NCBI RefSeq assembly: GCF_900114465.1
Contig: NZ_FOTD01000003.1
Span: 62,001 to 126,000 of the forward strand
From: Trichococcus palustris
GTDB taxonomy: Bacteria; Bacillota; Bacilli; Lactobacillales; Aerococcaceae
Direction: 5' to 3'
DNA: 64,000 nucleotides
Both the position numbers and the translations under genes were made by a program. The notes beneath the pieces were generated by a model. That model was not told the origin of the DNA, did no database searches, and saw only the letters and a list, made by a program, of their open reading frames with translations. Positions 1-64,000 of this stretch are shown piece after piece (position 1 is the stretch's first letter; each line of letters starts with the position of its first letter).

Positions 1-728
1 GCAAAAATAGATCGATCAATCAAGACTATGTGAATTGCTTTATGAATGATGCGAAACAGACTCTCATGATTGTCTGTGACGGCATGGGGGGGCACAAAGC
101 TGGGGATGTCGCAAGTGAAATGGGGGTTTCCCATTTAGGGGCTTCCTGGAAAAATACGTCTTTCCGGAACAGCGAGGAACTCTCGCGATGGTTCATTTCA
201 AGCATTCAACGGGTCAATGATTTGATTTTTCAAAAATCATTGGATTTCAGTGATCTTGATGGCATGGGCACCACTCTAGTGGCAGCGGCAGTTGTCGGAA
301 AAGAACTGGTGATTGCGAATATCGGGGACAGCCGTGCGTATGTATACAGGAATTATAGGCTCCGCCAAATAACAGAAGACCATTCCTTGGTGAATGAATT
401 CATCAAATCAGGTGAAATCACGGTTGAGGAAGCACAACATCATCCCAGAAAAAACATTCTGACCCGATCTGTCGGGGTTACCAAAAAAGTGGATATCGAT
501 ATTATGGCTATGCCCATTTTAAAAGGGGATGTCCTTTTGATGTGTTCGGATGGGTTGACCAACATGCTGACCGACGATGAAATTTCCCAATTATTGAAAG
601 AATGGATGCCGTTGGAAGAAAAAGCCGCTTCACTGGTGGATAAAGCCAATGAGGCTGGCGGATCCGATAACATTACTGTGCTCCTGGCCGATTTGACACT
701 TAGAGAGGAAGATAAGCTGTGGAAATAG
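1..728 (+). CDS. stp: PP2C-type Ser/Thr protein phosphatase (Stp/PrpC), 5' end outside window
   Basis: Manganese-dependent protein phosphatase that removes phosphate from targets of the PASTA kinase encoded next; cytoplasmic. The open frame runs back to the window edge: before the first internal GTG (position 30) it encodes a stretch containing NQDY, the usual motif near the N-terminus of this family, so the first 10-15 residues are missing. Metal-binding motifs VCDGMGGHKAGD, GMGTTLV, NIGDSRAY and the late SDGLTNML and GGSDNIT segments are all present. It overlaps the kinase gene by 10 bp, the usual coupled stp-prkC arrangement. Confidence 0.95.
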   Translation, partial: KNRSINQDYVNCFMNDAKQTLMIVCDGMGGHKAGDVASEMGVSHLGASWKNTSFRNSEELSRWFISSIQRVNDLIFQKSLDFSDLDGMGTTLVAAAVVGKELVIANIGDSRAYVYRNYRLRQITEDHSLVNEFIKSGEITVEEAQHHPRKNILTRSVGVTKKVDIDIMAMPILKGDVLLMCSDGLTNMLTDDEISQLLKEWMPLEEKAASLVDKANEAGGSDNITVLLADLTLREEDKLWK

Positions 729-2773
729 GAAAGAAATTAGGCGGACGTTATAAAATTATTCGGCACATCGGCAGCGGTGGGATGGCGAATGTTTATCTTG
801 GCCAGGACTTGATATTGGATCGTCCGGTTGCCATTAAAGTTCTGCGTTTTGATTTCCGGGAGAACAAAGATGCACTCCGCCGCTTTCAAAGAGAAGCCCT
901 TTCCGCCACTCAGCTGATCCATCCGAACATCGTCGGCGTCTATGATGTGGATGAAGAGGATGGACTCCAATACATCGTCATGGAGTTCATCGATGGGACG
1001 GACCTGAAAAAGTATATTGAACGGCAAGGCCAAGTCGCACCCGACAAGGCTATTCACATCATGCATCAAGTATTGTCTGCTGTAGCGTTAGCCCACAAGA
1101 ATCGGATCATCCATCGGGACATCAAGCCGCAAAATATCCTGATCGATAATCAGGATAGGATTAAGATAACCGACTTCGGGATAGCAGTAGCCTTATCAGA
1201 AACATCCATCACGCAAACCAATACGTTGCTTGGATCGGTCCATTATTTATCACCGGAACAGGCGAGAGGCAGCATGGCTACTTCAAAATCAGATATCTAT
1301 GCACTGGGTGTTGTGTTGTATGAATTGTTGAGCGGCTCCGTTCCCTTTGATGGGGAATCGGCAGTCAGCATCGCGTTGAAACACTTCCAAGAACCGATGC
1401 CATCCATCCGAGCCTTGCATCCGGAATTCCCGCAAAGCTTGGAAAACGTCATTTTGAAAGCAACGACAAAAGAACCTGCTGATCGTTATCAGACCTGCGA
1501 AGAAATGATGGCGGATCTTGACTCGTGTTTGGATCCGGCAAGGGCGGCGGAGGACATTTTCACTCCGGTCTCCATGCTATCAGCGACCAAAGTGCTTACG
1601 CCTATTTCAACTGGAAACAGGGATAAGGAAGACAGCGGGAAAACAATCATTTCCAAGGATCCTTTGGTGACGGAAAAAGCAAATCCCGCATCCGAACAGG
1701 CCGTTGAAATGGACACCGGTAAAAAGAAAAAGGAAAAGAAATGGAAAAAATGGTTACCGTTCCTGACTGTTTTCCTTTTGCTGGCAGGTGCTGGAATCGT
1801 TTATTCGTTTTTCTATAGCGCTGAACCTGATACAATCAGCGTTCCGGATGTTTCGAACATGGATCAGGCGACAGCGTTGAAAGCATTGACCGACGCAGGC
1901 TTGGCGCTTGGTGACATCTCAGAAGAATACAGCAAAGATGTTGCTGAAAATTTGGTCATTGAAACGCATCCCAAAAAAGGTTCCTCCGTTGTGAAAGATG
2001 CCAAGGTCGATTTGGTGATCAGTCTCGGTGAAGAGTTGTATACGGTCAAAGACTACGCAGGCGAAACCTACGAAAGCGTAATGGGAGAGCTTCGTTCCCG
2101 GGGCTTCATCGTCGAGCGGACACAGGCGTTCAGTTCCGATGTTCCGGAAGGCTCCATCATCAGTCAAAGCATCGAAGCCGGTACCGAAGTTAAACCTAGC
2201 GAAACGACCATTTCGTTTGTTGTAAGCGAAGGGACGCAATCCTATCTCATGCGTGACCTATCAGGGTACACTCAAAAAAGCGTTCAAGATTACGCGAGCG
2301 AATACGGGCTCGCCCTTTCTGTGACGGAAGCTTTTTCCGCTGATGTTGCATCCGGGTTGGTTATGAGCCAAAGCATTGCAAGTGGTTCAAGCTTTGTTTA
2401 TGGTGCGAAGCTGAGTATCGTCCTATCAAAAGGACCCAAAGAACCGGCGGTCATCACTTTCGCGAAGTCCTTGACCATCCCGTACAAAGCCAATTCGTCG
2501 GTTGTTGAAAGCAGTTCAAGCGCCAGTTCAAGCGCCAGTTCAAGCAACGGTTCAAGCAGCGACGCGCAATCATCTGCAACGGTACGGACAAATCACATCG
2601 TCATCTACATCCAAGATGAAGATCATCCGCTGACTGATATTTTCCGGGAATTCAACATTTCCAGCGATGAGGTTGTCACGCTCAATTTCCGCATTTTAGA
2701 AGGGAAGACGGCATCCTACAGAGTCGAAAGAGATGGAGAAATCATTCTCGAAGAAGCGGGCCTCACGAAATAA
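719..2773 (+). CDS. prkC: PASTA-domain Ser/Thr protein kinase (PrkC/StkP family)
   Basis: Membrane kinase that senses cell-wall muropeptides/lipid II and phosphorylates division, wall and translation proteins. The N-terminal kinase domain (about 10-270) has glycine loop GSGGMANVYLG, Lys40 (VAIK), HRDIKPQN and DFG. A basic cytoplasmic linker precedes one transmembrane helix (about 347-368), then three PASTA repeats (about 375-580), a Ser-rich linker (about 592-620) and a 60-residue C-terminal extension of unknown role. Start is GTG, preceded by AGAGGAAG and overlapping stp by 10 bp. The Ser-rich linker is encoded by a 12-bp tandem repeat. Confidence 0.95.
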   Translation: MEIGKKLGGRYKIIRHIGSGGMANVYLGQDLILDRPVAIKVLRFDFRENKDALRRFQREALSATQLIHPNIVGVYDVDEEDGLQYIVMEFIDGTDLKKYIERQGQVAPDKAIHIMHQVLSAVALAHKNRIIHRDIKPQNILIDNQDRIKITDFGIAVALSETSITQTNTLLGSVHYLSPEQARGSMATSKSDIYALGVVLYELLSGSVPFDGESAVSIALKHFQEPMPSIRALHPEFPQSLENVILKATTKEPADRYQTCEEMMADLDSCLDPARAAEDIFTPVSMLSATKVLTPISTGNRDKEDSGKTIISKDPLVTEKANPASEQAVEMDTGKKKKEKKWKKWLPFLTVFLLLAGAGIVYSFFYSAEPDTISVPDVSNMDQATALKALTDAGLALGDISEEYSKDVAENLVIETHPKKGSSVVKDAKVDLVISLGEELYTVKDYAGETYESVMGELRSRGFIVERTQAFSSDVPEGSIISQSIEAGTEVKPSETTISFVVSEGTQSYLMRDLSGYTQKSVQDYASEYGLALSVTEAFSADVASGLVMSQSIASGSSFVYGAKLSIVLSKGPKEPAVITFAKSLTIPYKANSSVVESSSSASSSASSSNGSSSDAQSSATVRTNHIVIYIQDEDHPLTDIFREFNISSDEVVTLNFRILEGKTASYRVERDGEIILEEAGLTK
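2513..2560 (+). repeat. 12-bp tandem repeat in prkC Ser-rich linker
   Basis: Four consecutive 12-mers: AGTTCAAGCGCC twice, then AGTTCAAGCAAC and GGTTCAAGCAGC. They encode SSSA-SSSA-SSSN-GSSS. Being in-frame 12-mers, copy-number change would alter linker length without a frameshift. Confidence 0.8.
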
Positions 2774-2795
2774 TCTTAAGGAATAGAATAAGGGA

Positions 2796-2821
2796 GGGGC
2801 TGGGACAAAAGTCCGAGCCCC
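2796..2821 (+). terminator. Terminator-like hairpin after prkC
   Basis: GGGGCTGGGAC, loop AAAA, GTCCGAGCCCC, then CTTTC. It lies 23 bp after the prkC stop and forms the leading end of the composite intergenic repeat. Confidence 0.7.
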
Positions 2822-3092
2822 TTTCGCATTTCCTAACAATTAATCGTAAACGTGTTCTGAATTGCAGACACCACTCCCGTTTCGAAACGGGCTTTCGTCC
2901 ACAAAAGAGGTGAACGAAAAACCAGTTTCTCCAACGTCCGGGTGTCTAAACACAATTCATCACACTCTGTTTAAACGTGTTCCAAAAAGCAGACCTGAAG
3001 TCACTTCACGCATAATGCTCAGGCGGTCTGCGACCATCTGAGCTTATTGGCTCCAGTGATTCGGGTCTAAACGCTTTCTGTCACACACACTC
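2796..3092 (+). repeat. Composite intergenic repeat, copy A
   Basis: This fills most of the gap between prkC and rsgA. It starts with the GGGAC-N4-GTCC hairpin. Block 1 (2851-2961) runs from CGTGTTCTGAATTGCAGACACC-type sequence to GGTGTCTAAACACAATTCATC. Block 2 (2973-3080) runs from AAACGTGTTCCAAAAAGCAGACC-type sequence to GGGTCTAAACGCTTTCTG. Block 1 holds a small hairpin (CCCGTTT/AAACGGG). Block 2 holds a long perfect one (GCTCAG..GGTC/GACC..CTGAGC, 3017-3043). Most of it is nearly identical to 46301-46668, and block 2 also to the reverse strand of 29284-29685. No credible gene is present. Confidence 0.85.
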
Positions 3093-3251
3093 TATTTTTA
3101 TGATTGCGCCGAGGACACCTGTGGCTTTAATCGCGTTTGGATCGGAATTTTGACTCTCCTTCATTTTTTCGGTTAGATAGTGTAAAATAGTGGATAAGAC
3201 AATGCTCAAAAAAAGATTAGATGAAAAGAAAAAATAGAAGGGGTTGTTGAT

Positions 3252-4151
3252 TTGCGAAAAGGTCAAATCAGAAAAGCCATAAGCGGATTTTATTATGTTT
3301 ATGTTGATGGTCAAACCTTTCAGACGCGCGGGAGAGGGAATTTCCGTGTGAAGAACATGTCGCCGCTGGTGGGCGATTATGTCGATTTTGAGAGCGATAA
3401 CAAAACGGAAGGCATCCTCATCGATATTTACCCAAGAAAAAACGAGCTGATCCGTCCTACTGTAGCCAACATCGATTATGGCATCATCGTGATGTCGGCC
3501 GTTGAACCGGATTTTTCATCCTATTTAGTGGATCGTTTTCTTGTCTATCTGGAGGACAAACGGATCAAGCCCATCATCTATGTTACGAAAATGGATTTGT
3601 TGGATGAAAAAACGACTGCGGAAATGAAGGCGTTCAAAATCTACTATGAATCCATCGGCTATAAGATGATCCTGTCGGATTATCCGGCGAGTGAAACGTC
3701 ATTGAACACACTCATCCAGGTCATCGGGAAAGGTGCGGCCGTGTTTATGGGGCAATCCGGTGCAGGGAAATCGACGTTGCTGAATCAGTTGATGCCGGAA
3801 TTGGAACTGGAAACAGGGGAAATTTCAACGGCTTTGGGCAGGGGACGCCATACTACCCGCCATGTCGAGTTGCATCCCATCGGGGACGCTTTGATAGCCG
3901 ATACGCCGGGATTCAGCACCATCGATCTGGTCGACATCGAAGAAGCGGATTTGCCTTCGCTGTTCCCGGATTTTGTCGCGCTCAGGGACGAATGCCGCTT
4001 TAGTGGCTGCATGCACATCAATGAACCGAATTGCAGAATCAAAGCGGCTGTAGAGACGGGTGAAATAGCGAAATATCGTTATGACCATTATTTGCAGTTC
4101 TATGAAGAAATCAATACCCGTAAACCGATGTACGTGAAAAAGAAAAAATAA
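3252..4151 (+). CDS. rsgA: Small ribosomal subunit biogenesis GTPase RsgA
   Basis: GTPase that acts late in 30S subunit maturation. 299 residues, full length. An N-terminal OB fold (about 1-65) is followed by a circularly permuted GTPase domain with the G4 motif TKMD (112-115) ahead of the P-loop GQSGAGKST (167-175) and DTPG. The C-terminal zinc site is visible as CRFSGCMHINEPNC. The start is TTG, preceded by AGAAGGGG. It sits between prkC and rpe, the usual Firmicute order. Confidence 0.95.
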   Translation: MRKGQIRKAISGFYYVYVDGQTFQTRGRGNFRVKNMSPLVGDYVDFESDNKTEGILIDIYPRKNELIRPTVANIDYGIIVMSAVEPDFSSYLVDRFLVYLEDKRIKPIIYVTKMDLLDEKTTAEMKAFKIYYESIGYKMILSDYPASETSLNTLIQVIGKGAAVFMGQSGAGKSTLLNQLMPELELETGEISTALGRGRHTTRHVELHPIGDALIADTPGFSTIDLVDIEEADLPSLFPDFVALRDECRFSGCMHINEPNCRIKAAVETGEIAKYRYDHYLQFYEEINTRKPMYVKKKK

Positions 4152-4170
4152 GAATAAGGTGTGTGTGAAT

Positions 4171-4827
4171 ATGAAAATAGCTCCTTCCATACTAAGTGCA
4201 GATTTTGCGAATTTAGAAAGAGATGTAAGATTGGTTGAAGAAGCGGGTGCCGATTATATCCATATCGATGCGATGGATGGCAATTTTGTCGAAAACCTGA
4301 CTTTGGGGCCAAATGTCGTGAAAGCCATCCGTCCGTATACGAAATTGCCTTTGGATTGCCATCTGATGGTACAGTCGCCTGAAAAGTTCATCCCGGCCTT
4401 CGCCAAAGCGGGTGCCGATATCATCACGATCCATGTCGAAGCGACGAATCATATCCATGGAGCCATCCAAATGATCAAAAATGAGAATATCGCAGCCGGC
4501 GTCGTCATCAATCCGGGAACAAGCGTCGATGCAATCAAACCTGTCCTGCAGGATGTCGATATGGTCCTGGTCATGACGGTAAATCCTGGATTCGGCGGTC
4601 AGAGCTTCATCGCAAGCACTGTCGAAAAAATAAGGGAATTGGCTGAACTGCGGACACAGAAAGGCTATCATTATGAAATAGAAGTCGATGGCGGCATAAC
4701 GCATGATACCATCGTTGCTTGCCGTCAAGCGGGAGCGGATGTCTTTGTTGCCGGTTCTTATATCTATGATGATGAAAATCCGGAAGCTGCTATCAATCGT
4801 CTAAAGGATGCCTGCAGAAATGCCTAG
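4171..4827 (+). CDS. rpe: Ribulose-phosphate 3-epimerase
   Basis: Interconverts D-ribulose 5-phosphate and D-xylulose 5-phosphate in the pentose phosphate pathway. 218 residues. TIM-barrel enzyme with KIAPSILSADF at the N-terminus, metal-binding HIDAMDG and DCHLMV, the loop MTVNPGFGGQ and EVDGGI near the C-terminus. I prefer ATG at 4171 over the upstream in-frame GTG (4159) because AATAAGGTG is correctly spaced and the family begins MKIAPS. It overlaps the start of the thiamine gene. Confidence 0.95.
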   Translation: MKIAPSILSADFANLERDVRLVEEAGADYIHIDAMDGNFVENLTLGPNVVKAIRPYTKLPLDCHLMVQSPEKFIPAFAKAGADIITIHVEATNHIHGAIQMIKNENIAAGVVINPGTSVDAIKPVLQDVDMVLVMTVNPGFGGQSFIASTVEKIRELAELRTQKGYHYEIEVDGGITHDTIVACRQAGADVFVAGSYIYDDENPEAAINRLKDACRNA

Positions 4828-5482
4828 TCAAAAAGTGGTGATCGTAGTGGGCGGGGATCAAACCGGTGTCGCTGGGTTGCTGGGAACATACACGGAAGGA
4901 TACCGGTTTATCGGTGCTGATCGGGGGGCTTTGACGTTGGCGGAGGTCCTTCCGCAATTTGATGCCGCAATCGGTGATTTCGACTCCGTATCGGCCGCCG
5001 AATTGGAGCGGGTCAAAGAGAAAAGCGCCCGTTTCATGGTGCTGCCGGCCCAAAAGGATGAGACGGACACAGAGGCGGCCCTTGCTTATGCCATCACGGC
5101 CTATCAGCCCGAGGAAATCATCCTGCTGGGGGCGTTGGGCGGGCGATTGGACCATCTGATGAGTAATTTATGGTTATGCTACCATCCCCGCTTTAAGGAC
5201 AGCGTAGCAAAGATCGTCGTACAGGATGAACAAAATACGCTGCGTTTCTTTCAGCCGGGAAACCATCAACTGACAAAAGATGCGGATAAAAAATATCTTT
5301 CTTTCGTCAGCATGACGCCTGTGAAGAAACTGATTCTTTGCGATGTGGCCTATCCCTTGGACGCGAGAGATTACGATCATCCGGTTGCCCTGGTCAGCAA
5401 TGAATTTAAGCAGGACAAGATGACATTCTCGTTCGAAAAAGGATTGTTGGCGGTCATCCAGAGCAAGGATAAAAAGAAATAG
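4820..5482 (+). CDS. thiN: Thiamine pyrophosphokinase
   Basis: Transfers pyrophosphate from ATP to thiamine to make thiamine diphosphate. 220 residues from ATG 4820, which has AAAGGA about 11 bases upstream; an in-frame ATG at 4808 is possible. Typical motifs: GADRGA, IGDFDS, KDETDTEAAL and GALGGRLDH in the ATP-binding half. The C-terminal beta-sandwich with LVSNEF closes the thiamine site. It overlaps rpe by 8 bp, so the two are translationally coupled. A bidirectional terminator follows. Confidence 0.9.
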   Translation: MPSQKVVIVVGGDQTGVAGLLGTYTEGYRFIGADRGALTLAEVLPQFDAAIGDFDSVSAAELERVKEKSARFMVLPAQKDETDTEAALAYAITAYQPEEIILLGALGGRLDHLMSNLWLCYHPRFKDSVAKIVVQDEQNTLRFFQPGNHQLTKDADKKYLSFVSMTPVKKLILCDVAYPLDARDYDHPVALVSNEFKQDKMTFSFEKGLLAVIQSKDKKK

Positions 5483-5490
5483 ACAAAAAA

Positions 5491-5536
5491 AGATGAGCAG
5501 CAATCTCATGAAGGGATTTTTGCTCATCTATATTTT
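5491..5536. terminator. Bidirectional terminator between thiN and rpmB
   Basis: AGATGAGCA (5491-5499) pairs with TGCTCATCT (5521-5529). On the plus strand it is followed by ATATTTTTTTA; on the minus strand by a T-rich run opposite the A-run at 5485-5490. It lies between two convergent genes. Confidence 0.8.
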
Positions 5537-5537
5537 T

Positions 5538-5726
5538 TTATACTCTTTCAACTTTACCAGATTTCAAAGCGCGAGCTGAAACCCATACTTTAACAGGTTT
5601 TCCATCGACTAAGATACGAACTTTTTGTAAGTTTGGTTTGAAAGTACGTTTAGTGTAGTTCATAGCGTGAGAACGGTTATTACCTGAACGGCTTTTACGT
5701 CCTGTTACGAAACATTCTTTTGACAT
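5538..5726 (-). CDS. rpmB: 50S ribosomal protein L28
   Basis: 62-residue large-subunit protein beginning [11 protein letters not shown], with the typical NNRSHAMN and KPNLQKVRI segments and C-terminal [12 protein letters not shown]. The single Cys in the N-terminal part does not form a CxxC pair, so this is the zinc-free form. An AAAGGAGG Shine-Dalgarno precedes the ATG. Its divergent position next to the asp23/fakA-like pair is the same in Bacillus. Confidence 0.95.
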
Positions 5727-5785
5727 TTTCTTTCCTCCTTTGCTGTTACAGAAGCAAAGCTTCTTTCCAATTCATACACTTGACT

Positions 5786-5814
5786 AATTTATCATAATTT
5801 AAAAGTGAATGCAA
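5786..5814 (-). promoter_or_regulatory. Predicted rpmB promoter
   Basis: On the minus strand TTGCAT (complement of 5809-5814), a 17-bp spacer, then TAAATT (complement of 5786-5791), about 60 bp upstream of the rpmB start. Confidence 0.5.
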
Positions 5815-6086
5815 CTGTTTTAAAGGAAAAATACTTGACAGCCTAAATTTTTTTGAAGGGATGATACGCAAGATAGGAATAACGGGTTTGTCATCAAAAG
5901 CTTTTGGCTGCTGGAATCATCGGGGAATTCTGGAAAAAGAAGAGTGGCGTCGGCAAAACCGTTTTTTTAAGGAGATAGCACGAAAAAAGAGGAAATTATC
6001 GTAAAATGTTATTTCTTTTATGGAAAATATGCTATCATTATTTATAATTAACGATTGTGTGCATACATTTAAGGAGGCTATTACAA
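5815..6086. other. Intergenic region between rpmB and asp23
   Basis: No credible gene. It holds a TATAAT -10 box at 6043-6048 (weak -35 upstream) that probably drives asp23, and the AAGGAGG ribosome site at 6071-6077. The stretch 5830-5990 shows nothing I can assign. Confidence 0.5.
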
Positions 6087-6449
6087 ATGGCAGTAAAAAT
6101 CCAAACACAATATGGAATGGTTAATCTATCAAACGATGTGATCGCTACGGTAGTAGGCGGAGCAGCGACTGACAACTATGGTGTTGTCGGCATGGCCAGC
6201 AAAAATCAAATTAAAGATAATATCAGTGAAATATTAAAAAAAGAAAATTATTCACGGGGTGTTGTTATTCGCCAAGAAGATAACGGGGTAGCTGTGGATG
6301 TTTATATCCTTGTACTCTATGGAACAAAAATATCTGAAATTTGCCGAAATGTGCAAACGCAAGTGAAATATAATCTTGAGATGATGCTGGGATTTTCCGC
6401 AAATACAGTAAACGTGTTTGTCCAAGGTGTCAGAGTATTGAACGATTAA
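6087..6449 (+). CDS. Asp23/Gls24 family envelope stress protein
   Basis: 120-residue protein of the Asp23/DUF322 family (Bacillus YloU). MAVKIQTQYGMVNLSNDVIA and VGGAATDNYGVVGMAS are typical of the family N-terminus. ATG 6087 has AAGGAGG 9 bases upstream, so the longer frame from 6057 is not used. Relatives associate with the membrane or cell-wall stress response. It lies directly before the DhaL/FakA-like gene, as in most Firmicutes. Exact function in this lineage is not established. Confidence 0.9.
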   Translation: MAVKIQTQYGMVNLSNDVIATVVGGAATDNYGVVGMASKNQIKDNISEILKKENYSRGVVIRQEDNGVAVDVYILVLYGTKISEICRNVQTQVKYNLEMMLGFSANTVNVFVQGVRVLND

Positions 6450-6492
6450 AGAGAACAAATCACCATGTTTTATGGTGAAGGAGGATTATAAG

Positions 6493-8163
6493 GTGAACAA
6501 AACTGAATTAACAGCTGAAGACTTCAAAGCGATGGTTGCGGTCGGCGCAGACCATCTCAGCGAGAATGCCGAATATGTAAATTCCCTGAATGTGTTTCCT
6601 GTACCTGACGGAGACACCGGGACAAATATGAACTTATCTTTTACATCGGGCGCCGAAAGAGTGCGCCTATCCAACTCGGATAGAATCGATCAGTTGGGAT
6701 CGGATTTGGCAAAAGGGTTATTGATGGGTGCAAGAGGGAATTCAGGCGTTATCCTATCCCAATTATTCCGTGGTTTTTCAAAAGCGATGGAAGGGAAGGC
6801 GACAGTAAACACAAAAGAATTTGCAGATGCTTTTTCCCATGGCGTTGAAACGGCCTATAAAGCTGTTATGAAGCCTGTTGAGGGGACCATTTTGACGGTA
6901 GCCCGCGAATCGGCAAAAGCCGGCGTGAAAAAAGCGGAACAAACCGATGATATCATCGAATTGATGGCTGCAATCGTTAAGTATTCCCAAACCGCTTTGG
7001 AGAAAACGCCAGATTTGTTGCCGGTATTGAAAGAAGTCGGCGTCGTGGATAGTGGCGGCCAAGGGTTGGTCTATATCTATGAAGGCTTTTTAGAATCGTT
7101 GACCGGTGAGAAAGTTCCGATGGCGGATAGGTCCATTTCGAAAGCGGATGTCACTGAAATCGCTCATCAGGAAAATTTCCACAATGTTTCGCATTCCATC
7201 GCTACCGCGGATATAAAATATGGCTATTGTACGGAAATCATGGTCAAATTGGGCGAAGGGGAAACCGTAACCGACGAATTTGACTATGAGATTTTTCGCA
7301 ATCATTTAAATGAATTAGGGGATTCGCTGTTGGTCGTTGCCGACGACGAAATCGTCAAAGTGCATGTGCATACGGAACACCCTGGCGAAGTCATGAATTA
7401 CGGACAGAAGTTCGGTTCATTGATGAAGATCAAAGTGGACAACATGCGTCTGCAACATGATGCTGTGCTTGAAAAAGGAGATGCGCCTGCCAAGAAGCTT
7501 GAAAAGGTACCTTATGCTGTGATTGCTATTGCAGCCGGAGAAGGCGTTCATAAATTATTCAAGAGCATGGGTGTTTCATCCATCATCAACGGCGGACAAA
7601 CGATGAATCCGAGCACGGAAGATATTTTGAAGGCGATCGACAGCGCAAATGCTGAAAAAACGATCATCCTTCCCAACAACAAAAACATCTTTATGGCGGC
7701 AGAGCAGGCCGCGGAAGTTTCCGAAGCGAACGTCGTCGTCGTTCCATCCCGCACGATATCACAGGGGCTGACAGCGATGCTAGCCTTCAATGAGTCGGAT
7801 GAGCTCGAAACGAATAAAACGAATATGACGGCGGAACTTGATCATGTTGTCAGCGGACAAATCACAAATGCGGTAAGGGATACCGTCATCGATGGCTTGA
7901 GCATAGCGAAAGACGATTTCATGGGCATCGTAGATGGGAAAATCATCACCTCCCACAAAAATCGTCCAGCGGCAACAATCGAAACCTTGCGTAAGATGAT
8001 TACGGCTGACAGTGAAATTGTTACCATCATCTACGGTGAAGATGCGGACGAAAAAGAAAGCCAAGCTATTGCGAACGCAATCGAATCCGAATTCGACTTC
8101 CTGGAAGTGGAGATTCAAGAGGGCAATCAACCGGTATACAGCTATCTTCTTTCTGTAGAATAA
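6493..8163 (+). CDS. DAK2/DhaL domain protein, FakA-like fatty acid kinase (YloV)
   Basis: 556 residues. The N-terminal DhaL nucleotide-binding domain (about 1-200) has FPVPDGDTGTN with the Mg-binding aspartates, and MGARGNSGVILSQ. A middle domain (about 240-330, with KVHVHTEHPG) and the C-terminal FakA domain follow. In Staphylococcus FakA phosphorylates fatty acids bound to DegV-type FakB. GTG 6493 is chosen because GGAGG is 8 bases upstream; the in-frame ATG at 6472 lacks a ribosome site. A second DhaL protein, fused to DegV, lies at 57909. Confidence 0.88.
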   Translation: MNKTELTAEDFKAMVAVGADHLSENAEYVNSLNVFPVPDGDTGTNMNLSFTSGAERVRLSNSDRIDQLGSDLAKGLLMGARGNSGVILSQLFRGFSKAMEGKATVNTKEFADAFSHGVETAYKAVMKPVEGTILTVARESAKAGVKKAEQTDDIIELMAAIVKYSQTALEKTPDLLPVLKEVGVVDSGGQGLVYIYEGFLESLTGEKVPMADRSISKADVTEIAHQENFHNVSHSIATADIKYGYCTEIMVKLGEGETVTDEFDYEIFRNHLNELGDSLLVVADDEIVKVHVHTEHPGEVMNYGQKFGSLMKIKVDNMRLQHDAVLEKGDAPAKKLEKVPYAVIAIAAGEGVHKLFKSMGVSSIINGGQTMNPSTEDILKAIDSANAEKTIILPNNKNIFMAAEQAAEVSEANVVVVPSRTISQGLTAMLAFNESDELETNKTNMTAELDHVVSGQITNAVRDTVIDGLSIAKDDFMGIVDGKIITSHKNRPAATIETLRKMITADSEIVTIIYGEDADEKESQAIANAIESEFDFLEVEIQEGNQPVYSYLLSVE

Positions 8164-8171
8164 AAAATTTT

Positions 8172-8206
8172 GAGCTGAACAAGTTTTTCTGTTCAGCTCT
8201 TCTTAT
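8172..8206 (+). terminator. Hairpin between yloV-like gene and recG
   Basis: GAGCTGAACA pairs perfectly with TGTTCAGCTC (8190-8199) around an 8-nt loop; followed by TTCTTATG. The short T tail means it may only attenuate transcription into recG. Confidence 0.55.
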
Positions 8207-8232
8207 GTACTGACTAAGGGAGGAGGGATAAG

Positions 8233-10293
8233 ATGACAACAGGAGAAAAGGCAATCGTCAGTGTCTACGATGACCTGAGCGGACTGTCGCAGGTTGGCCC
8301 AAAACGGATTGAAGCATTGAAATCTTTGGGGATTGAGACTATCTATGAGCTATTGACTCACTTTCCTTTTCGATATGAAGATATAAAAGTAAAAACACTT
8401 GATGAAATAGAAGATCAAGATAAAGTGACGTTGAAAGGCCAAGTCGTGACGGCGCCTGTTGTTCACCATTTTGGCTATAAAAAAAGTCGTCTGTCATTTA
8501 AACTTGCGATTGAAGATGCCATCATATCCGTCACCTTTTTCAATCAGCCTTTTTTGAAAGCGAAAATAATCCTGGAAGATGAGATTGCAATCTTCGGTAA
8601 GTGGGACAGAACCAGACAAAATTTGACCGGAATGAAAATTCTGGGCAGTTCGAACAATCAGGAAGACTTTTCAGCCATTTACCATGTGAATAAGCAAATC
8701 AAACAGCAGACATTGCTGAATCTGATTAAACAGGCCATTGATAGCTATTATGAAGCGATTCCGGAAATAATACCCGACTATTTGTCGGAAACCTACCGTT
8801 TGATGAGCCATAAAGAAGCGATACGCGCGATGCATTTTCCTAAAACAGATGAAGAATCCTTTCAGGCGAAAAGACAGATCATCTACCAGGAGTTCTTCCT
8901 CTATCAAGTGCGGCTTCAACTGGTGCAATTGAACCGAAAAATGAAAAATGAAGGCATTGCGATCCTCTATGATGTCGATAAACTCAAAGGCTTCATCGCT
9001 ACCCTTCCTTTTGAATTGACGGAAGGCCAAAAAAAGGTAGTCAATGAAATCTGCAGGGATTTGCGTAAGCCGTACGAAATGAACCGCTTGCTGCAGGGCG
9101 ATGTGGGCAGCGGGAAAACGATTGTGGCTGTCATCGCGCTGGTTGCCGCCTATCTTGGGGGATACCAAGGCGCGTTTATGGTGCCGACTGAAATTTTGGC
9201 GGAACAGCATTATCAGACATTGCGTGGCCTGTTTGAATATAGCGATATCAAGGTGGCGTTGTTGACCGGGAGCACGAAAACGAAAGAGCGCAGAGAATTG
9301 CTGGAACAACTTGCCTCCGGTGATTTGCATATCCTCATCGGGACGCATGCCTTGATTCAGGAGGACGTTCATTTTTCCAACCTTGGGTTAGTCATAACGG
9401 ATGAACAACACCGATTTGGGGTGCAGCAAAGAAATAGACTGAACGAAAAGGGTAACAACCCGAACGTTTTATATATGACAGCGACGCCTATCCCGAGGAC
9501 CTTAGCCATCACTACGATGGGGGAAATGGATGTCTCCGTCTTGGATCAGATGCCGGATGGGAGAAAGCCGATCAAGACGATTTGGAACAAGTCCGATAAA
9601 CTGGAGAATGTCCTGGAGTTCATTCGGAAACAAGTGATGAACGGCCAACAAGCCTACATCATTACACCTTTGATAGAAAAATCCGAGACGTTGGATGTAA
9701 AGAATGCGGAGGAAGTCCACCGCACCGTCTCTGACTATTATAAGGGAGAATGCACCGTCGGCTTGCTGCACGGAAGATTGAAATCGAATGAAAAAGAGCA
9801 GATTATGCGGGAATTCCAGGAAAATAAAATAAATATCCTTGTCTCTACGACAGTCATAGAGGTGGGGCTGAATGTGCCGAACGCTACGGTCATGGTCATC
9901 CAGGATGCTGACCGTTTCGGATTGTCTCAGTTGCATCAATTGCGCGGCCGTGTCGGGCGTGGCGACAAGGACTCTTATTGTGTCCTTGTCGCAAACCCTA
10001 AAACAGACAACGGAAAAGAACGGATGCGCATTATGGTCGAATCGACTGACGGCTTCTATCTGAGCCAACGCGATATGGAGTTGAGGGGCCCTGGTGATTT
10101 GTTCGGAAACAAACAGTCGGGTCTGCCTGATTTCAAATCCGGGGATATCGTGCGCGATGCCATCATACTTGATGTGGCGCACAATGACGCCATTCGGATT
10201 ACCCGTGAAAAGGATTTCGCCAGTAATCCCGCTTATGGGAATCTGCGCACGGCAATCGAAAGAGAACATGCCAAAATAAAAAGATTACAGTAA
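8233..10293 (+). CDS. recG: ATP-dependent DNA helicase RecG
   Basis: 686-residue branched-DNA helicase that remodels stalled forks and Holliday junctions. N-terminal wedge/OB domain (about 1-240) with helix-hairpin-helix-like GPKRIEALKSLGI. Helicase core: Walker A GDVGSGKT, DEQH box, TATPIPRTLA, then QLHQLRGRVGRG and the C-terminal ELRGPGDLFGNKQSG. Length matches the family. ATG 8233 follows a GGAGGAGGG site. Upstream of plsX as in Bacillus, but no fapR gene lies between them. Confidence 0.97.
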   Translation: MTTGEKAIVSVYDDLSGLSQVGPKRIEALKSLGIETIYELLTHFPFRYEDIKVKTLDEIEDQDKVTLKGQVVTAPVVHHFGYKKSRLSFKLAIEDAIISVTFFNQPFLKAKIILEDEIAIFGKWDRTRQNLTGMKILGSSNNQEDFSAIYHVNKQIKQQTLLNLIKQAIDSYYEAIPEIIPDYLSETYRLMSHKEAIRAMHFPKTDEESFQAKRQIIYQEFFLYQVRLQLVQLNRKMKNEGIAILYDVDKLKGFIATLPFELTEGQKKVVNEICRDLRKPYEMNRLLQGDVGSGKTIVAVIALVAAYLGGYQGAFMVPTEILAEQHYQTLRGLFEYSDIKVALLTGSTKTKERRELLEQLASGDLHILIGTHALIQEDVHFSNLGLVITDEQHRFGVQQRNRLNEKGNNPNVLYMTATPIPRTLAITTMGEMDVSVLDQMPDGRKPIKTIWNKSDKLENVLEFIRKQVMNGQQAYIITPLIEKSETLDVKNAEEVHRTVSDYYKGECTVGLLHGRLKSNEKEQIMREFQENKINILVSTTVIEVGLNVPNATVMVIQDADRFGLSQLHQLRGRVGRGDKDSYCVLVANPKTDNGKERMRIMVESTDGFYLSQRDMELRGPGDLFGNKQSGLPDFKSGDIVRDAIILDVAHNDAIRITREKDFASNPAYGNLRTAIEREHAKIKRLQ

Positions 10294-10313
10294 AAAGGTT
10301 GCAGAAGGAATGA

Positions 10314-10347
10314 CATTTCCTCGTCAGCGTAATAAGATGAGGAAATG
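10314..10347 (+). other. Inverted repeat in plsX leader
   Basis: CATTTCCTC (10314-10322) and GAGGAAATG (10339-10347) form a 9-bp stem with a 16-nt loop, 29 bp before the plsX start. No T tail. Could be an RNA hairpin or an operator; it does not resemble the FapR or FabT consensus as I know them. Confidence 0.5.
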
Positions 10348-10375
10348 AACAATAATAAAAAGTGAGGTATCCTAA

Positions 10376-11410
10376 ATGAGAATAGCCGTTGATGCTATGG
10401 GCGGAGACAACGCACCGCAAGCGATTGTGGAAGGTGTGTTATTGGCCGCTAAGGAATTTAATGATTTGGAATTTGTACTGTTTGGGGACGAAACAAAAAT
10501 TCGTTCAGCAATCGGTACTCAAACGATAGACGAGAAAAAAATCCGCATTGTCCACACGGATGAAAAAATAAACAGCGATGATGAGCCCGTAAAAGCGATT
10601 CGCAGAAAAAAACAGGCTTCTATGGTTTTGGCTGCCCAAGCTGTCAAAGATAAAGAAGCTGATGCTTTATTCTCAGCCGGCAACACGGGAGCATTGTTGA
10701 CTGCAGGCCTATTGATTATAGGAAGGATCAAAGGGATAGACCGACCTGCTTTGATGCCTATTTTACCGGTGATCGGCAAAAAAGATCAACAATTCTTACT
10801 GATGGATGCTGGAGCAAACGCGGATTGCAAACCGGAAAATGTTTATCAGTTCGGCTTGTTGGGTTCCTACTACGCCAAATTTGTCCAAGGAATCGAAAAG
10901 CCTAGAGTGGCTTTATTGAATAACGGATCGGAAGCGTCGAAAGGCAACGATCTTTCCAAAAAAGCCCATGCTTTATTGGCTCAGGATGGTGAATTGAATT
11001 TCATCGGTAATATCGAGGCACGTGAAATTTTGACGGGCGATGCCGATGTGGTCGTAACGGACGGCTTCACAGGCAATGCTGTTTTGAAGACCATTGAAGG
11101 GACATCCTTGGCATTGCTGAAGCTGATCAAAAGTCAAATAATGACCGGCAACCTGAAAACTAAACTGGGTGGGTTGTTGTTGAAGGACGCCATGACAGAT
11201 ATCAAAGATGTCATGGACTATTCCAAACATGGTGGAGCGGTCTTATTCGGCTTGCAGGCACCAGTCGTGAAGACACATGGTTCGGCAGATAAAGTGGCTG
11301 TATATTATACGGTGAAACAAATCCGTAGAATCATCGACTCACATGTCATCGATGATTTGGTTGCCCATTTTAATGCGCTGAATCAGAAGAAACAAGCGGA
11401 AATGGAATGA
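10376..11410 (+). CDS. plsX: Phosphate acyltransferase PlsX
   Basis: Makes acyl-phosphate from acyl-ACP, the first step of phosphatidic acid synthesis with PlsY. 344 residues, starting MRIAVDAMGGDNAP, the family hallmark, with SAGNTGALL, DAGANADCKPENVYQF, NNGSEASKGN and VVTDGFTGNAVLKT. A GTGAGGT ribosome site precedes ATG 10376. Located between recG and acpP; the fabD/fabG genes often found next to it are absent here. Confidence 0.97.
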   Translation: MRIAVDAMGGDNAPQAIVEGVLLAAKEFNDLEFVLFGDETKIRSAIGTQTIDEKKIRIVHTDEKINSDDEPVKAIRRKKQASMVLAAQAVKDKEADALFSAGNTGALLTAGLLIIGRIKGIDRPALMPILPVIGKKDQQFLLMDAGANADCKPENVYQFGLLGSYYAKFVQGIEKPRVALLNNGSEASKGNDLSKKAHALLAQDGELNFIGNIEAREILTGDADVVVTDGFTGNAVLKTIEGTSLALLKLIKSQIMTGNLKTKLGGLLLKDAMTDIKDVMDYSKHGGAVLFGLQAPVVKTHGSADKVAVYYTVKQIRRIIDSHVIDDLVAHFNALNQKKQAEME

Positions 11411-11420
11411 AATAAAAGTA

Positions 11421-11449
11421 TAGACAAAAGAAATCCAGATGGTTAAAAT
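11421..11449 (+). promoter_or_regulatory. Predicted acpP promoter
   Basis: TAGACA, 17-bp spacer, TAAAAT, about 78 bp upstream of the acpP start. Moderate match to the vegetative sigma consensus. Confidence 0.45.
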
Positions 11450-11526
11450 AGATGTGAGCCTTTGCAAAATGTTTTGAAGGAGACACTTTGCTTTTGGATA
11501 TGGAACAATAACGGAGGTGTATACCC

Positions 11527-11766
11527 TTGGCAGGAACAGATACTTTTGAAAAGGTAGCCAAGATAATTATTGAACGATTCGGTGTCGATGAAACCAAAGT
11601 GACAAGAGAATTAACGATTCAAAATGATCTTGGAGCGGATTCATTGGATATTGTAGAACTTGTGATGGAATTGGAAGACGTATTCGGTGTTCAAATTTCG
11701 GATGAAGATGCAGAAAAAATAATCTCGGTGGGCGATGCAGTTGATTATATCGACTCACAAAAATAA
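11527..11766 (+). CDS. acpP: Acyl carrier protein
   Basis: 79-residue carrier of growing acyl chains. Phosphopantetheine attachment site is Ser39 in [17 protein letters not shown]. Starts with TTG (11527) after CGGAGGTG at correct spacing; no ATG lies in a better position. Such an abundant protein starting from TTG is notable. It is linked to plsX and followed by a strong terminator, so it is not part of a fab cluster here. Confidence 0.95.
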
Positions 11767-11838
11767 GGCAAGGAAGCCCTGATTTCAGTCAGGGGGAGTT
11801 GTCAGAAAAATAAGAAATCCAATAATTAAAAATAAAAG

Positions 11839-11878
11839 CAACATTGACGGATGATAATTGCCAATGTTGTTTTTTTTT
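11839..11878 (+). terminator. Intrinsic terminator after acpP
   Basis: CAACATTG (11839-11846) pairs with CAATGTTG (11862-11869), followed by a long T run. A smaller hairpin without T tail (CCCTGA/TCAGGG, 11777-11794) precedes it. Confidence 0.85.
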
Positions 11879-11939
11879 AAGTTCAAATAGCCTTTTATTA
11901 TGTTTTGATAAAGTATATTAAAAAATGATGATATATCAG

Positions 11940-11968
11940 TTGTCTTTCGGATAGCGCAACCGTATAAT
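11940..11968 (+). promoter_or_regulatory. Predicted opp operon promoter
   Basis: TTGTCT, 17-bp spacer, TATAAT, about 125 bp upstream of oppD. The rest of the 11880-12080 gap is AT-rich with nothing else I can name; no CodY-type palindrome is obvious. Confidence 0.6.
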
Positions 11969-12092
11969 ATAATAAGCTGTATCATCATTTTTACTACACT
12001 ATATAACAAATCATATTGTGGATATGTTGAGGATAAAGAGAAACTAACATTGTCATAAATAGGCAGTGCAAAAGATTTGAGGAGGTCGTTTG

Positions 12093-13106
12093 ATGGAGAT
12101 TGGGAAACCGTTGTTAGAGATTAATTCGCTGCGCACTGGCTTTCGTGTACAAGATGAGTACTTTGAAGCAGTGGATGATGTTTCCTTAACTTTAGAAAAA
12201 AACGAAATATTGGCCATCGTTGGTGAATCCGGTTGCGGGAAAAGCACCTTGGCTACCACCATCGTCGGCCTGCACAACAAAGCGAATACACGTATTTCCG
12301 GGGAAGTCATTTATCAAAATTTGAATTTGATCGACTTGAATGAAACACTATACAACCGTATACGGGGAAACGACATCGGTATGGTCTTTCAAGACCCTTT
12401 GACGGCTTTAAACCCTTTGATGGCCGTAGGGCAGCAAATCGAAGAGGTGCTCCTTTATCACACAAAGATGATAAAGGAAGAGCGCAAAAGCCGAGTCCTT
12501 GAACTGATGGAACAGGTCGGCATCCCTTTCCCGGAAAAAGTCGGGAAGCAATATCCCCATGAGTTGTCAGTCGGAATGCGCCAACGGGTAGTCATCGCGA
12601 TAGCGATTGCCTGTAAACCGCCGATCATCATCGCAGATGAGCCGACGACTGCGCTGGACGTGACCACACAGGCGCAAATATTGGATTTGTTGAATGAACT
12701 ACAGGATGAGACAGAAGCGGGCATTATCTTGATCACGCATGATTTGGGCGTCGTGGCTGAAACGGCCGACAGGGTGGCAGTCATGTATGCTGGGCAAATA
12801 GTCGAGTTGGCTAGTGTGATCGATCTATTTACAGACCCGAGACATCCCTATACACGTTCCTTGCTGCGATCGATACCGCAATCAAACGAAGTGGTCGATG
12901 CGGCATCCGGAGACTTGCATGTTATCCGCGGCGCTGTGCCTTCTTTGCAGAATCTTTCGCGAAAAGGTTGCCGTTTTTCAAACCGCATTCCTTGGATCCC
13001 GGTTTCGGATCATGAAGAAAATCCAATCATGCATGAAGTGGAACCGGGGCATTTTGTAAGGTGCACCTGCCATGAACACTTCCATTTTGAAGGGGAGAGT
13101 GAATAA
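12093..13106 (+). CDS. oppD: Oligopeptide ABC transporter ATP-binding protein OppD
   Basis: First ATPase of a peptide importer. 337 residues. Walker A GESGCGKST, Q-loop, signature LSVGMRQRV (S-V-G in place of SGG), Walker B IIIADEPTTALD and a C-terminal oligopeptide-transporter extension with conserved Cys residues (GCRFSNR, RCTCHEH), which in relatives can bind an iron-sulfur cluster. ATG 12093 follows GGAGGT at 12081; TTG 12090 is the alternative. First gene of the oppDFBCA operon, separated from oppF by 2 bp. Confidence 0.93.
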   Translation: MEIGKPLLEINSLRTGFRVQDEYFEAVDDVSLTLEKNEILAIVGESGCGKSTLATTIVGLHNKANTRISGEVIYQNLNLIDLNETLYNRIRGNDIGMVFQDPLTALNPLMAVGQQIEEVLLYHTKMIKEERKSRVLELMEQVGIPFPEKVGKQYPHELSVGMRQRVVIAIAIACKPPIIIADEPTTALDVTTQAQILDLLNELQDETEAGIILITHDLGVVAETADRVAVMYAGQIVELASVIDLFTDPRHPYTRSLLRSIPQSNEVVDAASGDLHVIRGAVPSLQNLSRKGCRFSNRIPWIPVSDHEENPIMHEVEPGHFVRCTCHEHFHFEGESE

Positions 13107-13108
13107 CT

Positions 13109-14056
13109 ATGGGCTTTTTGGAAATAAAAGATTTGAAAGTCCACTATCCCATCCGAAACGGGTTCTTGAATAGGGTCACCGATCACGTCCAGGCCGTGGA
13201 CGGCGTGAGCTTTGCGATCGAAGAAGGGAAGACCATCGGGCTAGTGGGCGAATCCGGCTCCGGAAAGTCGACGATCGGAAAGGCGATCATTGGGTTGGAG
13301 AAGGTGACTTCCGGGAATGTCTACTATAACGGAGAAGACGTAACCAACAAAGCTAGAAAGAGGACCTCGGATTACAATCGCAATGTCCAAATGATTTTTC
13401 AAGATGCCATGTCCAGTTTAAACTCTAAGAAGCGGGTGTTGGATATCATCGCCGAACCTTTGCACAATTTTGAAAGAAATTCCGTGCGGGAAGAAAAAAA
13501 GCGTATTGTGGAACTATTGGATATCGTTGGTATGTCCGAAGACGCACTTTATAAGTATCCTCATGAATTTTCGGGAGGTCAAAGACAAAGAATCGGCATT
13601 GCTCGCGCAATGGCGACAAAGCCGAAATTGATCATCGCAGACGAACCTGTTTCTGCCTTGGACCTATCCGTCCAAGCACAGGTTTTGAACTACATGAAAC
13701 GCATCCAAGACCAGTATAACGTCAGCTATTTGTTTATTTCTCATGATTTGGGTGTCATGAAACATATGTGTGATGAGTTGGCGGTCATGTACCGCGGCAG
13801 ATTTGTTGAATATGGCCATAAAAATGACATCTATACAAACCCTCAGCATGGGTATACGAAACGGTTGCTGTCGGCTATCCCAAACATCGATCCGGTCAAC
13901 AGGGAAGCCAACAAAAAGAAACGTATGGCAGTCGAAAGGGAATATCAAAGGAACCAGGCTTTATATTATGATGAAAATGGGCACGTCTATGATTTGAAGA
14001 ATTTGACCGTTACGCACAAGGTAGCCCTCAAAGCCGCATCAAAGGAGGTTGAATAA
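13109..14056 (+). CDS. oppF: Oligopeptide ABC transporter ATP-binding protein OppF
   Basis: Second ATPase of the peptide importer, 315 residues. Walker A GESGSGKST, signature FSGGQRQR, Walker B LIIADEPVSALDLS, H-loop FISHDLGV. The C-terminal tail is charged (NREANKKKR...) and lacks the Cys motif of OppD, as usual for OppF of lactic acid bacteria. GGGGAG precedes ATG. The 2-bp gaps on both sides indicate translational coupling. Confidence 0.93.
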   Translation: MGFLEIKDLKVHYPIRNGFLNRVTDHVQAVDGVSFAIEEGKTIGLVGESGSGKSTIGKAIIGLEKVTSGNVYYNGEDVTNKARKRTSDYNRNVQMIFQDAMSSLNSKKRVLDIIAEPLHNFERNSVREEKKRIVELLDIVGMSEDALYKYPHEFSGGQRQRIGIARAMATKPKLIIADEPVSALDLSVQAQVLNYMKRIQDQYNVSYLFISHDLGVMKHMCDELAVMYRGRFVEYGHKNDIYTNPQHGYTKRLLSAIPNIDPVNREANKKKRMAVEREYQRNQALYYDENGHVYDLKNLTVTHKVALKAASKEVE

Positions 14057-14058
14057 GT

Positions 14059-15021
14059 ATGTGGAAAACAATAGCAAAACGTGTCATACTTATGATTCCG
14101 CAAATTTTCATTTTTAGCATTTTGGTCTTTTTATTCGCAAAATTGATGCCAGGAGATCCTTTTACTGGACTGATCACACCGAATATGGATGCCCAGACGA
14201 TGGAGACGATACGGCAACAGGCGAGCTTGAATGATCCCTGGTATATCCAGTACACGAACTGGATAGGAAATGCCCTACAGGGAGACTTCGGGCAAAGTTA
14301 TACCTACAGCGTGCCGGTTTCGACCCTGATTGGCCAACGGATAGGGAACACTATCTGGCTTTCCGTTGTGTCCGTACTGATAACGTATCTGCTTGCCATT
14401 CCGTTGGGCATGTATGCGGGCAGGCATAACGACTCTTTGGGGGATAAAGTCATCAGCTTTTATCATTATGCAGGTTTTGCGGTTCCGACATTCATTTTTG
14501 CGCTATTGCTCATCTGGCTGTTCGGGTACACGTTGCATATTTTCCCGACCAGAGGAGTGGTCACTACCGGTATCGCATCCGGCAATCTCGCCTATATTTG
14601 GGACAGGTTTTATCATTTGCTTTTACCTGCTTTGGCTTATGCGTTGTTGGCTACGACAAGCATCGTTCAATATTTACGTGCCGGCATAATCGACGCCAAA
14701 CAAGAAGACTATGTCCGCACGGCCCGTTCCAAAGGGATCCCAGAAAACAAGGTATATTCCAAACATATTTTCCGCAATTCCATTTTACCGATTGCTTCCT
14801 TTTCGGGTTATGATATCACCGGACTTATCGGCGGATCAATCTTCATCGAAAGCATTTTTTCTTTCCCTGGTATGGGCCAATTATTCATCAGCTCGGTGGG
14901 TGCGCGTGACTATAGTGTGGTGACCGCATTAATTTTACTATTTGGTGTTGCGGCTTTATTGGGTGCGTTAGTGTCCGATATCATCATGAGCATCGTCGAC
15001 CCGCGCATCCGGATTGAGTAG
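14059..15021 (+). CDS. oppB: Oligopeptide ABC transporter permease OppB
   Basis: Membrane subunit, 320 residues, six predicted transmembrane helices. N-terminal family pattern (RVILMIPQIFIFSILVF..., MPGDPF). The EAA loop that contacts the ATPase is seen as DYVRTARSKGIPENKV. Follows oppF by 2 bp with an AGGAGG site inside the oppF end. Pairs with OppC to form the pore. Confidence 0.93.
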   Translation: MWKTIAKRVILMIPQIFIFSILVFLFAKLMPGDPFTGLITPNMDAQTMETIRQQASLNDPWYIQYTNWIGNALQGDFGQSYTYSVPVSTLIGQRIGNTIWLSVVSVLITYLLAIPLGMYAGRHNDSLGDKVISFYHYAGFAVPTFIFALLLIWLFGYTLHIFPTRGVVTTGIASGNLAYIWDRFYHLLLPALAYALLATTSIVQYLRAGIIDAKQEDYVRTARSKGIPENKVYSKHIFRNSILPIASFSGYDITGLIGGSIFIESIFSFPGMGQLFISSVGARDYSVVTALILLFGVAALLGALVSDIIMSIVDPRIRIE

Positions 15022-15044
15022 TAAAGGGAAAAGGAGTGTGAACG

Positions 15045-16016
15045 ATGTATACGGAAGAAGAAAAAAAAACCGGTAAAATGGAAGAAATAGCATCCGAAAT
15101 AAAAAAAGTTGTGAAGCATGACACCGGACATCGAAATGAGTTCATCGAAGAGACCGATGAGCAAGTCGGATTTCAAGTGATTGTCAGAGAATTTAAAAAA
15201 GAAAGATTCGCTGTGCTGTCTTTTTGGTTGCTGATCATCTTATTGGCCTCCATTTTCGTCGGCGCCGCTTTATTGGATAAAGAACAAGTCATGCGGGTGG
15301 ACATCCTGAATCGCTATGCAACGCCGGGAAGGGATCATCTGTTAGGGACGGACGAAGGCGGACGCGATGTGTTCGGCCAATTGCTGATCGGAGCACGCAA
15401 TTCTGCCGTCATCGGGGTAAGTGTGACTGTGCTTACAGGATTTATCGGAATCGGATTGGGCATCATTTCCGGTTATTATGGTGGCGTCGTCGATAGCATC
15501 CTGATGCGGACCGTCGACTTTGTGATGGTGCTGCCGGCAAATATACTGATTATTGTTTTTGTTTCGATGCTAGCGACCTACAATATGGCTACGCTCATCC
15601 TCATCATGAGCGCCTTCAGTTGGATGGGTAAAGCAAGGATATTCCGCAGCCGTACTTTATCGGAAAAGGGACGTGATTACGTCAATGCCTCCAAAACGAT
15701 GGGTACCAGTGATTTTAAAATAATGTTCCGTGAAATGCTGCCTAATTTAAGTTCATTGATCATCGTAAATTCCGCCTTGAACATAGCGGGGAACATCGGT
15801 ATTGAGACAGGCCTGAGCTTTCTGGGATTCGGTTTGCCCTTGGACACCCCCAGTTTAGGGACGTTGATCGGATATGCGACATCCTCAGATGTCATAACAA
15901 ATAAAGCCTGGGTTTGGTTGCCGGCGGTTTTGCTTGTGCTGGTGTTGATGTTATGCATCAACTATATTGGGCAAGCGCTGCAGCGTGCGGCCGATTCCAA
16001 GCAAAGATTGGGATAG
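15045..16016 (+). CDS. oppC: Oligopeptide ABC transporter permease OppC
   Basis: Second membrane subunit, 323 residues, with a long hydrophilic N-terminus (about 55 residues) before the first helix, typical of OppC. Family motifs: HLLGTDEGGRDVFGQLLIGAR and EAA-loop GRDYVNASKTMGTSDFKI, then GLSFLGFGL. RBS AAAGGAG precedes ATG 15045. Confidence 0.93.
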   Translation: MYTEEEKKTGKMEEIASEIKKVVKHDTGHRNEFIEETDEQVGFQVIVREFKKERFAVLSFWLLIILLASIFVGAALLDKEQVMRVDILNRYATPGRDHLLGTDEGGRDVFGQLLIGARNSAVIGVSVTVLTGFIGIGLGIISGYYGGVVDSILMRTVDFVMVLPANILIIVFVSMLATYNMATLILIMSAFSWMGKARIFRSRTLSEKGRDYVNASKTMGTSDFKIMFREMLPNLSSLIIVNSALNIAGNIGIETGLSFLGFGLPLDTPSLGTLIGYATSSDVITNKAWVWLPAVLLVLVLMLCINYIGQALQRAADSKQRLG

Positions 16017-16035
16017 ATAGCAAGGAGGATCATTT

Positions 16036-17811
16036 ATGCCAAAGAAAAAACGGGGTTTGGTGATTTTTGCAGCGCTGCTTTTCACGCTTGCGGCATGCGG
16101 CAACAGCGCCGATGAGCCTGCTGCCGGTTCTGGTGGCTCAGTTGCAGTAGTCCCCAAATTCGATACAGTGATGAAGAACAATGGCGCCGCTATCGAAGGC
16201 GGTGTGCTGAAGTACGCGTTGGTGAAGGATTCACCCTTTCAAGGAATCTTCAGCCCTGAGTTCTATGTGGATGCATACGACTCTGAATTGATGGGCTTTT
16301 CTCATGAGCCCCTCTTTTCAGAGGCGGGGGACTTTTCACTTTCTCAAGAGGGGATGGCGACATTCGGGTTCGATAAGGAAACCAAAACCATATCCATTAT
16401 TTTGAAAGATGATTTGAAATGGTCTGACGGGGAGCCGCTGACTACAGATGACATATTATTCGCTTATGAAGTGATCGGCCATCCGGATTACACGGGGAGC
16501 CGTTACGGCCAGACCTTTGCAAATGTTGTTGGCATGGCGGAATATCATAATGGATCCGCTGAAACGATTTCCGGCATCCATGTGATTGATGATACGCATA
16601 TCACGATTGAATTCCTGGAAGCAAATGCTTCCCTTTTGCAATCGGGAGGCGGTGTCTGGGCATACCCGATGCCGAGGCATCAACTGGGTGACGTGGCAAT
16701 AGCGGATATGGCTTCTTCGCCTGAAATCAGGGAAAATCCAGTCGGCGCCGGACCGTTTCGTGTCAAATCGATCATTCCGGGCCAATCGGTGGTGTTCGAA
16801 GCGAATGAATATTACTGGAAAGGCAGACCGAAATTGGATGGCATCATTGTAGATGTTGTCGGTTCTGCGACGATCGTTTCTGAAATGGAGGCAGGCAGTT
16901 ATGACATTGCTTCCATGCCGACCAGTTCTTATGATTCTTATAAAGAGTTGGAGAATATCACTTTATTGGGACGGGATGCGTTGGCCTATAGCTACATCGG
17001 CTTCAAACTCGGTGAGTGGGATGAAGAAAAGGGTGAGAACGTTATGGATCCCGGAGCGAAGATGGCTGATGTGAACCTGCGGAAAGCAATGGCTTATGCC
17101 ATCGATAACAATGCCATTGCAACTGAATTTTATGATGGCTTGCGCGGGAATGTGAACGGACTGATTCCGCCCGTTTTTGCGGATTATCGCAATCGGGATG
17201 CATCAGGCTTCTATTTGGATGTAGCTAAAGCCAACCGGATTTTGGATGATGCCGGATATATCGATACGGATGCGGATGGTTTCCGGGAAACGCCGGAAGG
17301 CGAGCCGTTGGCGATCACATTCGCCGCTATGGCTGGGGACGAAACGGCAGAACCGATTGCGCAGTATTACATTCAACAATGGCAAGCGATCGGGTTGAAT
17401 GTCACCTTGGCTACCGGCCGCATGATTGAATTCCAAACGTTCTACAATATGATCGGATCCGACCATGCTGGCATTGATGTTTATCAAGCCGCATGGGGGA
17501 CCGGAACTGATCCGAATCCGACTGAATTGTATGGCCGCACAGCCGCATTCAATTACACACGTTGGACCAGCGAGGCCAATGATGCGGCTTTGGCGAAAAT
17601 CAATTCCAGCAATTCTTTGGATAAGGCATACAGGGTTGAGGCCTACAAGGAATGGCAAAAAGTCATGTTCGAAGAAGTGCCCGTCATTCCTACTTTATGG
17701 CGAAAAGAATTATTCGCTGTCAATAACCGTGTCAAAGGCTATGATATTACCTATGGTGCAAAAAATGGATGGGAAGCTGTTGAATTGACCGCAACGGAAC
17801 CAATTAAATAA
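16036..17811 (+). CDS. oppA: Oligopeptide-binding lipoprotein OppA
   Basis: Extracellular peptide receptor, 591 residues. Signal peptide with basic MPKKKR, hydrophobic core and lipobox LAAC (Cys20 of LAACGNS), so anchored by lipid to the outer membrane face. SBP family 5 motifs: LKDDLKWSDGEPLTTDDI, NPVGAGPF, and KAMAYAIDN. AAGGAGG precedes ATG 16036. Last gene of the operon; a very strong terminator follows. The length matches oligopeptide rather than dipeptide receptors. Confidence 0.93.
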   Translation: MPKKKRGLVIFAALLFTLAACGNSADEPAAGSGGSVAVVPKFDTVMKNNGAAIEGGVLKYALVKDSPFQGIFSPEFYVDAYDSELMGFSHEPLFSEAGDFSLSQEGMATFGFDKETKTISIILKDDLKWSDGEPLTTDDILFAYEVIGHPDYTGSRYGQTFANVVGMAEYHNGSAETISGIHVIDDTHITIEFLEANASLLQSGGGVWAYPMPRHQLGDVAIADMASSPEIRENPVGAGPFRVKSIIPGQSVVFEANEYYWKGRPKLDGIIVDVVGSATIVSEMEAGSYDIASMPTSSYDSYKELENITLLGRDALAYSYIGFKLGEWDEEKGENVMDPGAKMADVNLRKAMAYAIDNNAIATEFYDGLRGNVNGLIPPVFADYRNRDASGFYLDVAKANRILDDAGYIDTDADGFRETPEGEPLAITFAAMAGDETAEPIAQYYIQQWQAIGLNVTLATGRMIEFQTFYNMIGSDHAGIDVYQAAWGTGTDPNPTELYGRTAAFNYTRWTSEANDAALAKINSSNSLDKAYRVEAYKEWQKVMFEEVPVIPTLWRKELFAVNNRVKGYDITYGAKNGWEAVELTATEPIK

Positions 17812-17833
17812 TCGCGCACTCAGTAGTCCGGAG

Positions 17834-17880
17834 CGGGGCGGCACAAATCAATTTTCGTGATTTGCGCCGCCCCGTTTTCT
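17834..17880 (+). terminator. Strong terminator after oppA (GGCGG family)
   Basis: CGGGGCGGC-A-CAAATCA pairs with TGATTTG-C-GCCGCCCCG (ends 17874), then TTTTCT. It shares its GGGCGG stem and ATCA-type apex with hairpins at 49873 and 60591. Confidence 0.9.
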
Positions 17881-17984
17881 GTTATTTGTCGTGCTTATAC
17901 AGGCTTTTTGTCGTATAATGAGAAAAGATTCTTTTCAAAAAAATCCATTTGGGAAGAGTCCAACAATAGAAGGGAGGAAAAAGA

Positions 17985-18671
17985 GTGGAAAGAATTGCAG
18001 ATAATATAGCAAAAGACTTTAATATTTCATTTCACGATGAAAATCTTTTGTATGAAGCATTTACCCATTCATCTTATGTGAATGAGCATCGTCACCTGGC
18101 ATTGCAGGATAATGAAAGATTGGAATTTCTGGGAGATGCTGTATTGGAAGTGGTCATTTCAGACTACCTATTCCATACCTACAAACACTGGCATGAAGGC
18201 AAGATGACACGTTTACGTGCACAGATCGTTTGCGAACCCAGTCTTTCCTCATTTGCAAAAGAATGTCATTTCGATCAGTACATTCGTCTCGGCAAAGGGG
18301 AAGAAAATATGGGTGGCAGACAACGCCCTGCCTTGCTGTGTGATGTTTTTGAATCATTCATTGGAGCGGTATACCTTGACCAAGGGATTGATGCTGCAAG
18401 AGCGTTTATCAACCAAGTGATGATTACAAAACTGAAAGAGGATGCTTTTTCACATGTGATGGATTATAAAACGAGTCTCCAGGAGGAGCTCCAAAAAAAT
18501 GGGGATGTAGCTATCCAGTACGTCCTTTTGAGTGAAGAAGGGCCCGCACATGCCCGGAAATTTGATGTTGAGGTGAGAGCTTTCGGCAAGGTGTTGGGCA
18601 AAGGGCAAGGACAAAGCAAAAAAGTGGCAGAGCAAAGCGCTGCAAAAAATGCTTTGGAATCACTATTATAA
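17985..18671 (+). CDS. rnc: Ribonuclease III
   Basis: Cleaves double-stranded RNA in rRNA and mRNA processing. 228 residues. Signature NERLEFLGDAV (43-53) carries the catalytic acidic residues; the second acidic motif is DVFESFIGAVYLD. C-terminal dsRNA-binding domain (about 155-228) with GQGQSKKVAEQSAAKNAL. GTG start after GGGAGG. A TATAAT at 17914-17919 is a likely -10 box. It precedes smc as in Bacillus. Confidence 0.96.
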   Translation: MERIADNIAKDFNISFHDENLLYEAFTHSSYVNEHRHLALQDNERLEFLGDAVLEVVISDYLFHTYKHWHEGKMTRLRAQIVCEPSLSSFAKECHFDQYIRLGKGEENMGGRQRPALLCDVFESFIGAVYLDQGIDAARAFINQVMITKLKEDAFSHVMDYKTSLQEELQKNGDVAIQYVLLSEEGPAHARKFDVEVRAFGKVLGKGQGQSKKVAEQSAAKNALESLL

Positions 18672-18704
18672 GAAAAGTAAGTTTCGCCAGAAAGGATGTT
18701 ATCT

Positions 18705-21700
18705 TTGCATCTTGAAAGAATAGAAATGTCAGGATTTAAGTCATTCGCTGATAAAACAGTGATTGAATTTGATGAAGGGGTAACAGCCGTCGTCGGACCG
18801 AACGGCAGCGGAAAAAGCAACCTGTCCGAGGCTGTGCGCTGGGTTTTGGGGGAGCAATCGGCCAAAAACCTGCGCGGCAAAAAGATGGATGACATCGTCT
18901 TTGCCGGTTCACAGACACGCAAACCCGTAAACATCGCCGAAGTAACACTCGTATTGAACAATGAAGATGGCTTTCTTCCCTTGGAATTCAGCGAAGTCAG
19001 CATCACCAGAAGGTATAATCGGAACGGCGACAGCGATTGTTTCATCAATAAGAAACCTTGCCGGTTAAAAGATATTACCGAATTGTTGATGGACTCCGGC
19101 ATCGGAAAAGATTCTTTTTCGATGATTTCCCAAGGGAAAGTGGAGCAGATCTTTCAGAATAAACCAGAGGACAGGCGGACCATTTTCGAAGAAGCCGCAG
19201 GTGTCGCCAAATATAAAAACCGCAAAAAAAGTGCCGAAAGCAAGCTGTCACAGACGGAAGAGCACTTAAACCGCGTGGAAGACATTTTGCATGAAATCAA
19301 TGGGCAATTGGTGCCCTTGAAAAAGCAAAGGAATACGGCCCTGGAATACCGCGAAAAGAAACAGACTTTAAGCGCGGTTGAAATAGCTCTGACCGCAGCT
19401 GAAATAACCAGCCTGAACGGACAATGGCAACGCAGCAAGCAAAACCTTGGCGAATACAACCGGGAAATCGAAGCTGCGGAAGAACAGTTGGCACTTTCGC
19501 AAAAGGAACTGGCGGCACTGAAAGACAGGATGGATCGCTGTGATGAAGAGTTGGAAGTGCTGCAAAATCGTTATGTCACAGTCGTTCAGAAATTGGAGCA
19601 GCTGGAAGGGCAGAAGAAAATCTTCGAACAGCGGGCGGAATACTCTTCCAAGAACCACGAAGAGCAGGCGCTGATCATCCAGACAAAAGAAGCGTTGATC
19701 AGGGAAGAAACGGCAAAGCTGAAGCAGCTGGAAGCGGAATTGGCGACGAAATTAGCTTTGAAAAAAGAGCTGTCTCAACAAAGAGTGGTCCTTTTCGAGA
19801 AGGAAAGCCAATTATCGCAAGATAAAACCCAGCTCGTGCAACACCTGAGAAATAGCTATATCGATAAATTACAAGAACAATCAAGCAACAAGAATACCGT
19901 GACGTATCTGGAAAAGGAAACGTTGCTGGCCTCCGAACAAGAGTACCGGTTTCTTTCAAAGAGCGATGAGCTTACGAGAACGGTCCGCGAGTTGAAAGAA
20001 CGGACGGTGACGGTAACCGCAGAACATGCACAATTCGTCCAAGCAAACGAGCGCTTGACCACGGAGCTGCAGACCCGCAAACAGGAGCAGTTTCAGATTG
20101 TTGCGGCTTTGCAGAAGATGAATGCCGAATTGGATACCGTAACGCGCACCCTGCAACAAGCGCAAGCAAGAAGAGAGAGTCAACAAGAATTGGATGATAG
20201 CTATGCGAGTTATTACCAAGGGGTAAAAGAAATTTTGCGTCGCCGAACGGCCGTCCCAGGCATACTCGGATCGGTCGCCGAGTTGATCCAAGTGCCGGAA
20301 CGCTATACCTTGGCGATGGAAATCGCTCTGGGAGCTACCGTGCAACACGTCGTGGTGGCGGACGAAAAGACAGCATCTCAATGCATCGGCATTTTGAAAG
20401 CCCAGCATTTGGGAAGAGCGACGTTTTTACCGCTGAACGTCATCCAAGGGAAGTCCCTCCCGCAAAATGTGAGGGAAACGCTGGAAGGCAGCGCCGGTTA
20501 TCTGGGCGTAGCCAATGAGATGATAAACTATGATGGCGCCTATACGAATATCATCAGCAGTTTGCTCGGAACGACCATCGTAGCGGAAAATCTGCAGACG
20601 GGTTTACAACTCTCCAAAAAGTTATATAATCGGTATCGGATCGTCTCGCTTGAAGGGGATGTCATCCATGCCGGCGGTTCCATGACAGGTGGCGCGACAA
20701 AGCGCCAACAGGAATCTTCTCTGCTGGCACGCAAGAACAATTTGAAAAAAATGGCGGAATACATCGAGCAACTGTCTTCGCAACACCGACAGCTAAAAAA
20801 GGAACAAGAAAAAGCGGTGATGCAACAACAAGCAATCCAAGAAGAGTTGGAGGCCAAGCGCCAAGAGGCTACCATCAAACAATTCGAACTACAGCAAAAA
20901 GAGGCTATCCTGAAACAAGTGACGGCCGATATCGGTGCGAAGGAAAAGGAATTAGCCGCACATGATTATGAGAAACGATTGTTTTTCCAGGAAAAAGAAG
21001 AAAGACAGGCCCAGCTGAAGGAAGTCACGCAAAAGCTGGCCATCCTGGACGATGAAATAAAGGTTCTTCAAAAAGACATGGAAGAGTCCAATCTGAATGA
21101 GGAAGAACGCTTGAAATTATTGCGGGAAGTGCAGCAAAAAAGGCAACAAGCCGACCAGGAATTGGCGGTCCTGCAGGAGCAGGAGAAACAATTGAAGCGT
21201 GATGTGAAGATCTCCGCGGAATTGATCCGCTCCGAAAAGACAGCGATTCAGGATTTGAAAGGCAAACAAGATCAGGAAGCAAAACTTGCCGATACACAAA
21301 GCATGACCATCCAGGAAATCGTCGCTCAATTGCAAACGACCGAAGAAGCGAAGATGCAAACGGATGGGGCGCTAAAACAATTGCGGGAAAAGAAAAAAGC
21401 GATGGAGCACGAACGTGCATCAAAAGAGGAAGGCCTGAACGAAATAAATAAGTCCCTCCAGAATCTGTGGAGCGAACAGGCGAAACTGGAAGCCAATTCC
21501 AGCCGGTTCGAAATCGCCATCGATCATCATCTGGAGCATCTAAGCGAAGAATATGGCTTGAGCTACGAAGCGGCTAAGGAACAGTATGCCTTGTCTGTTT
21601 CGGTGGAGGAGGCGGCCATACAAGTCAAGACTTTGAAGAAAGCCATCGACGGATTGGGTCCCATCAATTTGGGCGCCATCGATGAGTACGAGCGGATTGC

Positions 21701-22262
21701 GGAACGGTTTGATTTCCTTACCGCCCAGCAAACCGACCTGCTGACTGCCAGGGGGAACTTGCTGAACACGATGAACGAAATGGACGATGAGGTCCGGGCC
21801 CGCTTCCAGGAGATGTTCCAACTCATCAAAAAGCAATTCGAAAAAACATTTCCGAAATTATTCGGCGGCGGAAAGGCCACTCTGGAATTGACCGATCCTA
21901 CCGACTTGCTGGAGACAGGCATCGAAATCGTGGCGCAACCACCAGGCAAGCGGCTGCAGCAATTGAGTCTGCTTTCGGGTGGGGAAAAGGCGTTCACCGC
22001 CATCGCATTGCTGTTTGCCATCATAGAAGTCAAGCCGGTACCGTTCTGCATTCTGGATGAAGTGGAGGCGGCGTTGGATGAGGCGAATGTTTCCCGGTTC
22101 GGGAAATATTTGGCGGCTTCGACGGACTTGACGCAATTCATCGTCATTACGCACCGCAAAGGAACAATGGAAGAGGCGGATGTGCTGTATGGCGTCACCA
22201 TGCAGGATTCCGGGGTTTCCCGTCTGGCATCTGTCAAATTTGAAGACTACGAAGAAGCATAA
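18705..22262 (+). CDS. smc: Chromosome partition protein Smc
   Basis: ATPase that, with ScpA and ScpB, compacts and segregates the chromosome. About 1185 residues. N-terminal Walker A GPNGSGKS (31-38) and VRWVLGEQSAKNLRG; long coiled coils (about 170-500 and 670-1010) separated by a hinge (about 500-670); C-terminal signature LSGGEKAFTAIALLF and Walker B FCILDEVEAALD. TTG 18705 is preferred because AAAGGA lies 8 bases upstream and relatives start M-x-L-x-RIE. The ATG at 18696 would sit inside the ribosome site. Confidence 0.95.
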   Translation: MHLERIEMSGFKSFADKTVIEFDEGVTAVVGPNGSGKSNLSEAVRWVLGEQSAKNLRGKKMDDIVFAGSQTRKPVNIAEVTLVLNNEDGFLPLEFSEVSITRRYNRNGDSDCFINKKPCRLKDITELLMDSGIGKDSFSMISQGKVEQIFQNKPEDRRTIFEEAAGVAKYKNRKKSAESKLSQTEEHLNRVEDILHEINGQLVPLKKQRNTALEYREKKQTLSAVEIALTAAEITSLNGQWQRSKQNLGEYNREIEAAEEQLALSQKELAALKDRMDRCDEELEVLQNRYVTVVQKLEQLEGQKKIFEQRAEYSSKNHEEQALIIQTKEALIREETAKLKQLEAELATKLALKKELSQQRVVLFEKESQLSQDKTQLVQHLRNSYIDKLQEQSSNKNTVTYLEKETLLASEQEYRFLSKSDELTRTVRELKERTVTVTAEHAQFVQANERLTTELQTRKQEQFQIVAALQKMNAELDTVTRTLQQAQARRESQQELDDSYASYYQGVKEILRRRTAVPGILGSVAELIQVPERYTLAMEIALGATVQHVVVADEKTASQCIGILKAQHLGRATFLPLNVIQGKSLPQNVRETLEGSAGYLGVANEMINYDGAYTNIISSLLGTTIVAENLQTGLQLSKKLYNRYRIVSLEGDVIHAGGSMTGGATKRQQESSLLARKNNLKKMAEYIEQLSSQHRQLKKEQEKAVMQQQAIQEELEAKRQEATIKQFELQQKEAILKQVTADIGAKEKELAAHDYEKRLFFQEKEERQAQLKEVTQKLAILDDEIKVLQKDMEESNLNEEERLKLLREVQQKRQQADQELAVLQEQEKQLKRDVKISAELIRSEKTAIQDLKGKQDQEAKLADTQSMTIQEIVAQLQTTEEAKMQTDGALKQLREKKKAMEHERASKEEGLNEINKSLQNLWSEQAKLEANSSRFEIAIDHHLEHLSEEYGLSYEAAKEQYALSVSVEEAAIQVKTLKKAIDGLGPINLGAIDEYERIAERFDFLTAQQTDLLTARGNLLNTMNEMDDEVRARFQEMFQLIKKQFEKTFPKLFGGGKATLELTDPTDLLETGIEIVAQPPGKRLQQLSLLSGGEKAFTAIALLFAIIEVKPVPFCILDEVEAALDEANVSRFGKYLAASTDLTQFIVITHRKGTMEEADVLYGVTMQDSGVSRLASVKFEDYEEA

Positions 22263-22279
22263 CAAGGAGGATATTGATA

Positions 22280-23092
22280 ATGATTAAATTGATTGCACTC
22301 GATTTGGATGGAACATTGTTGAGCCCCGATAAGACGATCAGCGAAGGGAATAAAAAGGCTCTTTTCCGTGCGAAGGAAGCAGGCGTAAAGATCGTTCTCT
22401 GCACCGGCCGACCGTTGATGGGCATCAGCCGATATGTGGAGGAATTGGATTTGTTTCAGGAGGGTGATTATTCCATCACGTATAATGGCGGATTGGTCCA
22501 AAAAAATGAAAATTCAGAGATCATCTCACAAAAAGTGCTGACGTACCAACAAATCCTGGATTTGTATGAATTGAGCAAGGAACTTGACTTGCCGATGAAT
22601 ATGCTCGATCTGGAATGCGTCTATGAACCGGAATATCCAGCGGGCAGAGCTTCTCTGTACAAGAGCCTGCAGAGCTCCAGCCTGCCTTTCGTCGAACAAG
22701 GGATCCATCAATTCGAAGAGGATCATCTCTTCAACAAAGTTGTTTTCTGCATCGAACCGGAAGTGTTGGATGAAGCCATCGGAAAAATACCGGCAAGCTA
22801 CTACAGCAAGTATTCGATGATGAAATCGCGTCCGCTGCTTTTCGAAGTCATGCATCCTGAGGTGGATAAAGGCAATGGCATTGCGGCTTTGTGTGCCCAT
22901 CTTGGCATCGAAGCCAGCGAAGTCATGGCTTGCGGGGACGAAGAAAATGATTTGGCGATGCTGGATTATGCCGGAGTCGGAGTGGCGATGGGGAACGCAT
23001 CGGATAAGATCAAAGAGCGTGCTGATTTTGTCACAAAGACGAACGTTGAAGATGGCATAGCGCATGCAATCGAAAAATTTGTTTTCGCATAA
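22280..23092 (+). CDS. Cof-type HAD hydrolase (YidA-like sugar phosphatase family)
   Basis: 270 residues. HAD motifs: DLDGTLL (nucleophile Asp), CTGRP, a conserved Lys region and GDEENDLAMLDYAGVGVAMGNA. The alpha/beta cap between motifs 2 and 3 is of the Cof (C2B) type. ATG 22280 has AAGGAGG 9 bases upstream; TTG 22274 is less likely. Located between smc and ftsY, a placement common in lactobacilli and enterococci. The natural substrate cannot be read from sequence. Confidence 0.88.
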   Translation: MIKLIALDLDGTLLSPDKTISEGNKKALFRAKEAGVKIVLCTGRPLMGISRYVEELDLFQEGDYSITYNGGLVQKNENSEIISQKVLTYQQILDLYELSKELDLPMNMLDLECVYEPEYPAGRASLYKSLQSSSLPFVEQGIHQFEEDHLFNKVVFCIEPEVLDEAIGKIPASYYSKYSMMKSRPLLFEVMHPEVDKGNGIAALCAHLGIEASEVMACGDEENDLAMLDYAGVGVAMGNASDKIKERADFVTKTNVEDGIAHAIEKFVFA

Positions 23093-23121
23093 GGAACAGC
23101 GATCAGGAAGGAAGTGTTTGG

Positions 23122-24135
23122 ATGGGATTATTCGACCGCATTAAACGAGCCTTTACAGGCGAAGAAGTGACGGAAACACCAATCAGCGAAGAGAGCAAAA
23201 TTGTCATCGAGAAATATGACAAAGGGATGGAAAAAACGCGTAAAAGCTTTTCCGAAAAGATGAATGAATTGTTTGCGGGATTCAGGGAAGTGGACGAGGA
23301 CTTCTTTGATGACCTGGAAGAGACGTTGATTTCAGCGGATGTCGGCTTTGACATGACCTTGGCTTTGTCGGATGTATTGCGCGACGAAGTGAAAATGAAA
23401 AATGTCCGCACCGGCGAACAAGTGAAGAACGTCATCATCGAAAAGATGGTTGAAATCTATGAAAAAGGCGAATCCGGCTTGTCCACGGCCATCAAAGAAA
23501 ATCCGGATGGCCCGACGGTCATTCTGTTCGTCGGCGTGAACGGCGTCGGCAAAACGACCACAATCGGGAAATACGCGCATAAATTGAAGAACGAAGGCAA
23601 AAAAGTTTTGCTTGCCGCCGGCGATACTTTCCGGGCCGGCGCCATTGAACAGCTGGAAGTTTGGGCAGAACGCGTCGGCGTCGATGTCGTAACCAGCAAT
23701 TCGGGCGATCCAGCGGCGGTCGTATTCGATGCGCTGAAGAAATCCAAGGAAGAAAACTACGACTATCTGTTGGTGGATACAGCGGGTAGACTGCAGAACA
23801 AAGTCAATTTGATGAAAGAGCTGGAGAAAGTCAATCGCATCATTGCGAGGGAAATCCCAGGCGGCGCTACCGAAACCTTATTGGTTCTCGATGCCACCAC
23901 AGGTCAAAACGCGCTCATCCAAGCGAAACAATTTAAAGAGACGACCAATGTTACAGGCCTTATTTTGACGAAATTGGACGGGACCGCTAAAGGCGGCGTC
24001 ATCCTGGCTATCCGCCAAGAGATGGATATCCCCGTTAAATTTGTGGGCCTTGGCGAGGGCATGGATGACCTGCAGGTTTTCGATCCGGAACAATACATCT
24101 ATGGATTGGTCAGAGACCTTATCGAGAAAAAATAA
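23122..24135 (+). CDS. ftsY: Signal recognition particle receptor FtsY
   Basis: SRP receptor GTPase that delivers ribosomes translating membrane proteins to the translocon. 337 residues, with a short acidic N-terminal A region, a helical N domain and the G domain: P-loop GVNGVGKTTT (138-147), DTAGRLQNK, TKLDGTAKGG and GLGEGMDDLQ. ATG 23122. Followed by a 175-bp gap before ylxM-ffh. Confidence 0.96.
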   Translation: MGLFDRIKRAFTGEEVTETPISEESKIVIEKYDKGMEKTRKSFSEKMNELFAGFREVDEDFFDDLEETLISADVGFDMTLALSDVLRDEVKMKNVRTGEQVKNVIIEKMVEIYEKGESGLSTAIKENPDGPTVILFVGVNGVGKTTTIGKYAHKLKNEGKKVLLAAGDTFRAGAIEQLEVWAERVGVDVVTSNSGDPAAVVFDALKKSKEENYDYLLVDTAGRLQNKVNLMKELEKVNRIIAREIPGGATETLLVLDATTGQNALIQAKQFKETTNVTGLILTKLDGTAKGGVILAIRQEMDIPVKFVGLGEGMDDLQVFDPEQYIYGLVRDLIEKK

Positions 24136-24227
24136 AACGGTTCAACGGAATGGATTGGCTTTTATCGAATGATTGATAGGGCTGATTCATTTTTTTCTTT
24201 CCTGATCCAAAAAATAGCGATAAATAG

Positions 24228-24256
24228 TTGACTAAAGGCTTCAAAATGGGTAATCT
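24228..24256 (+). promoter_or_regulatory. Predicted ylxM-ffh promoter
   Basis: TTGACT, 17-bp spacer, TAATCT. Predicted start near 24263, about 48 bp before ylxM. A second TTGACA (24279-24284) lies too close to the gene to serve at normal spacing. Confidence 0.5.
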
Positions 24257-24310
24257 ATGAGAGTGTAAAGATTTTTTCTTGACAATCTGCACGAGAAAGA
24301 AGGTATTCTG

Positions 24311-24658
24311 ATGGAACTTGAAAAAACCAATTATATGAATACACTTTATGAGTTTTATAACGTTTTGTTGACAAAAAAGCAAAAAGGCTATCTTTCGTTG
24401 TATTACGGTGATGACTATTCACTGGGGGAAATAGCGGAAGAATTCGGAGTCAGTCGGCAAGCCGTCTACGACAACATAAAACGGACCGAAAAAATATTGA
24501 TGGACTATGAAGATAAACTGAAACTGGCGAAGAGCTTTTTTGCCCGCAATAAGAAGCTGGATGATCTGGCGGATTATGCCATGGAAAAATATCCGAACGA
24601 CAAAGAATTACATGCGTTTATCGCAAATATGGAAGAGCTTGATGAAAAAGATGACTAA
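24311..24658 (+). CDS. ylxM: YlxM family HTH protein, SRP-associated
   Basis: 115-residue helix-turn-helix protein (DUF/UPF0122) found with ffh in nearly all Firmicutes. [35 protein letters not shown] matches a sigma-70 region 4-like fold. In Streptococcus the homologue modulates SRP/FtsY GTPase activity. ATG 24311 after GAAAGAAGG. 20 bp before ffh, likely one transcript. Confidence 0.92.
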
Positions 24659-24678
24659 AGGTTAAGGAAGTGACAAAT

Positions 24679-26094
24679 ATGGCATTTGAAGGGTTATCAG
24701 AACGTCTGCAAGGGGCGATGACCAAAATCGGCAGAAAAGGCAAAATCACGGAAGCCGATTTAAAAGAAATGATGCGTGAAGTCCGTTTGGCTTTATTGGA
24801 AGCCGACGTGAACTTTAAAGTGGTTAAAGAGTTTGTTAAAAAAGTAAACGAAAGAGCTTTGGGCTCTGATGTGCTTGAATCTTTATCGCCCACACAACAA
24901 GTTGTAAAAATCGTAAACGAAGAATTGACCGAATTGATGGGCGGGCAACAAGAGCCCTTCCAATTTTCCCCAAAACCGCCGACAGTCGTGATGATGGTCG
25001 GTTTGCAAGGGGCAGGTAAAACAACGACTGCCGGTAAACTTGCAAGTTTCATGAAGAAAAAAGAAAACAAGCGCCCATTGTTGGTTGCGGCCGACGTTTA
25101 TCGTCCTGCTGCCATCAATCAGTTGCAAACGATCGGGAAGCAGCTTGATTTCCCTGTCTATTCACTTGGGACGGAAGCGAACCCTGTCGACATCGCGAAG
25201 CAAGCTGTCGAGCAAGCTATCTTGGATGGCAGAGATCTGGTCATCATCGATACGGCAGGTCGTCTGCACGTTGATGAAGTGTTGATGACTGAATTGAAAA
25301 ACATCAAAGCAGCGGTAAATCCTACCGAAATACTGTTCACGGTGGATGCGATGACGGGGCAAGATGCCGTCAATGTAGCTCAATCCTTCAATGAACAATT
25401 GGGGATAACCGGCGTCATCTTGACCAAATTGGACGGCGATACACGTGGTGGGGCTGCCCTTTCCATCCGTTCCGTAATCGGCAAACCGATCAAATTCACC
25501 GGTCAAGGCGAGAAACTGGAAGATTTTGAACCGTTCTATCCGGATCGTATGGCATCCCGTATCCTGGGTATGGGGGATATGCTGACGTTGATCGAACGCG
25601 CCCAACAAGATTTCGATGAAACAAAAGCAGCCGAGATGGCTGAAAAAATCCGTGAGAACACCTTCAATTTCAATGATTTCATTGAACAGATGGATCAACT
25701 GACAAATATGGGTCCGATGGAAGACTTGCTGAAAATGATTCCCGGCATGAGCAATCTGCCCGGAATGGACAAGTTGAAAATCGATCCAAAAGATATCGCG
25801 CACATGAAAGCCATCGTCCTGTCGATGACACCGAAGGAACGCGAAAATCCGGATCTCCTGTCGCAAAGCAGACGCAAACGGATTGCGAAGGGCTCTGCCC
25901 GTTCCTTGGCGGAAGTGAACCGCATGATCAAACAGTTCAATGAATCCCGCGAGATGATGAATAAAATGTCCAAAGGGAACTTCTCCGGCATGGAAGGACT
26001 TTTGGGACAAGGCCCGAAAGGGAAGATGGGCAAGATGGCCATGCAGCAAATGGCCAGACGCATGAACAAGAAAAACAAGAAAAAGAAGAAATAA
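24679..26094 (+). CDS. ffh: Signal recognition particle protein Ffh
   Basis: GTPase subunit of SRP that binds signal sequences and 4.5S RNA. 471 residues: N domain, G domain with GLQGAGKTTT (108-117), DTAGRLHVD, TKLDGDTRGG, then the Met-rich M domain (about 300-471) with RRKRIAKGSARS RNA-binding helix and a poly-Lys end. ATG 24679 is preferred over GTG 24670 because AAGGAAG is then 8 bases upstream. Confidence 0.96.
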   Translation: MAFEGLSERLQGAMTKIGRKGKITEADLKEMMREVRLALLEADVNFKVVKEFVKKVNERALGSDVLESLSPTQQVVKIVNEELTELMGGQQEPFQFSPKPPTVVMMVGLQGAGKTTTAGKLASFMKKKENKRPLLVAADVYRPAAINQLQTIGKQLDFPVYSLGTEANPVDIAKQAVEQAILDGRDLVIIDTAGRLHVDEVLMTELKNIKAAVNPTEILFTVDAMTGQDAVNVAQSFNEQLGITGVILTKLDGDTRGGAALSIRSVIGKPIKFTGQGEKLEDFEPFYPDRMASRILGMGDMLTLIERAQQDFDETKAAEMAEKIRENTFNFNDFIEQMDQLTNMGPMEDLLKMIPGMSNLPGMDKLKIDPKDIAHMKAIVLSMTPKERENPDLLSQSRRKRIAKGSARSLAEVNRMIKQFNESREMMNKMSKGNFSGMEGLLGQGPKGKMGKMAMQQMARRMNKKNKKKKK

Positions 26095-26101
26095 TTTCAA
26101 G

Positions 26102-26146
26102 TGTAAAGAGAAAACACTTTACAAGCAAATGGAAAACTGGTAATAT
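26102..26146 (+). promoter_or_regulatory. Predicted rpsP promoter with TGTAAA-N10-TTTACA inverted repeat
   Basis: -35 TTTACA (26118-26123), 17-bp spacer, -10 TAATAT (26141-26146). The -35 box is the right half of an inverted repeat whose left half TGTAAA is at 26102-26107. An equal arrangement precedes rplS at 28212. Confidence 0.65.
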
Positions 26147-26186
26147 ATAAAAATGTGAGATATAGATATATGGAGGTGTTATATAA

Positions 26187-26459
26187 ATGGCAGTTAAAAT
26201 TCGTTTAAAACGTATGGGTTCTAAAAGAAATCCATTTTACCGTGTTGTCGTAGCTGATTCACGTGCTCCACGTGATGGCCGTTTCATCGAGAAAGTTGGT
26301 ACATACAACCCAGTTGTTGAACCAGCAGAAGTGAAATTTGACGAAGAATTAGTTTTGAAATGGTTAGCTGAGGGTGCACAACCTTCTGATACAGTTCGTA
26401 ACTTACTTTCTCAACAAGGTATCATGCAAAAATTCCACGAATCTAAGTTAGCAAAATAA
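26187..26459 (+). CDS. rpsP: 30S ribosomal protein S16
   Basis: 90-residue small-subunit protein: [39 protein letters not shown], and [13 protein letters not shown] are conserved. GGAGG precedes ATG. First gene of rpsP-khpA-rimM-trmD, with its own promoter. Confidence 0.97.
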
Positions 26460-26473
26460 AAAGGGTGGTTTAA

Positions 26474-26719
26474 ATGCCTGAGATTTCAGATTTAATCCTG
26501 ACAATTGTCAAGCCTTTAATCGTTCATGAAGACAAACTTTCTATCGAAATCAAAGAGACGAGTGAATTCATGGAATATCATTTGCATGTTGATGCCGAAG
26601 ATGTGGGTCGTGTGATCGGTAAACAAGGGCGTGTCGCCAGAGCGATCCGCACAATTGTATATAGTGTCAGAACCAAAGACACAAAACGTGTTCGTCTTGT
26701 TATTGAAGGGGCAGAATAA
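26474..26719 (+). CDS. khpA: KH-domain RNA-binding protein KhpA
   Basis: 81-residue single KH-domain protein (YlqC). GRVIGKQGRVARAIRTIV contains the GxxG loop that contacts RNA. In streptococci it forms a complex with KhpB/Jag that controls cell elongation. Follows rpsP by 14 bp with an AAAGGGTGG site. Length and position match the family exactly. Confidence 0.94.
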   Translation: MPEISDLILTIVKPLIVHEDKLSIEIKETSEFMEYHLHVDAEDVGRVIGKQGRVARAIRTIVYSVRTKDTKRVRLVIEGAE

Positions 26720-26772
26720 TTCACTCCGGTGAAGGATTCAAACCTTTTTCGGGACGACGCCTAACTTAATAG

Positions 26773-26802
26773 TGAACAGATAGAAGCGGATAATGATACA
26801 AT
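26773..26802 (+). promoter_or_regulatory. Predicted rimM-trmD promoter (extended -10)
   Basis: TGAACA-like -35 and TGATACAAT extended -10 (TACAAT at 26797-26802). A leader of about 100 nt follows that contains the inverted pair CGCACA/TGTGCG (26832-26875). Confidence 0.45.
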
Positions 26803-26905
26803 TTGTAGAAATTATCCCTTCTATTTTATTACGCACAGAAAAAAAGGGAACCCCCACAGCGGGTGACGGTGTGCGGATGATTTTGATAAAAAAGAGGGTG
26901 AAAGA

Positions 26906-27424
26906 ATGGAAAAATTTTTTGATGTTGGAAAAGTCGTCAATACGCAAGGGTTAAAAGGCGAAGTACGTGTCATTTCAAATACCGATTTTCCTGAAGAGCG
27001 TTTCAAAAAAGGGGCAGTTCTTTATTTGTTCCGCGAAAAAAGCGAGCCGATCACGTTGACGGTTGCAAGCCGTCGCGTACACAAGAACTTTAACATATTG
27101 ACTTTCAAAGGCTACAACCGGATTGAAGACGTAGAACCGCTTAAAGGCGGCGTATTGAAGATTCCGGAATCGCAACAGCATGATCTGGATGCGTATGAAT
27201 TTTACTACCATGAAATCATCGGCCTGACGATAATCAGCGATGAGGGAGAAATGCTCGGAACAGTCAAAGAGATTCTGCCTCTTGGTGCAAACGATGTCTG
27301 GGTTGTGGAGAGACCAGGCAAAAAAGATTTATTGATCCCCTATATTGCAGACGTCGTCGAAAAAGTTTCACTGGAGGATAAAACGGCAACTGTCCATATT
27401 TTAGAGGGAATGCTGGACGAATGA
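26906..27424 (+). CDS. rimM: Ribosome maturation factor RimM
   Basis: 172-residue 30S maturation protein. N-terminal RimM domain ([30 protein letters not shown]) and C-terminal PRC barrel (about 95-170; [17 protein letters not shown] and LLIPYI). Overlaps trmD by 4 bp (ATGA). Confidence 0.95.
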
Positions 27425-28164
27425 GAATAGATATTTTAACGTTGTTTCCAACCATGTTTGAGGGGCCGATGTCGGAATCCATCATCGGAAAAGCTGTCGA
27501 GAGTGGACGCGTTTCCATCACTTGCACCAATTTCCGTGATTTTTCGGACAGCAAACATCGGACGGTCGATGACTATCCTTTTGGCGGCGGGGCAGGCATG
27601 CTCCTAAAAGCGCAGCCGATTGTGGATGCGCTCGCTGCCATCCAAGAACAAGCACCAGAGACGAAAAAGCGCGTGGTGCTCTTGGATCCTGCCGGGAAAA
27701 CCTTTAACCAAGCGATGGCCGAGGAATTTTCAGATGAAGAGCATCTGGTTTTCGTTTGCGGACATTATGAAGGCTTTGATGAGCGAATCAAGAAACATGT
27801 GACCGATGAAGTATCCATCGGCGATTTCGTGCTTACAGGCGGCGAATTGGGGGCTATGGTCATGGTCGATGCCATCGTGCGCCTTTTGCCGGCTGTACTG
27901 GGCAATGAGCAGTCCAATAAGACCGACTCCTTTTCGACCGGTTTATTAGAACATCCGCAATACACCCGACCGCGCGATTTTCGCGGAGATATGGTTCCCG
28001 AAGTTCTGTTCAGCGGCAACCACAAACTCATCGCTGAATGGCAAGAGAAAGAATCGCTCAGGAAAACCTTGCTCAGAAGACCCGAGTTGCTTGAACACAT
28101 GGAACTGACACCGCAACAGCTGAAGTGGCTGAATGAAATAAAACAAGAGCAACAGGCGTTGTAG
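27421..28164 (+). CDS. trmD: tRNA (guanine-N1)-methyltransferase TrmD
   Basis: Methylates G37 of tRNAs using S-adenosylmethionine, preventing +1 frameshifts. 247 residues. Knotted SPOUT fold: [21 protein letters not shown] and the SAM-binding knot [27 protein letters not shown]-like region (here LLPAVLGN). Translation is coupled to rimM. Confidence 0.96.
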
Positions 28165-28211
28165 TTTTTCGTTCAAACGGGAACCGTCGGAAGAAGCACC
28201 TATTTTTTCAC

Positions 28212-28256
28212 TGTAAACGAAAAATACTTTACAGGAATATTGGATTATGGTAGAAT
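28212..28256 (+). promoter_or_regulatory. Predicted rplS promoter with TGTAAA-N10-TTTACA inverted repeat
   Basis: -35 TTTACA (28228-28233), 17-bp spacer, extended -10 TGG-TAGAAT (28251-28256). Left half TGTAAA at 28212-28217, exactly 10 bp before TTTACA, as at rpsP. Confidence 0.65.
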
Positions 28257-28265
28257 TCTACAGGT

Positions 28266-28343
28266 GAGCAGAAAACTGCTCGATAATACAATATTCCGCT
28301 GTGTAAAATTATGCATGAATATTGGTTGGAAGGGGAAAAAAAC
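28266..28343 (+). ncRNA. Probable L19 leader (autoregulatory mRNA structure)
   Basis: Between the rplS promoter and start codon lie a tight hairpin GAGCAG/CTGCTC (28266-28281) and a perfect 8-bp pair CAATATTC/GAATATTG (28289-28324) ending just before the GGAAGGGG ribosome site. Firmicute rplS mRNAs are known to carry an L19 leader. The assignment rests on position and the two stems, not on a covariance search. Confidence 0.55.
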
Positions 28344-28697
28344 ATGAGTCAATTACCATTGATCGAAGAAATCACAAAAGGACAATTACGTAGTGATATT
28401 CCTGCATTCCGTCCAGGAGATACTGTCCGCGTTCACGCTCGCGTAGTCGAAGGAACAAGAGAACGTATCCAATTATTCGAAGGCGTTGTTATCAAACGTC
28501 GCGGATTCGGAATCAGCGAAACTTATACAGTACGTAAAATTTCTAACGGTGTTGGTGTGGAACGTACATTCCCATTACACACTCCTCGTGTAGCTCAAAT
28601 CGAAGTTGTTCGTTTCGGTAAAGTGCGTCGTGCAAAACTTTACTACTTACGCGCATTACACGGAAAAGCTGCTCGTATCACAGAAAGACGTCGTTAA
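28344..28697 (+). CDS. rplS: 50S ribosomal protein L19
   Basis: 117-residue protein at the 30S-50S interface. [38 protein letters not shown] and the C-terminal [18 protein letters not shown] are conserved. ATG 28344 has GGAAGGGG 8 bases upstream; the longer frame from 28311 runs through the leader stem and is not used. Confidence 0.96.
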
Positions 28698-28712
28698 TAT
28701 TTCATATTACAA

Positions 28713-28750
28713 AAAAAGGATCCCGGGCGAAAGTCCGCGGTCCTTTTTTT
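28713..28750 (+). terminator. Intrinsic terminator after rplS
   Basis: AAAGGA-T-C-C-CGG, loop, CCG-C-GG-TCCTTT with T7 tail; imperfect stem but strong U tract. Confidence 0.8.
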
Positions 28751-28793
28751 GCGCAGTCATCAAGAAACGGCGGCGCTCTCCAGGTTGCTGCTG

Positions 28794-28802
28794 TGCTATA
28801 CT
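28794..28802 (+). promoter_or_regulatory. Predicted extended -10 promoter
   Basis: TGTGC-TATACT with TG just upstream of the -10 box; no clear -35. Lies about 30 bp upstream of the gene at 28831. Confidence 0.4.
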
Positions 28803-28830
28803 ATATATAAAAAAGGAAAGAGTGATCTGC

Positions 28831-29265
28831 TTGACGATACTGGAAGTGCTTGATAAAGTTTTTCAAGAAAAAGGCATGCCTTTGAAAAGTCATCCTATTC
28901 AAAATAATCAATTTCTATACCAAGGGAATTATACGATCGGTCCTGAGCGGACGCTGCCGTTCGGAATCGTCATCGCCAAGGATGCGGAAGAAAGTGACTT
29001 TCAGATCAGCTTCAGGAAACTGGCTTATTTAAATGATTACAACGACAAAGCGAAAGCCTTGGAGCTGATTAATGAACTGAATCAGACGAAGACATTCTAT
29101 TATACCCTCTGCTTAGCCGGAGACGGCGAATTTTTCATTCAAATGCTGGGCAGAACGACGCTCGACGTCAAACCGTTATACGAAATGCTGGTCATCGGAT
29201 CCAATATAGCAAAAGTTGTAATCGCTGAACTTGAGAAACAAATCCCTTCCATTGCTAAAAAATAA
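28831..29265 (+). CDS. Hypothetical protein, 144 residues
   Basis: Not recognised with confidence. Starts at TTG (28831) with AAAAGGAAAG about 10 bases upstream; the frame is open further back into rplS but those starts are unlikely. Soluble, no signal or membrane helix. Alternating short strands and helices (FGIVIAKDAEESDFQISFRKLAYL, ALELINELNQTKTFYYTLCLAGDGEFFIQM) resemble the YbjN/type III chaperone-like fold, where small cytoplasmic proteins bind partners, but this is a weak guess. Monocistronic, between rplS and a convergent HAD gene. Confidence 0.75.
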   Translation: MTILEVLDKVFQEKGMPLKSHPIQNNQFLYQGNYTIGPERTLPFGIVIAKDAEESDFQISFRKLAYLNDYNDKAKALELINELNQTKTFYYTLCLAGDGEFFIQMLGRTTLDVKPLYEMLVIGSNIAKVVIAELEKQIPSIAKK

Positions 29266-29283
29266 TTATTTCAGCGAAAAACC

Positions 29284-29685
29284 TGAGAGTGAGACAAAAA
29301 GCGTTTAAACAGAGTGCGATGAATCCCGTTTAGAAATCGAGCACTAAGAGGACTAACACAAAGCGGACGCTTTCTGTCCGCGTGTGATAGTCAACTTAGG
29401 CACTCAAACGTCACAGTGCGACGTTTGAGGTCTTTCGCAATTTTTATACCAAGACAAATGATGCAAATGTTACTTGGGATTCAAAACACATTTAGACCCG
29501 AATCATTGGAGCGAATAAGCGGAGGATGGTCACGGACCATCTGAGCATTACTCGCGAAGTGACGTCGGGTCTGCTTTTTGGAACACGTTTACGATTAATT
29601 GTCAGGAAATAAGAAACCACTATGTTTATTTGAATATATACTTGACTAAACATAGGAAAGAGGCTAGGACTTTTGTCCCAACCTC
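29284..29685 (-). repeat. Composite intergenic repeat, copy B (reversed)
   Basis: Read on the minus strand it starts with the terminator hairpin (29660-29685), 9 bp after the stop of the HAD gene. Block 2 follows (ACGTGTTCCAAAAAGCAGACC-type start, GACCATC hairpin, GATTCGGGTCTAAA end). Then comes an interior absent from copies A and C with two strong hairpins: CTCAAACGTC/GACGTTTGAG (29403-29429) and GCGGAC/GTCCGC (29370s-29380s). It ends with GTTTAAACGCTTTTTGTCTCAC. It fills the whole gap between two convergent genes. Confidence 0.8.
29660..29685. terminator. Terminator hairpin, yitU-like 3' end
   Basis: GAGGCTAGGAC, TTTT, GTCCCAACCTC. On the minus strand GAGGTTGGGAC-AAAA-GTCCTAGCCTC followed by TTTCC. 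Probably terminates transcription from both sides. Confidence 0.7.
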
Positions 29686-29693
29686 CATTTCTT

Positions 29694-30503
29694 TTATAGG
29701 CTAAAATAGTTTTCAAGGTATTCGGCCAATCCATCTTCATGGTTGGATTTCTTGGTCACATCATTCGCGATTTTTTTCAAGGGCTCGATGCCATTTTGCA
29801 TGACGACGCCGTGACCGGCAAACTGGATCATTTCCATATCGTTGTCTTCATCGCCGAAAGCAAGGATGTCTTCCTGCTTCACGCCGTAGTAATCGGCAAC
29901 CACTTCGACGCCTAAAGCCTTTTGCACACCGGCGGAGACAATCTCCAGGCAGGGCATCAGGCCGCCCCATGTCCGAATCTCGATGATATTGCCATAGCGA
30001 TCCAAAATTTTATTGCGGATTGTTTTCAGATTCATTTCATCAGAAAATACGGTGAGTGCCGTCGGATTTTCTGATAAAGACTTTTTGGAAATGATTTCGG
30101 TGGAAAGTGTATTTTTCGGAAAGAATTCATTGGTCGGTAAGTTTGCCGTTGAAGCAAAAAGTTTTTCTTTCCCTTCTACGCAAATGAAATCAATGCCAAA
30201 ATCTTCACGTTGTTCAATCAAATCCATCGCCAAGTCTTTTCCGACTGTCTTATGATAATATTTGCTCCAGTTGCTGTCGGTGGGCTTGTGACAGAGCGCG
30301 CCGTTAAAGTTTACGATTGGGGTGGTCATGCCAAGTGAAAAGTAAAATTCCTTGCTGTTTCTATAGGGACGTCCGGTAGCAATCATGACGAGATGATTCT
30401 CCTTTTGTAGTTTCGTCAAAACGTTTTTGGTGCGGTTAGTCAACAGAGAGTGGTTGTTTAATGTCGTGCCATCTAAATCTAAAGCGATTAATTTTTGTTT
30501 CAT
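29694..30503 (-). CDS. Cof-type HAD phosphatase (YitU-like)
   Basis: 269 residues. HAD motifs DLDGTTLN, ATGRPY, GDEDNDMEMIQFAGHGVVMQNG. The minus-strand ATG at 30503 follows GGAGG at 5-nt spacing; the frame extends 13 codons further but the family begins at MKQKLIALDLDGT. In Bacillus subtilis yitU, yitV and yitW lie together; here the yitV-like and yitW-like genes follow divergently, so orthology to YitU (a riboflavin-pathway phosphatase) is plausible but unproven. Confidence 0.88.
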   Translation of the reverse strand: MKQKLIALDLDGTTLNNHSLLTNRTKNVLTKLQKENHLVMIATGRPYRNSKEFYFSLGMTTPIVNFNGALCHKPTDSNWSKYYHKTVGKDLAMDLIEQREDFGIDFICVEGKEKLFASTANLPTNEFFPKNTLSTEIISKKSLSENPTALTVFSDEMNLKTIRNKILDRYGNIIEIRTWGGLMPCLEIVSAGVQKALGVEVVADYYGVKQEDILAFGDEDNDMEMIQFAGHGVVMQNGIEPLKKIANDVTKKSNHEDGLAEYLENYFSL

Positions 30504-30530
30504 AGGTGCCTCCGTTATTGTGTAAATTGC

Positions 30531-30560
30531 TAGTGTATCCATTTTTTAAATGGTACACTA
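30531..30560. promoter_or_regulatory. Palindromic site in divergent intergenic region
   Basis: TAGTGTATCCATTT and AAATGGTACACTA form a near-perfect inverted repeat (one unpaired base) between the divergent HAD and hydrolase genes. TAGTGTA...TACACTA half-sites look like a repressor operator. No cognate regulator lies nearby. Confidence 0.5.
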
Positions 30561-30621
30561 TTTTCATGTGCAATGCTAGTCTATCACATTTTTTTGATTT
30601 TCAGAAAAAAGAGGGTGTAGA

Positions 30622-31386
30622 ATGATCATCATTGAGAAGAAAGTAATCCAGCATATTCCGGTTCTGGAAATTGTCGAGGAAAAATATAAAAATGAAAAGT
30701 TGCCGTTAGCTTTCTTTTTCCACGGGTTGACCAATCAAAAAGAGAAGGGGCTTGAGCCCGGCTATGCATTGGCGACAAACGGAATGAGAGCTGTCATTCC
30801 GGATGCCTACCGTCATGGGGAACGCAGAAATGAACCCTATGCAGGAGAACCGGCTGCGGAGTTCTGGTCGGTCGTCATGCATAACATCAAAGAGTTCCCG
30901 CTGATTGTAGAGGACTACATCAAAAAAGGGCTGGCGGACCAAAATGAAATATCCGTCACCGGACTTTCTTTGGGTGGCATCACGACCTGTATCGCCTTGA
31001 CGCAATTCCCTTGGATCCATTCGGCGGCTTGTCTGATGGGCAGTCCCGATCCAATCGGCTTATCTTATTGGGCCCTGCAATCGCACTGGGTTGAAGGATT
31101 GCCGCCGATAGACAAAGGGAAGGTGGATGCTTTGATGGCTCCGTTCGAACCTTTGAGTCTGAAAAAACATCCTGAAGCGATTGCGCACAAGCCGTTTTAT
31201 ATTTGGCATGGTACAGCCGATGAAAGTGTTCCCTTTCAGCAAATGGAACAGTTTGTCCGTTCCGTTGAGGAAGAGGCATTTGCCGCAAACATTCATTTTG
31301 AAATCTCAGAGGGAGCGGGGCATAAAGTCCCTTATGCCATCTTTGAAAGCATGGCTAAATTCCTGGGAGAAGAATATAAACATTGA
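30622..31386 (+). CDS. Alpha/beta hydrolase, YitV-like esterase
   Basis: 254 residues. Serine hydrolase with the nucleophile elbow GLSLGG, catalytic acid in HGTADESVPF and His in GAGHKVP. The early FFHGLTNQKE supplies the oxyanion HG motif. No signal peptide, so cytoplasmic. GAGGGTG precedes ATG. Shared neighbourhood with the HAD and DUF59 genes supports a YitV relationship. Substrate unknown. Confidence 0.85.
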   Translation: MIIIEKKVIQHIPVLEIVEEKYKNEKLPLAFFFHGLTNQKEKGLEPGYALATNGMRAVIPDAYRHGERRNEPYAGEPAAEFWSVVMHNIKEFPLIVEDYIKKGLADQNEISVTGLSLGGITTCIALTQFPWIHSAACLMGSPDPIGLSYWALQSHWVEGLPPIDKGKVDALMAPFEPLSLKKHPEAIAHKPFYIWHGTADESVPFQQMEQFVRSVEEEAFAANIHFEISEGAGHKVPYAIFESMAKFLGEEYKH

Positions 31387-31443
31387 ATTTTCGCGGACAG
31401 ACTGTTATCATCTAGTTAATCCATAAATGTTAGAGGTGTTAAA

Positions 31444-31788
31444 ATGACTGAAGAAAACAACCAACAATTTTCACAAGAAGATTTGGAAAATATAAAAGAA
31501 CGCGTTTTGGCAGCACTTGAACAAGTGATCGACCCCGAGCTCGGAGTGGATATTGTAAATCTGGGTTTGGTCTATGAAGTTACCTTGGAGCCGGACGGGT
31601 TTTGTTTGATCCAAATGACGTTGACGACAATGGGTTGCCCATTGGCCGATGTCATCACCGATGAAATTCATCGCGCGTTGAAAGCCGTGCCGGAAGTTAC
31701 CGAAACCCAGGTGAAACTGGTTTGGTATCCGGCTTGGACGACCGACAGGATGTCCCGCTACGCACGCATTGCGTTAGGCATCAGGTAG
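31444..31788 (+). CDS. Metal-sulfur cluster assembly factor (DUF59/MIP18, YitW-like)
   Basis: 114 residues. IDPELGVDIVNLGLVYEV and LTTMGCPLADVI, with the conserved Cys, mark the DUF59/SufT-PaaD family that helps mature iron-sulfur proteins. Follows the hydrolase by 57 bp. Compact, soluble. Confidence 0.9.
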   Translation: MTEENNQQFSQEDLENIKERVLAALEQVIDPELGVDIVNLGLVYEVTLEPDGFCLIQMTLTTMGCPLADVITDEIHRALKAVPEVTETQVKLVWYPAWTTDRMSRYARIALGIR

Positions 31789-31834
31789 TACGAATAAGGG
31801 CGACAAAAGGCGTCTTGACCCGAATCACGGGGGT

Positions 31835-31890
31835 ATAGAGGGAGTGGTATAAATCATGAAAATGATCTATGCCGCCCCTCTATTTTTTTG
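31835..31890 (+). terminator. Terminator upstream of clpB (GGCGG-family relative)
   Basis: ATAGAGGG..GTGG.ATA.ATCAT, loop GAAA, ATGAT.TAT.CC.CCCCTCTAT followed by T7. Lies between the DUF59 gene and the clpB promoter. The ATCAT-GAAA-ATGAT apex matches the hairpins at 49873 and 60591. Confidence 0.85.
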
Positions 31891-31902
31891 CCTAGGTTTT
31901 TA

Positions 31903-31932
31903 TTTGACCAGTACTGACCAAAGGCGTATACT
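31903..31932 (+). promoter_or_regulatory. clpB promoter with CtsR operator
   Basis: TTGACC (31904-31909), 17-bp spacer, TATACT (31927-31932). The -35 box lies in TTTGACC-AGT-ACTGACC (31903-31919). On the other strand this reads GGTCAGT-ACT-GGTCAAA, the direct heptamer repeat bound by the heat-shock repressor CtsR. Confidence 0.85.
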
Positions 31933-31981
31933 TAGCATAATGAATCGTAGCTATTATAGTTGGATAATGGGAGGTTTTAAT

Positions 31982-34603
31982 ATGGAAATAGAAAAGATGA
32001 CCACTGCCATGCAGGAGGCGATTGCGGAAGCGCAGCGGATTGCGGTTGTGCGCAAACACCAATCGATCGATATCCCGCACCTATGGAAAATATTTTTGCA
32101 ACCGGAAGCTTTTGCGCGCAATTTTTACGTGGAAGCAGGCGTCCCCGTCGACGCCTTCGAAGCTGCGGTGGATGCAGAATTGGACAGGCTGTCCGTTGTG
32201 GAGGGGTCTTCCGTTCAATATGGCCAAACCTTCAGCCAGAACTTGTTTCGTCTGTTCGAAGAAGCGGATCGCAAGCGGGAACAATTGCAGGATGATTTTC
32301 TGTCGACAGAAACCGTTCTGTTGAGTCTGATGACCTTGAAGAACCACCCTTTGACCAAATTTTTGGAAAAGCAAGGATTATCCGAAAAAGCGCTGATGGA
32401 AAGGGTGAAGGAAATGAGAGGAGGAGATCGCGTGACATCACAAAATCAAGAAGACCAATATAAGGCTTTGGAGAAGTACGGTACTGATTTGGTTCAGGCG
32501 GTGAGAAGCGGCAAACAAGACCCTGTCATCGGCCGTGATGAAGAAATCCGCGATGTCATCCGTATTTTGTCCCGCAAAACGAAGAATAATCCTGTGCTTA
32601 TCGGGGAACCGGGCGTAGGGAAAACGGCGATCGTCGAAGGGCTTGCGCAAAGAATCGTGAAAAAAGATGTACCGGATAATTTGAAGGACAAGACCATTTT
32701 TTCATTGGATATGGGTGCGTTGATTGCCGGGGCAAAATACCGCGGCGAATTTGAGGAACGCCTGAAATCCGTTCTGAAAGAAGTGAAGAAAAGTGAAGGC
32801 CGCATCATCCTGTTCATCGATGAAATCCATACAATCGTCGGCGCCGGCAAGGCTGAAGGCAGCATGGATGCCGGGAACCTATTGAAACCGATGCTGGCTA
32901 GAGGTGAATTGCATTGCATAGGGGCAACGACGCTGGATGAATATCGTCAAAATTTCGAAAAAGACAAGGCTTTGGAACGGCGTTTTCAAAAGGTGTTGGT
33001 CAATGAACCTTCTGTAGCGGACACGATCAGTATTCTGAGGGGGTTGAAGGAGCGCTACGAAATTCACCACAGCGTGAATATCCACGACAACGCCTTGGTG
33101 GCTGCGGCGACGCTATCCGACCGGTATATAACGGATCGTTTTTTGCCGGATAAAGCCATCGATTTGGTGGATGAGGCCTGTGCCACCATCAAAGTGGAAA
33201 TGAACTCTTTGCCCACCGAATTGGACCAAGTGACCCGGAAACTGATGCAGCTGGAAATCGAAGAGGCTGCATTGAAAAAGGAATCGGATGAGGTCAGCAA
33301 AAAACGGTTGGCGACCCTGCAAGCCGAATTGGCCGATATGAGGGAAGAAACAAACGTATTGAGAATGAAGTGGGGCGTCGAGAAGGACGAAGCGGAACGG
33401 CTGCGCTCGAAAAGGGAAGAATTGGATGATGCCAGAAGACAACTGGAGGACGCCGAATCCAACTATGATCTGGAACGCGCGGCCGTTCTGCGCCACGGCA
33501 GCATCCCGCAAATGGAAAAAGAGTTAGCTGCATTAGAAAAAGAAAATGCGGAACGAAGAGAAAGGGAAGGCCATCTGGTCCAAGAATCCGTAACGGAAAA
33601 TGAAATCGCAGTCGTTGTCGGCCGAATGACCGGCATCCCAGTGACCAGGCTTGTGGAAGGTGAACGGGATAAACTGCTGAAACTGGATGAAACGTTGCAT
33701 AAACGCGTCATCGGCCAAGATGAAGCGGTGGAAAGTGTGACGAATGCCGTATTGCGCTCCCGTGCCGGATTGCAATCGCAAAGCAGACCGATTGGCTCGT
33801 TCCTTTTCTTGGGGCCTACCGGTGTCGGGAAAACGGAGCTGGCCAAAGCATTGGCGGAAAACCTTTTCGACTCCGAAGATCATATGGTCCGCATCGATAT
33901 GAGCGAGTACATGGAAAAATTCTCGGTTTCCCGATTGATCGGAGCACCCCCGGGATACGTCGGCTACGAAGAAGGCGGACAGTTGACCGAAGCGGTCAGA
34001 AGAAGTCCATACACAATCATCTTGTTGGACGAAATCGAGAAAGCTCATCCGGATGTGTTCAATATTTTGCTGCAGGTGCTGGATGATGGCAGGCTGACCG
34101 ATTCCAAGGGGAGGGTCGTGGACTTCAAAAATACTGTCCTCATCATGACGAGCAATATCGGCTCGCAGCTGTTGCTGGAAGGGGTAAGGCCGGATGGCAC
34201 AATCCCTGAAGAAGCGAAGGACAGCGTCATGAAGCTGTTGAAGGCGACCTTTAAACCGGAGTTTCTGAATCGCATCGACGACACTATTTTGTTCAGTCCT
34301 TTGACAAAAGAGAATGTGAAGCAGATTATCGTCAAAATGGTCAAAGAGCTTTCGAATCGCTTGGAAGACAAACAGATCCGATTCAATATATCGGATGAAG
34401 TCGCCGAATGGATCGCCGACAATGCCTATGATCCGATCTATGGGGCACGCCCTTTGAGGAGGTTCATTTCCAAAGAAATCGAGAATCCTTTGGCTAGAGC
34501 CATCATCAAGGGCGACATACACGAAAATCAGGCGGTTACAGCTGGGTTGAAGGACGGTCAACTCGCATTCGTCACCATAGATTTGAACGAAATCCAAGAA
34601 TAA
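31982..34603 (+). CDS. clpB: ATP-dependent disaggregase ClpB
   Basis: Hsp100 chaperone that, with DnaK, dissolves protein aggregates. 873 residues. N domain ([15 protein letters not shown]...), first AAA+ module with GEPGVGKT and LFIDEIHT, coiled-coil middle domain (about 400-510) that distinguishes ClpB from ClpC/ClpE, second AAA+ module with GPTGVGKTE and [11 protein letters not shown], then the C-terminal D2-small domain. ATG 31982 follows GGGAGG and matches the family start; the frame is open 42 codons further upstream through the promoter. Controlled by CtsR, judging from the operator. Confidence 0.97.
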
Positions 34604-34611
34604 GCTGAAGA

Positions 34612-34643
34612 GAGGGAATTCCGAAGGGGATTTCCTTTTTTTA
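34612..34643 (+). terminator. Terminator after clpB
   Basis: AGGGAATTCC, loop, GGGATTTCCT with T7 tail; a few mismatches in the stem. Confidence 0.7.
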
Positions 34644-34748
34644 TTTCAGCATGTGGAGTAAAATAGATAATATAAACTATATTTTTATTGTTATAAGCAT
34701 GCCGTTATAGTTGCTTTTCTTTCGGAAGACAAAAGGAGGCGGTAAATT

Positions 34749-35351
34749 TTGCTGTTCTTGATAACGGGATTTTTAAGTCTGATTTTCCTGTTGTTCACCA
34801 CTAGGTACTATCTGTTTGGGGGATTGTCTGTCCTGAGTTTCCTGCTCTATTTTATCTATTATGGGAACGGAAACTGGTTGACGTTGGTGCTCTTTCTTTT
34901 CGGGATTTTTTTGTTGTTCGTGGAGGTTTTTGTCCCCGGCTTTGGCCTGATCGGTATTACCGGTTTAGGTCTGATTGCATTGGGGTTATTCCTGAATAGC
35001 GAGAATATTTTGGGAAGTATATTGGATATCAGCTTAGCCGTCGTGATTTCCGGCATCGCCACCGCTGTCATGATGAAAAAGGGCTACAAATTATTGCCTG
35101 GCCGCGAGAAATTGGTGCTTTCCTCATCATTGGACAGAGAACGCGGCTATTCTGCAAGCAAAGATTATGGGGAGTATCTCGGAAAATCCGGAGTAGCGCG
35201 GACGACCTTGAGGCCTTCCGGAAAAGCCGATGTCGAGGGGACAACGCTCGATGTGGTCAGTAGCGGAGCAATCATTTATGAGGGGGCACCGATCAAGGTT
35301 GTGCATGTCGAAGGGATTAAAATCATCGTGAAGGAGTTGGATAAAGTATGA
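34749..35351 (+). CDS. NfeD-family membrane protein (YqeZ-like)
   Basis: 200 residues. Three to four hydrophobic segments (about 1-55, 58-110) and a C-terminal OB-fold NfeD domain (about 140-200, with [20 protein letters not shown] and [14 protein letters not shown]). The protease domain of long NfeD proteins is absent. TTG start after AGGAGGCGG. Overlaps floA by 4 bp; such proteins work with flotillins in membrane microdomains. Confidence 0.88.
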
Positions 35352-36334
35352 CTGAAGGGTTGATAGGCATCATTTTTATCGCTTTGTTTGTAATACTGAT
35401 TTTATCTTTATTTTTCCGTTTTGTACCAGTAGGGCTTTGGATTACGGCCTATTTTTCAGGTGTAAAAGTAAAAATTTCGAATTTAGTGGGGATGCGGCTC
35501 CGCCGGGTAGCGCCCTATCTGATTGTGCAGCCGATGATCAAAGCAACAAAAGCGGGGTTGATCATCGACATCAATGAATTGGAGGCACATCACCTGGCAG
35601 GCGGAGATATCAATATGGTCATTGATGCGTTGATTGCGGCACAAAGGGCCAACATCGATCTGGGGTTTGAAAAAGCTGCGGCCATTGATTTAGCAGGACG
35701 AAATGTATTGGAGGCCGTCAAGATGAGCGTCAATCCAAAAGTCATCGAGACGCCGATTATTGCCGGAGTGGCCATGAACGGTATCGAAGTCAAAGCCAAG
35801 GCAAAGGTAACCGTCCGGGCCAATATCGAAAGGCTGGTTGGGGGTGCCGGTGAAGAGACGATCATCGCGCGCGTCGGTGAAGGCATCGTCACAACGGTTG
35901 GTTCTGCCAAGATGCATACATCCGTGTTGGAAAATCCGGATTCCATTTCACAGACTATCCTGAAAAAGGGGCTTGATTCCGGAACTGCCTTTGAAATCCT
36001 GTCCATTGATATTGCGGACGTGGATGTCGGCCGCAACGTTGGGGCAAAACTGCAGGCGGAACAGGCGGAAGCGGATAAACGTGTCGCCCAGGCAAAAGCT
36101 GAAGAAAGAAGAGCCTTTGCTGTTGCTGAGGAGCAGGAAATGATAGCGGAAGTACAGCGCATGCGCGCCAGAGTGGTAGAATCGGAAGCGCAAGTTCCGC
36201 TGGCATTGGCGGAAGCTCTACGCGCAGGCAACATCGGCGTGATGGATTACTACAAAATGAAAAACATCAATGCGGATACGGATATGCGGAATTCCATTTC
36301 AGAGTTTCCAGCGGATAGAAGTGAATCGGAATGA
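35348..36334 (+). CDS. floA: Flotillin-like protein FloA
   Basis: 328-residue scaffold of functional membrane microdomains. N-terminal membrane segment (about 5-30), SPFH-type domain ([51 protein letters not shown]) and a C-terminal Ala/Glu-rich helix (about 240-300) used in oligomerisation. Starts with ATG overlapping the nfeD stop and ends overlapping the next gene by 4 bp: one translationally coupled operon of three. Confidence 0.95.
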
Positions 36335-37047
36335 ATACGTTCCCGCTGATTTTGATACTGACCAGCATCATTTTCGCTGCGGTATTCATTTCTTTGCTGA
36401 TCACCGTCATCAAAAGGATTGCTGCGTTCGCTGAACAGGCAAAAAGCGCTCTCGAGAAACTAAGCGTTTCATCGAAAACACAGACCTTTCAAAAAAGTGG
36501 AATTTCCACCGCAAACGCAGATAGAAATAGAAAAGGCAAAGCGATAAACGGCGGCTTTCAGACTGACTCATCCGCAGCGATGATAAAAAGGCTCTCGGAA
36601 ATGGCTCCCGACCAAATCTATGTTACCCTGAAGGATTCCTTGTCCACAAAAAACAGGCTCGATTTACAGCGCATTTTGTTGACGCGTAATTGGAAACGGG
36701 AATTTTTGTCATTCATCAATAGGGAAGAAATGGAAGCCTTACTAAGGAATGGTGCAGCGCCGATTCCCATTTTTGAGGAATCCCCACCGGAAGAGGAGCT
36801 GATCGGTGACGATGAGCTTGCGAAAGGATTCACTGCAGTAGTGGCAAACGAAAACGGTGAAGGGAACGGGGAACTGCAACTGGGTACTCCGATTCAGCAA
36901 ACTGGTGCAGCAAATGCCCCCTTAAAAATCGGCAAAAAGATGGAAAGAAAAACTGCCCAAAAAAGGAAGCAGCTGACACCAAAGCAAAAAATGCTCATGC
37001 AAGCAATAATAGCAAAAGAAATAATCGATCGGCCACGATACGATTAA
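36331..37047 (+). CDS. Hypothetical membrane-anchored protein, third gene of the flotillin operon
   Basis: 238 residues, not recognised. One N-terminal transmembrane helix (about 5-26) then a hydrophilic, mostly helical and low-complexity tail: a Lys/Arg-rich stretch (about 40-75), a predicted helical part (about 80-140), an acidic linker (EESPPEEEL) and a very basic end ([19 protein letters not shown]). Overlaps floA by ATGA, so it is made in step with it. In Bacillus the third position is held by yqfB, which is far smaller. Likely a cytoplasmic-facing partner of the flotillin system. Confidence 0.82.
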
Positions 37048-37073
37048 AATAAACGAATCAAGGAGAAGTGAAA

Positions 37074-37832
37074 ATGTCAAGATTGATGGGATTAAATACT
37101 TTAGCTTATATGAATAAGCAAGCAGATGGGAAAGTCGACCAAAAAACGTTATTGAAAGAAATCAGCGAACTTGGCTTCACCATCGTAGAAATCAGGAGAG
37201 AATATTTGACGGAAATGGATACTGATATAGACGCCATTGCGCAGCAAGCTAAACGATTGCAATTGGACGTATTCTATTCCGTTCCTTCTGAATTATTCAT
37301 CAAAGGGGCATTGAATGACCACTTGGCAAAATACTTTTCCGAAACGGTTGCTTTGGGCGGAAGACAATTGAAATTGACCCTTGGGGAATTTGAACAACTG
37401 ACTCCGGAAATAGCGTCTGCTTTAGAAAAATTATTGAAAGAATACCCTGTCCATCTGACGATCGAAAATGATCAGTCCGTTCAAAAAGGAGGTCCCGAGG
37501 CCTTAATCAACTTCATTGAACAAGTCAAAGAAAAACAATTGGACATCGGTTTGACCTTTGACACAGGCAATTTTGTCTATATCGGTGTGGATCCAGAAGA
37601 GGCGGCCTACAAGCTGAAAGATTTCGTTTCGTACATTCACATAAAAAATGTAAAAGTGACCGATGACGGGGTTGTATTGTCCGGCCTAAAAACAGGGGAC
37701 ATAAACATGAAGACTGTTCTGAATGTTTTTCCCGACAACATTCCTGCTGCCGTCGAATATCCTTGCGGATCAGGCGAAGAGATTCTTTCAAATATCGCAA
37801 AAGATTTTGAAGAAATACGCTCTTGGCAATAA
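37074..37832 (+). CDS. Sugar phosphate isomerase/epimerase-like TIM-barrel protein
   Basis: 252 residues, AP-endonuclease-2/xylose isomerase-like barrel: LTIENDQS, the metal-binding GLTFDTGNFVYIG and YIHIKNVK, and AAVEYPCGSGEE near the end supply Glu, Asp, His and Glu ligands. ATG 37074 follows AAGGAGAAG; GTG 37068 is less well spaced. Reaction unknown; neighbours give no sugar pathway. Ends 20 bp before a terminator of the GGGAC family. Confidence 0.8.
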   Translation: MSRLMGLNTLAYMNKQADGKVDQKTLLKEISELGFTIVEIRREYLTEMDTDIDAIAQQAKRLQLDVFYSVPSELFIKGALNDHLAKYFSETVALGGRQLKLTLGEFEQLTPEIASALEKLLKEYPVHLTIENDQSVQKGGPEALINFIEQVKEKQLDIGLTFDTGNFVYIGVDPEEAAYKLKDFVSYIHIKNVKVTDDGVVLSGLKTGDINMKTVLNVFPDNIPAAVEYPCGSGEEILSNIAKDFEEIRSWQ

Positions 37833-37850
37833 AAGCTTTCTTGGAAATGT

Positions 37851-37883
37851 GGCCGGGACTTCTGTCCTGGCTTCCTTTCTTTC
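37851..37883 (+). terminator. Solitary GGGAC-family terminator
   Basis: GGCCGGGAC, TTCT, GTCCTGGCT, then TCCTTTCTTTC. Same core as the composite repeat hairpin, but no repeat body follows. Confidence 0.75.
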
Positions 37884-37986
37884 TATAAGCTCTTCCGCTT
37901 CCATGCGCTCCCTAAAAATGACGCATAAACGTTTGTCCCGAGGGTTAAACGAATTTCACCGTGTTCTCATTTTTTGCCGGAAATTT

Positions 37987-39196
<1,210 letters not shown>

Positions 39197-39275
39197 TATT
39201 TAGGTGGAAGGATGACCGAAAGTTTGGTAAAGTGATGAGTAGGTAATAATATGCTTCACTAATGGAGGGAAACTC

Positions 39276-39644
39276 ATGGATACACTATTGATGATTGGAT
39301 TTTATGCTTTATTATTCGGTGTTATGTATTTCATTCTCATTCGCCCGCAAAAGAAACAGGCGAAAAAAACACAGGATATGTTAAACGAAATCAAGCCGGG
39401 GGACAAAGTGGTTACAATCGGCGGATTGCATGGCGTTGTTGAAGAAGTTAACACTTCCGATAATACAGTCGTTTTGGACTGTGATGGCATTTTCTTGACT
39501 TTCGAAAAACGTGCCATTTCGCGTGTGTCTCAAGTTGCGACGATTACGACCGATGAAGCGATTGTCGAAGATTATTCGGCTACAGAAGAAGCAGAAGAAG
39601 AAACGGCTCAAGAAAAACCAAAAGATCAAACAGAAGAAGAATAA
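39276..39644 (+). CDS. yajC: Preprotein translocase subunit YajC
   Basis: 122 residues. One N-terminal membrane helix (about 3-22), then IRPQKKQAKKTQDMLNEIKPGDKVVTIGGLHGVVEEV, characteristic of YajC, and a long acidic tail. Accessory to SecYEG/SecDF. GGAGGG precedes ATG. Downstream of tgt as in many bacteria. Confidence 0.93.
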   Translation: MDTLLMIGFYALLFGVMYFILIRPQKKQAKKTQDMLNEIKPGDKVVTIGGLHGVVEEVNTSDNTVVLDCDGIFLTFEKRAISRVSQVATITTDEAIVEDYSATEEAEEETAQEKPKDQTEEE

Positions 39645-39680
39645 GAAACGGTTTCGATAATAGGAAAGGGGGAAGAATGT

Positions 39681-39962
39681 TTGGCTGAAATAGCGGATGA
39701 CCTATATGCAAAGTTGGAGCCTTGGTTTGAATTGAAAGTAAAAGAGTTCTCAAAGCAGGGATATGACAACATCCACACTGAGGATATATTCCGTTACTTT
39801 ACAAATTTTTCATGGAAACATTCTGTCCCCAAACACTATTATCAACAGATTCAAGATATTATGAAGGTCACAGCCAATCATTATTTTGACTTTGTTGCAT
39901 TGGAAGCGCAAGTATATAAAGTCACTTCATTAGATGAGATGGATTTCGACGACTTTTTATAA
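39681..39962 (+). CDS. Post-transcriptional regulator, ComN family
   Basis: 93 residues. LEPWFELKVKEFSKQGYDNIHTEDIFRYFTNFSWK resembles ComN (YrzD), a small cytoplasmic protein that acts after transcription on comE mRNA in Bacillus. Starts with TTG 39681 after AAAGGGGGA. Follows yajC by 36 bp, ends at a strong terminator. Confidence 0.8.
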   Translation: MAEIADDLYAKLEPWFELKVKEFSKQGYDNIHTEDIFRYFTNFSWKHSVPKHYYQQIQDIMKVTANHYFDFVALEAQVYKVTSLDEMDFDDFL

Positions 39963-39983
39963 TTCAATCGAGAAAAGTATCGC

Positions 39984-40027
39984 AAAAAAGGATTGCAACC
40001 TGGAAATCAGATTGCAATCCTTTTTTG
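39984..40027 (+). terminator. Intrinsic terminator after comN-like gene
   Basis: AAAAAAGGATTGCAA pairs with TTGCAATCCTTTTTT around a 13-nt loop; U tract is part of the stem. Confidence 0.9.
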
Positions 40028-40600
40028 TTTCATGACCGCGAAAAGGAACACTTCAGGCAGGTGGAATAGGTCAGTTTCGGAAAAGGCGATCGTTCCTAAT
40101 CATTAAAGCGAAAAAGCGGTAGCCCTAAGTGTAGGCATTTCCTCGATAAACATGATAAAATGTAAGTGGAATATTTCGGTCCGCGTGATGCTCAGGAGAA
40201 AAGCGGGTCAGTAATAAAAAATCGCTGTTGTGTCACCTTCGCGGAGGATAACCATGCCGAACTTCCGGAATGAAGTACTTACTGTTTTGTTGCAGCGGCC
40301 AGTCAAAATGCAGCGCCCATATCCATCAACACTAAAAAGGAACGGGGGGAAGAAAATACTGAGACCGGAAAGATGAACGATTCAAAAATCGTTTTCCGCA
40401 AAAAGAAAATGTAAGCGCATCCGGCGGATGGGACATCCTTGTCCCGGGATAAAATTTTTGAATGGGCATAAAAAATTAAAAAAAATTTTAAAGGATCACC
40501 GAAACCGTCAGCTGCTTAAAAAGAACTAATTTCACAAACTAAAAGCTTTGTAAAACTTGATGTTTCAGAAAAGGTTTGTGAAAGCTCGGTTTAAAGGCGA
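40028..40600. other. Long intergenic region upstream of adhE
   Basis: No ORF with a ribosome site. There are small hairpins (CATCC/GGATG at 40419-40431; GGGAC/GTCCC at 40430-40445, then an AT-rich run) and TTTCACAAA and TTTGTGAAA half-sites (40530s, 40570s) that look like isolated Rex half-sites. A weak cre-like TGTAAGCGCATC starts near 40410. An unannotated small RNA is possible but no clear promoter was found. Confidence 0.4.
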
Positions 40601-40605
40601 AGCTG

Positions 40606-40623
40606 ATTGTAATCGCTTACAAT
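40606..40623 (+). promoter_or_regulatory. cre site (CcpA) upstream of adhE
   Basis: ATTGTAATCGCTTACAAT. The core TGTAATCGCTTACA (40608-40621) matches TGWAANCGNTNWCA at every position. It lies about 45 bp upstream of the -35 box, a position compatible with activation or roadblock. Confidence 0.8.
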
Positions 40624-40638
40624 TATAAGGAAAAAAAG

Positions 40639-40715
40639 AAGTGAAAAAAATCACAATAAAACACTTTACAAACATAAAAAGCTGACATATAATAAACATG
40701 TGAAAAGGATAACAA
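40639..40715 (+). promoter_or_regulatory. adhE promoter flanked by two Rex-like operators
   Basis: Promoter TTTACA (40665-40670), 17 bp, TATAAT (40688-40693). Site 1 AAGTGA-AAAAAA-TCACAA (40639-40656) and site 2 ATGTGA-AAAGGA-TAACAA (40698-40715) follow the Rex pattern TTGTGA-N6-TCACAA with two changes each. Rex senses the NADH/NAD ratio and typically represses adhE. Confidence 0.75.
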
Positions 40716-40736
40716 ACACTTTTAGGAGGGCAACAC

Positions 40737-43340
40737 ATGACTAAACAACCTGTAGTTGTAGAGGAGAAAAAAACGATGATTACTGCAAAAGAAGAGATTA
40801 GTGCCTTAACAGCAAAAGCACAAAAAGCTTTAACTGCATTTGAAGATTATAACCAAGAACAAGTAGATCACATCGTTCATGAAATGGCTTTAGCAGCTCT
40901 TGACCAACATATGCAACTTGCAAAAATGGCGGTAGAAGAAACTGGCCGTGGTGTTTATGAAGATAAATGTATTAAAAATATGTATGCTGCCGAAAACATT
41001 TGGCATGTAATCAAGAAAGATAAAACGGTCGGAATCATTGACAACAATGAAGTTGATCAAATCATCAAAGTTGCTGATCCTGTAGGGGTAGTTGCTGGTA
41101 TCGTACCGACAACAAATCCTACTTCTACAACAATCTTCAAAGCGATGATCTGTATGAAAACAAGAAATCCGATCATCTTTTCTTTCCATCCAAGCGCTGA
41201 AAAATGTTCAGTAGCTACAGCAAAAGTTGTTTACGAAGCTGCCATCAAAGCAGGGGCTCCAAAAGATTGTATCCAATGGGTAGACGGTGTGTCCATGGAG
41301 AAGACAGCAGAATTGATTAACCATCCAGAAGTGGCTGTTGTATTGGCAACTGGTGGTGCTGCAATGGTAAAAGCTGCTTATTCGACTGGTAAACCAGCAT
41401 TGGGCGTAGGCCCTGGTAATGTTCCAGCTTACATCGAAAAGAGCGCAAATGTTAAACGTGCAGTAAACGATATCATCGTTTCAAAAACATTCGATAACGG
41501 TATGATCTGTGCATCAGAACAAGCCGCAATCGTAGACAGCGAAATCTATGATGAAGTTAAAAAAGAATTCCAAAAACACAATGTCTACTTCGTAAAACCT
41601 GAAGAAATGAAGCAAATCGAAGATGTGATGATGAATGAAGCTAAAACTGGCGTCAGACCGAATGTTGTCGGTATGCATGCTCGTAAAATCGCTGAATTGG
41701 CAGGCATCAAGGTTCCTGAAAATACTAAAATGATCATCGCTGAATTAGACGGCGTTGGAGCAGAATACCCTCTTTCAAGAGAAAAATTGTCCCCAGTTCT
41801 AGCAATGATGAAATCAACTTCAACTGAAGATGGATTTGATCTTTGCAAAAAAATGCTAGATTTAGGCGGATTAGGTCACTCTGCATCAATCCATACGCGT
41901 CGCAATGATTTGATCGAAAAATTCGGTAAAGAAATGAAAGCTTGTCGTATCCTAGTGAACTCTCCATCTTCACAAGCTGGTATCGGCGATCTATACAACA
42001 ACAATATCCCTTCACTGACTTTAGGCTGTGGTTCTTACGGGAAGAATTCAGTTTCTCATAACGTTTCTTCTTTTGACTTATTGAACGTGAAAACAATTGC
42101 TAAAAGGAGAAATAACATGCAGTGGATGAAATTACCGGAAAAGATTTTCTTCGAAGAAAATTCAGTTAGATACTTACGTGATATGCGCGACATCGAAAGA
42201 GTATTTATCGTTGCTGATGACGGCATGGTGAAACTAGGATATGTGGATGTTGTCATCGAACAATTGAAACAACGCAGCAATAAAATTGCCTACACCGTCT
42301 TCTCTGATGTAGAACCAAACCCAACAACCAACACAGTCAACCGTGGTACTGAAAAAATGCGCGACTTCCAACCGGATACAATCATCGCAATCGGTGGTGG
42401 TTCACCAATGGATGCTGCCAAAGGAATGTGGTTATTCTACGAACATCCAGAAAGTAATTTCTTCGGCGCAAAACAAAAGTATCTAGATGTGCGTAAACGT
42501 GCTTACAAGATCGATCACATGAAAAAAGCGAAAATGATCTGTATCCCTACAACATCCGGTACTGGATCTGAAGTAACACCATTCGCGGTTATTACCGACA
42601 GCGAAACACATATCAAATACCCATTGGCAGATTACGCTTTGACGCCGGACGTTGCGATTGTCGATCCACAATTCGTATACAGTGTTCCTAAATCAGTAAC
42701 GGCTGATACAGGTATGGACGTGTTGACACATGCCATCGAATCTTATGTTTCTGTTTTGGCAAGCGACTACACTAAAGGCTTGAGCTTACAAGCAATCAAA
42801 CTTGTATTCGAAAACCTTAGAAATTCATACAATTACGGCGATCAAGAATCACGCCAAAAAATGCACAATGCTTCAACAATCGCTGGTATGGCGTTTGCGA
42901 ATGCTTTCTTGGGTATATCCCACTCGATCGCACACAAAATCGGCGGACAGTGGGACCTGATCCACGGCCGTACAAATGCCATCCTATTGCCGCATATCGT
43001 ACGCTACAATGCTATCGATCCGCAAAAACATGCAATGTGGGCGAAATATGAATACTTCCGTGCCGATGAAGACTACGCTGATATCGCTCGTATGATTGGC
43101 TTAAAAGGAAATACAACTGCAGAACTAGTGGAAGCTTTAGCTGCTGCAATCACAAAATTAGGTGAAGATGTTGGCATCAAGATGAACTTCCGTGAACAAG
43201 GAATTACAAAAGAAGTCCTTGATCGCGATGCAGATAAATTAGCTGAATTGGCGTTTGAAGACCAATGTACAACAGCAAATCCAAAACAACCGCTTATCTC
43301 TGAATTGAAAGAGATCATCTACGCAGCATACGAAGGATAA
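40737..43340 (+). CDS. adhE: Bifunctional acetaldehyde-CoA/alcohol dehydrogenase AdhE
   Basis: Reduces acetyl-CoA to acetaldehyde and then ethanol, regenerating two NAD+. 867 residues; forms spirosomes in relatives. N-terminal aldehyde dehydrogenase (about 20-440) with catalytic Cys258 in NGMICASEQ. C-terminal iron alcohol dehydrogenase (about 455-867) with GGGSPMDAAKG, CIPTTSGTGSEVTPF and iron ligands around HSIAHKIGGQWDLIHGRTNA. AGGAGGG precedes ATG 40737. The codon choice looks adapted to high expression (few GC-rich codons compared with flanking genes). Confidence 0.97.
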   Translation: MTKQPVVVEEKKTMITAKEEISALTAKAQKALTAFEDYNQEQVDHIVHEMALAALDQHMQLAKMAVEETGRGVYEDKCIKNMYAAENIWHVIKKDKTVGIIDNNEVDQIIKVADPVGVVAGIVPTTNPTSTTIFKAMICMKTRNPIIFSFHPSAEKCSVATAKVVYEAAIKAGAPKDCIQWVDGVSMEKTAELINHPEVAVVLATGGAAMVKAAYSTGKPALGVGPGNVPAYIEKSANVKRAVNDIIVSKTFDNGMICASEQAAIVDSEIYDEVKKEFQKHNVYFVKPEEMKQIEDVMMNEAKTGVRPNVVGMHARKIAELAGIKVPENTKMIIAELDGVGAEYPLSREKLSPVLAMMKSTSTEDGFDLCKKMLDLGGLGHSASIHTRRNDLIEKFGKEMKACRILVNSPSSQAGIGDLYNNNIPSLTLGCGSYGKNSVSHNVSSFDLLNVKTIAKRRNNMQWMKLPEKIFFEENSVRYLRDMRDIERVFIVADDGMVKLGYVDVVIEQLKQRSNKIAYTVFSDVEPNPTTNTVNRGTEKMRDFQPDTIIAIGGGSPMDAAKGMWLFYEHPESNFFGAKQKYLDVRKRAYKIDHMKKAKMICIPTTSGTGSEVTPFAVITDSETHIKYPLADYALTPDVAIVDPQFVYSVPKSVTADTGMDVLTHAIESYVSVLASDYTKGLSLQAIKLVFENLRNSYNYGDQESRQKMHNASTIAGMAFANAFLGISHSIAHKIGGQWDLIHGRTNAILLPHIVRYNAIDPQKHAMWAKYEYFRADEDYADIARMIGLKGNTTAELVEALAAAITKLGEDVGIKMNFREQGITKEVLDRDADKLAELAFEDQCTTANPKQPLISELKEIIYAAYEG

Positions 43341-43359
43341 TAGAAAATAGTTTAGGAAG

Positions 43360-43391
43360 AAAGACTGGGATTTTTATCCCGGTCTTTTTTG
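43360..43391 (+). terminator. Terminator after adhE
   Basis: AAAGACTGGGAT, TTTT, ATCCCGGTCTTTTTT; stem of 11 bp and T6 tail. It resembles the GGGAC family (GGGAT/ATCCC). Confidence 0.88.
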
Positions 43392-43537
43392 TCCTTTCTT
43401 AATAAAATAGACCCCAACAGCTATGCAAAGCGCACATAGCCATCTTTTTCATTCGCCAGATTGTGCATTTTCAGCATGATCGATGGGGAATATAATGGAA
43501 GAAGCCATTCTTTCATGTTAGAGGGTATCTTTTAAGC

Positions 43538-43591
43538 TTGTAAAAACAGGTGGATAAGGTATAATATAATTGATATTTAGGTATACCTAAA
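43538..43591 (+). promoter_or_regulatory. Promoter and DtxR-type operator of the metal regulator
   Basis: TTGTAA (43538-43543), 16 bp, TATAAT (43560-43565). Just downstream, TTTAGGTATACCTAAA (43576-43591) is a perfect 16-bp palindrome of the kind bound by manganese-responsive DtxR-family repressors (TTAGG...CCTAA), implying autoregulation. Confidence 0.8.
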
Positions 43592-43605
43592 AAGGAGGGG
43601 CATAA

Positions 43606-44253
43606 ATGACACCTCATAAAGAAGATTATTTAAAAGTAATCGTTGAACTGGGTGGTACCAATGAGTTGGTCAACAACAAACAAATTGGTAAAGCGTTGTC
43701 TGTATCGCCGGCATCCGTTACAGAGATGTCGTCAAAATTATTGAAAGAAGGATACATTTCACATATTCCCTATCAAGGTGTACAGATTACGGAAAAGGGA
43801 CTATTGATTGCGAACAAACTGATCCGGAAGCACCGCCTTTGGGAAGTTTTTCTGGCAGACAAATTAGGGTTTGACTGGACCGAGGTGCATGAGGAAGCGG
43901 AGTTGCTGGAGCATGTCTCATCTGATTTCCTGATCGACAGGTTGGATGCTTACTTAGGATTTCCCAAGTATGATCCTCACGGAGGGGTCATCCCTGATAA
44001 AGATGGCAGGATCGAAGAATCCGCCAGCCAGCCCATGACGGAATTGTCGGTAGGCAGACGTTTTGTCATCAAAGAGGTCGATGATGACGATCAGGAGTTC
44101 CTGGCCTATCTGCTGGAAAAAAATGTTAAGTTGGGTGTTCCGTATTTATTGACTGCCATCGAAGACTATGAAGGTCCGTATACCTTCATAGCGCAAAATC
44201 AAGAAAGTTTTCAAATAAGTTATAAAGCAGCGGGGAAGATCTTCGTGCAGTAG
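43606..44253 (+). CDS. DtxR-family metal-dependent repressor (EfaR/SloR/ScaR type)
   Basis: 215 residues, longer than Bacillus MntR. Winged-helix DNA-binding domain (about 1-60: MTPHKEDYLKVIVELGG, SPASVTEMSSKLLKEGYI), dimerisation/metal domain (about 65-140: LIRKHRLWEVFLADKLGFDWTEVHEEAELLEH) and a C-terminal SH3/FeoA-like domain (about 148-215). GGAGGGG precedes ATG. Probably senses Mn2+ or Fe2+ and controls the operon with dinB and the ZIP transporter. Confidence 0.92.
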   Translation: MTPHKEDYLKVIVELGGTNELVNNKQIGKALSVSPASVTEMSSKLLKEGYISHIPYQGVQITEKGLLIANKLIRKHRLWEVFLADKLGFDWTEVHEEAELLEHVSSDFLIDRLDAYLGFPKYDPHGGVIPDKDGRIEESASQPMTELSVGRRFVIKEVDDDDQEFLAYLLEKNVKLGVPYLLTAIEDYEGPYTFIAQNQESFQISYKAAGKIFVQ

Positions 44254-44282
44254 TTCTGTTTTGTTTTTGGGGGAGAGGTACT

Positions 44283-45413
44283 ATGCAAATAGGGATGTTA
44301 ACGTTTAAGGATCCCGAAAATGATACAAGCAGAAAAATCATTCATATCGATATGGACGCCTTTTATGCCTCCGTCGAGGAACGGGACCATCCGGAATATA
44401 GCGGGAAGCCGATTGTTATTGCCCATCATCCCCGCGATACCGGCGGGAAGGGGGTCGTCACGACAGCCAATTATGAAGCGCGAAAATTTGGCATCCATTC
44501 TGCGATGAGCGCACAAAAAGCATATGAACTTTGTCCGAAAGCGATTTTTATAGCGCCGAGGATGAGCTATTATAAAGCTGTTTCATTGACGATCCGCAGT
44601 ATTTATTCCCGGTATACAGACATCATCGAGCCGCTGTCGCTTGATGAAGCCTATTTGGATGTGACAAAGAATAAACAAAAAATGAAAAGCGCGACGCTCA
44701 TCGCACGGAAAATCCAAAGAGAAGTGTGGGAAGAGGTTCATCTGACCTGTTCAGCGGGTGTTTCCTATAACAAATTTATCGCGAAAATCGCTTCCGATTA
44801 CCGTAAACCAGCCGGGTTGACTGTCGTCACACCTGATAAAGCGCAAAAATTTTTGGAAGTTTTGCCGATCGAAAAATTTTATGGAGTAGGCAAAAAAACA
44901 GTCGAAAAAATGAAAAAACTGGAAATTGAAACAGGAAAAGATCTCCTTCGGATGGACCAAATGGATCTGATCAAGCATTTCGGGAAAATGGGGTATGCCT
45001 TATATCGCAGAGTCCGCGGGATCGATAACAATCCTGTGGAGGCGGAACGGGAAAGGAAGTCTGTAGGGAAGGAACATACATACAATCCCTTCCTATTGGA
45101 TGAAGATATCGTCAAAGCCGAATTAGGAAGAATGGCGAATGAAGTGCAGCAATCCTTGCGCGCCAATAAACTCCATGGCAGAGCCGTTGTTTTGAAGATC
45201 CGCTATGCCGATTTCGATACGATGACAAGGAGAAAAAGTTTTATCGATTACATAGAGAATGCCGAGGCTATTTTCAATAAGGCTTGGGATCTATGGGAAG
45301 AACATGGCATGATAGAACGCGAAGTGCGTTTATTGGGCATCACCATTACACAACTTGATCCTATCCATTACGAAAATATCCAATTGCCTTTATGGGATAC
45401 AGGCACGTTGTAG
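44283..45413 (+). CDS. dinB: DNA polymerase IV (DinB)
   Basis: Y-family translesion polymerase, 376 residues. HIDMDAFYASVE and SLDEAYLDVT hold the catalytic acidic residues; helix-hairpin-helix region near KFYGVGKKTVEKM and little-finger domain (about 250-350). C-terminal QLPLWDTGTL is close to the beta-clamp binding peptide (QLxLF). GGGAGAGG precedes ATG. Lies 29 bp after the metal regulator; no LexA box was seen upstream. Confidence 0.95.
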   Translation: MQIGMLTFKDPENDTSRKIIHIDMDAFYASVEERDHPEYSGKPIVIAHHPRDTGGKGVVTTANYEARKFGIHSAMSAQKAYELCPKAIFIAPRMSYYKAVSLTIRSIYSRYTDIIEPLSLDEAYLDVTKNKQKMKSATLIARKIQREVWEEVHLTCSAGVSYNKFIAKIASDYRKPAGLTVVTPDKAQKFLEVLPIEKFYGVGKKTVEKMKKLEIETGKDLLRMDQMDLIKHFGKMGYALYRRVRGIDNNPVEAERERKSVGKEHTYNPFLLDEDIVKAELGRMANEVQQSLRANKLHGRAVVLKIRYADFDTMTRRKSFIDYIENAEAIFNKAWDLWEEHGMIEREVRLLGITITQLDPIHYENIQLPLWDTGTL

Positions 45414-45465
45414 TACTGGTGGATAGCAGAAATGAAAACATTTTCTTTTAAAGGGGGATAAAAAG

Positions 45466-46287
45466 ATGTTAGAAACATTCAGTCATTTTAGTCCGGTTTT
45501 ACAGGCGCTGATTGCAGGCATCTTTACTTGGAGCTGTACCGTCGTCGGGGCATCATTTGTATTCTTTTTTAAGCAGGTGAACCGCAAAGTGTTAGATATC
45601 ATGAGTGGCTTTGCAGCAGGCGTCATGATTGCCGCGTCATTCTGGTCGTTGCTCGCGCCTTCCATTGCGCATGCCGAAGAAAGCGGCTATGGGAATTTAG
45701 CGTGGGTTCCCGCTACCGTAGGCTTTTTGTTGGGTGGGGCTTTCTTGAGGCTGACGGACAGAATCATTCCCCATTTGCATTTGGGCGAGCCGTTGGAAAA
45801 CAGAGAAGGGCCTCAGACGAAAGCCTCGAAAAGCCTATTGCTTTTCTTGGCAATCACGATTCATAATATTCCGGAAGGATTAGCCGTGGGGGTTGGATTC
45901 GGCGCGGTCGCTGCCGGCATATCGACACAAAATACGTTGATGAGCGCCATCGGCTTAGCTTTGGGGATCGGGATCCAAAACATTCCGGAAGGTTCGGCTT
46001 TATCCATGCCGATTCGGGCAGACGGGAAAAGCAGATGGAAAGCCTTCAACTATGGGCAAATGTCTGCTTTGGTTGAACCGGTTGCCGCTGTGTTGGGTGC
46101 CGCAGCGGTCCTATCCATGAGTGCTTTGTTGCCCTATGCATTATCGTTCGCAGCGGGCGCCATGATTTTCGTAGTGGTTGAAGAACTGATCCCTGAGTCG
46201 CAGACAAACGGAAACAGCGATATTGCGACGATGGGTTTGATGGTCGGGTTTGCGGTAATGATGATTTTGGATGTAGCTTTAGGATAA
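45466..46287 (+). CDS. ZIP-family divalent metal transporter
   Basis: 273 residues, about eight membrane helices. The metal-binding helices carry [14 protein letters not shown] and [12 protein letters not shown]. GufA/ZupT subfamily, importing Zn, Mn or Fe. AAGGGGG precedes ATG. 52 bp after dinB with no terminator, so likely co-transcribed from the metal-regulated promoter. A cre-like TGAAAACATTTTCT (45433-45446, one mismatch) lies in the gap. Confidence 0.9.
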
Positions 46288-46300
46288 TGATCAACCGCTA

Positions 46301-46330
46301 AGGAGGCTGGGACAAAGGTCCTAGCCTCCT
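46301..46330 (+). terminator. Terminator after ZIP transporter gene
   Basis: AGGAGGCT-G-GGAC, loop, GTCC-T-AGCCTCCT; leading end of repeat copy C. Confidence 0.75.
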
Positions 46331-46668
46331 TAGCATTTCCTAACAATAAATCGTAAACGTGTTCTGAATTGCAGACACCACTCCCGTTTTGTCATGTGTC
46401 TTGCGATTTCAATCGCTTAGAGACATGATACACTTGGGCGCTTGCGACCACAGTGCTTCCTTTCAGGGTCGTCCACAAAAGAGGTGAACGAAAAGCCAGT
46501 TTCTCCAACGTCCGGGTGTCTAAACACAATTCATCGCACTCTGTTTAAACGTGTTCCAAAAAGCAGACCTGAAGTCATTTCACGAATAATGCTCAGACGG
46601 TCTGCGACCATCCTCCGCTTATTCGCTCCAGTGATTCGGGTCTAAACGCTTTTTGCCTCACTCTCTTT
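46301..46668 (+). repeat. Composite intergenic repeat, copy C
   Basis: Starts with terminator hairpin AGGAGGCTGGGAC-AAAG-GTCCTAGCCTCCT-like (46301-46330), 14 bp after the ZIP stop. Blocks 1 and 2 match copy A with only scattered changes. Between them copy C has about 75 bp more: the small CCCGTTT/AAACGGG hairpin of A is replaced by a larger stem-loop (TCATGTGTCT...AGAGACATGA with inner GCGATT/AATCGC). Ends GGGTCTAAACGCTTTTTGCC-type. No credible gene. Confidence 0.85.
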
Positions 46669-46826
46669 AATTTTCACACCACTAAGCATATTTTTTTGAA
46701 TCGACACATTATTTTCCGTTCAAACCACGAATACAGCTAATTTCATTTGTATTATTAAACTGTTTCATGATAGGATAGTAACAGAATGATACAGTTTAAA
46801 ATACTGAGGCGAATAGGAGGGATAGC
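46669..46826. other. Leader region of the metallo-hydrolase operon
   Basis: AT-rich. A TTGTAT...TAGGAT pair (18-bp spacer, 46748 region) could be the promoter. GGAGGG at 46817-46822 is the ribosome site. Nothing else seen. Confidence 0.35.
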
Positions 46827-47507
46827 GTGAAAATTTCTTTTCATGGACAGTCTTGTGTCCGCATCGAAACAGAAAACGACCGGCAGATTTTGATAGATCC
46901 TTTTATAACAGGAAATCCGTTAAGTGATTTGAATCCTGATACAGTTCCTTGCGACGTAATCCTCTTGACGCATGGACATAGCGATCATGTGGGGGATACG
47001 GCAAGGATAGCGGAAAGGACGAATCCGCTCATTATTGCGAATGTTGAAATCGCAAGCTACTTTGCCGGGAAAGGTTTCCGGACACATGGCATGCAACCGG
47101 GCGGAGGCCATCAGTTTGATTTTGGCTATGTGAAATTGACGCACGCTATACATAGTTCAGCTTATCGCATCGATAAGCTGCCGTTTACGTTGGGGATAGC
47201 TGCGGGCATGTTGCTGCATATCGAGAATAAAACCATCTATCATGCGGGCGATACCGCCTTGTTTTCCGACATGAAGCTGATCGGCGAAGATTTCCCGATC
47301 GATTTAGCCTTCCTGCCGATAGGCGACAATTATACAATGGGGCCAAAAGATGCAGCGAAAGCGGCAGCGTTTTTAAACGCAAAAAGAGCGGTGCCGATCC
47401 ATTATGACACTTTTCCATTGATCGCACAGAATCCGACCGATTTCACATCGCTGTTGGATAAGGGTGTCGGGCTTATTTTAAAACCAGGCGAATCCGTTTC
47501 GCTTTAA
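46827..47507 (+). CDS. ytkL: Metal-dependent hydrolase, UPF0173 (YtkL)
   Basis: 226-residue metallo-beta-lactamase fold protein. [11 protein letters not shown] is the HxHxDH metal motif; later ligands in [19 protein letters not shown] and [11 protein letters not shown] start after GGAGGG. The physiological substrate is unknown. Order ytkL-ytoI-nrnA matches Bacillus. Confidence 0.9.
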
Positions 47508-47523
47508 GGACAGGGGAGACAGT

Positions 47524-48849
47524 ATGGCAACTAAACACGAACAGATCATTCAATACATTGAGACGATGCCTGTTGGCGAAAAATTATCCGTACGTACAAT
47601 CGCCAAGAATTTGAACATGTCCGAGGGGACCGCATACCGAGCAATAAAAGATGCAGAAAATATCGGATTGGTTTCCACCATCGAGCGTGTCGGGACAATC
47701 CGAATCGAACGGAAATCCAAGGAAAATATCGAGACGCTGACATTTGGACAGATTTCTAAAATCATCGAGGGGGATGTGTTGGGCGGCAAAAAAGGCTTGG
47801 ACAAAACTTTAAGTAAGTTTATCATCGGCGCCATGCAGCGGGAAGCGATGGAACGCTATATTTCACCGGGTTCCCTGATGATTGTGGGGAACAGAAACGA
47901 CATCCAGGAGTTTGCGCTTGAGAAGGGTGCTGCCGTATTGATTACCGGGGGATTCGACACGGATGAATCCATCATCGACTTAGCCAATCGGGTAGACATG
48001 CCGATTTTACGTACCACCTATGATACCTTTACCGTTGCGACGATGATCAACCGGGCGATGACGGACCAATTGATCAAGAAAGAAATCATGTTGGTGGAGG
48101 ATATCTACACACCGATTGAAGAAACGAAATTTTTATCCTTGGATGATACAGTCTACGATTACCGCAGCCTCAATACAGAGAGCACGCATTCCCGTTTTCC
48201 GATTGTAAATCACAATATGCGTTTAGTCGGCATCATTACGGCAAAAGACATCTTAGGCAAGGCGGACACCGTGTCGCTTGAACGTGTCATGACCCGCGAA
48301 CCGATAGTCGCGAAAACGCATATGAGCGTCGCAAGTGTTGCGCACCGCATGATTTGGGATGGACTGGAAGTTCTTCCCGTTGTGAAGGACAATCTGCAGC
48401 TATTGGGAATCATTTCCCGGCAAGATGTCATGAAGGCTATGCAACTGGCGCAGCGCCAACCGCAAGTGGGGAACACGATTGAGGACCAGGTAGTCGAAAA
48501 CCTGGAGTTGATCGAGGAGGAAATGGACGTTAATCAGCTGCCGGCTTATCGTTTCAAGATCACACCCCAAATGACAAACAGTATAGGCACAGTATCGTTC
48601 GGTGTGCTGAGCGAAGTTTTGGCAAGCACTACCAAAAAGATACTCTATTCTTTGCAAAAAAGAAACGCCGTCATCGAACAGATGGATATTTATCATTTGA
48701 AGATGATCCAAATCGACAGCGTCATCGAAATCCGTTCCAAAATATTGGAATTGGGAAGAAGGTCTTCCAAGCTCGATGTGGAAGTATATCTAGAAAATTC
48801 GTTGGTCGGCAAAGCAATCGTCACCTGTCAGCTGATGGAAAAATCATAG
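47524..48849 (+). CDS. ytoI: DRTGG/CBS/hotdog-domain regulatory protein (YtoI)
   Basis: 441 residues: N-terminal winged HTH (about 1-65, MSEGTAYRAIKDAENIGLV), DRTGG domain (about 70-185), paired CBS domains (about 190-315) that usually bind adenine nucleotides, and a C-terminal hotdog domain (about 325-441, QMTNSIGTVSFGVLSEV) typical of acyl-CoA thioesterases. A likely transcription factor that senses a nucleotide and an acyl ligand. Function not established. 16 bp after ytkL. Confidence 0.88.
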   Translation: MATKHEQIIQYIETMPVGEKLSVRTIAKNLNMSEGTAYRAIKDAENIGLVSTIERVGTIRIERKSKENIETLTFGQISKIIEGDVLGGKKGLDKTLSKFIIGAMQREAMERYISPGSLMIVGNRNDIQEFALEKGAAVLITGGFDTDESIIDLANRVDMPILRTTYDTFTVATMINRAMTDQLIKKEIMLVEDIYTPIEETKFLSLDDTVYDYRSLNTESTHSRFPIVNHNMRLVGIITAKDILGKADTVSLERVMTREPIVAKTHMSVASVAHRMIWDGLEVLPVVKDNLQLLGIISRQDVMKAMQLAQRQPQVGNTIEDQVVENLELIEEEMDVNQLPAYRFKITPQMTNSIGTVSFGVLSEVLASTTKKILYSLQKRNAVIEQMDIYHLKMIQIDSVIEIRSKILELGRRSSKLDVEVYLENSLVGKAIVTCQLMEKS

Positions 48850-48860
48850 GGGGCAATCAT

Positions 48861-49826
48861 TTGGATAAAAAAGTAGTATACCAAGAAATCATGGATAAAA
48901 TTAAAGCCTATCAAACAGTCATCATCCATCGTCATCTTCGACCCGATCCCGATGCCTTGGGTTCTCAAATCGGGTTGGCGGAATTGATCAAAAAAACTTA
49001 TCCGGATAAAAAAGTCTACGTCGTCGGAGAAGAGGTAGCTAGTTTAGCTTACTTAGGGGGAATGGACACCATCCCGGATGAGGCCTACGCCAACGCGCTG
49101 GTCATCGTTACCGATACCGCAAACCAACCGCGAATCAGCGATAAACGTTATGGGAAGGGCGACTTTTTGATCAAAATTGACCATCATCCTAATGAGGACA
49201 TGTATGGGGATATCGGACACGTGGACACGGCTGCCAGCAGTTGCAGTGAAATAATAGCGGATCTGTCTTTCTCCATGGGTGAGCAATTGCCGATGAATGA
49301 TGACGCTGCAAGGGTTCTGTATGCGGGGATTGTTGGGGATACCGGCCGATTCCTTTACCCTGCGGCTACGGCGGATACGCTTGCAATTGCCTCGAAATTG
49401 ATGCGTTATGATTTTTCCGCATCGGACATCAGCCAACTGATGAACACAAATTCGCAAAAAATCGCTAATCTATCCGGCTTTGTATTGCAGAACATCACAA
49501 TCAGCGATGTCGGAGTTGGGAGCATCATCTTATCAAGGGAAATATTGGAAAAATTCGATGCAGATGACAGCGATACGGCTCCTGTAGTGCCGTTGCCCGG
49601 CACGATTGAAGGTGTGCTCTGTTGGGGCATATTCGTTGAACAGCCGAGCGGGAAATACCGCTGCAGACTCCGTTCAAAAGGGCCGATCATTAATGAAGTC
49701 GCAAAACAACACGGTGGTGGGGGACATCCTTTGGCCAGCGGAGCCGATGCGAAAGATGAGGCGGAAATCAATGAAATCGTGCTTGCTTTCGAGGAATTGG
49801 CGATCGAATGGCAGAACAGCCATTAA
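48861..49826 (+). CDS. nrnA: Bifunctional oligoribonuclease/PAP phosphatase NrnA
   Basis: Degrades 2-5 nt RNAs (and c-di-NMP-derived dinucleotides) and dephosphorylates pAp. 321 residues. DHH domain motifs HRHLRPDPDALGSQ, IVTDTA and KIDHHPNED; C-terminal DHHA1 with GGGGHPLASGA. TTG 48861 after GGGGGCAATC. Last gene before a bidirectional terminator. Confidence 0.94.
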   Translation: MDKKVVYQEIMDKIKAYQTVIIHRHLRPDPDALGSQIGLAELIKKTYPDKKVYVVGEEVASLAYLGGMDTIPDEAYANALVIVTDTANQPRISDKRYGKGDFLIKIDHHPNEDMYGDIGHVDTAASSCSEIIADLSFSMGEQLPMNDDAARVLYAGIVGDTGRFLYPAATADTLAIASKLMRYDFSASDISQLMNTNSQKIANLSGFVLQNITISDVGVGSIILSREILEKFDADDSDTAPVVPLPGTIEGVLCWGIFVEQPSGKYRCRLRSKGPIINEVAKQHGGGGHPLASGADAKDEAEINEIVLAFEELAIEWQNSH

Positions 49827-49872
49827 ATCCTGATGAAGTCCAGTTCGTAATGGAATTTAAAAATAGATGAAA

Positions 49873-49922
49873 AGAGGGCGGGGCGGCAAATCATGGAAAA
49901 TGATTGCCGTCCCGCCCTCTCT
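49873..49922. terminator. Bidirectional terminator between nrnA and zwf (GGCGG family)
   Basis: AGAGGGCGGG-G-CGGCAA-ATCAT, GGAAA, ATGAT-TGCCG-T-CCCGCCCTCT. Between convergent genes; near relative of 60591-60633. Confidence 0.88.
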
Positions 49923-49927
49923 CTGTA

Positions 49928-51454
49928 TTATTCTGTTTCTATTGCTTTTTTCTTTAAATAACTTTCGGTCCAATTAAATTGATTCCAATGGAACCCATCT
50001 TTTGCAAGCAATTCATCGCTTTCTTTAGGGCCCATCGTGTGGCTTTCGTATTCGAAAAGGGAACCGCTGCTTGCGTCCTGCTCGTCCCATACTTTTCGGA
50101 TGCGATCAACAAAGTGCCAAGATTGAGATACTTCATCCCAGTGAGAGAAATTTGTCGGATCTCCGTTTAAACAGTCGAGCAACAAGCGCTCATATGCTTC
50201 CGGACTGTTTAATTGCGTATCTTCATCGTAGATGTGATGCATATGGATGTTTTTCATTTCCGTTCCTTGACCCACACGTTTTGCGTTCAGGCGCAGGGAG
50301 AAACCTTCCAGTGGGGAAATGTGGATCGTCAAAACATTCGGTTCCGCAACTTCGCTGACATTTTCGGTAGGGAAGATGTTCATGGCGACGTGCTTAAATT
50401 GAATGTGGATATACGTTTCTTTCGAAGCCAACTGCTTTCCGGTGCGGATATAGAAAGGAACGCCTTTCCAACGGAAGTTATCCACTTGGATTCTGCCGGC
50501 CACAAATGTTTCTGTGATGGATTCAGGGTTCACATTCGGTTCTTCACGGTATCCGACCAAACCTTCTTCAGCGTTTCCTGCATATTGGGCGCGGATAAAG
50601 TTCCGGTTTACTTCTTCAGGAGTGTCATACAAACGCAGGGAACGCAAAGCCTTAATTTTTTCGTTGCGGATATCTTCCCCTTTTAAGGATAAAGGAGGCT
50701 CCATAACCAATAGGGCAACGATTTGGAGAATATGGTTTTGGACCATATCGCGCAATGCGCCGTTATTATCGTAATAGCCACCACGGTCTTCGACGCCGAC
50801 GGTTTCCGATAATGTGACCTGGACGTTGTCGATATATTTGTTGTTCCAAAGGGACTCAAAAATCATATTGGAGAATCGGACCGCTGAAATATTTTGTACC
50901 ATTTCCTTGCCTAAATAGTGGTCGATCCGGAAGATTTGATTCTCTTCAAAGGAACGACGCAACTGTTTGTTCAGCTGATCTGCAGATTCATAGTCCCGTC
51001 CGAAAGGTTTTTCGATGATCAGACGGTTAAAACCATCTGTTGTAATCAATCCCTCAAGCTTTAGTCTTTCTGCAATGATGCCGAAAAATTCTGGGGCCAT
51101 CGCCAAATAAAAAAGACGGTTACCCTGAAGGTCATATTTTTTATCCAGCTTTTCAGATAGGTCTTTTAAATGCACATAATGTGCGGAGTCAGTGACATTG
51201 TGGGAAAGATAGTAGAAATGCGAAGCGAATTTTTTTGCTTCCTCTGGATCTTCGATTAAGTCTTTGATGGAGTCCAAAACGACTTCATGATAATAGGCGT
51301 CTGTCCATTCTCTTCGTGCTGTGCCGATTACGGCGAAATTGTCCCTTATGAAGCCCTTTTTGTATAAGCGAAATAATGACGGGTACAATTTTCGGTGAGC
51401 TAAGTCGCCTGTTGCTCCAAAAATCGTAAATAGAGCAGTATTTTGGGTAATCAT
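49928..51454 (-). CDS. zwf: Glucose-6-phosphate 1-dehydrogenase
   Basis: First enzyme of the oxidative pentose phosphate pathway; makes NADPH. 508 residues. NADP-binding GATGDLAHRKLYPSL, active-site RIDHYLGKE with catalytic His nearby, EKPFGRD and RIQVDNFRWKGVPF. Minus-strand ATG at 51454 follows AAGGGGG. A consensus promoter lies 40 bp upstream. Works in the same pathway as rpe at 4171. Confidence 0.97.
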   Translation of the reverse strand: MITQNTALFTIFGATGDLAHRKLYPSLFRLYKKGFIRDNFAVIGTARREWTDAYYHEVVLDSIKDLIEDPEEAKKFASHFYYLSHNVTDSAHYVHLKDLSEKLDKKYDLQGNRLFYLAMAPEFFGIIAERLKLEGLITTDGFNRLIIEKPFGRDYESADQLNKQLRRSFEENQIFRIDHYLGKEMVQNISAVRFSNMIFESLWNNKYIDNVQVTLSETVGVEDRGGYYDNNGALRDMVQNHILQIVALLVMEPPLSLKGEDIRNEKIKALRSLRLYDTPEEVNRNFIRAQYAGNAEEGLVGYREEPNVNPESITETFVAGRIQVDNFRWKGVPFYIRTGKQLASKETYIHIQFKHVAMNIFPTENVSEVAEPNVLTIHISPLEGFSLRLNAKRVGQGTEMKNIHMHHIYDEDTQLNSPEAYERLLLDCLNGDPTNFSHWDEVSQSWHFVDRIRKVWDEQDASSGSLFEYESHTMGPKESDELLAKDGFHWNQFNWTESYLKKKAIETE

Positions 51455-51494
51455 TGCATGTCCCCCTTGGATTATTAGATTTATTTATTCCATC

Positions 51495-51523
51495 ATTATA
51501 CTATTTTCATATTCTATTGGCAA
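51495..51523 (-). promoter_or_regulatory. Predicted zwf promoter
   Basis: Minus strand TTGCCA (complement of 51518-51523), 17 bp, TATAAT (complement of 51495-51500). Confidence 0.75.
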
Positions 51524-51662
51524 TGAAAGAAAACAAACGATAGATATTGTGTAAATATGACAACGTTCAATGGATATGCCAAGCTGTAATGATGTAGGGA
51601 ATCAATATATTGTGTGGATAGCGCAATTCTTATTTGAAATTAAGGTTAAATAGCTTTTGTTG

Positions 51663-51671
51663 TGGTATAAT
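51663..51671 (+). promoter_or_regulatory. Predicted helicase promoter (extended -10)
   Basis: TGG-TATAAT with a weak -35 (around 51643), about 45 bp before the helicase start. Confidence 0.5.
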
Positions 51672-51714
51672 ATGTCAGCACTAAAAAAGAGAAGAAAGAC
51701 AAGAGGTGAAAAAC

Positions 51715-53034
51715 ATGGAATTTTCAGACTTTCAATTAAAGCCCTTTTTGCTGGATGCAATCAGCAGATTGAATTTCAAAGAACCAACCGATATCCAAAA
51801 ACAGATCATTCCAACGATTCTAGCAGGCAAAAGCGTGATTGGCCAATCCCAAACAGGGACTGGTAAGAGTCACAGTTTCTTATTGCCGTTAATTCATGCT
51901 ATCGATCCAGCAAAAGATGAAGTCCAAGTTGTCATAACCTCACCTAGCCGTGAACTTGCTGAACAATTATATCAGACTGCAATCCAATTGGTTGCAGAAG
52001 CTCCAGATGAAATTCGGATAGTAAACTATGTTGGTGGGACAGACAAAAAACGCCAAATCGCAAAATTAGCCAGTCATCAACCGCATATTGTCATCGGAAC
52101 GCCAGGAAGAATCGTTGATTTGATCAACGAACAAGCTTTAAAAGTATACACTGCCACGAAGATGGTCATTGATGAGGCCGATATGACATTGGATTTAGGA
52201 TTCCTATTTGATGTCGATCAAATCGCAGGACGCTTGCCGGAAAATATTCAAATGCTTGTGTTCTCCGCTACGATCCCTGAAAATTTGAAACCATTCTTAA
52301 AGAAATACATGGCAAATCCGTCTATCATACAATTAAAACCGGAACACATTATTGCACCTTCCATCGATAACTACCTGTTGTCTACAAAAGGTCAACCAAA
52401 AATAGATGTGTTATATCAAGTGCTGAAGATGGGCCAACCTTACTTAGCATTGATTTTTGCCAATACCAAACAAAACGTTGATGAAATTGCTGAAGGATTA
52501 CGCGCTCGCGGGATTAAAACAGCCGTACTTCATGGGGATGTCCCTGCCCGCGAACGGAAACGCATCATGAAACGGGTCCACAACATGGAATACCAATTCA
52601 TGGTAGCGACTGATTTAGCCGCTCGTGGCATCGATATCGAAGGTGTTTCCCACGTCATTAACTATGAAGTGCCAAAAGACATGGAATTTTTCGTTCACCG
52701 TACCGGAAGAACGGGACGCGGTAATCTGAAAGGCACAGCGATTACGCTTTACAGCCCGGAAGAAGAAAAAATAATTGACGAACTGGAAGCGTATGGCGTC
52801 ATCTTTAAACCAATCACAATCGAAAAAGACCAATTGGTGGAAACATACGAAAGAAAACGTCGTGAATTAAGAAGCGCTCCAAAAAACCAAGATCCCGATC
52901 ACCGCATCAAGGGCATGGTCAACAAAGCGAAGAAAAACGTGAAACCAGGCTATAAGAGAAAACTGAAACAAGAAATACAAAGTCAACAAAAACGCAAACA
53001 TAGGGCCGGCCAGAACCGGATGAAATCGAGATAA
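51715..53034 (+). CDS. cshB: DEAD-box RNA helicase (CshB-like)
   Basis: 439 residues. Q motif (FKEPTDIQKQIIP), Walker A SQTGTGKS, PSRELAEQ, TPGR, DEAD in VIDEADMTLDLGF, SAT, then the RecA2 motifs VATDLAARGID and HRTGRTGR; Lys/Arg-rich tail (about 385-439). The DEADMTLDLGFLFDVDQI segment is typical of CshB, a cold-shock/mRNA decay helicase. ATG 51715 has AGAGGTG correctly spaced; GTG 51706 is inside that site. Near DUF1189 and sodA as in Bacillus (yqfR-yqgB-sodA). Confidence 0.93.
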   Translation: MEFSDFQLKPFLLDAISRLNFKEPTDIQKQIIPTILAGKSVIGQSQTGTGKSHSFLLPLIHAIDPAKDEVQVVITSPSRELAEQLYQTAIQLVAEAPDEIRIVNYVGGTDKKRQIAKLASHQPHIVIGTPGRIVDLINEQALKVYTATKMVIDEADMTLDLGFLFDVDQIAGRLPENIQMLVFSATIPENLKPFLKKYMANPSIIQLKPEHIIAPSIDNYLLSTKGQPKIDVLYQVLKMGQPYLALIFANTKQNVDEIAEGLRARGIKTAVLHGDVPARERKRIMKRVHNMEYQFMVATDLAARGIDIEGVSHVINYEVPKDMEFFVHRTGRTGRGNLKGTAITLYSPEEEKIIDELEAYGVIFKPITIEKDQLVETYERKRRELRSAPKNQDPDHRIKGMVNKAKKNVKPGYKRKLKQEIQSQQKRKHRAGQNRMKSR

Positions 53035-53050
53035 CCAGATTTTCAGAATG

Positions 53051-53070
53051 GACGGGACTTTTGTCCCATC
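53051..53070 (+). terminator. Solitary GGGAC-family hairpin after cshB
   Basis: GACGGGAC, TTTT, GTCCCATC, 16 bp after the cshB stop. No T tail; the much longer hairpin at 53082 follows. Confidence 0.55.
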
Positions 53071-53081
53071 AGCCTACAATT

Positions 53082-53139
53082 GCATAAACGCAAAAAAACT
53101 TCATGACGGTCCGTCATGAAGTTTTTTTTGCGTTTATGC
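53082..53139. terminator. Very long bidirectional terminator hairpin
   Basis: About 28 bp on each side (GCATAAACGCAAAAAAACTT.../...TTTTTTTTGCGTTTATGC), apex ACGG-T-CCGT, only one unmatched base in the A/T run. The right arm contains the stop codon and last codons of the DUF1189 gene on the minus strand. Confidence 0.9.
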
Positions 53140-53922
53140 TTCGGGTATTTGTTTTGTATCCTTGACTGCATTGTAATAATAATAGAGCGCTAGTGCGACA
53201 ATGATTTCCTCCTGGAAATAGGCAACGAACCCAAAACCGTTCAAAAGAACAAAAAATAATGCAGGAACCGAGATGGCGACAAGAGCCATGTTCCAATTAT
53301 CAAAAAATGTTTGCCGTTTCCCGACCAAGCTGCTGAGGATATTTGCAAAAAGGCTGATGATGAGAAGCGACAGTGATAATTCAATGGCTGAAACCACGAA
53401 ACAAAAAATGAACAAAATGAAGACTGATAATGTTTGGTTTTTGGTAAAATCGGTCAATAAAGATTTGAAAAACTGATCGGTCATCTTATCTGCTTGGGTA
53501 TAAGGGATTGTCAAAGGGATACCGCCAGCATACAAAACAAATTCATTCCGGGAAAAAAACAAACTCAACGTAAAGTTTTCGGATCTGCTTGCCAAATCCC
53601 TTTCGGAATAGGAATTTTTTGGATCGAAGGTCAACATAACCGTATCCGTCTTATAAATAAAGCCTTTTTCCATCGGCTCATCCAGAACCAATTCATCATC
53701 TATAATAGTGAATGCCGGAATCTTCTGAGCAACAGCTTGGGCATCTGCACCTAAATTTTGCAATATGGGAAAGCTGCTCATGAAAATGGGGATGCTGACC
53801 GCAAGCGAGAGTATGAAGAAAAGCAGAGAAGAGGCGCTTTTTTTCAGTTGCTTAGCACGCGACAATTGCTTAGGGTCGATAAAACTTTCTTTTATTAAAC
53901 GAACAATTGTGATTGTAATCAT
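53134..53922 (-). CDS. DUF1189 family membrane protein
   Basis: 262 residues. First membrane helix at about 30-52, a large extracytoplasmic domain (about 55-165), then about three helices (165-245). Family of unknown function, conserved next to sodA in Bacillaceae and Lactobacillales. Minus-strand ATG 53922 with GAAAGGATG-type site. The gene end is inside the terminator hairpin. Confidence 0.85.
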   Translation of the reverse strand: MITITIVRLIKESFIDPKQLSRAKQLKKSASSLLFFILSLAVSIPIFMSSFPILQNLGADAQAVAQKIPAFTIIDDELVLDEPMEKGFIYKTDTVMLTFDPKNSYSERDLASRSENFTLSLFFSRNEFVLYAGGIPLTIPYTQADKMTDQFFKSLLTDFTKNQTLSVFILFIFCFVVSAIELSLSLLIISLFANILSSLVGKRQTFFDNWNMALVAISVPALFFVLLNGFGFVAYFQEEIIVALALYYYYNAVKDTKQIPEA

Positions 53923-54005
53923 CCTTTCTTTTTGATACTACATCAGTCTAGCTGAAAAGAAATAAAATGGCAATAATTTTTCAATACGGTTTCGAAGCAT
54001 TATTT

Positions 54006-54034
54006 TTGATTAAGTCGGAGAATGATGATACATT
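54006..54034 (+). promoter_or_regulatory. Predicted sodA promoter
   Basis: TTGATT, 17 bp, TACATT, about 45 bp before the sodA start. Confidence 0.5.
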
Positions 54035-54077
54035 GATAACAGCTAGAAAATATGATATTCATTAGGAGGAACTTAAC

Positions 54078-54686
54078 ATGGCTTTTATTTTACCTGAACT
54101 ACCTTATGCGTATGATGCTTTACTGCCGCATATCGATGTGGAAACGATGCATTTACACCACGACAAACATCATAACACATACGTGGCAAACGTAAATGCG
54201 GCATTAGAAAAACATCCAGAATTGGCTGAAAAAACAGTTGAAGAATTATTGACTGATTTAGATGGCGTTCCGGAAGATATCCGCACAGCTGTTCGCAACA
54301 ACGGCGGCGGGCATGCTAACCATAGTTTGTTCTGGACTGTCCTGGCTCCCAACGCCGGCGGAGAACCAACGGGTGCTGTGAAAGCGGCAATCGATGAAGC
54401 GTTCGGCAGTTTCGATGCCTTGAAAGAAAAATTCAACGCCGCGGCTTTAGGCCGATTCGGATCCGGCTGGGCATGGCTGGTAGTGGCTGACGGAAAATTG
54501 GAAGTTACTTCCACTCCTAATCAAGATTCACCGATCAGCGAAGGAAAAACGCCTATTCTAGGTTTAGATGTATGGGAACATGCTTACTATTTAAACTATA
54601 AGAATGTTCGTGCAGACTATATTAAAGCTTTCTGGAACCTTGTTAATTGGGATGAAGTTAACAGACGCTTCGAAGCTGCAAAATAA
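54078..54686 (+). CDS. sodA: Superoxide dismutase (Mn/Fe family)
   Basis: Converts superoxide to oxygen and hydrogen peroxide. 202 residues. Metal ligands: His in MHLHHDKHH, His in [12 protein letters not shown], and Asp/His in [13 protein letters not shown]. The NNGGGHANH pattern is usual in manganese enzymes. AGGAGG precedes ATG. The manganese link is of interest given the Mn-type regulator at 43606, but no palindrome of that type was seen here. Confidence 0.97.
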
Positions 54687-54696
54687 TGACCAATAG

Positions 54697-54734
54697 AGAA
54701 GGCCTTGGAGCGTGAGTTCCAAGGCCTTCTTTCT
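54697..54734 (+). terminator. Intrinsic terminator after sodA
   Basis: AGAAGGCCTTGGA pairs with TCCAAGGCCTTCT around an 8-nt loop; followed by TTCT. Confidence 0.85.
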
Positions 54735-54782
54735 GCATTCGGAAGCAATACCTGCAGCGTTTATAAAAAATAAGCTGAATTA

Positions 54783-54823
54783 TTTTACATGTTGCAAGAT
54801 TTAATATAATATACATCTTGTAA
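54783..54823 (+). promoter_or_regulatory. MarR-gene promoter with inverted-repeat operator
   Basis: TTGCAAGAT (54792-54800) and ATCTTGTAA (54815-54823) are inverted (8 of 9 match) and flank the -10 box TATAAT (54805-54810). A TTTACA-like -35 lies at 54784. Probable autoregulatory site. Confidence 0.65.
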
Positions 54824-54844
54824 GATACATCGTGGGAGATTTAT

Positions 54845-55333
54845 ATGGATGTGTTCCTAAGGAAGGCGGTAGAGCAAATGGATGAATCTATCTTTGATAG
54901 AGCATTGGATCAACAACTCTGTTTTGAAGTATATCGTGCTTCAAACGGTTTTTCGAAAATGTATGGGCGGGCCTTGAAACCTTTTCAACTGACCTTTCCG
55001 CAATATTTGGTTTTGTTGGCATTGTGGGATGCAGACGGGGTACTCATCAAGAATATAGGCGAACGATTGGGCATGGGCATCGGTACCTTGAATCCGATAA
55101 TGACCCGATTGGAAAAACAGGATTGGATAAAAAAAACGCCATCGCTGGGAGACAAACGATCCGTGATCGTCTCTTTGACGGAAAAAGGCAAGCGATCGAA
55201 GAGGGATATCGCGCTATCCATTTTGAAAGAAATAAGCATCTGCAATTTTACCGGCATCGAGGGCGAAACATTGATGAAGCAGCTAAAGATACTGAACCGG
55301 GCTTTCGCCGCGATGGAAGGGCGTCCGCAGTAG
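54845..55333 (+). CDS. MarR-family transcriptional regulator, OhrR-like
   Basis: 162 residues. Winged helix (about 45-130): LTFPQYLVLLALWDADGVLIKNIGERLGMGIGTLNPIMTRLEKQDWI. The DQQLCFEVYRASN segment has the single N-terminal Cys that senses organic peroxide in OhrR. GGGAGA precedes ATG 54845; ATG 54878 is an alternative. Located after sodA and before an ABC exporter, suggesting redox or toxic-compound control, but no ohr gene is nearby. Confidence 0.85.
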   Translation: MDVFLRKAVEQMDESIFDRALDQQLCFEVYRASNGFSKMYGRALKPFQLTFPQYLVLLALWDADGVLIKNIGERLGMGIGTLNPIMTRLEKQDWIKKTPSLGDKRSVIVSLTEKGKRSKRDIALSILKEISICNFTGIEGETLMKQLKILNRAFAAMEGRPQ

Positions 55334-55511
55334 TAGGTTGATACAATTTAAGGTAATGCGGAATCGTTCCAGCATGCCTTATAGCGAAAAAATACTGCTT
55401 GAGCTATTGTAAAAAAAGGAAAAGAGGGGTGATCCATCCTGGCTATAGAATCGGTTGGGAAATCGCCCGAAATGTTGAAAATCATTCAAAATGAAAGAAG
55501 GGTTACAGAAT

Positions 55512-56603
55512 ATGTTCTTAGCTTGGAAAGAAATAAAGCATTCAAAAACAAGATTCTCATTGATCATCGGCGTGATGGTATTGGTTTCCTACTTAGTATT
55601 TTTTCTGGTGGGGTTAGCTTACGGATTGGCGCAAGATAATCGCACAAGCGTCGATAAATGGCAGGCGGACGGCATCGTCTTGACGGATGAATCGAATACG
55701 AACATCAATATGTCCATGCTCAATTTAGGCGCTGTCAAGGATGTCGAGGCGAAGGATATCGCGGTGTTGGGACAGGCGCCCAACGTTGTCAGAAAAAAGG
55801 GGACAACGGGAGATAGCACCAAAATCAATGTAACCTTCTTCGGCATCGAAACTGATCAATTCATCATGCCGAAAGTCATTGAAGGGGAAGCTTTTCGAAA
55901 GGATGATGAGGTCATCGCGGACATCAGCCTGAAAGAAGAGGACGGCATCGAATTGGGAGATACGTTGCAGCTTGCGGGATCAGAAAAAGAAGTTAAAGTG
56001 GTAGGTTTCACCAAAGATGCCAAATTTAACGTAGCCCCTGTTTTGTATACAACGGTTTCCACTTTCCAGGATATCCGTTTTGAACAAGTGGATAAAACGG
56101 AAAACGGCCGTGTCAGTGCCCTTATCGTGAGGGGGAGCAACAACTCGCTTAATGGCATCACCATCAATAATGACGGCTTGAAAGTGTATCCGATTGCGGA
56201 CTACATCAATAAGATTCCGGGATACAACGCGCAAGTACTGACATTCGGCCTGATGATCGGCTTCCTGGTCGTGATTGCAGCAGTGGTAATCGGCATCTTC
56301 ATCTACGTCCTGACCATCCAAAAAACGAGTATATTCGGTGTTATGAAGGCACAAGGCATTTCATCGAGCTATATCGCCAAATCTGTCGTTGCGCAGACAT
56401 TTCTATTGGCAGTGATTGGTGTCGGTATCGGTCTACTGTTGACGGTCGGAACATCATTGGTATTGCCGGCAGCTGTCCCTTATCGGACGAACCCAGTTTT
56501 CTTGGCAGGCATAACGGCGATATTGATCATCATGGCAATATTGGGAGCATTGTTCTCTGTACGGGCCGTTGTAAAAATCGATCCTCTAAAAGCAATCGGA
56601 TAG
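55512..56603 (+). CDS. ABC transporter permease, FtsX/MacB type
   Basis: 363 residues. First membrane helix at the N-terminus (after WKEIKHSKTRF), a large extracytoplasmic domain (about 40-230), then three helices (about 240-360), typical of FtsX-like permeases that move hydrophobic compounds or transmit force. ATG 55512 has AGAAGGG at 9-nt spacing and matches the family start MFLAWKEIKHSK; ATG 55491 lacks a site. Paired with the ATPase next door. Confidence 0.88.
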   Translation: MFLAWKEIKHSKTRFSLIIGVMVLVSYLVFFLVGLAYGLAQDNRTSVDKWQADGIVLTDESNTNINMSMLNLGAVKDVEAKDIAVLGQAPNVVRKKGTTGDSTKINVTFFGIETDQFIMPKVIEGEAFRKDDEVIADISLKEEDGIELGDTLQLAGSEKEVKVVGFTKDAKFNVAPVLYTTVSTFQDIRFEQVDKTENGRVSALIVRGSNNSLNGITINNDGLKVYPIADYINKIPGYNAQVLTFGLMIGFLVVIAAVVIGIFIYVLTIQKTSIFGVMKAQGISSSYIAKSVVAQTFLLAVIGVGIGLLLTVGTSLVLPAAVPYRTNPVFLAGITAILIIMAILGALFSVRAVVKIDPLKAIG

Positions 56604-56613
56604 GAGAGTAAAG

Positions 56614-57291
56614 ATGAAATTAATTGAATTGATTGATGTTTCCCGTTCTTTTGGAGAAGGGGAAATGAAAGTAGATGCACTTAAAAAAACTAATTTTTCT
56701 GTTGAGGCGGGGGAATTTGTCGCCGTCATCGGACCGAGCGGGTCCGGCAAAAGCACATTCTTGACGATTACGGGAGGACTACAGACACCTTCAGAAGGGA
56801 AAGTCATGATAAACGGGAATCCCTTCAGCGAAGTGTCGGAAAAGAAACGCGCAAAACTTCGCTTTGAGGAAATCGGATTCATATTGCAAGCCTCCAATTT
56901 GGTTCCGTTTTTGACGGTCCAAGATCAGCTGCATTTGGCGAACAAAGTAGCAAAGTCAAAAGTGGATAGAGAAAAACGGGATTCCCTTTTGGAAGAACTG
57001 GGCATTATGGATTTGAAAAATAAATTCCCGAGCGACCTTTCAGGCGGACAACGCCAGCGGGTAGCCATCGCGAGAGCATTGTACCATGATCCTTCCGTTA
57101 TCCTGGCGGATGAACCTACCGCTAGCTTGGATACACAAAAAGCATTTGAGGTTGTCGAAATTTTGGCGAGAGAAACAAAGCTTAAAAAGAAAGCGACAAT
57201 CATGGTTACTCACGACGAACGACTGATTGGATATTGTGATAAAATATATGTGATGAAAGATGGCGTCTTGACCGAAAGGGAAAAAATCTGA
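56614..57291 (+). CDS. ABC transporter ATP-binding protein (LolD/MacB type)
   Basis: 225 residues. Walker A GPSGSGKST, Q loop, signature LSGGQRQRVAIARAL, Walker B VILADEPTASLD, H loop TMVTHDERL-like (IMVTHDERL). Follows the permease by 10 bp. Together probably an exporter under the upstream MarR-type regulator. Confidence 0.92.
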   Translation: MKLIELIDVSRSFGEGEMKVDALKKTNFSVEAGEFVAVIGPSGSGKSTFLTITGGLQTPSEGKVMINGNPFSEVSEKKRAKLRFEEIGFILQASNLVPFLTVQDQLHLANKVAKSKVDREKRDSLLEELGIMDLKNKFPSDLSGGQRQRVAIARALYHDPSVILADEPTASLDTQKAFEVVEILARETKLKKKATIMVTHDERLIGYCDKIYVMKDGVLTEREKI

Positions 57292-57328
57292 CATGCTGTG
57301 AGTTGGAAAAAAGAAGCCCAAGAAAGAT

Positions 57329-57367
57329 AGAGTCAGAAAATGGTTACTTATTTCTGGCTCTTTTTTA
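57329..57367 (+). terminator. Terminator after ABC exporter genes
   Basis: AGAGTCAGAAA pairs with TTTCTGGCTCT and is followed by T6. Confidence 0.8.
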
Positions 57368-57472
57368 AAACCTTTTGCTTTAGATGAGTAATTGTTTAGT
57401 GGGCTGCTGTGGCACCCCATAGGAATCAATAGTATGAGCTGTGATCATTTCAGTGATAAGGGGGAATAGGAA

Positions 57473-57874
57473 ATGGAAAGCGTGAAAATCTATTTACTTA
57501 CTTTAGCAGTGTTCTTTCTGGTGGATATCGTCTGGCTAGGTGTCATATCCAAGAATCTCTACAAAAAATATCTGGGGCACTTGATGACACCGACGGTCAA
57601 TTGGACAGCCGCAATCATTTTTTATCTACTGTTCATTGCGGGGTTGGTCTTTTTCGTCATCAACCCGGCGCTTGCAAAGGGAAGTCTTCTTTATGCCATT
57701 CTTGCGGGAGGTTTTTTCGGGCTCATCGCCTATGGGACCTACGATTTGACGAATCTTGCCACGTTGAAGGACTGGCCATTGCTTATTACAGTCATCGACC
57801 TCGTCTGGGGAACATTCCTTAACGCGGCTACAGCGGGAATCACCTACGTTGTTGCAGAGAAGTTCTTTTTTTAA
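57473..57874 (+). CDS. DUF2177 family membrane protein
   Basis: 133 residues, four hydrophobic helices. LAVFFLVDIVWLGVI, GGFFGLIAYGTYDLTNLATLKDWP and DLVWGTFLNAATAG are typical of the DUF2177 family, whose function is unknown. AAGGGGG precedes ATG 57473. Followed after 34 bp by the DhaL-DegV gene. Confidence 0.85.
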   Translation: MESVKIYLLTLAVFFLVDIVWLGVISKNLYKKYLGHLMTPTVNWTAAIIFYLLFIAGLVFFVINPALAKGSLLYAILAGGFFGLIAYGTYDLTNLATLKDWPLLITVIDLVWGTFLNAATAGITYVVAEKFFF

Positions 57875-57908
57875 TTTTTTTAGAATAGCCTAAGACAGGA
57901 GCGATAAA

Positions 57909-59702
57909 ATGAGCGTTCAATATTTGGATAGTGAAAAATTATATTATTCTTTTGTTTCTGGAGCACAGGAAGTCATTAAAAATAAAAAAACATTGAATGA
58001 AATCAATGTTTTTCCGGTTGCGGACGGCGATACCGGGAGTAATCTTTCATCAACGATGCACGCCATCATATTAGACGCCAAAATACTGCATACCGTCAAA
58101 GCTACGATGGGCACCATAGCAGACGCAGCGTTGAACGGGGCCAGGGGGAACTCCGGCATCATCATTGCGCAATACATAAACGGCATATTCATGAGCCTGC
58201 TTGACGAAGAGAAAATCAACATGGTTTCCTTTGCCGAGACCGTAAAGAATGCAGTCCCATACGCCTACAAAGCTATTGCGAATCCCGTCGAAGGGACCAT
58301 CATCACTGTCATCAAAGATTGGGCGGAATCCATATACAGAAACAAGGATAAGGCCGCTGATTTTCAAGAGTTGTTTTCGGAAGCGATGACGGATGCATCG
58401 CATTCTTTGGAGATGACAACAAAGCAGTTGCAGGTTCTCGAAAATTCCAATGTGGTCGATTCAGGCGCGAAAGGATTTGTCCATTTCATCAATGGCTTTT
58501 TGGATTTTTTAAAATCCGGCAAGTTGGGAACGGAACTGGTCGAGGCTGACGAAGATTTTTCATTCAATGAAGATTTGATACACAGCAATCAAGAGATCCT
58601 GCACAGATACTGTACGGAAGCCTTGGTTACCGGCGAATTCATCAATCATGAAGCCATAAAAGAGTCGCTTTCGCAATTCGGCGATTCGCTGATCGTTGCG
58701 GGAAATGATCGGAAAGCAAGGATACATATCCATACGAACACTCCCGAAAAAATATTCCAGGTTCTCAGGACAGCAGGAGTCATCGTTCAACAGAAAGCAG
58801 ATGATATGGTCCGGCAAAATGAAGATGCTTTTGAACGCAAGTACGATATCGCTTTGGTAACGGATTCCATTGCCGATGTTCCTCAGGAAGTGATCGATCG
58901 TTTTCAAGTTCATATGGTTCCGTTATCGCTGCATTTCGAGGGGACCTCCTATTTGGATAAGTTGACGATGACGGCGGAAATATTTTATCCTATACTGGAT
59001 GAAATCGCCGAATACCCCACGAGTTCACAGCCCAATCCCGTCGTCATAGAAAGTTATCTGCGCGCGTTGACCGATCATTACAAGAAGGTCATCATCGTGA
59101 CGGTGGCCAAGGAACAAAGCGGGACCTACAGCGTCTTCCGTAAGGCTGCGGAAAAATATGCAGGGGAAGGGAAGCAAGTTGTGGTCATCGACTCGAAAAA
59201 AAATTCCGGTGCGGAAGGCCTCCTTGTCATGAAGGCAGCCGAGTTGATTCATTCCGGCAAAGGGATGGAGGAAATCGTCCGAGAAATCGAATCCTTGAGG
59301 GAGAAAACGAATATTCTAGTAAGCGTCAATACCTTGAAGTATATGGTCAGATCCGGAAGGTTGGGGAAAGTCTCGGGCTTCGCGGCAAAAGCGCTCAACT
59401 TAAAGCCGGTGATATCCATCGATAACATCGGCAAAGGGAAAATCGAAAAGAATGCCTTCAGCGAAAAGGCAAATATGCGCAAAATAATGGGTATGTTAAA
59501 TGAAGTCAATAAAAAAGATAAGATCACGAGATATGCCATTGTTCACGCAAATGATGCAAGCAGGGCGGAGGTGTTCAGCCTGCGATGCACGAAATTGCTG
59601 GGGAAAGAGCCGGAATATATAATGAATATATCGACCATTGTAGGGATGAGCGCAGGGGTCGGCAGTGTCGCCGTTTCATACATGTGTGAGGAGGGAAAAT
59701 AG
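57909..59702 (+). CDS. DhaL (DAK2)-DegV fusion protein, fatty-acid kinase-like
   Basis: 597 residues. N-terminal DhaL domain (about 1-200): [11 protein letters not shown] with Mg-binding Asp39 and Asp41, [13 protein letters not shown]. Middle FakA-type domain (about 225-300, [11 protein letters not shown]). C-terminal DegV/FakB domain (about 310-597): [32 protein letters not shown]. It combines the kinase and the lipid-binding partner (FakA and FakB) in one chain, in place of the FakA C-terminal domain. Near its end the usual HxGPG of FakB reads SAGVG, so the His that holds the lipid carboxylate is missing. AGGAGCG precedes ATG. Confidence 0.88.
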
Positions 59703-59703
59703 G

Positions 59704-60480
59704 ATGAATCCATTCATAGTCAGCGCACTCGTTTTATGGGTCTATTTTACGATCATTTTCTTGGTTGCGCAAAAATTGAAAAACAATTCCATCGTAGACA
59801 GCTTTTGGGGGCCGGCTTTTCTTCTGGTTGCGATTTCGTCACTGTTGGTTGATGGGAGTCTGGGCGTACGGGCGGTCGTTTTGGCATTCCTGGTTGCGCT
59901 TTGGGCGTTTCGACTGTTTTTATATATCACAATCCGGAATTGGAATAAGCCTGAGGATTATCGCTATATCAACATGCGGGAAAAATGGGGGACATCCTAT
60001 GCCCGATTGAAGGCATATGCGAACGTTTTTCTGCTTCAGGGCATACTGGCCTATATCATTTCCCTCCCGATTATGGTGACCAGTGCATCTGACATGCAAC
60101 AGATGAAAGCCATCAATTATTTGGGCGTGCTTTTGTGGGTCACCGGCTTTGTTTTTGAGAGCGTCGGCGATGCCCAATTGAAGGCTTTCAAGGCGGATAA
60201 GAATTATAAAGGCAAACTGATGACTGAAAAATTATGGCAATATACAAGACATCCTAACTATTTTGGAGAATCGGTCATGTGGTGGGGCATTTTCCTGGTT
60301 TCGCTATCGGGAACGAGAGATCTATTTACGGTCGTCAGTCCGGTAATCATAACGCTCCTGCTCCTCTTTGTTTCGGGGGTACCGCTGCTGGAGAAGAAAT
60401 ACGAAGGCAGGGAAGACTTTGCAGCATATTCGCGCAGAACGAACAAATTTTTCCCTTGGTTTCCGAAGAAAGAACAATAA
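59704..60480 (+). CDS. DUF1295/steroid 5-alpha-reductase-like membrane protein
   Basis: 258 residues, six or seven membrane helices. [14 protein letters not shown] and the C-terminal [24 protein letters not shown] are typical of DUF1295, a family related to 5-alpha-reductases and isoprenyl methyltransferases. ATG 59704 follows GAGGAGGG and begins just after the fusion gene; the frame open from 59665 lies inside that gene. Substrate unknown; the next-door lipid-binding fusion gene hints at lipid metabolism. Confidence 0.86.
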
Positions 60481-60590
60481 ACTTTCCAGGGACCGGACTT
60501 CAAATTAAAAAGCTGTCGGCCGTTTTTTTCTGAGCGAGATGAGCTTCAAAATTACGGGTTCCGATGAAGGCGTGCTTTGATTACACAAAT

Positions 60591-60640
60591 AGGGGGCGGG
60601 ACACATCATGATAAATGATGTATCCCGCCCCCTTGTTTTT
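60591..60640. terminator. Bidirectional terminator (GGCGG family)
   Basis: AGGGGGCGGGA-C-ACATCAT, loop, ATGATGT-A-TCCCGCCCCCT then TGTTTTT. Between convergent genes. Confidence 0.88.
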
Positions 60641-60652
60641 CTCGTGGTGCTT

Positions 60653-63337
60653 TTAAGCGTTTTTCTCGTTTTCAGGCGACGTTTGGTTGTTCGCAATTTT
60701 CTTCCTTGATAACAAGAGCAGCAGGAGGACAGAAGCAGCGCTTACCGCTGCGCCGGCAATGGCATAAGGCGTTCTGTAGGTGAAGGTTATCTGATGTTCG
60801 CCTTGGCTGATGGGGACTGCCAACAAGCTGTCCAAGGCTTTTTCGGTTTCAACCGGCTCGCCATCGATTGCGACAGTCCAGCCTTCACTGTAAGGGATGG
60901 TGGTCATCAGCACTTGGTCATCTCCTTTGATATGCACGGTGCCTTCGATGTGGGTCTGGCTGAAATCGGAAATTTCCATGCCCTCTGTTTGTCTGTCCGC
61001 GATGACTTGTTCAAAACTGTTTTGGTCAAATTCGTAGAGTTTCAAATCCTGGATCCTGATGTTATCCCCAATCAACTCAATCGTGAAGGTTACATTCTCT
61101 CCAGCTTGGTTACTGGCGATGTTTATCACCTGATCATTGCGGTATGTCTTGTAGTAGTCCAGTTTGACGTCATTCAAATATAGGTTAGCATTCTTGTCAT
61201 CAATCCCGGAATCCAGAATCAGATAGTAAGGGTTGTTCGTTTCCGGCGTGAATTGAAATTCAATTCTTGATACCATGCCGGCTGCGGCCTTGAAGTAAGT
61301 CGTGTTTTGATAATCTGCTGTATTGGAAGTCACATTCTGGAACACGGTGGAGTCAAATGTTTTTAAAGCGAAAAAAGGTTGGGTGCTCGATTGGTCAGTG
61401 AACGCATCCAGCAATTGTTCCTGCATCAAAATCGGCTGGTTGTCGATGAGCTTCAAATCCAATACGCTTTTTGAAACGCCGAATGCCAATGATAAGGCAT
61501 AAGGATTTTCATACGTCGTCGTTCGCGCGGTTTCCGAAGATAATGCGTATTTCTGGAGATCGGGACGGGTCGCATTGCGATTTATTTGATAGATTGCTTT
61601 ATCGTCATAAATGTATTCGGGCAGCTTCTTGTCCTGGATTTGATATTTCACGCCGAACAAAGCATCCGTAAAAAGGGTACCGGTAGAATAGACAACGAAA
61701 CCATTCCCTTCAGGGAAGCCCAGCGAGCCGAATAGGGCCGGGATTTCTTTTTCGAAGGTGGAGCTGAAATGGTTGATACCCGCGTAATTCGCCTGGAAAC
61801 TGTCATTCTTGGATCGTTGAAACGTTTTTTCGATGCGATAGAAATCATCTTTGGGCATCCGAATATCTTTCAGCGCATCTGCAAGGACGACCTGATAATC
61901 GTTAAATTGGTCATACTTCACGTAGCCGAGTCGGAAGAGATCGATAGCTGCATTTGCCGTCATTTCCGCTACTGTCAAGAACAGCAGCAGGTAAGGCATC
62001 CATTTATAATTATTTTCCCGTAGCATCAGGAAAATAAGGAACAATACAACTAAAATCGAGCTCGCCAAGACTTGAGCAGGCTCAAGAAATGCGAAGCCTT
62101 TTTTGATGACATAAATGGCGCTTACGGCACTGACGACAAGGATGGAGCAAGCTAGCGGCAAGGGAAAGACTTTTGACTTCTGCAGGCTCCGGAATCCATT
62201 TAATAGGAAGAAAAAGCAGATGGTGAACGAAAATCTGTAGGGATACCAAATCGGATATTGCCCGGCATGCCATAACTTATTGATGAACTGAACGTTCATC
62301 GCCAAGAAAAAGAAAACAGTCAACAAAAGAGAGACGATCCTTTCTTTTTTGGAGAAAGCTTCGTTTGCAAAATAATAGATGAAAGCTAGAAGCGCGAGGG
62401 TCCCAATGAATACATTGGGGAGCCCTGTCGGCATCTGGTCGAAATTGAATGCGCCGATATAGAATTTCGACAGGATTTCTGCAGGGGGATAGGCAAAACT
62501 CCAATCAATCATATCGTTTGTATAGCTGGCTTTGCTGCCCAACAGAGAGTAGAAGGTCGGCAACAACAACAGTGCGCTCAATCCCGCCCCAAGTGCGGAA
62601 AAGAAAACAAACCGGGAAAACTGCACAATGAAATCTTTTGCTTTCGATTTAAGGGACGGTAATCCGGACAGATCTTTTTTCGAGAACGCAAAAAGGAAAT
62701 AGAATCCGAGGAACAAGCAGATCATAAAGCCGATATAATAATTCGAAAAAAGCATGATGCCAAGGAAAAGGCTATACAGAACACCTTTTTTTCCGTCGAT
62801 CAGCCTTTCCAGTCCCAATACGATGAGCGGTAAAAAAACCAAACCATCCAGCCACATGACGTTCAACTGGTTGACGATGACATAACCCATCAGGGCATAG
62901 CTGACCGAAAAAGTCGGAACAAGCAAGCCTTTCCCTTCGAATCTGGCAATCAGCAAATAGGCAAAGGTCAAACTGGAGAAAGCTATTTTCAATAAAATCA
63001 ATAAGGTTACCGCCACAGGCAATAGTTTTTGGGGAGAAAATAAGAAAATAAGGTTAAACGGGCTCATCAGATAGTATGCCCAAAGGCCAACCATATCCCC
63101 GCCGATCGCCTTGGTGAAAGAATAAAACAAAGCTGAAGGTTCAGATAAGAGGGTATGACGATAGTAACTGAAGAAATCCACATATTGTTGCCCCAAGTCA
63201 ACCGTCAGCAACGTATTGTCTCCGAAAGGATAAACGCCCATTACAGCGTAAATGGTAGTCATGATGAAGAGCGGCAAAAAGAAAGCGATCAATAACGTTT
63301 CTTTATTCTTTACCATGGTTGGAAAATGTTTAAGCAT
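60653..63337 (-). CDS. YfhO-family polytopic membrane protein
   Basis: 894 residues. About a dozen membrane helices in the first 480 residues (including GDNTLLTVDLGQQYVDFFSYYRH, the GT-C-like acidic loop), a large extracytoplasmic domain (about 490-860) and a final helix (about 865-885). Family PF09586; Bacillus YfhO is needed for sugar decoration of lipoteichoic acid together with GtcA and CsbB. Start: minus-strand ATG 63337 with GGAGG about 10 nt upstream; the frame extends 20 codons further without a site. No GtcA/CsbB genes nearby. Confidence 0.88.
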   Translation of the reverse strand: MLKHFPTMVKNKETLLIAFFLPLFIMTTIYAVMGVYPFGDNTLLTVDLGQQYVDFFSYYRHTLLSEPSALFYSFTKAIGGDMVGLWAYYLMSPFNLIFLFSPQKLLPVAVTLLILLKIAFSSLTFAYLLIARFEGKGLLVPTFSVSYALMGYVIVNQLNVMWLDGLVFLPLIVLGLERLIDGKKGVLYSLFLGIMLFSNYYIGFMICLFLGFYFLFAFSKKDLSGLPSLKSKAKDFIVQFSRFVFFSALGAGLSALLLLPTFYSLLGSKASYTNDMIDWSFAYPPAEILSKFYIGAFNFDQMPTGLPNVFIGTLALLAFIYYFANEAFSKKERIVSLLLTVFFFLAMNVQFINKLWHAGQYPIWYPYRFSFTICFFFLLNGFRSLQKSKVFPLPLACSILVVSAVSAIYVIKKGFAFLEPAQVLASSILVVLFLIFLMLRENNYKWMPYLLLFLTVAEMTANAAIDLFRLGYVKYDQFNDYQVVLADALKDIRMPKDDFYRIEKTFQRSKNDSFQANYAGINHFSSTFEKEIPALFGSLGFPEGNGFVVYSTGTLFTDALFGVKYQIQDKKLPEYIYDDKAIYQINRNATRPDLQKYALSSETARTTTYENPYALSLAFGVSKSVLDLKLIDNQPILMQEQLLDAFTDQSSTQPFFALKTFDSTVFQNVTSNTADYQNTTYFKAAAGMVSRIEFQFTPETNNPYYLILDSGIDDKNANLYLNDVKLDYYKTYRNDQVINIASNQAGENVTFTIELIGDNIRIQDLKLYEFDQNSFEQVIADRQTEGMEISDFSQTHIEGTVHIKGDDQVLMTTIPYSEGWTVAIDGEPVETEKALDSLLAVPISQGEHQITFTYRTPYAIAGAAVSAASVLLLLLLSRKKIANNQTSPENEKNA

Positions 63338-63431
63338 GCTGCACATTCCTCCGTTTAGATGAAAGTCTTTAAAATACCTTATATAAAAATAACACAAAGG
63401 GAGGTGTAATGCATTTATTTTTCAGCTTCAA

Positions 63432-63459
63432 TTGTAATGACATCTTTTTTTGATATAAT
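63432..63459 (+). promoter_or_regulatory. Predicted promoter of the penicillin-binding protein gene
   Basis: TTGTAA, 16 bp, TATAAT, about 42 bp before the start. Confidence 0.6.
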
Positions 63460-63500
63460 AGGGTATTGAAAATGAATTTAGGTTTTAGGAAGGTGTTCAA

Positions 63501-64000
63501 TTGGAAGATAACGGCCAACAACAAAGAAAGAAAAAATCGCATGTCCCATTTCGCTTGAACCTACTCTTTTTCATAGTATTTGCCCTGTTCTCTGCAGTCA
63601 TTTTCCGATTAGGCTTTCTGCAGATCATCAGGGGAGATGAGTTTGAAGCAATTGTAAAAAGGACAGAAACAACGCTGGTGACAGAGTCTGTACCGCGTGG
63701 CTTAATATATGATAGCGATGGCACGGTATTGGTCGGCAATGAGCCGCAACACGCCATCACCTATACAAGGGGGGCGAATACAACCGCTGCTGATATGGCA
63801 GCTGTCGCTTCAGTATTGGGAGGGTTGATAAAGGTTGATAGCGAGAGCCTTACCGAAAGGGATTTAAAGGATTATTGGATAGCGGTCCACAATGAAGAGT
63901 TGCTGGCTCGTTTGACGGATGCTGAAAAACTATTGCCGGGTTCTGAATTATATGACCTTGAATTGGGGAAAATAACCCCCGAAGAAATTAATTTTTCAGA
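63501..64000 (+). CDS. Class B penicillin-binding protein, 3' end outside window
   Basis: The frame opens at TTG 63501 (AGGAAGGTG upstream) and stays open to the window end (166 codons). Basic cytoplasmic start (QQQRKKKSH), one membrane helix (about 20-43), then the PBP dimerisation region with VPRGLIYDSDGTVLVGN, the conserved R-G-x-I-x-D motif. Resembles PBP2B/PbpB transpeptidases of Listeria and Enterococcus. The transpeptidase domain with SxxK is beyond the window. Confidence 0.9.
   Translation, partial: MEDNGQQQRKKKSHVPFRLNLLFFIVFALFSAVIFRLGFLQIIRGDEFEAIVKRTETTLVTESVPRGLIYDSDGTVLVGNEPQHAITYTRGANTTAADMAAVASVLGGLIKVDSESLTERDLKDYWIAVHNEELLARLTDAEKLLPGSELYDLELGKITPEEINFS

Follow-up and report, generated by a model that had tools for sequence, protein, structure and literature searches.

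Intergenic elements with IS1182-type ends lie directly behind genes in Trichococcus and relatives and are probably MITE-like cassettes moved into terminators

Introduction

REP and BIME repeats, with their RAYT partners, are intergenic hairpin mosaics at the 3′ ends of genes, as is the element described here, and the foot of a REP palindrome carries a GTAG-type tetranucleotide. The STAR motifs of Staphylococcus aureus are short and GC-rich. Among insertion sequences (ISs), IS1272 of S. aureus reportedly takes the place of inverted repeats 21-85 bp long without target duplication; of the three new insertions described in that report, one was within a gene and the other two were downstream of genes, at 15 and 66 bp (Wan et al. 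2017, PMC5678879). A survey describes IS1182 as over-represented between convergent genes (PMC9208149), and a preference for convergent gene ends is also reported for the BOX, RUP and SPRITE repeats (Croucher et al. 2011, PMC3049150). In addition, the STAR array at gapR is described as beginning with the start signature GTGGGACAGAAATGAT in 33 of 52 S. aureus strains (Purves et al. 2012, PMC3532100).

Here we examine an element present in three copies (A, B and C) in 64,000 nucleotides of Trichococcus palustris DNA, hereafter the window. No paper on this element, or on a miniature IS1182 element in these genera, was recognised in searches of the open-licence literature.

Results

The initial annotation of the window reported three intergenic copies sharing near-identical sequence, and these are real. 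Three blocks are common to copies A and C (144 nt, 97% identity; 85 nt, 93%; 58 nt, 86%), and a 110-nt block with 89% identity is common to B and C; the best E value between A and C is 4.8e-81, a likeness far above chance. The places given for the copies stand, with their exact ends corrected to those of Table 1 (approximate for A and C). Copy A starts 22 bp past the stop codon of a PASTA-domain kinase gene (719-2773) and copy C 15 bp past that of a ZIP transporter gene (45466-46287), and copy B is flanked by a 219-aa open reading frame (28606-29265, plus strand) and a HAD hydrolase gene (29694-30542, minus strand). As had been claimed, the hairpin end (GGCTGGGACAAAAGTCC-type) is directed toward a nearby stop codon in all three copies, but the other end of copy B also faces a stop codon, about 20 bp away. 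The element carries no visible open reading frame, transposase or target duplication, again in agreement with the annotation; an IS with the same ends is present elsewhere in the genome.

No Rfam family matched anywhere in the window at the gathering threshold, and at E<=1 nothing covered the element at the four loci searched (L001, L032, L036 and L037). A scan for consensus terminators found none in copies A and C and one inside copy B. One of the four loci searched against Rfam carries a sub-threshold match to the ribosomal protein L19 leader (window 28288-28325, L032:889-926; 34.8 bits, gathering score 36). By comparison with loci L180-L191, the HAD hydrolase gene beside copy B is inverted relative to its neighbours: in the sister species compared, it shares one strand with the 219-aa gene and with a gene that by eye is esterase-like, whereas in the window it points the other way and copy B occupies the new convergent junction.

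Table 1. Positions of the three element copies and their parts in the window
Feature	Position	Strand	Remarks
Copy A	2796..3093	+	Left hairpin and hairpin units U2, U1; rsgA follows
Copy A, left end	2796..2821	+	IS1182-type terminal repeat folded back as hairpin (GGGGCTGGGACAAAAGTCCGAGCCCC)
Copy A, hairpin unit U2	2847..2968	+	TAAACGTGTTC ... TCACACTCT
Copy A, hairpin unit U1	2972..3093	+	U1 end is the right end of the element
Copy B	29285..29685	-	Between two convergent genes
Copy B, left hairpin end	29660..29685	-	GAGGTTGGGACAAAAGTCCTAGCCTC
Copy C	46303..46665	+	Left hairpin, U2 with extra hairpin, U1
Copy C, left hairpin end	46303..46328	+	-20.9 kcal/mol, z -5.0
Copy C, unit U2	46354..46542	+	
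Copy C, extra hairpin	46389..46468	+	About 80 nt, replacing the apex of U2
Copy C, unit U1	46546..46664	+	-40.3 kcal/mol, z -5.6; 3′ end is the right end of the element, TTTTTGCCTCACTCTC

The element is bounded by inverted ends, GAGnsTGGGACAAAA on the left and approximately its complement, TTTTGTCnCACTCTC, on the right. Its left end is a perfect or near-perfect hairpin, typically GAGGCTGGGACAAAAGTCCTAGCCTC, which a loose pattern matched in 28 of the 43 elements scored in the window's own genome. Between the ends lie one to four hairpin units, with the maximum of four unit starts at locus L037 (C12:233110-233668). On its 5′ side a unit carries TAAACGTGTTC, an 8-nt strand (P1), an A and a second strand (P2), followed by a variable interior; the 3′ side reads P2′, TAAAC, P1′ and TCnCACTCT, and the A stands opposite TAAAC. 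The element terminates on the right with the 3′ end of its last unit; for U1 this is commonly TTTTTGTCTCACTCTC, approximately an inverted version of the left end. Unit interiors vary among copies, like exchangeable cassettes. By eye, the element does not fit the attC boxes of integrons.

Strands P1 and P1′ pair despite differing sequences among unit types (CAAAAAGC/GCTTTTTG, TGAATTGC/GCAATTCA, TGAAAGTC/GACTTTCA, TGAATCCC/GGGATTCA, TAAAACTC/GAGTTTTA and others). Over 35 distinct stem combinations, 82.5% of positions are paired, compared with 63.8% when partners are shuffled (sd 2.4; highest value 71.1% in 2000 shuffles). With one combination per 5′ arm (21 combinations) the values are 75.6% and 60.0%, and 0 of 2000 shuffles are as high; these shuffles do not give a strict probability because the set holds related sequences. 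The set began as 82 candidate units, some of which are mis-paired start and end motifs, and filtering left 60 rows (35 distinct stem pairs). Units were picked by their end motifs, not by their pairing, and poorly paired ones were kept. U1 and U2 also fold far better than shuffled sequences, with z scores of -5.6 and -4.0 as RNA and -3.9 and -2.9 as DNA.

Longer hairpin arrays with several unit types are found at L037, L039, L027, L029 and L016, and L027 contains a divergent unit class that has ends CGTATCCTA / TAGTTGAACTC in place of CGCACTCT / AAACGTGTTC. The 80-nt extra hairpin of copy C resembles the 3′ hairpin of a separate intergenic repeat of roughly 270-300 nt, four copies of which are present among the fetched loci (L041:1884-2153; L042:2038-2307, minus strand; L043:1874-2145; L044:1927-2109). 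These are 86-93% alike and have no Rfam match. In L041 the repeat follows a sub-threshold T-box match (E 6.8e-17; 83 bits against a gathering score of 93), and it overlaps the beginning of an open frame resembling, by eye, isoleucyl-tRNA synthetase.

Many further copies are present in the window's own genome (G000; 2.93 Mb in 52 contigs). Copy C as a query gave 69 matches, and additional copies were collected by pattern searches for unit starts and unit ends, followed by clustering. The genome contains at least 41 elements (43 scored, minus two duplicates at contig ends), four of which (L082, L093, L095 and L096) are short pattern matches alone; because the search with copy C scored 40 of 88 candidates, copies may have been missed. 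Several contigs (C5/C10, C16/C27, C36 and C13) end in or near an element copy. Thus, the assembly is probably interrupted at repeats, and the genome likely holds more copies than were counted.

These copies lie just behind stop codons, in either orientation. Among the 41 elements, the left (hairpin) end alone adjoins a stop codon in 8, the right end alone in 17 and both ends in 11, and one flank is unknown in 5. Restricting the count to the 23 elements with the hairpin and two known flanks gives 7 left, 8 right and 8 both. In co-directional contexts, the stop codon is nearer than the start codon in 24 of 25 cases, at a median distance of 13 bp compared with 222 bp. The 34 elements of G023, which belongs to another genus of the same family and in which 30 elements are 171-174 bp long, include 8 with the left end and 8 with the right end toward a stop codon, 13 between convergent genes and 5 with an unknown flank. 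None of the 34 lies between divergent genes, which is weak evidence because divergent gaps make up only 433 of 8467 bp of intergenic DNA in the window (gaps of 30 bp or more). Genes were called with our own open-reading-frame scripts, using codon usage for the orientation tallies and length alone for the IS-to-stop distances given below. The initial annotation had held that the element always extends away from the adjoining gene in a single orientation, and had proposed a genome-wide tabulation as a check. That tabulation yields both orientations (8 versus 17 in G000, 8 versus 8 in G023), and the claim fails.

The element is not confined to the three copies first noticed, or to this genome. 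Unit U1 was found in 13 of 60 genomes (the window's own included), comprising 8 of 13 in the genus, 3 of 23 in other genera of the family (including one weak match, E 7.6e-4) and 2 of 24 elsewhere in the order. Carriers include other genera plus one other family, and the U1 pattern also matches Trichococcus sp. K1Tr, Desemzia incerta and Jeotgalibaca caeni. A search of plasmid and phage collections with copy C gave no match.

The ends of the element are those of an IS family. The window's own genome contains a 1845-bp IS (L239:2470-4314) with the ends GAGGCTGGGACAAAA / GAGGCTGGGACATAA (..CATAA), the first of which is identical to the left end of three element copies. The transposase of this IS, whose frame is interrupted, matches the IS1182 family model NF033551 of NCBIfam (270.8 bits, cut-off 270) and the Pfam domains DUF772 and DDE_Tnp_1, and a phage record annotated as IS1272 encodes a transposase 52% identical to it. 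Directly beside this IS copy lies an IS200/IS605-type pair (L239:543-2231), consisting of a Y1 transposase and an open reading frame that by eye is TnpB-like. With one mismatch allowed, the end pattern occurs 57 times in forward and 65 times in reverse orientation in five genomes, compared with 3 and 5 occurrences of the reversed-pattern controls.

The ends of IS1182 copies in relatives follow this design: GAGGCTGGGACAAAA / GAGGCTGGGACATAA in G003, GGGGCTGGGAAAAAA in G040, GAGCTTGGGACATAAG in G059, GGGGCTGTGACATAAG in G037 and AGAGGCTGACCCAAAAGTCTCT in G056. The IS1182 end of G050, GTGTCTGGGAAAAAACTAACTCCTAGAC, holds a fold-back resembling the left hairpin of the element. Annotated IS1182 copies on plasmids of Kurthia gibsonii and Cytobacillus have GAGGCTGGGACAAAA / GAGGCTGGGACATAA, and those of Terribacillus and Ligilactobacillus salivarius have GAGAGCGGGACA and GAGGATGGGAAAAAA, respectively. 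No ends were found for other IS1182-like matches (e.g. in G015, G027, G034 and the second copy type of G000 and G006) or for the IS1182 copies of Lactiplantibacillus and Mammaliicoccus, and Staphylococcus epidermidis gave only an unrelated pair.

The element ends vary in parallel with the IS1182 ends. Elements of G023 mostly have the form GGGGC(T/C)GGGAAAAAA ... TTTTTTCCCACTCTC, the start of which resembles the IS1182 end of G040. Those of G009 have GAGGCTGGGACTAAA on the left and GAGAGCGGGACAGAA on the right, and the latter resembles the Terribacillus IS1182 end. Apart from the 3′ ends of the units, which resemble the right terminal repeat, nothing in the IS accounts for the internal hairpin units.

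The IS1182 copies also resemble the element in their location. Most of the 13 delimited copies lie directly behind a called stop codon, for example at 6, 7, 7, 11, 17 and 23 bp; the exceptions are L301, which has no called stop codon within 1 kb, L294 (61 bp) and L239 (68 bp). Several sit in the middle of a palindrome, as in ggctgtacactaaat, IS, atttagtgtacagcc, or ggcattc, IS, gaatgcc. The mean contiguous complementary run between left and right flanks is 4.46 for these IS copies, compared with 2.74 when right flanks are swapped (5 of 5000 swaps as high; n=13). For the elements of G023 the values are 4.15 and 2.18 (0 of 5000; n=34), and for those of G000, where the test is not significant, 2.76 and 2.28 (310 of 5000; n=17). 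A positional complementarity score was significant in G023 (0 of 2000) and not in the IS1182 set (151 of 2000) or G000 (551 of 2000).

These flanks bear on the possibility that the element is a plain selfish repeat of unspecified origin, which inserts anywhere, has no choice of target and survives only at gene ends through purifying selection. The enrichment of BOX, RUP, SPRITE and ISs between convergent pneumococcal genes has been read as such tolerance (PMC3049150), and the flank result in G000 agrees with it. However, the inverted flanks in G023, the median distance of 13 bp from the stop codon and the precedent of IS1272 all point to targeting, and we regard an untargeted repeat as highly improbable.

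Orthologous sites in sister species carry stem-loops where the window carries the element, with similar spacing from the stop codon. At site A, a plain hairpin with a T run and no element motif is present in all 12 sister species. At site C, which was usable in the 7 of 12 sister genomes whose downstream gene matched in full, all seven have a plain stem-loop (about AAAAGGCCTTC...GAAGGCCTTTT), again with no element motif; these stem-loops were judged by eye, and a run-of-5-T criterion flagged L163 alone. Site B could not serve here owing to the inversion of the adjoining HAD gene in the window's genome. A third site, in genus g12, was judged by eye: of five sister species, three have unrelated plain terminators, one has an element that is eroded, and the last has a small inverted-repeat element of a different kind. 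Behind the CBS-domain gene of G063 (L347), the terminator site that a full element holds in G023 is occupied by a tiny inverted-repeat element, both ends of which are of the right type (GAGTGGGCAAAG ... TTTTTCTCACTC).

The proposal that the element is a structured 3′ UTR element or regulatory RNA of fixed orientation is unsupported, given the mixed orientations in two genomes. A broader form of this idea, which may coexist with mobility, is that the element is a regulatory RNA or bidirectional terminator module kept by selection for its action in the transcript of its neighbour. Such a role would suit the strong and stable folds (z scores of -5.0, -5.6 and -4.0), the covarying stems and the placement behind stop codons. 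It fits poorly with the lack of a fixed orientation, the patchy occurrence of U1, the sufficiency of plain stem-loops in sister species, the negative terminator scan in two of the three window copies and the lack of an Rfam match, and thus we consider selection for such a role very unlikely.

Co-occurrence counts bear on the identity of the mover, although relatedness confounds those for both transposase types. IS1182 is present in 6 of the 13 element-bearing genomes and in 15 of the 47 others, with no clear association, and was not found (E<=0.001) in the element-rich relatives G009, G023, G044 and G058. Y1 transposases (PF01797, searched in the 60 genomes) are present in 10 of 13 element-bearing genomes and in 20 of 47 others, a stronger co-occurrence that is confounded by kinship because 12 of 13 genomes of the genus have Y1. 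Under one alternative, a Y1 (IS200/RAYT) transposase recognising the folded single strand would move the element, which would then be REP/BIME-like. Beyond this count, its hairpin units have conserved unpaired feet and a conserved bulge, and the only Y1 match of G023 lies about 0.7 kb from a shortened element. However, Y1_Tnp was not matched in three genomes that bear the element (G009, G044 and G058), the inverted ends correspond to the terminal repeats of IS1182, and inverted flanks are common to the elements and the IS1182 copies. We therefore judge movement by a Y1 enzyme to be quite unlikely. The likelihoods that we assign to these alternatives are not mutually exclusive.

Discussion

We conclude, with a probability of roughly 0.7, that the element is a MITE-like non-autonomous element with IS1182-type ends, which is most likely moved into terminators by an IS1182-type transposase. 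As expected of a MITE, it shares its terminal inverted repeats with an autonomous-type IS and is short, non-coding, multicopy and dispersed. It also has an IS-like target preference for stem-loops behind genes, for which the flank test is significant in G023 and the IS set and not in G000. The copies, their anatomy and location, their mixed orientation and the match of their ends to IS1182 are directly supported, as are the inverted flanks in one genome and the IS set and the plain stem-loops at two orthologous sites. Of the readings offered in the initial annotation, that of a mobile cassette targeting terminators is the one favoured by the IS1182-like ends, the placement at stop codons, the inverted flanks and the stem-loops of sister species.

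In this mechanism, an IS1182-family transposase, present or past, would move the element in trans. At least one member of this family selects its target as a stem-loop and not by sequence; the intrinsic terminator directly behind a stop codon would therefore receive the insertion, or perhaps be replaced by it, and such a palindromic target would admit both orientations. With a left end that folds back and units that are all long hairpins, an insertion would bring new stem-loops in place of the terminator. The element may then take over termination; against this, the scan for consensus terminators was negative for copies A and C.

This reading assigns a likely mover to a previously unassigned intergenic repeat of Trichococcus and its relatives. 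It would also account for the position of the repeat downstream of genes, since an enzyme that selects stem-loops would often meet them between genes as intrinsic terminators. It is predicted that terminators are insertion hot spots that are exchanged wholesale between related species. An origin is also suggested for the start signature of the S. aureus STAR array.

We speculate further on a combinatorial hairpin system, in which stem-loop-replacing transposition swaps hairpins within hairpins as well as terminators for elements. Such swapping inside an earlier hairpin is suggested by the 80-nt insert that copy C carries at the apex of U2. A transposase that reads shape rather than sequence might then drive mosaic arrays and terminator turnover across Firmicutes, the STAR arrays of S. 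aureus included. This wider scheme is doubtful, and we offer it tentatively.

Comparison with known systems places the element closest to IS1272 and IS1182. The IS1182 copies examined have its terminal repeats and its place behind genes, and the likeness to IS1272 is judged by the reported stem-loop targets (PMC5678879) and by the 52% transposase identity. In contrast to these ISs, the element has no transposase, and its hairpin units are absent from the IS. SPRITE of Streptococcus pneumoniae is similarly described as a small, terminator-like repeat near gene 3′ ends, enriched between convergent genes and bordered by AAAA/TTTT, but as a single 18-bp duplex with a T-rich tract, for which that account gives no units and names no linked IS (PMC3049150). 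BOX, also of S. pneumoniae, is modular, 67-637 bp long and forms paired structure upon transcription; however, it is reported to cause target duplications and varies in length by the number of boxB copies, whereas the element varies by whole hairpin units (PMC3049150). STAR forms intergenic arrays in S. aureus, and its signature is close to the GAGnsTGGGACAAAA end of the element, but the arrays are described as 1-6 STAR motifs with 40-44 bp spacers, not long hairpins, in an account that does not name IS1182 (PMC3532100). Finally, the element differs from REP/BIME in its units of about 120 nt and in its IS1182-type terminal repeats.
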